Source: Desulfobacterales bacterium (GTDB taxonomy: Bacteria > Desulfobacterota > Desulfobacteria > Desulfobacterales > RPRI01). Taken from it: a DNA stretch of 10,323 nt. The notes below the pieces were generated by a model. That model ran no database searches. It was not told the origin of the DNA and saw only the letters and a program-made list of their open reading frames with translations. Within the stretch, counting starts at the first letter, position 1. Every line of letters starts with the position of its first letter. Of the stretch, positions 1 to 10,323 are shown piece by piece. Made by a program: the position numbers and the translations under genes. The DNA lies in NCBI GenBank assembly GCA_020052975.1, contig JAGVOC010000472.1:1-10323 (forward strand). Reading direction: 5' to 3'.

Positions 1-285
1 GAAAAAGCCCTGCATGATATTGGGATTAATTTAAACACCCTAAAGGTTATAGCTGAAATGGGGAGTACCGAAGCGATCAGGCAAGGGATCAAGGCTGGAA
101 TCGGCATATCTATTCTCTCCAAGAGGGCAGTGGAGAATGAATTGAAACTTAGGGTGCTCCTGGAAGTCAATATCCAGGGTCTTGAACTCATTAGACACTT
201 CTATATCGTATTTCATAAAGGAAGAACAAAGTCCCCTCTGTTAGAGGCATTTATTGGTTTCTTAATGGAAAACCATCCTATTTAG
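1..285 (+). CDS. LysR-family transcriptional regulator, C-terminal fragment (5' end outside window)
   Basis: The reading frame is open from base 1 and ends at TAG 283-285, giving 94 residues with no start codon inside the window. The stretch around residues 20-40 (MGSTEAIRQGIKAGIGISIL, then SKRAVENEL) is the typical end of the LysR substrate-binding (effector) domain, where a Gly-Ser-Thr turn and an Ala-Gly-hydrophobic-Gly segment line the ligand cleft, as in CysB/CbbR-like members. The remaining residues finish the domain with a beta strand (FYIVFHKG) and a last helix (LLEAFIGFLM). Full-length relatives are about 300 residues, so roughly two thirds, including the winged HTH, lies to the left. 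An internal ATG at 58 exists but falls within the conserved domain and is not a real start. The effector and target genes cannot be told. It converges on the defence operon and is probably unrelated to it. Confidence 0.85.
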   Translation, partial: EKALHDIGINLNTLKVIAEMGSTEAIRQGIKAGIGISILSKRAVENELKLRVLLEVNIQGLELIRHFYIVFHKGRTKSPLLEAFIGFLMENHPI

Positions 286-472
286 CGGTTATATTCAAAG
301 TCCTACCAATCAGTCTGAATTAGGAAATCCCCCCGCCAGTCTGCCGACAGGCAGGCAAAACATGTATAAAACATCTCTATCCTTCTCTAACGGGGCAAGG
401 CGCCGGACAGCTTGTCTCGTCGTTGCGAAGCAATTTTACGGGAACTTTGATTGTTGGGGTAAGGGAAGGCAA
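286..472. other. Convergent intergenic region, no gene seen
   Basis: These 187 bases separate the LysR stop from the Res stop, so both genes end into it. I see no open frame of note, no tRNA fold and no convincing rho-independent terminator for either gene. It holds a GC-rich palindrome at 339-356 (listed separately) and a 7-bp inverted repeat, TTGATTG at 447-453 with CAATCAA at 470-476, that overlaps the Res stop codon. That second repeat has a 16-base loop and no T-run after it on either strand, so it is a weak terminator candidate at best. Confidence 0.6.
339..356. repeat. Small GC-rich palindrome, REP-like
   Basis: CTGCC (341-345), loop GACA, GGCAG (350-354) form a hairpin that extends outward by a T-G wobble pair and a G-C pair to 339-356, seven pairs in total, preceded by a CCCCCC-type run at 329-334. 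GC-rich palindromes of this type are often dispersed many times between genes of bacterial chromosomes (REP-like elements). Only one copy lies in this window, so the repeat status is inferred. It could act as a bidirectional transcript end between the two convergent genes, although there is no T-tract. Confidence 0.35.
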
Positions 473-3151
473 TCAACTTAGATTAAATTCATATTGTTTG
501 ATTAAAATATCTAATCTCATATTTAACATAACTGCATTATGAGGAATTAGGATATATTTCCAAGGCTTTCCATTATTTTCAGTCGTAAACTTAGTTGCAT
601 TTTGACAATATTCTAAGGCCGCCTGAGATTTTGCCTGAACTTCAGATGTCTCAATATCTCCCTCTTTCTTGGTCTCAACCATATAAATCGCGTCCTGAGT
701 TTCAACGATAAAATCAGGGGTATATTGCCGTGAATTATACTTCCAATAAATGTTGAATTGGCTTTGGGCTGGGCGTAGCCATCTTAAAACATCGGCATCA
801 TTTTCCAAGATGACAGTAAAGTCTTTCTCTGTTTTAGAATCAAATTTATAGAATGTATGACACGCCTTCTGAAATCCACTAAAGACCTTAGTCGGTATTG
901 AATTAGTAGGTATAATTGTGTCTGTATAATGATGAATTTTATCCTTTGTGTATTTAGAAAAATTGTGTTCTTCAATCTTGGTAAATGGCTTTACGATAGG
1001 CTTTTCAAATTCAGGAGCTTCAAAATAGAAATGTTCCATAAGTTGAGAATGGATATACCGGCCTATCTCACGTTTATGATATTGCACTACATTAATTAGT
1101 TTTTCTGAATCCAAATAGGTTTTAAACTTATCGATAGCCTGATTTGCCAGTTTAAAGAGCAAATCTGCGTGTCTGTCATATTCAACCTCCGGAGAGTTAA
1201 TAAGTTCATTGACAACTATCCTTTCAGGATGGTCAATAACTATCTTCCCGCCACCAATAATCGTATCATATGCATTATCTTGTTCCCTTAGCTTCTTTAC
1301 CAATATTTCTTCTGATACCGGCTGAAAATTCAAGCGGCCCACATCAAGGTCAAAATCTTTAAAACCTGAGCGTACTTTGTCACTTTGCTGAATAATAATA
1401 CGGGGTATTTCAATAACATTCTTAACAAAACGGTTAACTATCGTCTCGTAAACCTCTTCAATCTGTTTAATCATATCGCCAGCAAATAGATCAAGCTGAG
1501 GGGTACTCTGTATCTTCTCCTTTATCTTTTGAATAGCGATCTCTTTGATCTCAATTTTATTGAGGTCATGTATGCTGGTTACAGAACTGCTTAATTCCGG
1601 TAACATGTCAACTATTGCCTCTTTAGCCTTATTATTCACTAAAGCTTGCTGTTTCTCTTCAGGCTTTGTTATCTCTTGAATACGTTTTTCTTCTTGCGCT
1701 ATCTCTTGCTGCAAGCTAGAAGTCGAAGTCATAACTTCTTTGGGTTGGCTTAAATCATCAGCATCAATTTCAATAATATTTTCTCGTCTAATAATAGATC
1801 CGGGCTTATTAGCCTCATCGATAATCTCTTGAAACCTGTCATGTGCAACAATGGTTAGCTTATCAGCCTTATCCACGCCTGTTCTCTTTCCGTATGGCAG
1901 TCTTAAACCCCTGCCAATCGTTTGTTCTCTTAACGTCACAGAAGCAGCTGTTCGTAGTGGAATAATCGTATAAAGGTTGGTCACGTCCCATCCCTCTTTG
2001 AGCATGTTCACATGGATAACTATCTCAATATTGTTACTCGGATCTTCTAAAGACAATAATTGCGCAATGTTTTCATCCTTTTCTTCCCCGCGTTGATTAG
2101 AATGAATCTCCATTACCTTGTCTGCATAGTACCCATCAAAAAAGGCTTTAGAGCAGATCAATTCCTTAAGTTTTCCTGCATGTGTAGTGTCTTTGGCAAC
2201 AACAAGTACAAATGGTTTAACTAACCGGGTTTTCTTATCCCGCGCATAAATATCCAAAGCAACCTTCGTATCTTCATGAATTCGAACACCATCTTCTAAT
2301 TTAAGCTGGTCTAACTCATCTATGGAATAATGGCTTGGATCGAAATTCTTTCGTGTTGCTACGGCAGGTTCTTTTACAAAACCGTCAATAATTGCCCTGG
2401 CTAAAGAGTATTCATACACAACATTCTTAAATTTTATTGGGCCCCCGCTTCGTTCCACCTGAGGAGTTGCAGTCAATTCTAATCCTAATATTGGGTTCAG
2501 CTCATTAATTACCTGCATCCCTCTATCTGCCCGGTAATGATGTGATTCATCCATTAGCAGAACTAAGTCTTTAAGATTCGATAAATAGTTGAAATAAGAA
2601 TCTCCAATATACTCGGACAATCTCTTGATGCGGGCAACATTGTTACCCCGGGTTTCTGCGTTGATCTTTGATATATTGAAAACATTAATATGAACTTCTG
2701 ATTCGAAGATAGTCAATTGTCGTGCCTCGTGGTAATTCTCACCGGTAATCACACGTGGCCTATTATTAACAAATTCGCCGATGCCCTGAAATACATACTT
2801 TGGATGCGCCGGGTTAGAGAAGTCGTTATTTAATTTGTTATAGATAGTCAAATTGGGAGCCAGGACAAAGAAGTTTTTGATTCCTTTGGCTAAATATAAA
2901 TAGGCGATAAATGCCCCCATGAGCCTTGTCTTTCCTACACCAGTTGCTATCGAGAAACAAATGGATGGGAAATCTCTTTCAAAATCAGAGCAAGTCGGGT
3001 GAGCGCTATTGACCTTTTGAAGTTCTTCATAAAGATTCGCATTCTTTTGCAGTGTTAGTTTATCCGCCAAGTCAGCTAAAATATTCAAGCTATCTGTCTG
3101 GGGTGGCCGTAAACTGAGGCGATTCTTAATAGCGTTGGCTATTTTATTCAT
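473..3151 (-). CDS. res: Type III restriction-modification system endonuclease subunit Res (SF2 helicase plus PD-ExK nuclease)
   Basis: The Res subunit hydrolyses ATP and cleaves DNA in complex with Mod. Numbered from the ATG at 3151 (892 aa), a Walker A (ATGVGKT, 69-75), Walker B/DEAD motif (DESHH, 201-205), motif III (TATPQ, about 228-231) and motif VI (EQTIGRGLR, about 409-417) form the SF2 helicase core; the segment NMLKEGWDV before motif VI is typical of Res proteins. Near the C-terminus PDF (D813) is followed 13 residues later by ETK (E826, K828), the PD-(D/E)xK nuclease signature, so both activities look intact. Length fits Res proteins (about 850-1000 aa). A GTG at 3160 would add three residues, but AGGAGG touches it directly, whereas the same AGGAGG is 9 nt from the ATG at 3151, so I chose the ATG. 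It overlaps the end of mod by 8 nt, suggesting translational coupling. It is the last gene of the operon; stop is TGA. Confidence 0.92.
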   Translation of the reverse strand: MNKIANAIKNRLSLRPPQTDSLNILADLADKLTLQKNANLYEELQKVNSAHPTCSDFERDFPSICFSIATGVGKTRLMGAFIAYLYLAKGIKNFFVLAPNLTIYNKLNNDFSNPAHPKYVFQGIGEFVNNRPRVITGENYHEARQLTIFESEVHINVFNISKINAETRGNNVARIKRLSEYIGDSYFNYLSNLKDLVLLMDESHHYRADRGMQVINELNPILGLELTATPQVERSGGPIKFKNVVYEYSLARAIIDGFVKEPAVATRKNFDPSHYSIDELDQLKLEDGVRIHEDTKVALDIYARDKKTRLVKPFVLVVAKDTTHAGKLKELICSKAFFDGYYADKVMEIHSNQRGEEKDENIAQLLSLEDPSNNIEIVIHVNMLKEGWDVTNLYTIIPLRTAASVTLREQTIGRGLRLPYGKRTGVDKADKLTIVAHDRFQEIIDEANKPGSIIRRENIIEIDADDLSQPKEVMTSTSSLQQEIAQEEKRIQEITKPEEKQQALVNNKAKEAIVDMLPELSSSVTSIHDLNKIEIKEIAIQKIKEKIQSTPQLDLFAGDMIKQIEEVYETIVNRFVKNVIEIPRIIIQQSDKVRSGFKDFDLDVGRLNFQPVSEEILVKKLREQDNAYDTIIGGGKIVIDHPERIVVNELINSPEVEYDRHADLLFKLANQAIDKFKTYLDSEKLINVVQYHKREIGRYIHSQLMEHFYFEAPEFEKPIVKPFTKIEEHNFSKYTKDKIHHYTDTIIPTNSIPTKVFSGFQKACHTFYKFDSKTEKDFTVILENDADVLRWLRPAQSQFNIYWKYNSRQYTPDFIVETQDAIYMVETKKEGDIETSEVQAKSQAALEYCQNATKFTTENNGKPWKYILIPHNAVMLNMRLDILIKQYEFNLS

Positions 3152-4817
3152 ACAGGTCACCCTCCTCTTCAGGTAAATCTATGATATTCAGCATGTAATC
3201 CTCTTTACCAAATTCGCATCTGCCAAGCACAGCTTGAGGGATCTTCTTAATTGTAATTTCAGCATACTTGTCTTCACAGGCTTTCTGATAAGACTTGGCA
3301 CAAATAAGAAGGCTTTCCCCCTCCTTCATTTCTTCATGAATTTTGTCTAAAAGTTCTATTGTTACAAACTGGGTAGTCGTGAATATGAAATCTTTCTCCG
3401 TTGATTGACCTTGCTTCCAATAAACTTGTTCATCGGGAGAATATTTAAAGCCCTCATGCTTTGCCATAGCCGCAGCCAGCATATCCGCGTTATATTTCTC
3501 ATCAATAACCCAATTATCATATTTGTCTTTCTTTAAGAGACTCGGGGATAGATAGTAATATTTAAACCCTCCACCACCCTTCCAATTTTGTGACTTAGAG
3601 GCACCTGATTGGTCTTTTCCATCTATAACACTTTTAAATCTCGGTATACAATGTGTATGGCAATGTTCTCCCAATTCAACACCGAGCCATTTCCTACCCA
3701 TTTTATGAGCAACTGCAGCTGTTGTGCCAGAACCAAGAAACGAATCAAGAACAATATCGCCCGGTGAAGAAAAATGCTTTAAAATAAGCTCTATTAGTTT
3801 TTCAGGTTTTTTACCACTTCTAAAGTCCGCACCACCTTCTAAGCGGCAATTCCCAAATTCTGCCGTCATGTCATAGTAATTTTCTATTGGCCTTGTCCGT
3901 CCATCCGTCTTTCCTCCTAGTTGACTAATAGGGACACCTTGATAATACTTACCTTTTGTTGCTCCTTCTCGTTTTGGTCCAGTGAAATATCTAAAATCAA
4001 ATTGATCATCACCAATACCATAAATTTTATATAATACACCCAAGCCATCTTTATCTGAAAGTCCTGCTAAAAAATCTCTAAAATATCTTCCTGAAGAATT
4101 CCCATCCAGAATAGTCCCTGAAGCCCAAATTTCTTTTAATCCCTTTTCTGATCCCTCTCCTTTTTTGATTTCGTACTCATCTTTTTGAAAAATAACCCCC
4201 TTTTTCCCTCCTAATACAATTTCCTTGCCTTTAGCTTTTTCATTTACGTAATAACAAAATTTATCAAGGGATGTTGTTATCTTATTAAGATTGGGCTTTG
4301 CGCCGAACTCTTTTCTGTAAACGTGTATCTGCTCTATCTGTTTATGAAAATCCATATCCTGTTTTAAGGTTTTGGTTGCATATCTAACTTGCACATAAAT
4401 TGTTGTTAGATAATTATTTCTACCAAATACCTCATCCAACAGTATTTTTACATAATGACCTTCAGCATCGTCTATCTGACAACACAAGAAACCATCATTG
4501 CTTAAAAGCTTATGCAATATTTCTAAACGGGGCTTCATCAGCGATAGCCATAATGAATGCTCTAAGGAATCATCATAATGTTCGAAAGCATTACCTGTAT
4601 TGTAAGGAGGATCTATATAAACACATTTGACTTGATTTGCGAAATCCTGTTCTAATGCTTTAAGAGCCAGAAGATTGTCCCCATAAATAAGCATATTCTC
4701 AGTATTCTTATCACCATAAGATTTCTCGGGATCCTCAATCAAAATACGCGGTTCAAGCTTAATTTGTTCGTCTTTGCCAATCCAGGTTAACTCAAGCTTT
4801 TGTTTCTTATTATTCAT
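3144..4817 (-). CDS. mod: Type III-like site-specific DNA (adenine-N6) methyltransferase, Mod subunit
   Basis: This enzyme would transfer a methyl group from S-adenosylmethionine to adenine in a short recognition site, and supply DNA recognition to Res. Numbered from the ATG at 4817 (557 aa), the catalytic motif IV DPPYNTG is at 69-75 and the SAM-binding motif I (DSFLGSGTT) at 358-366. This order, catalytic motif first, marks the beta class used by type III Mod proteins. The segment QIDDAEGHYVK and DEVFGRNNYL after motif IV is typical of the family. Residues about 140-330 hold the variable, Lys/Glu-rich target-recognition domain. The C-terminal part (GGGGFKYYYLSPSLL) also matches Mod. A TTG at 4844 in frame would add nine residues, but AGAGGA lies 6 nt before the ATG at 4817 and the gap to the SNF2 stop is then 19 nt, so I chose ATG. 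N4-cytosine activity is possible for DPPY enzymes but less likely here. Its order directly before res is the usual mod-res arrangement. Confidence 0.93.
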   Translation of the reverse strand: MNNKKQKLELTWIGKDEQIKLEPRILIEDPEKSYGDKNTENMLIYGDNLLALKALEQDFANQVKCVYIDPPYNTGNAFEHYDDSLEHSLWLSLMKPRLEILHKLLSNDGFLCCQIDDAEGHYVKILLDEVFGRNNYLTTIYVQVRYATKTLKQDMDFHKQIEQIHVYRKEFGAKPNLNKITTSLDKFCYYVNEKAKGKEIVLGGKKGVIFQKDEYEIKKGEGSEKGLKEIWASGTILDGNSSGRYFRDFLAGLSDKDGLGVLYKIYGIGDDQFDFRYFTGPKREGATKGKYYQGVPISQLGGKTDGRTRPIENYYDMTAEFGNCRLEGGADFRSGKKPEKLIELILKHFSSPGDIVLDSFLGSGTTAAVAHKMGRKWLGVELGEHCHTHCIPRFKSVIDGKDQSGASKSQNWKGGGGFKYYYLSPSLLKKDKYDNWVIDEKYNADMLAAAMAKHEGFKYSPDEQVYWKQGQSTEKDFIFTTTQFVTIELLDKIHEEMKEGESLLICAKSYQKACEDKYAEITIKKIPQAVLGRCEFGKEDYMLNIIDLPEEEGDLYE

Positions 4818-4836
4818 AAATTCCTCTCGTTCTAAA

Positions 4837-7779
4837 TTAAACAACCTTCCAGCGAATCTGAAAAAGCTCTTTCAAAGAAGTTTTCTGCTTAAGCTGTGCT
4901 TCAACACGCTGGATAAATTCTTCTTTTCTATTATCAACTTCGTCTTGAGCGTCGAATAACTTTTTGCGCATTTCGTTCCGTTTCTTTTCCATATCCTTTA
5001 TCTTGCGTTGCTCTTTCACCTTCTCTTCAAGTTTCAGAATCTTCTTGGCGTTTGTTTTTGAGGATTTAATATCAATATCCAGCTTCTTTAACTCCAATTC
5101 GAGAGCTTTCTTCATATCATCGGCCCATTTATCCAACTTATCGACTTCATTATCAAAATACTCGCTGTTACGCTCAGCACTGCGCATTGTTATAAGATTA
5201 ATAATTTCCTGCTCTAAATTACTGATCTTTTTCTTCTCACTTTCATTAACAACACATGATGAGCCATTAATATCAGCTTTTAGGGAAAATAGTTTTTTAG
5301 CGATGTCCGAATCAATTACTTCACCATCATTATCTAAGGCGGACAAAATTACATGGTCTTCTGCTTCCAGGGATTCTATTGTGTAGTTGCTTGCCTTCAA
5401 AATTCCGGTCTTGCCGATTAATGGCTTTAACACAGAGATGATTGTAGGGTTGTTAGAATAATCAAAAATAATTTCGGCTTCTTCTAGAGGTTTCCTCTTA
5501 ATAACATTTAGAATCTTTTGAGCCAAAGGATGCCCTGGCCGGTAAATATGAGCATCCTCAATATTCTTGCCAATCCTGTATGGACCCGGATGTATATTTT
5601 CTTCTGGGAAAGGATTGCTTTTAAGCATGAAAGAATATTCATGCTCCGCAAAATCAGCATTATCTTGAAGATAATATCGGGTGGTATCCCAAAGCCATCG
5701 TTCATAAATATCAAGGAAAAGCTGACTTTCTCGTATGTTAATTTTCAATTTTTCATGAACTTCTGAATCAAAGTTTTCGAGAAGTTTCTGACGAGTGTCC
5801 ATCAAATTATTTTTAATGCTTTCATCCATTTCGTTCTGTAGGGCATCAAATGCAGTATTTATTTCATCTTCTGTTCGGCAGCTCTGATAAATGGCAGCTA
5901 TCCTTTTTTCAAAGTCAACACCTGATTCAATGCTTCCCAAGACTTCATCGCTTGCGCCGAAAACACCTTTAAAGAGATTAAATTTTTGATCTAAAAGTTC
6001 GTAAACCCTCTGGTCAGCGGCATTCTTGCGATTCACAAAGTTTATAACAACCACGTCATAATTCTGCCCATATCTATGACATCTGCCAATTCTTTGCTCA
6101 ATCCGTTGAGGGTTCCAGGGTAAATCATAATTTATAAGCAATGAGCAGAATTGAAGGTTAACGCCTTCTGCCCCGGCTTCAGTGGCAATCATAATTTCTG
6201 CTTCATCTTTGAAATAGTCTATAATGGCCGCGCGCTTATCTGCCGTTTTAGAACCGGTAATCTTATCGCTGTCCCTGTTTTTCTCTACCCAGTCTCGATA
6301 AATTGTTTTAGATTTATCATCGTTATTTGATCCGTTGAATAAAACTATCTTATCATCGTAACCTTTCTCAGAAAGAAGCCTCAAAAGGTAATCCTGGGTG
6401 ATTCTTGACTCAGTAAAGATAATTGCTTTCCTTTTGGCGCCTAATTCGGCAGCCATTTCAAAACCTTCTTTGAGAGCGATCAACAACGCCTCTCCCTTAG
6501 AGTTCTTCCAGATTATTTTTGCCAAATCACGATTCTTCTCAAGATCGGCCTTCTCTTGTTTCATAAGAACGATATCTTCCTTGGTATAAGACACATTCTT
6601 CTTTGTCTTTTCTTCTCCGTCCTCCTCTTCTTCATCGCTCCATTCGTCTTCGAGTTCATCAAGATTCTCAACATCTTCGTCCAGACCCTGTATGCCAGTT
6701 TCTTCTTCAAATAACTGTTCCTCGGCCTCTTCGATTAGTTTAGTTAATCTATATACAAGGCTGTTTAATGTACTTACGATTGCGAAAGAAGAAGATGCTA
6801 ATAATTTCCGTAAGATAAGAGTAATCAACTGACGCTGGCTGGATGGAAGTGCAAATAAAACAGGGCGTTGGAGGTATTCTGACATTCTGTTATAAAGCTC
6901 TATTTCCTGTTCTGATGGTATATAGTCCTGTGTTAATGGGATGCGTTTAGTATATTTGATATATTCCAAGACCTGCCTACGCAACGTACGGGTACAAATA
7001 GGCTTCAAGCGATTCCGCAACTCTGTAAACATTTCTTGCCTTGGCTCAATTAAACCTAATTCACTTTCATAAATATCTTGTTCTCGTGAAACTCGTGAAT
7101 AATTAACCTTAAAGCTTTTTAAATCACCGAATACATGCTCGTCAATGACGCTGACCAAGCCGTAGAGTTCAAGAAGAGAGTTTTGAAGAGGTGTTGCCGT
7201 AAGTAAAATTTTAGGCACTTCAATTAATGTATTCTTTATTTCCTTTGCTATTTTATTGCTGGTCTTGTAAACATTCCGCAAGTGATGCGCTTCATCTATA
7301 ACCGCCAAATCCCATTGTATCGGTTTTATGTATGGCGATTTTGAACGTGCAAAATGATATGAACAAATGACAATTACATCCTTTTGATCAAATGGATTGA
7401 GATTACCTTCTTTTATGTATTGATTAAATGATTTTGCCTCAAGGATAATGGAAGGGATAAAAAATTTCTCTTGAAGTTCTGCATTCCATTGTTTTCGTAA
7501 ATTCGCTGGAACAATTAAGAGTATCTTTCTTCTCCTCTCCGCCCATTTCTGCGATAGAACAAGTCCGGCCTCAATTGTTTTCCCAAGCCCTACCTCATCC
7601 GCCAAGAGTGCGCCTCTGGAAAGAGGGGAACGAAAGGCAAAAAGAGCAGCCTCAATCTGATGCGGATTAAGATCAACCTGCGCATTAGAAAGCGTCGAAG
7701 ATAACTTTTCAAGATTATCCGAAGCGCACCTTTTGGTTAATTCATAAGCAAAATATTTTGCGTGATAAGCCGTAATCAC
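4837..7779 (-). CDS. SNF2/RapA-like DEAD/DEAH-box helicase (dsDNA translocase) of defence operon
   Basis: A 980-residue SF2 ATPase, expected to move along double-stranded DNA without strand separation. After a short N-terminus (YHAKYFAYEL) come the Q-like segment LNPHQIEAA, Walker A (ADEVGLGKT, 60-68), DEAH-box (DEAHH, 162-166), TATPLQN (194-200), and in the second RecA lobe TEAGAEGVNLQ (533-543) and motif VI (QRIGRCHRYGQ, 562-572). IGRxHRYGQ is characteristic of RapA/HepA and DISARM DrmD relatives. An acidic insertion (residues about 354-392, with EEEEDGEE) sits between the lobes, and the last roughly 130 residues are Lys/Glu-rich and read as a long coiled coil. The start is GTG at 7779, whose first base lies in the last UvrD codon (GTGA overlap); GGTGAAGGG lies just upstream. 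Its place before mod and res suggests it works with the R-M enzyme, perhaps in DNA scanning or protein displacement; that role is inferred. I see no nuclease motif. Confidence 0.88.
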   Translation of the reverse strand: MITAYHAKYFAYELTKRCASDNLEKLSSTLSNAQVDLNPHQIEAALFAFRSPLSRGALLADEVGLGKTIEAGLVLSQKWAERRRKILLIVPANLRKQWNAELQEKFFIPSIILEAKSFNQYIKEGNLNPFDQKDVIVICSYHFARSKSPYIKPIQWDLAVIDEAHHLRNVYKTSNKIAKEIKNTLIEVPKILLTATPLQNSLLELYGLVSVIDEHVFGDLKSFKVNYSRVSREQDIYESELGLIEPRQEMFTELRNRLKPICTRTLRRQVLEYIKYTKRIPLTQDYIPSEQEIELYNRMSEYLQRPVLFALPSSQRQLITLILRKLLASSSFAIVSTLNSLVYRLTKLIEEAEEQLFEEETGIQGLDEDVENLDELEDEWSDEEEEDGEEKTKKNVSYTKEDIVLMKQEKADLEKNRDLAKIIWKNSKGEALLIALKEGFEMAAELGAKRKAIIFTESRITQDYLLRLLSEKGYDDKIVLFNGSNNDDKSKTIYRDWVEKNRDSDKITGSKTADKRAAIIDYFKDEAEIMIATEAGAEGVNLQFCSLLINYDLPWNPQRIEQRIGRCHRYGQNYDVVVINFVNRKNAADQRVYELLDQKFNLFKGVFGASDEVLGSIESGVDFEKRIAAIYQSCRTEDEINTAFDALQNEMDESIKNNLMDTRQKLLENFDSEVHEKLKINIRESQLFLDIYERWLWDTTRYYLQDNADFAEHEYSFMLKSNPFPEENIHPGPYRIGKNIEDAHIYRPGHPLAQKILNVIKRKPLEEAEIIFDYSNNPTIISVLKPLIGKTGILKASNYTIESLEAEDHVILSALDNDGEVIDSDIAKKLFSLKADINGSSCVVNESEKKKISNLEQEIINLITMRSAERNSEYFDNEVDKLDKWADDMKKALELELKKLDIDIKSSKTNAKKILKLEEKVKEQRKIKDMEKKRNEMRKKLFDAQDEVDNRKEEFIQRVEAQLKQKTSLKELFQIRWKVV

Positions 7780-9737
7780 TTTGTTTTCCCTTCACCTTTT
7801 ATCTTTAAAAGCTGCGCCCCTCTATTTGCGCGTGGGCAGGTGCTTCCTAGATCAGTAATAAATCTTGACATGATTGTGGATGCATGTGTTTTTACCCCTC
7901 GTGTAACTTTTGCCCTAATTTTAAACGCCTCTCTCCTTTGAATTTGGGTAAAACTAGAGATAATCAAAATATTTCGTGTTCTTGTAATAGCAACATAAAA
8001 AAGACGCCGCTGCTCCTCAAGTTGCCGGAGTTCCTGAGCAGACGGCAAATTATCTTCGATATGAGGGACTAATCCTTCGACGCAACCTACAACGGCAACC
8101 ATATCAGCGGAAAGCCCTTTTGATTTATGCAAACTCATAATACGAACATAATCTACATCTGTTGGTAATTCCGGCTGGGTAATATTCGTTCTAAGATGCT
8201 CGTATAATATTTTAGCATCAAACTTATCACCCCCTATTGCTCTGCACATTGAGCGAAGTGAAACGGCCCACTCTGCCATATCTGGAAAAATAGCATCAAC
8301 AAGTCTTGTACCAGTTAAATTAGCCTGCCTTTGCAATGCTTGTTGTAATAAACGAAATCGTTGTATTATTGAAGTCGTATAAGGCAATTTAATTCTATCT
8401 TTCGTTAAGGATTCAAGGACTTGATAAGGTTGTTCTCCCGTCTGTTCACAATGATTTCTAATTGAGTTCCATCCTGTATGGTTCAATGAGGCACTTCCAA
8501 AACCACACCAGCACCTTAGAGCAACACAATCCTCTCTATTTGCAAGCAATGTCAGTAATGTAAATGCCTGCTGTGCTTGAGATTCATCAAGTTCACTCGG
8601 CTTTCCATCCAGTTCTTCTTGATGAAAGAAGCTATGAGCGGGGATGTCAAGTCGGTGCAATGCTTCTCTGACTAACGCTCCTAGTAAACGTCTCGGTGCT
8701 AAAACAAGAACTTTTCCGGGTTCAACAACCCCTCTTACTATCTCATTTTTAATTAGTTGCGCTATACCTTTTGCCTCATCATAAACACTTGGCCATTGCA
8801 CAATCTGCACATCACCGGTAAGGTTCTCCGGGCGAGGTTTAATTGATCTATCAACACGTTCATTATTATGGACAATCAGAGCATTGGCCAAATCGACAAC
8901 ACTCTTAGGGCAACGATAACAATCCGTTAAATCCTCCTCATGAGTCCCGGGGTGAGTGGCTTCAAATTGAGTAACACCATCCGGATGAGCAAACCTGAAT
9001 GAATAAATAGATTGATTCTCATCGCCGATTACAGTAAGACTTTTGCCTTCAGCGAGTATATCGATAAGCACCTGATCGGCCCTATTCAGATCCTGATACT
9101 CATCGACCAAAATAAAATTAAATATTGTCTTAATATCTGATTCCGGATTATTGCGTAAAAACTGTAACGCCTGTGGAACCAATTCCCCGATTAACATTGC
9201 CTTATGGAATCTTAGCCAACTCATAAGCGTTGCATGGAACTGCTTGTCAATGGGGTCCAATGGCCACCCTGGTTCTTCTGACTGAAGACGAGCCCATGCA
9301 GCATCAAATGCTCTTAATCTTGCTTCACAAGCTCTCACAGCACCGTACTCGTTATCGCGTATATCTTCTAACATGAATCTAATTTCATATGACAGTAAAG
9401 GACGCGGAACTCGTTGGGTTATTTCCATAACCCTAGCACTAGACAAGAAACCGAAACAAAAGGCGTGAATAGTTGTTGCATTAACTTCAGAAGCCCCCTG
9501 AACTTGAAGTTCCCGTAGAGATTTCTTCAAATCAGTTGCAGCAGTTCGAGTAAAAGTACAAACCAAAATCTGGCCCGGAAAGATACCTTCTTCAAGCAAA
9601 CGTGCCACACGGCGCATCATTGAAAAAGTTTTTCCTGTCCCCGGGCCCGCTAGAACACACAAAGGCGAATCCTGAGTTTCCGCGATACGTCTAGCCGGAC
9701 CATCTAATCCTTGTATCCAATGAGGTTTTTGATTCAT
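7776..9737 (-). CDS. UvrD/PcrA-like SF1A ATP-dependent DNA helicase
   Basis: An SF1A 3'-5' helicase of 653 residues from the ATG at 9737. Motifs in that numbering: Walker A (AGPGTGKT, 30-37), Ia (CTFTRTAATDLK, about 60-71), II (DEYQD, 212-216), III (GDENQSIYSFR, 238-248), IV (YRCPKSVVDLAN), V (MSLHKSKGL, about 534-542) and VI (YVAITRTR, about 581-588). All ATPase residues look intact. The canonical Q-motif (LNxxQ) is not seen: the corresponding place reads LDGPARRIA. At about 650 aa it is shorter than UvrD (about 720) and lacks an obvious nuclease domain. A GTG at 9758 would add seven residues; its AAGGA lies about 17 nt away and the ATG has GGAG about 15 nt away, so neither start is well supported. 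It overlaps the SNF2 gene by 4 nt. Arg and Ala are more frequent than in its Lys/Ile-rich neighbours, which may mean a separate origin. Its partner role in defence is inferred from the operon only. Confidence 0.88.
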   Translation of the reverse strand: MNQKPHWIQGLDGPARRIAETQDSPLCVLAGPGTGKTFSMMRRVARLLEEGIFPGQILVCTFTRTAATDLKKSLRELQVQGASEVNATTIHAFCFGFLSSARVMEITQRVPRPLLSYEIRFMLEDIRDNEYGAVRACEARLRAFDAAWARLQSEEPGWPLDPIDKQFHATLMSWLRFHKAMLIGELVPQALQFLRNNPESDIKTIFNFILVDEYQDLNRADQVLIDILAEGKSLTVIGDENQSIYSFRFAHPDGVTQFEATHPGTHEEDLTDCYRCPKSVVDLANALIVHNNERVDRSIKPRPENLTGDVQIVQWPSVYDEAKGIAQLIKNEIVRGVVEPGKVLVLAPRRLLGALVREALHRLDIPAHSFFHQEELDGKPSELDESQAQQAFTLLTLLANREDCVALRCWCGFGSASLNHTGWNSIRNHCEQTGEQPYQVLESLTKDRIKLPYTTSIIQRFRLLQQALQRQANLTGTRLVDAIFPDMAEWAVSLRSMCRAIGGDKFDAKILYEHLRTNITQPELPTDVDYVRIMSLHKSKGLSADMVAVVGCVEGLVPHIEDNLPSAQELRQLEEQRRLFYVAITRTRNILIISSFTQIQRREAFKIRAKVTRGVKTHASTIMSRFITDLGSTCPRANRGAQLLKIKGEGKTK

Positions 9738-9777
9738 ATTAGATAATTTAATCTCCACTACTCGATTAGTAAGAATC

Positions 9778-9796
9778 CTTTGTCATGTTTACAAAG
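9778..9796 (-). promoter_or_regulatory. Possible hairpin in HTH-UvrD gap
   Basis: CTTTGT and ACAAAG form a 6-bp inverted repeat with a 7-base loop in the gap after the HTH stop codon. On the transcript the 3' arm overlaps AAGGA, the only Shine-Dalgarno-like run serving the GTG at 9758. There is no T-run behind it, so it is not a normal terminator. It may slow translation or attenuate read-through into the helicase genes; a short stem like this can also occur by chance. Confidence 0.2.
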
Positions 9797-9798
9797 CT

Positions 9799-9972
9799 TT
9801 ATTTGTTCGTCCTCGCTTTAATAAAATCTTTCAAATCCTTTGGCTTAACTTTCCACTGACCAATCTTAACCGCACGTATTTGCTTTTCACGAATAAGTTC
9901 ACGCACCCGGTATTCAGATAGACCAAGTTCTTTAGCAACCTGTTTTACTGTTAAATGCCCTTTAAGTAACAT
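9799..9972 (-). CDS. Small helix-turn-helix (excisionase/MerR-like HTH_17) DNA-binding protein
   Basis: A 57-residue protein with the pattern LTVKQVAKELGLSEYRVREL followed by IREKQIRAVKIGQWKVKPKDLKDFI. This is the winged-HTH fold of the excisionase family (HTH_17): helix-turn-helix at residues about 7-26, then a short wing with a conserved Gly-x-Trp and a closing helix. Proteins of this kind bind DNA as small regulators or as excision factors. An in-frame ATG at 10020 would give 73 residues, but it lies inside the predicted -10 box (TATAATG) and lacks a good ribosome site, while the ATG at 9972 has CAGAGG 7 nt upstream. I therefore chose 9972. It is the first gene of the operon, 61 nt before the UvrD start, so I expect a transcriptional regulator of the defence genes rather than a phage excisionase; no integrase is present here. 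Confidence 0.8.
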   Translation of the reverse strand: MLLKGHLTVKQVAKELGLSEYRVRELIREKQIRAVKIGQWKVKPKDLKDFIKARTNK

Positions 9973-10001
9973 ATTATAACCTCTGTTTTTTATACTACGA
10001 T

Positions 10002-10015
10002 GATCAATATTGTTC
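10002..10015. promoter_or_regulatory. Candidate operator: imperfect palindrome over the predicted transcription start
   Basis: GATCAATATTGTTC pairs with its own reverse complement at 12 of 14 positions around a perfect CAATATTG core (10005-10012). It lies immediately downstream of the -10 box and covers the expected transcription start near 10012. That is a common place for a repressor site. The adjacent HTH protein is the obvious candidate binder, giving autoregulation. AT-rich short palindromes are frequent by chance. Confidence 0.3.
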
Positions 10016-10018
10016 CAC

Positions 10019-10046
10019 ATTATACAACATTATTTTCCAATAACAA
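10019..10046 (-). promoter_or_regulatory. Sigma70-type promoter of the defence operon
   Basis: On the minus strand TTGTTA (10041-10046; 4 of 6 matches to TTGACA) is followed after 16 bases by a perfect TATAAT (10019-10024). Transcription would start about 7 bases downstream, near 10012, leaving a leader of about 40 nt before the HTH start at 9972. No other strong promoter was seen within the operon, and gene overlaps suggest all five genes depend on this one. The consensus -10 implies substantial basal strength unless repressed. Confidence 0.6.
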
Positions 10047-10323
10047 TAAAAATCCAAAGAGATGAGTAGTCACTCAAAAAAGAGGAAATTATCACAACTG
10101 TAAATCTCACAACACCTAACTTGAGCCACAATGTCCCATCTTGTCACTTTGACCCACTTTTTGATCCTTTTATATCAGCATCTCAACAGCTACTATCAAG
10201 AATAGGTGCAATACTGTCTCAATATCAAAATCTTAAGCTACAATCAAAACATACCAATAATGTCATTAAAGCTTGTGTTATCAAGCCTGGAAAGGTTTTA
10301 TAAATAGGTCTATGATTTTTGGC
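10021..10323. other. Operon upstream region, no convincing gene
   Basis: This stretch contains the promoter, AT-rich leader-proximal sequence and two related 14-bp units at 10125-10156. A 60-codon frame on the plus strand (10121-10303, TTG start) lacks a ribosome site and recognisable domains, and I do not accept it. On the minus strand a frame is open from the window edge for about 33 codons and then stops; too short to judge, it could be the tail of a neighbouring gene. Confidence 0.5.
10125..10156. repeat. Two imperfect 14-bp direct repeats, possible insertion-sequence end remnant
   Basis: Read on the minus strand, TGGGTCAAAGTGAC (10143-10156) and TGGGACATTGTGGC (10125-10138) match at 10 of 14 positions and begin 18 bases apart; TCAAG follows. 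Repeated TGGGTCA/GTGAC-type units are reminiscent of the multiple terminal repeats at ends of IS21-family elements. That family assignment comes from memory of such ends, not from an alignment, and no transposase gene is in the window. Confidence 0.3.

Follow-up and report, generated by a model that had tools for sequence, protein, structure and literature searches.

The window, a 10,323-nucleotide stretch of DNA from a Desulfobacterales bacterium analysed here as a whole, carries five genes on its minus strand, encoding an HTH protein, a UvrD helicase, a SNF2 ATPase and the Mod and Res proteins of a type III restriction-modification (R-M) system. EcoP15I, the classical type III R-M enzyme, is encoded by two genes only and is not known to involve SNF2 or UvrD. 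The locus thus raises the question whether both additional motors belong to one extended type III system, as the original prediction had it, or whether they joined the Mod-Res core in different ways.

Gene content and layout of the inserted block

ORF coordinates, Pfam domains and sequence motifs agreed with the five-gene set as first described, and the following features were defined.

1..285, plus strand: chromosomal LysR-family regulator, of which the C-terminal part forms the left flank of the insertion
331..10104, no strand: inserted block; in one same-genus genome (G005), adjoining stretches of the empty site match window positions 1–330 and, on the other side, those from 10105 on
473..3160, minus strand: type III Res, 895 aa, SF2 ATPase with C-terminal nuclease (Pfam ResIII, motifs)
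599..760, minus strand: PD-(D/E)XK/TnsA-like nuclease domain at the C-terminus of Res, residues 801–854
3144..4844, minus strand: type III Mod, 566 aa (N6_N4_Mtase), with DPPY at residue 78 and motif I at residue 367; likelier start ATG 4817
4837..7779, minus strand: RapA/DrmD-like SNF2 ATPase, 980 aa (Pfam SNF2-rel_dom/Helicase_C), homologous to the product of the third gene in the type III locus of E. coli NCTC86
7776..9758, minus strand: UvrD/PcrA-like SF1A helicase, 660 aa (Pfam UvrD-helicase/UvrD_C, motifs), of a rare family and read as a recruited accessory
9799..10020, minus strand: small HTH_17/excisionase-family DNA-binding protein, 73 aa (ORF and Pfam HTH_17), probable regulator
10002..10015, no strand: imperfect palindrome with 11-nt arms, 91% complementary, just past the -10
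10019..10046, minus strand: sigma-70-like promoter match TTGTTA-16-TATAAT (10/12), the best in the window and directly before the HTH gene; a consensus match only

Pattern searches detected the expected motifs in all four large proteins, in keeping with the claim that their catalytic motifs are intact: ATGVGKT, DESH, TATP, QTIGRGLR and PDFIVETQDAIYMVETK in Res, DPPY and DSFLGSGTT in Mod, DEVGLGKT, DEAH, LTATP, GAEGVNLQ and QRIGRCHRYGQ in SNF2, and AGPGTGKT, TFTRTAA, DEYQD, GDENQS, HKSKGL and RRLFYVAITR in UvrD. Motifs I and IV (DPPY) in Mod, and SF2 ATPase motifs together with a C-terminal PD-(D/E)XK nuclease in Res, are the features expected of type III R-M, the TnsA-like nuclease domain scoring barely above its Pfam cut-off (26.7 versus 26.5 bits). 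PADLOC bore out the type III assignment, its best model being MTase_III in the case of Mod (518 bits) and REase_III in that of Res (626 bits). In a comparison with EcoP15I, whose Mod and Res carry type III motifs as well, the window Mod matched 4zcf_A with 81 bits and the Res core matched the Res chain 4zcf_C weakly (35 bits).

The genes had been described as overlapping and tightly coupled, and this held for UvrD and SNF2, which overlap by 4 nt. The overlaps of SNF2 with Mod (8 nt) and of Mod with Res (17 nt) both depend on TTG/GTG starts; with the alternative in-frame ATG 4817 for Mod the former becomes a 19-nt gap, and with ATG 3151 for Res the latter shrinks to 8 nt. HTH and UvrD are separated by a 40-nt gap.

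All five genes lie within one insertion of ∼9.8 kb that is absent from four same-genus genomes, the left edge falling at 286–319 and the right edge at 10105 or 10121 in those other than G005. No repeats of use were detected within either end stretch, each stretch being searched by itself. As full-length relatives of both SNF2 and UvrD are numerous, and one insertion holds all five genes, their grouping is more than a matter of chance. The HTH-UvrD-SNF2-Mod-Res combination was met in one lineage only in this analysis.

The HTH gene probably starts at ATG 9972, behind AGAGG, which would give a protein of 57 aa. The protein is a probable regulator; it may also regulate its own expression, and the palindrome is a possible operator. 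Promoter-like matches in the window numbered 25 against 29.2 expected in shuffles, and neither these nor terminator-like structures were in excess over shuffled sequence.

The SNF2 ATPase and its Mod-Res partners

Two conserved peptides of SNF2 served to find its loci, and the analysis covered the best 80 of the 534 matches. Among these, 53 had at least 7 kb of downstream sequence, and Mod and Res followed SNF2 in 50 of them, as scored with Mod and Res models built from genes of the same SNF2 loci; two of the three exceptions had an incomplete SNF2 gene, and the third had Res without Mod. Defence-type genes often sit between SNF2 and Mod. Reciprocally, all 22 plasmid records with Res at ≥80% coverage carried an SNF2 gene within 9 kb.

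A helicase-like ATPase gene located 5' of mod has been described in Eco86II and in more than 500 genomes (Murray et al. 2021, PMC8259958), and this Eco86II/BspHIV class, whose mark is m4C (PMC8259958), has the same gene order, SNF2-Mod-Res, as the window. The corresponding ATPase of NCTC86, the E. coli strain with Eco86II, proved to be a full-length homologue of the window SNF2 (46% identity, 827 bits), but the Mod proteins matched over motif stretches of 84 and 90 residues only, and the Res proteins showed no significant similarity (25.8 bits, E 0.016). Furthermore, no UvrD gene is annotated in the 20-kb stretch of NCTC86, in contrast to the window. One SNF2 family thus serves very different Mod-Res cores. 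Identities across 42 sets co-varied strongly between Mod and Res (rho 0.71) and weakly between SNF2 and either of them (0.33 and 0.30).

A third ATPase gene of type III systems, without a known role, has thus been on record since 2021. Murray et al. (2021, PMC8259958) found that Eco86II methylation did not require this ATPase, and a preparation with partial cleavage activity in vitro yielded none of its peptides, so that a part of SNF2 in cleavage is conjectural.

The UvrD helicase and related multi-motor systems

UvrD presented a different picture. The window family of UvrD was found in none of the 80 SNF2 loci (best 80 of 534 matches), 58 of which had more than 2.6 kb of upstream sequence. 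The family is rare: outside the nearest genome, eight loci (≥408 bits against the window protein) were obtained among 1,860 genomes drawn, although some relatives may be missed, since at most eight top candidates per genome were scored. No SNF2 of the window family was present in these eight loci. Three of them adjoin other R-M genes: L184 lies beside a type III Mod-Res, L219 beside a type I hsdMSR and L178 beside a methyltransferase/HerA cluster. UvrD relatives also occurred with no clear partner or with others such as a PIN-domain gene. Scanning viral contigs revealed one relative over most of the length (L095, 43%), the phage collection contained none at E ≤ 1e-40, and the plasmid collection at E ≤ 1e-60 yielded one partial relative, from Rhizobium, that is flanked by transposase genes at either end.

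Two weak UvrD hits in the SNF2 loci were not counted, because all eight family loci score at least 408 bits. In L074, a 1,036-aa helicase, with 29–35% identity over its best stretches and 69 bits for the best one alone, is encoded ∼2.6 kb upstream of SNF2 in the same orientation, the intervening genes lying on both strands; in L016, an 872-aa gene lies ∼4.7 kb away on the opposite strand (best stretch 52 bits).

The original view of an extended type III system is therefore supported for SNF2, given its Mod-Res linkage and the published third ATPase, and not supported for UvrD as a conserved component. Homologues lying mostly away from mod-res, which that prediction had named as one sign against it, were the rule for UvrD and not for SNF2. 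A conserved five-gene HTH-UvrD-SNF2-Mod-Res system was rejected on the absence of UvrD from the 80 loci. The reading that we favour, and hold with considerable confidence, is a mobile type III R-M system of the three-gene SNF2-Mod-Res class with an HTH regulator, in which UvrD was recruited between HTH and SNF2. Insertion of UvrD into the operon fits the finding that HTH immediately precedes SNF2, with no UvrD, in nine of the 97 scored loci (among them three seeds of the model) and also in E. coli strain 164, where NCBI names the HTH protein mads1. MADS itself was rejected, as the only NCBIfam match of the window HTH was TIGR01764 and none of the five proteins matched a MAD model.

Alternatively, an HTH-UvrD unit may stand beside an independent SNF2-Mod-Res system with only the transcript in common. 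The 50 of 53 loci with SNF2-Mod-Res and no UvrD, and the varied partners of the UvrD relatives, would agree with such an arrangement, but the 4-nt overlap suggests translational coupling of UvrD and SNF2, and HTH directly before SNF2 in other loci fits a UvrD inserted into the operon; we consider this alternative rather doubtful.

Somewhat less likely still is a four-enzyme machine that requires UvrD as well as SNF2 as a subunit and whose three motors work one after another around a single methyltransferase. Its model is ARMADA type II, in which an SNF2/RapA-like and a UvrD-family helicase accompany a methyltransferase and a further SF2 helicase, giving three motors per methyltransferase, and in which deletion of any of the four genes abolished protection (PMC12458937). 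The methylase-SWI2/SNF2 dyad of polyvalent proteins, likened to type III enzymes by its authors, offers a parallel: a UvrD-like helicase accompanies it in a few actinomycetes, and one giant protein from a Streptomyces plasmid combines modules of methylase, SWI2/SNF2 and UvrD (PMC5512222). That dyad, however, is one giant polypeptide of mobile elements, which it is thought to protect, whereas the window has a separate Mod-Res operon. The 4-nt overlap, the common insertion and the R-M neighbours of three of the eight UvrD relatives would agree with a UvrD that is a genuine subunit of this system; the failure of family UvrD and family SNF2 to co-occur in the other loci speaks against it. So do the features of ARMADA type II itself, as neither its PglX-like methyltransferase nor its YprA helicase and RelE domain were seen in the window proteins by Pfam and PADLOC, and the window UvrD, with Pfam helicase and AAA domains only and a helicase match from residue 23, lacks a RelE-like N-terminal domain. 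Library scans named ResIII and a type III Mod instead, the distinction from ArmB/ArmC being drawn from library models only. ARMADA type II was thus rejected as the identity of the locus and serves as a tested analogue.

Loss of drmABC from a DISARM system is a very improbable origin of the locus: a DrmD-like SNF2 next to a DNA methyltransferase (DrmMI in DISARM) is shared, and DrmD models were the best for SNF2 (PADLOC 691, NCBIfam 695 bits), but the latter score lies below the 950 bits that NCBIfam sets for DrmD_b, the neighbours of SNF2 are Mod-Res in 50 of 53 loci, and DrmA, DrmB or DrmC was the best model for none of the five proteins. DrmA matched SNF2 only, far below DrmD (116 bits, among the matches listed), and DrmB and DrmC were absent from the best 25 PADLOC matches per protein and from NCBIfam; with this core absent, DISARM membership was rejected.

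Gabija was likewise rejected, for although GajB, a UvrD-family helicase, was the best PADLOC match of UvrD (189 bits), neither Pfam nor PADLOC identified any of the five genes as a GajA OLD/TOPRIM nuclease. BREX-Related systems (PMC12839542) were rejected because Pfam detected no DUF499 ATPase among the five proteins.

Proposed working and its implications

By analogy with EcoP15I-type enzymes, for which such site recognition, sliding and cutting are established, Mod would recognize a short asymmetric site and methylate one strand; Mod and Res together would recognize unmodified sites, the Res ATPase would free the complex to slide, and Res would cut. Cleavage by type III systems calls for two sites in inverted orientation. 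SNF2, a RapA-like translocase without a recognized nuclease domain, may displace proteins from phage DNA or remodel stalled Mod-Res complexes, and its task is likely to be generic because it is not tied to one Res type. UvrD would be a lineage-specific accessory that probably unwinds cut or nicked DNA. A bolder extension, which we regard as unlikely, is that SNF2 is a general helper for at least three exchanging types of Mod-Res core, some without significant Res similarity, and that UvrD works here as a fourth subunit, which would make the locus the type III equivalent of ARMADA type II, with three motors acting in sequence on phage DNA.

What is new here is the addition of UvrD to the known SNF2-Mod-Res class, the third ATPase itself being already in print (PMC8259958). 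That one SNF2 family accompanies Mod-Res cores as unlike as those of the window and NCTC86 speaks for a generic role, for instance the removal of proteins from DNA, and such pairs of systems make swap experiments direct. The addition of UvrD provides a natural case in which to ask whether extra motors widen restriction.

Gene content and insertion

The original prediction had placed five genes in one operon, and these were recovered on a single strand in the expected order of HTH, UvrD, SNF2, Mod and Res:

9799-10020, minus strand, HTH gene
7776-9758, minus strand, UvrD helicase gene
4837-7779, minus strand, SNF2 gene
3144-4844, minus strand, Mod gene
473-3160, minus strand, Res gene

Pfam, PADLOC and NCBIfam assignments matched the predicted gene identities, and the catalytic motifs claimed to be intact were found, using patterns general to these families. 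A motif search also revealed a C-terminal PD-(D/E)XK signature in Res. The proposed overlaps stood only in part: the UvrD and SNF2 genes share 4 nt, and the remaining overlaps vary with the chosen start codon. The HTH protein belongs to an excisionase-type family (Pfam, NCBIfam), and its gene probably starts at the ATG at position 9972, with AGAGG ahead of it. The top promoter-like match of the window sits before this gene, such matches being no commoner than in shuffled sequences. Pfam analysis detected no mobility gene among the five window proteins and no nuclease domain in SNF2, whose nearest solved structure by sequence is RapA.

The LysR gene at the left end of the window and a TonB-like gene past its right end are adjacent in all four same-genus genomes compared (G002-G005) and in G007 of the same family, at a spacing of about 0.6-1 kb; the pair was not seen together in G006 and G008, where the LysR match is weaker. 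Compared with G005, left homology ends at position 330 and right homology restarts at 10105, with 39 bp in between in G005, and the corresponding edges against G002-G004 fall at 286-319 (left) and at 10105 or 10121 (right). These edges thus define about 9.8 kb with the five genes as one insertion, which otherwise holds short frames mostly overlapping the five genes. Most simply, the whole block arrived at once, and stepwise build-up in place may be an alternative. A contig of the nearest genome, G001, is identical to window positions 7453-10323 and starts within the SNF2 gene.

Linkage of SNF2 to Mod and Res

A third ATPase gene of type III systems has already been published by Murray et al. 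(2021; PMC8259958), who found the Eco86II ATPase dispensable for methylation and its peptides missing from a preparation with partial DNA cutting in vitro. A genome scan yielded 534 stretches coding for an SNF2 relative, and among the best 80, which were fetched, the predicted linkage to mod-res was borne out: both genes lie downstream on the same strand in 50 of the 53 loci with at least 7 kb downstream, and downstream in 54 of the 63 with at least 2 kb, counts that describe these loci and are no independent detection, since the Mod and Res models were built from genes of the same loci. The three exceptions among the 53 were two incomplete SNF2 genes (L068, L069) and L038, with Res in two frames and without Mod. 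Among 44 loci extending 8 kb upstream of SNF2, one had Mod on that side, and Res fell into three types (models RESA, RESB and RESC). Altered order was seen in L033:1-2166 (Mod immediately 5′ and Res 3′ of SNF2), and in L073:14223-18900 a single Res is preceded by two Mod genes.

In plasmids, an SNF2 gene lies at most 9 kb away in all 22 records matching Res at 80% coverage or more (Salmonella 15, largely copies of one locus; Aeromonas 2, Roseomonas 2, and one each from Ketogulonicigenium, Sphingopyxis and Paracoccus), being located by coordinates in 14 Salmonella records and Paracoccus and by annotation in the rest. Eight more records match less of the Res query; of the two inspected, Deinococcus has SNF2 and Gordonia has Mod-Res without it. 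In the Aeromonas plasmids pMC64A (L190:5774-12001) and pE31A (L221:8813-12001) transposase genes separate mod and res, the annotated mod of pMC64A being short (504 bp). The SNF2 proteins of L009, L011, L013, L014, L018-L024 and L026 are 65-74% identical to that of the window, and their draft contigs are labelled as Patescibacteria groups, Ignavibacteria, Gammaproteobacteria and Rickettsiales, which suggests wide horizontal transfer or misbinned contigs.

In E. coli NCTC86, the strain of Eco86II, one locus has SNF2 (963 aa) followed by Mod (1,040 aa) and then Res (1,126 aa), and on the basis of strain and gene order we take it to be Eco86II. Its SNF2 is 46% identical to that of the window (1,007 columns, 827 bits), whereas Mod matches only over stretches of 84 and 90 residues and the similarity of Res is not significant (25.8 bits, E 0.016). 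Pairwise identities were compared in 42 RESA sets, comprising 41 loci and the window (the Mod and Res of L169 lie outside the counted range downstream of SNF2). With shared ancestry ignored throughout, Mod-Res identities correlated at 0.71 (Spearman), SNF2-Res at 0.33 and SNF2-Mod at 0.30, all exceeding 2,000 permutations, and in the 23 sets near the window 0.62, 0.34 and 0.03, respectively. SNF2 is therefore tied to its partners, only more loosely. Under a stricter filter (21 of the 80 loci, each against the window alone, shared ancestry again ignored) Mod-Res gave 0.66, and SNF2 had no significant link to either partner (0.11, 0.23).

Distribution of the UvrD family

The corresponding claim for UvrD failed: no UvrD of the window family occurs in the 80 SNF2 loci, 58 of which have more than 2.6 kb upstream. 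The family is well marked, most of the 120 best UvrD matches sharing 53-63% identity across almost their whole length. It is rare in genomes, a profile of 24 members (E ≤ 1e-150; top candidates scored, 8 at most per genome; two samples without positive control) detecting eight loci besides G001 in phylum samples totalling 1,860 genomes drawn (4/297, 0/294, 2/301, 1/398, 1/247, which is G001, 1/145 and 0/178). Among 99 relatives, UvrD was found only in G001 (E ≤ 1e-60).

SNF2 of the window family is absent from the fetched stretches of all eight loci outside G001. Three of the eight lie near R-M genes: in L184 a UvrD of 38% identity comes after Res and the end of a type III Mod (108 aa where the contig stops, 43 bits), all on the same strand, in L219 UvrD is followed by a type I hsdM, hsdS and hsdR set, and in L178 it lies near a methyltransferase/HerA cluster, the other strand carrying a 1,474-aa nuclease-helicase-methylase protein. 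UvrD accompanies a PIN-domain gene in L177 and has no clear partner in L176 and L185; L183 is a short contig. L184, from the sample around the Chloroflexota-labelled contig L036, carries on one strand (4215-13835) the Mod end, Res, UvrD, an unknown gene, a C5 methyltransferase and an HATPase protein. At L179:6009-7421 a distant 470-aa SNF2-type protein (78 bits) is encoded divergently on the opposite strand right beside the UvrD relative, possibly another SNF2/UvrD pairing. One TAG and two TGA codons are flagged in the UvrD matches at L185:9024-10952 and L183:2956-4878, reflecting gene decay, draft errors or match edges.

UvrD as a probable addition to a type III system

We consider it very probable that the window encodes a type III system of the known three-gene class to which UvrD has been recruited. 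Mod would modify, and Mod and Res would together restrict site-specifically, as expected from their family. Because SNF2 is conserved across different Mod-Res cores, its task would be a generic one, such as stripping proteins off DNA or resetting stalled complexes; the Eco86II result suggests that it is dispensable for cutting naked DNA. UvrD would probably unwind cut or nicked DNA. The high probability applies to the class and to the recruitment of UvrD, and it overlaps with the lower odds of a single four-enzyme machine and of two neighbouring systems, two readings distinguished by the way UvrD cooperates with the other proteins.

An analogue is ARMADA type II, where, according to PMC12458937, SNF2, a UvrD-family helicase, another SF2 helicase and a methyltransferase form one antiphage system needing every gene; the YprA helicase and RelE domain named there were not found in the window proteins. 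Besides ARMADA, the nearest precedent for methylase, SNF2 and UvrD together is found in polyvalent proteins that belong to mobile elements: these pair a methylase with SWI2/SNF2, joined in a few actinomycetes by a UvrD-like helicase (PMC5512222). UvrD joined to SNF2-Mod-Res was not found in the open-access literature, a scope outside which subscription papers and most preprints fall, nor is it described in passages of PMC2292703, PMC10853773, PMC12602166, PMC12707154, PMC9142583, PMC7251935, PMC7641849 and PMC12839542.

An HTH_17-type gene lies at most 100 bp before SNF2 in nine of 97 scored loci (L031, L034, L052, L055, L068, L069, L090, L091 and L094); L090, L091 and L094 were seeds of the HTH model, so that six of 80 genome loci are independent. 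E. coli strain 164 has the order HTH, SNF2, Abi, AIPR, Mod, Res, and its SNF2 gene is present at 96% identity or more in 29 of 5,426 complete E. coli genomes. Its HTH (L215:2814-3014) is named mads1 (methylation-associated defence system) by NCBI, despite having SNF2-Abi-AIPR-Mod-Res as neighbours.

Between SNF2 and Mod, 34 of the 61 loci with this gene order carry one or more same-strand frames of at least 140 aa. Among 20 proteins scanned from SNF2 loci with intervening frames, three were Mod or Res types and one of the other 17 lacked any match; the remaining matches were to DUF2130, AIPR, OLD-type AAA/TOPRIM, HerA, SMC/AAA-type ATPases, Schlafen AlbA_2, SIR2, AbiV HEPN, Bro-N, Fic and GmrSD/HNH, many of which are defence-type domains. 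One cluster of about 430 aa (DUF2130 by Pfam in its L025 member) occurs in 13 of the 80 SNF2 loci (L002, L025, L035, L042, L043, L045, L046, L053, L056, L059, L061, L070 and L071), and 11 of these have it between SNF2 and Mod. The window UvrD may represent an accessory of this sort, placed upstream of SNF2 instead; it is probably a lineage-specific addition to a known type III class.
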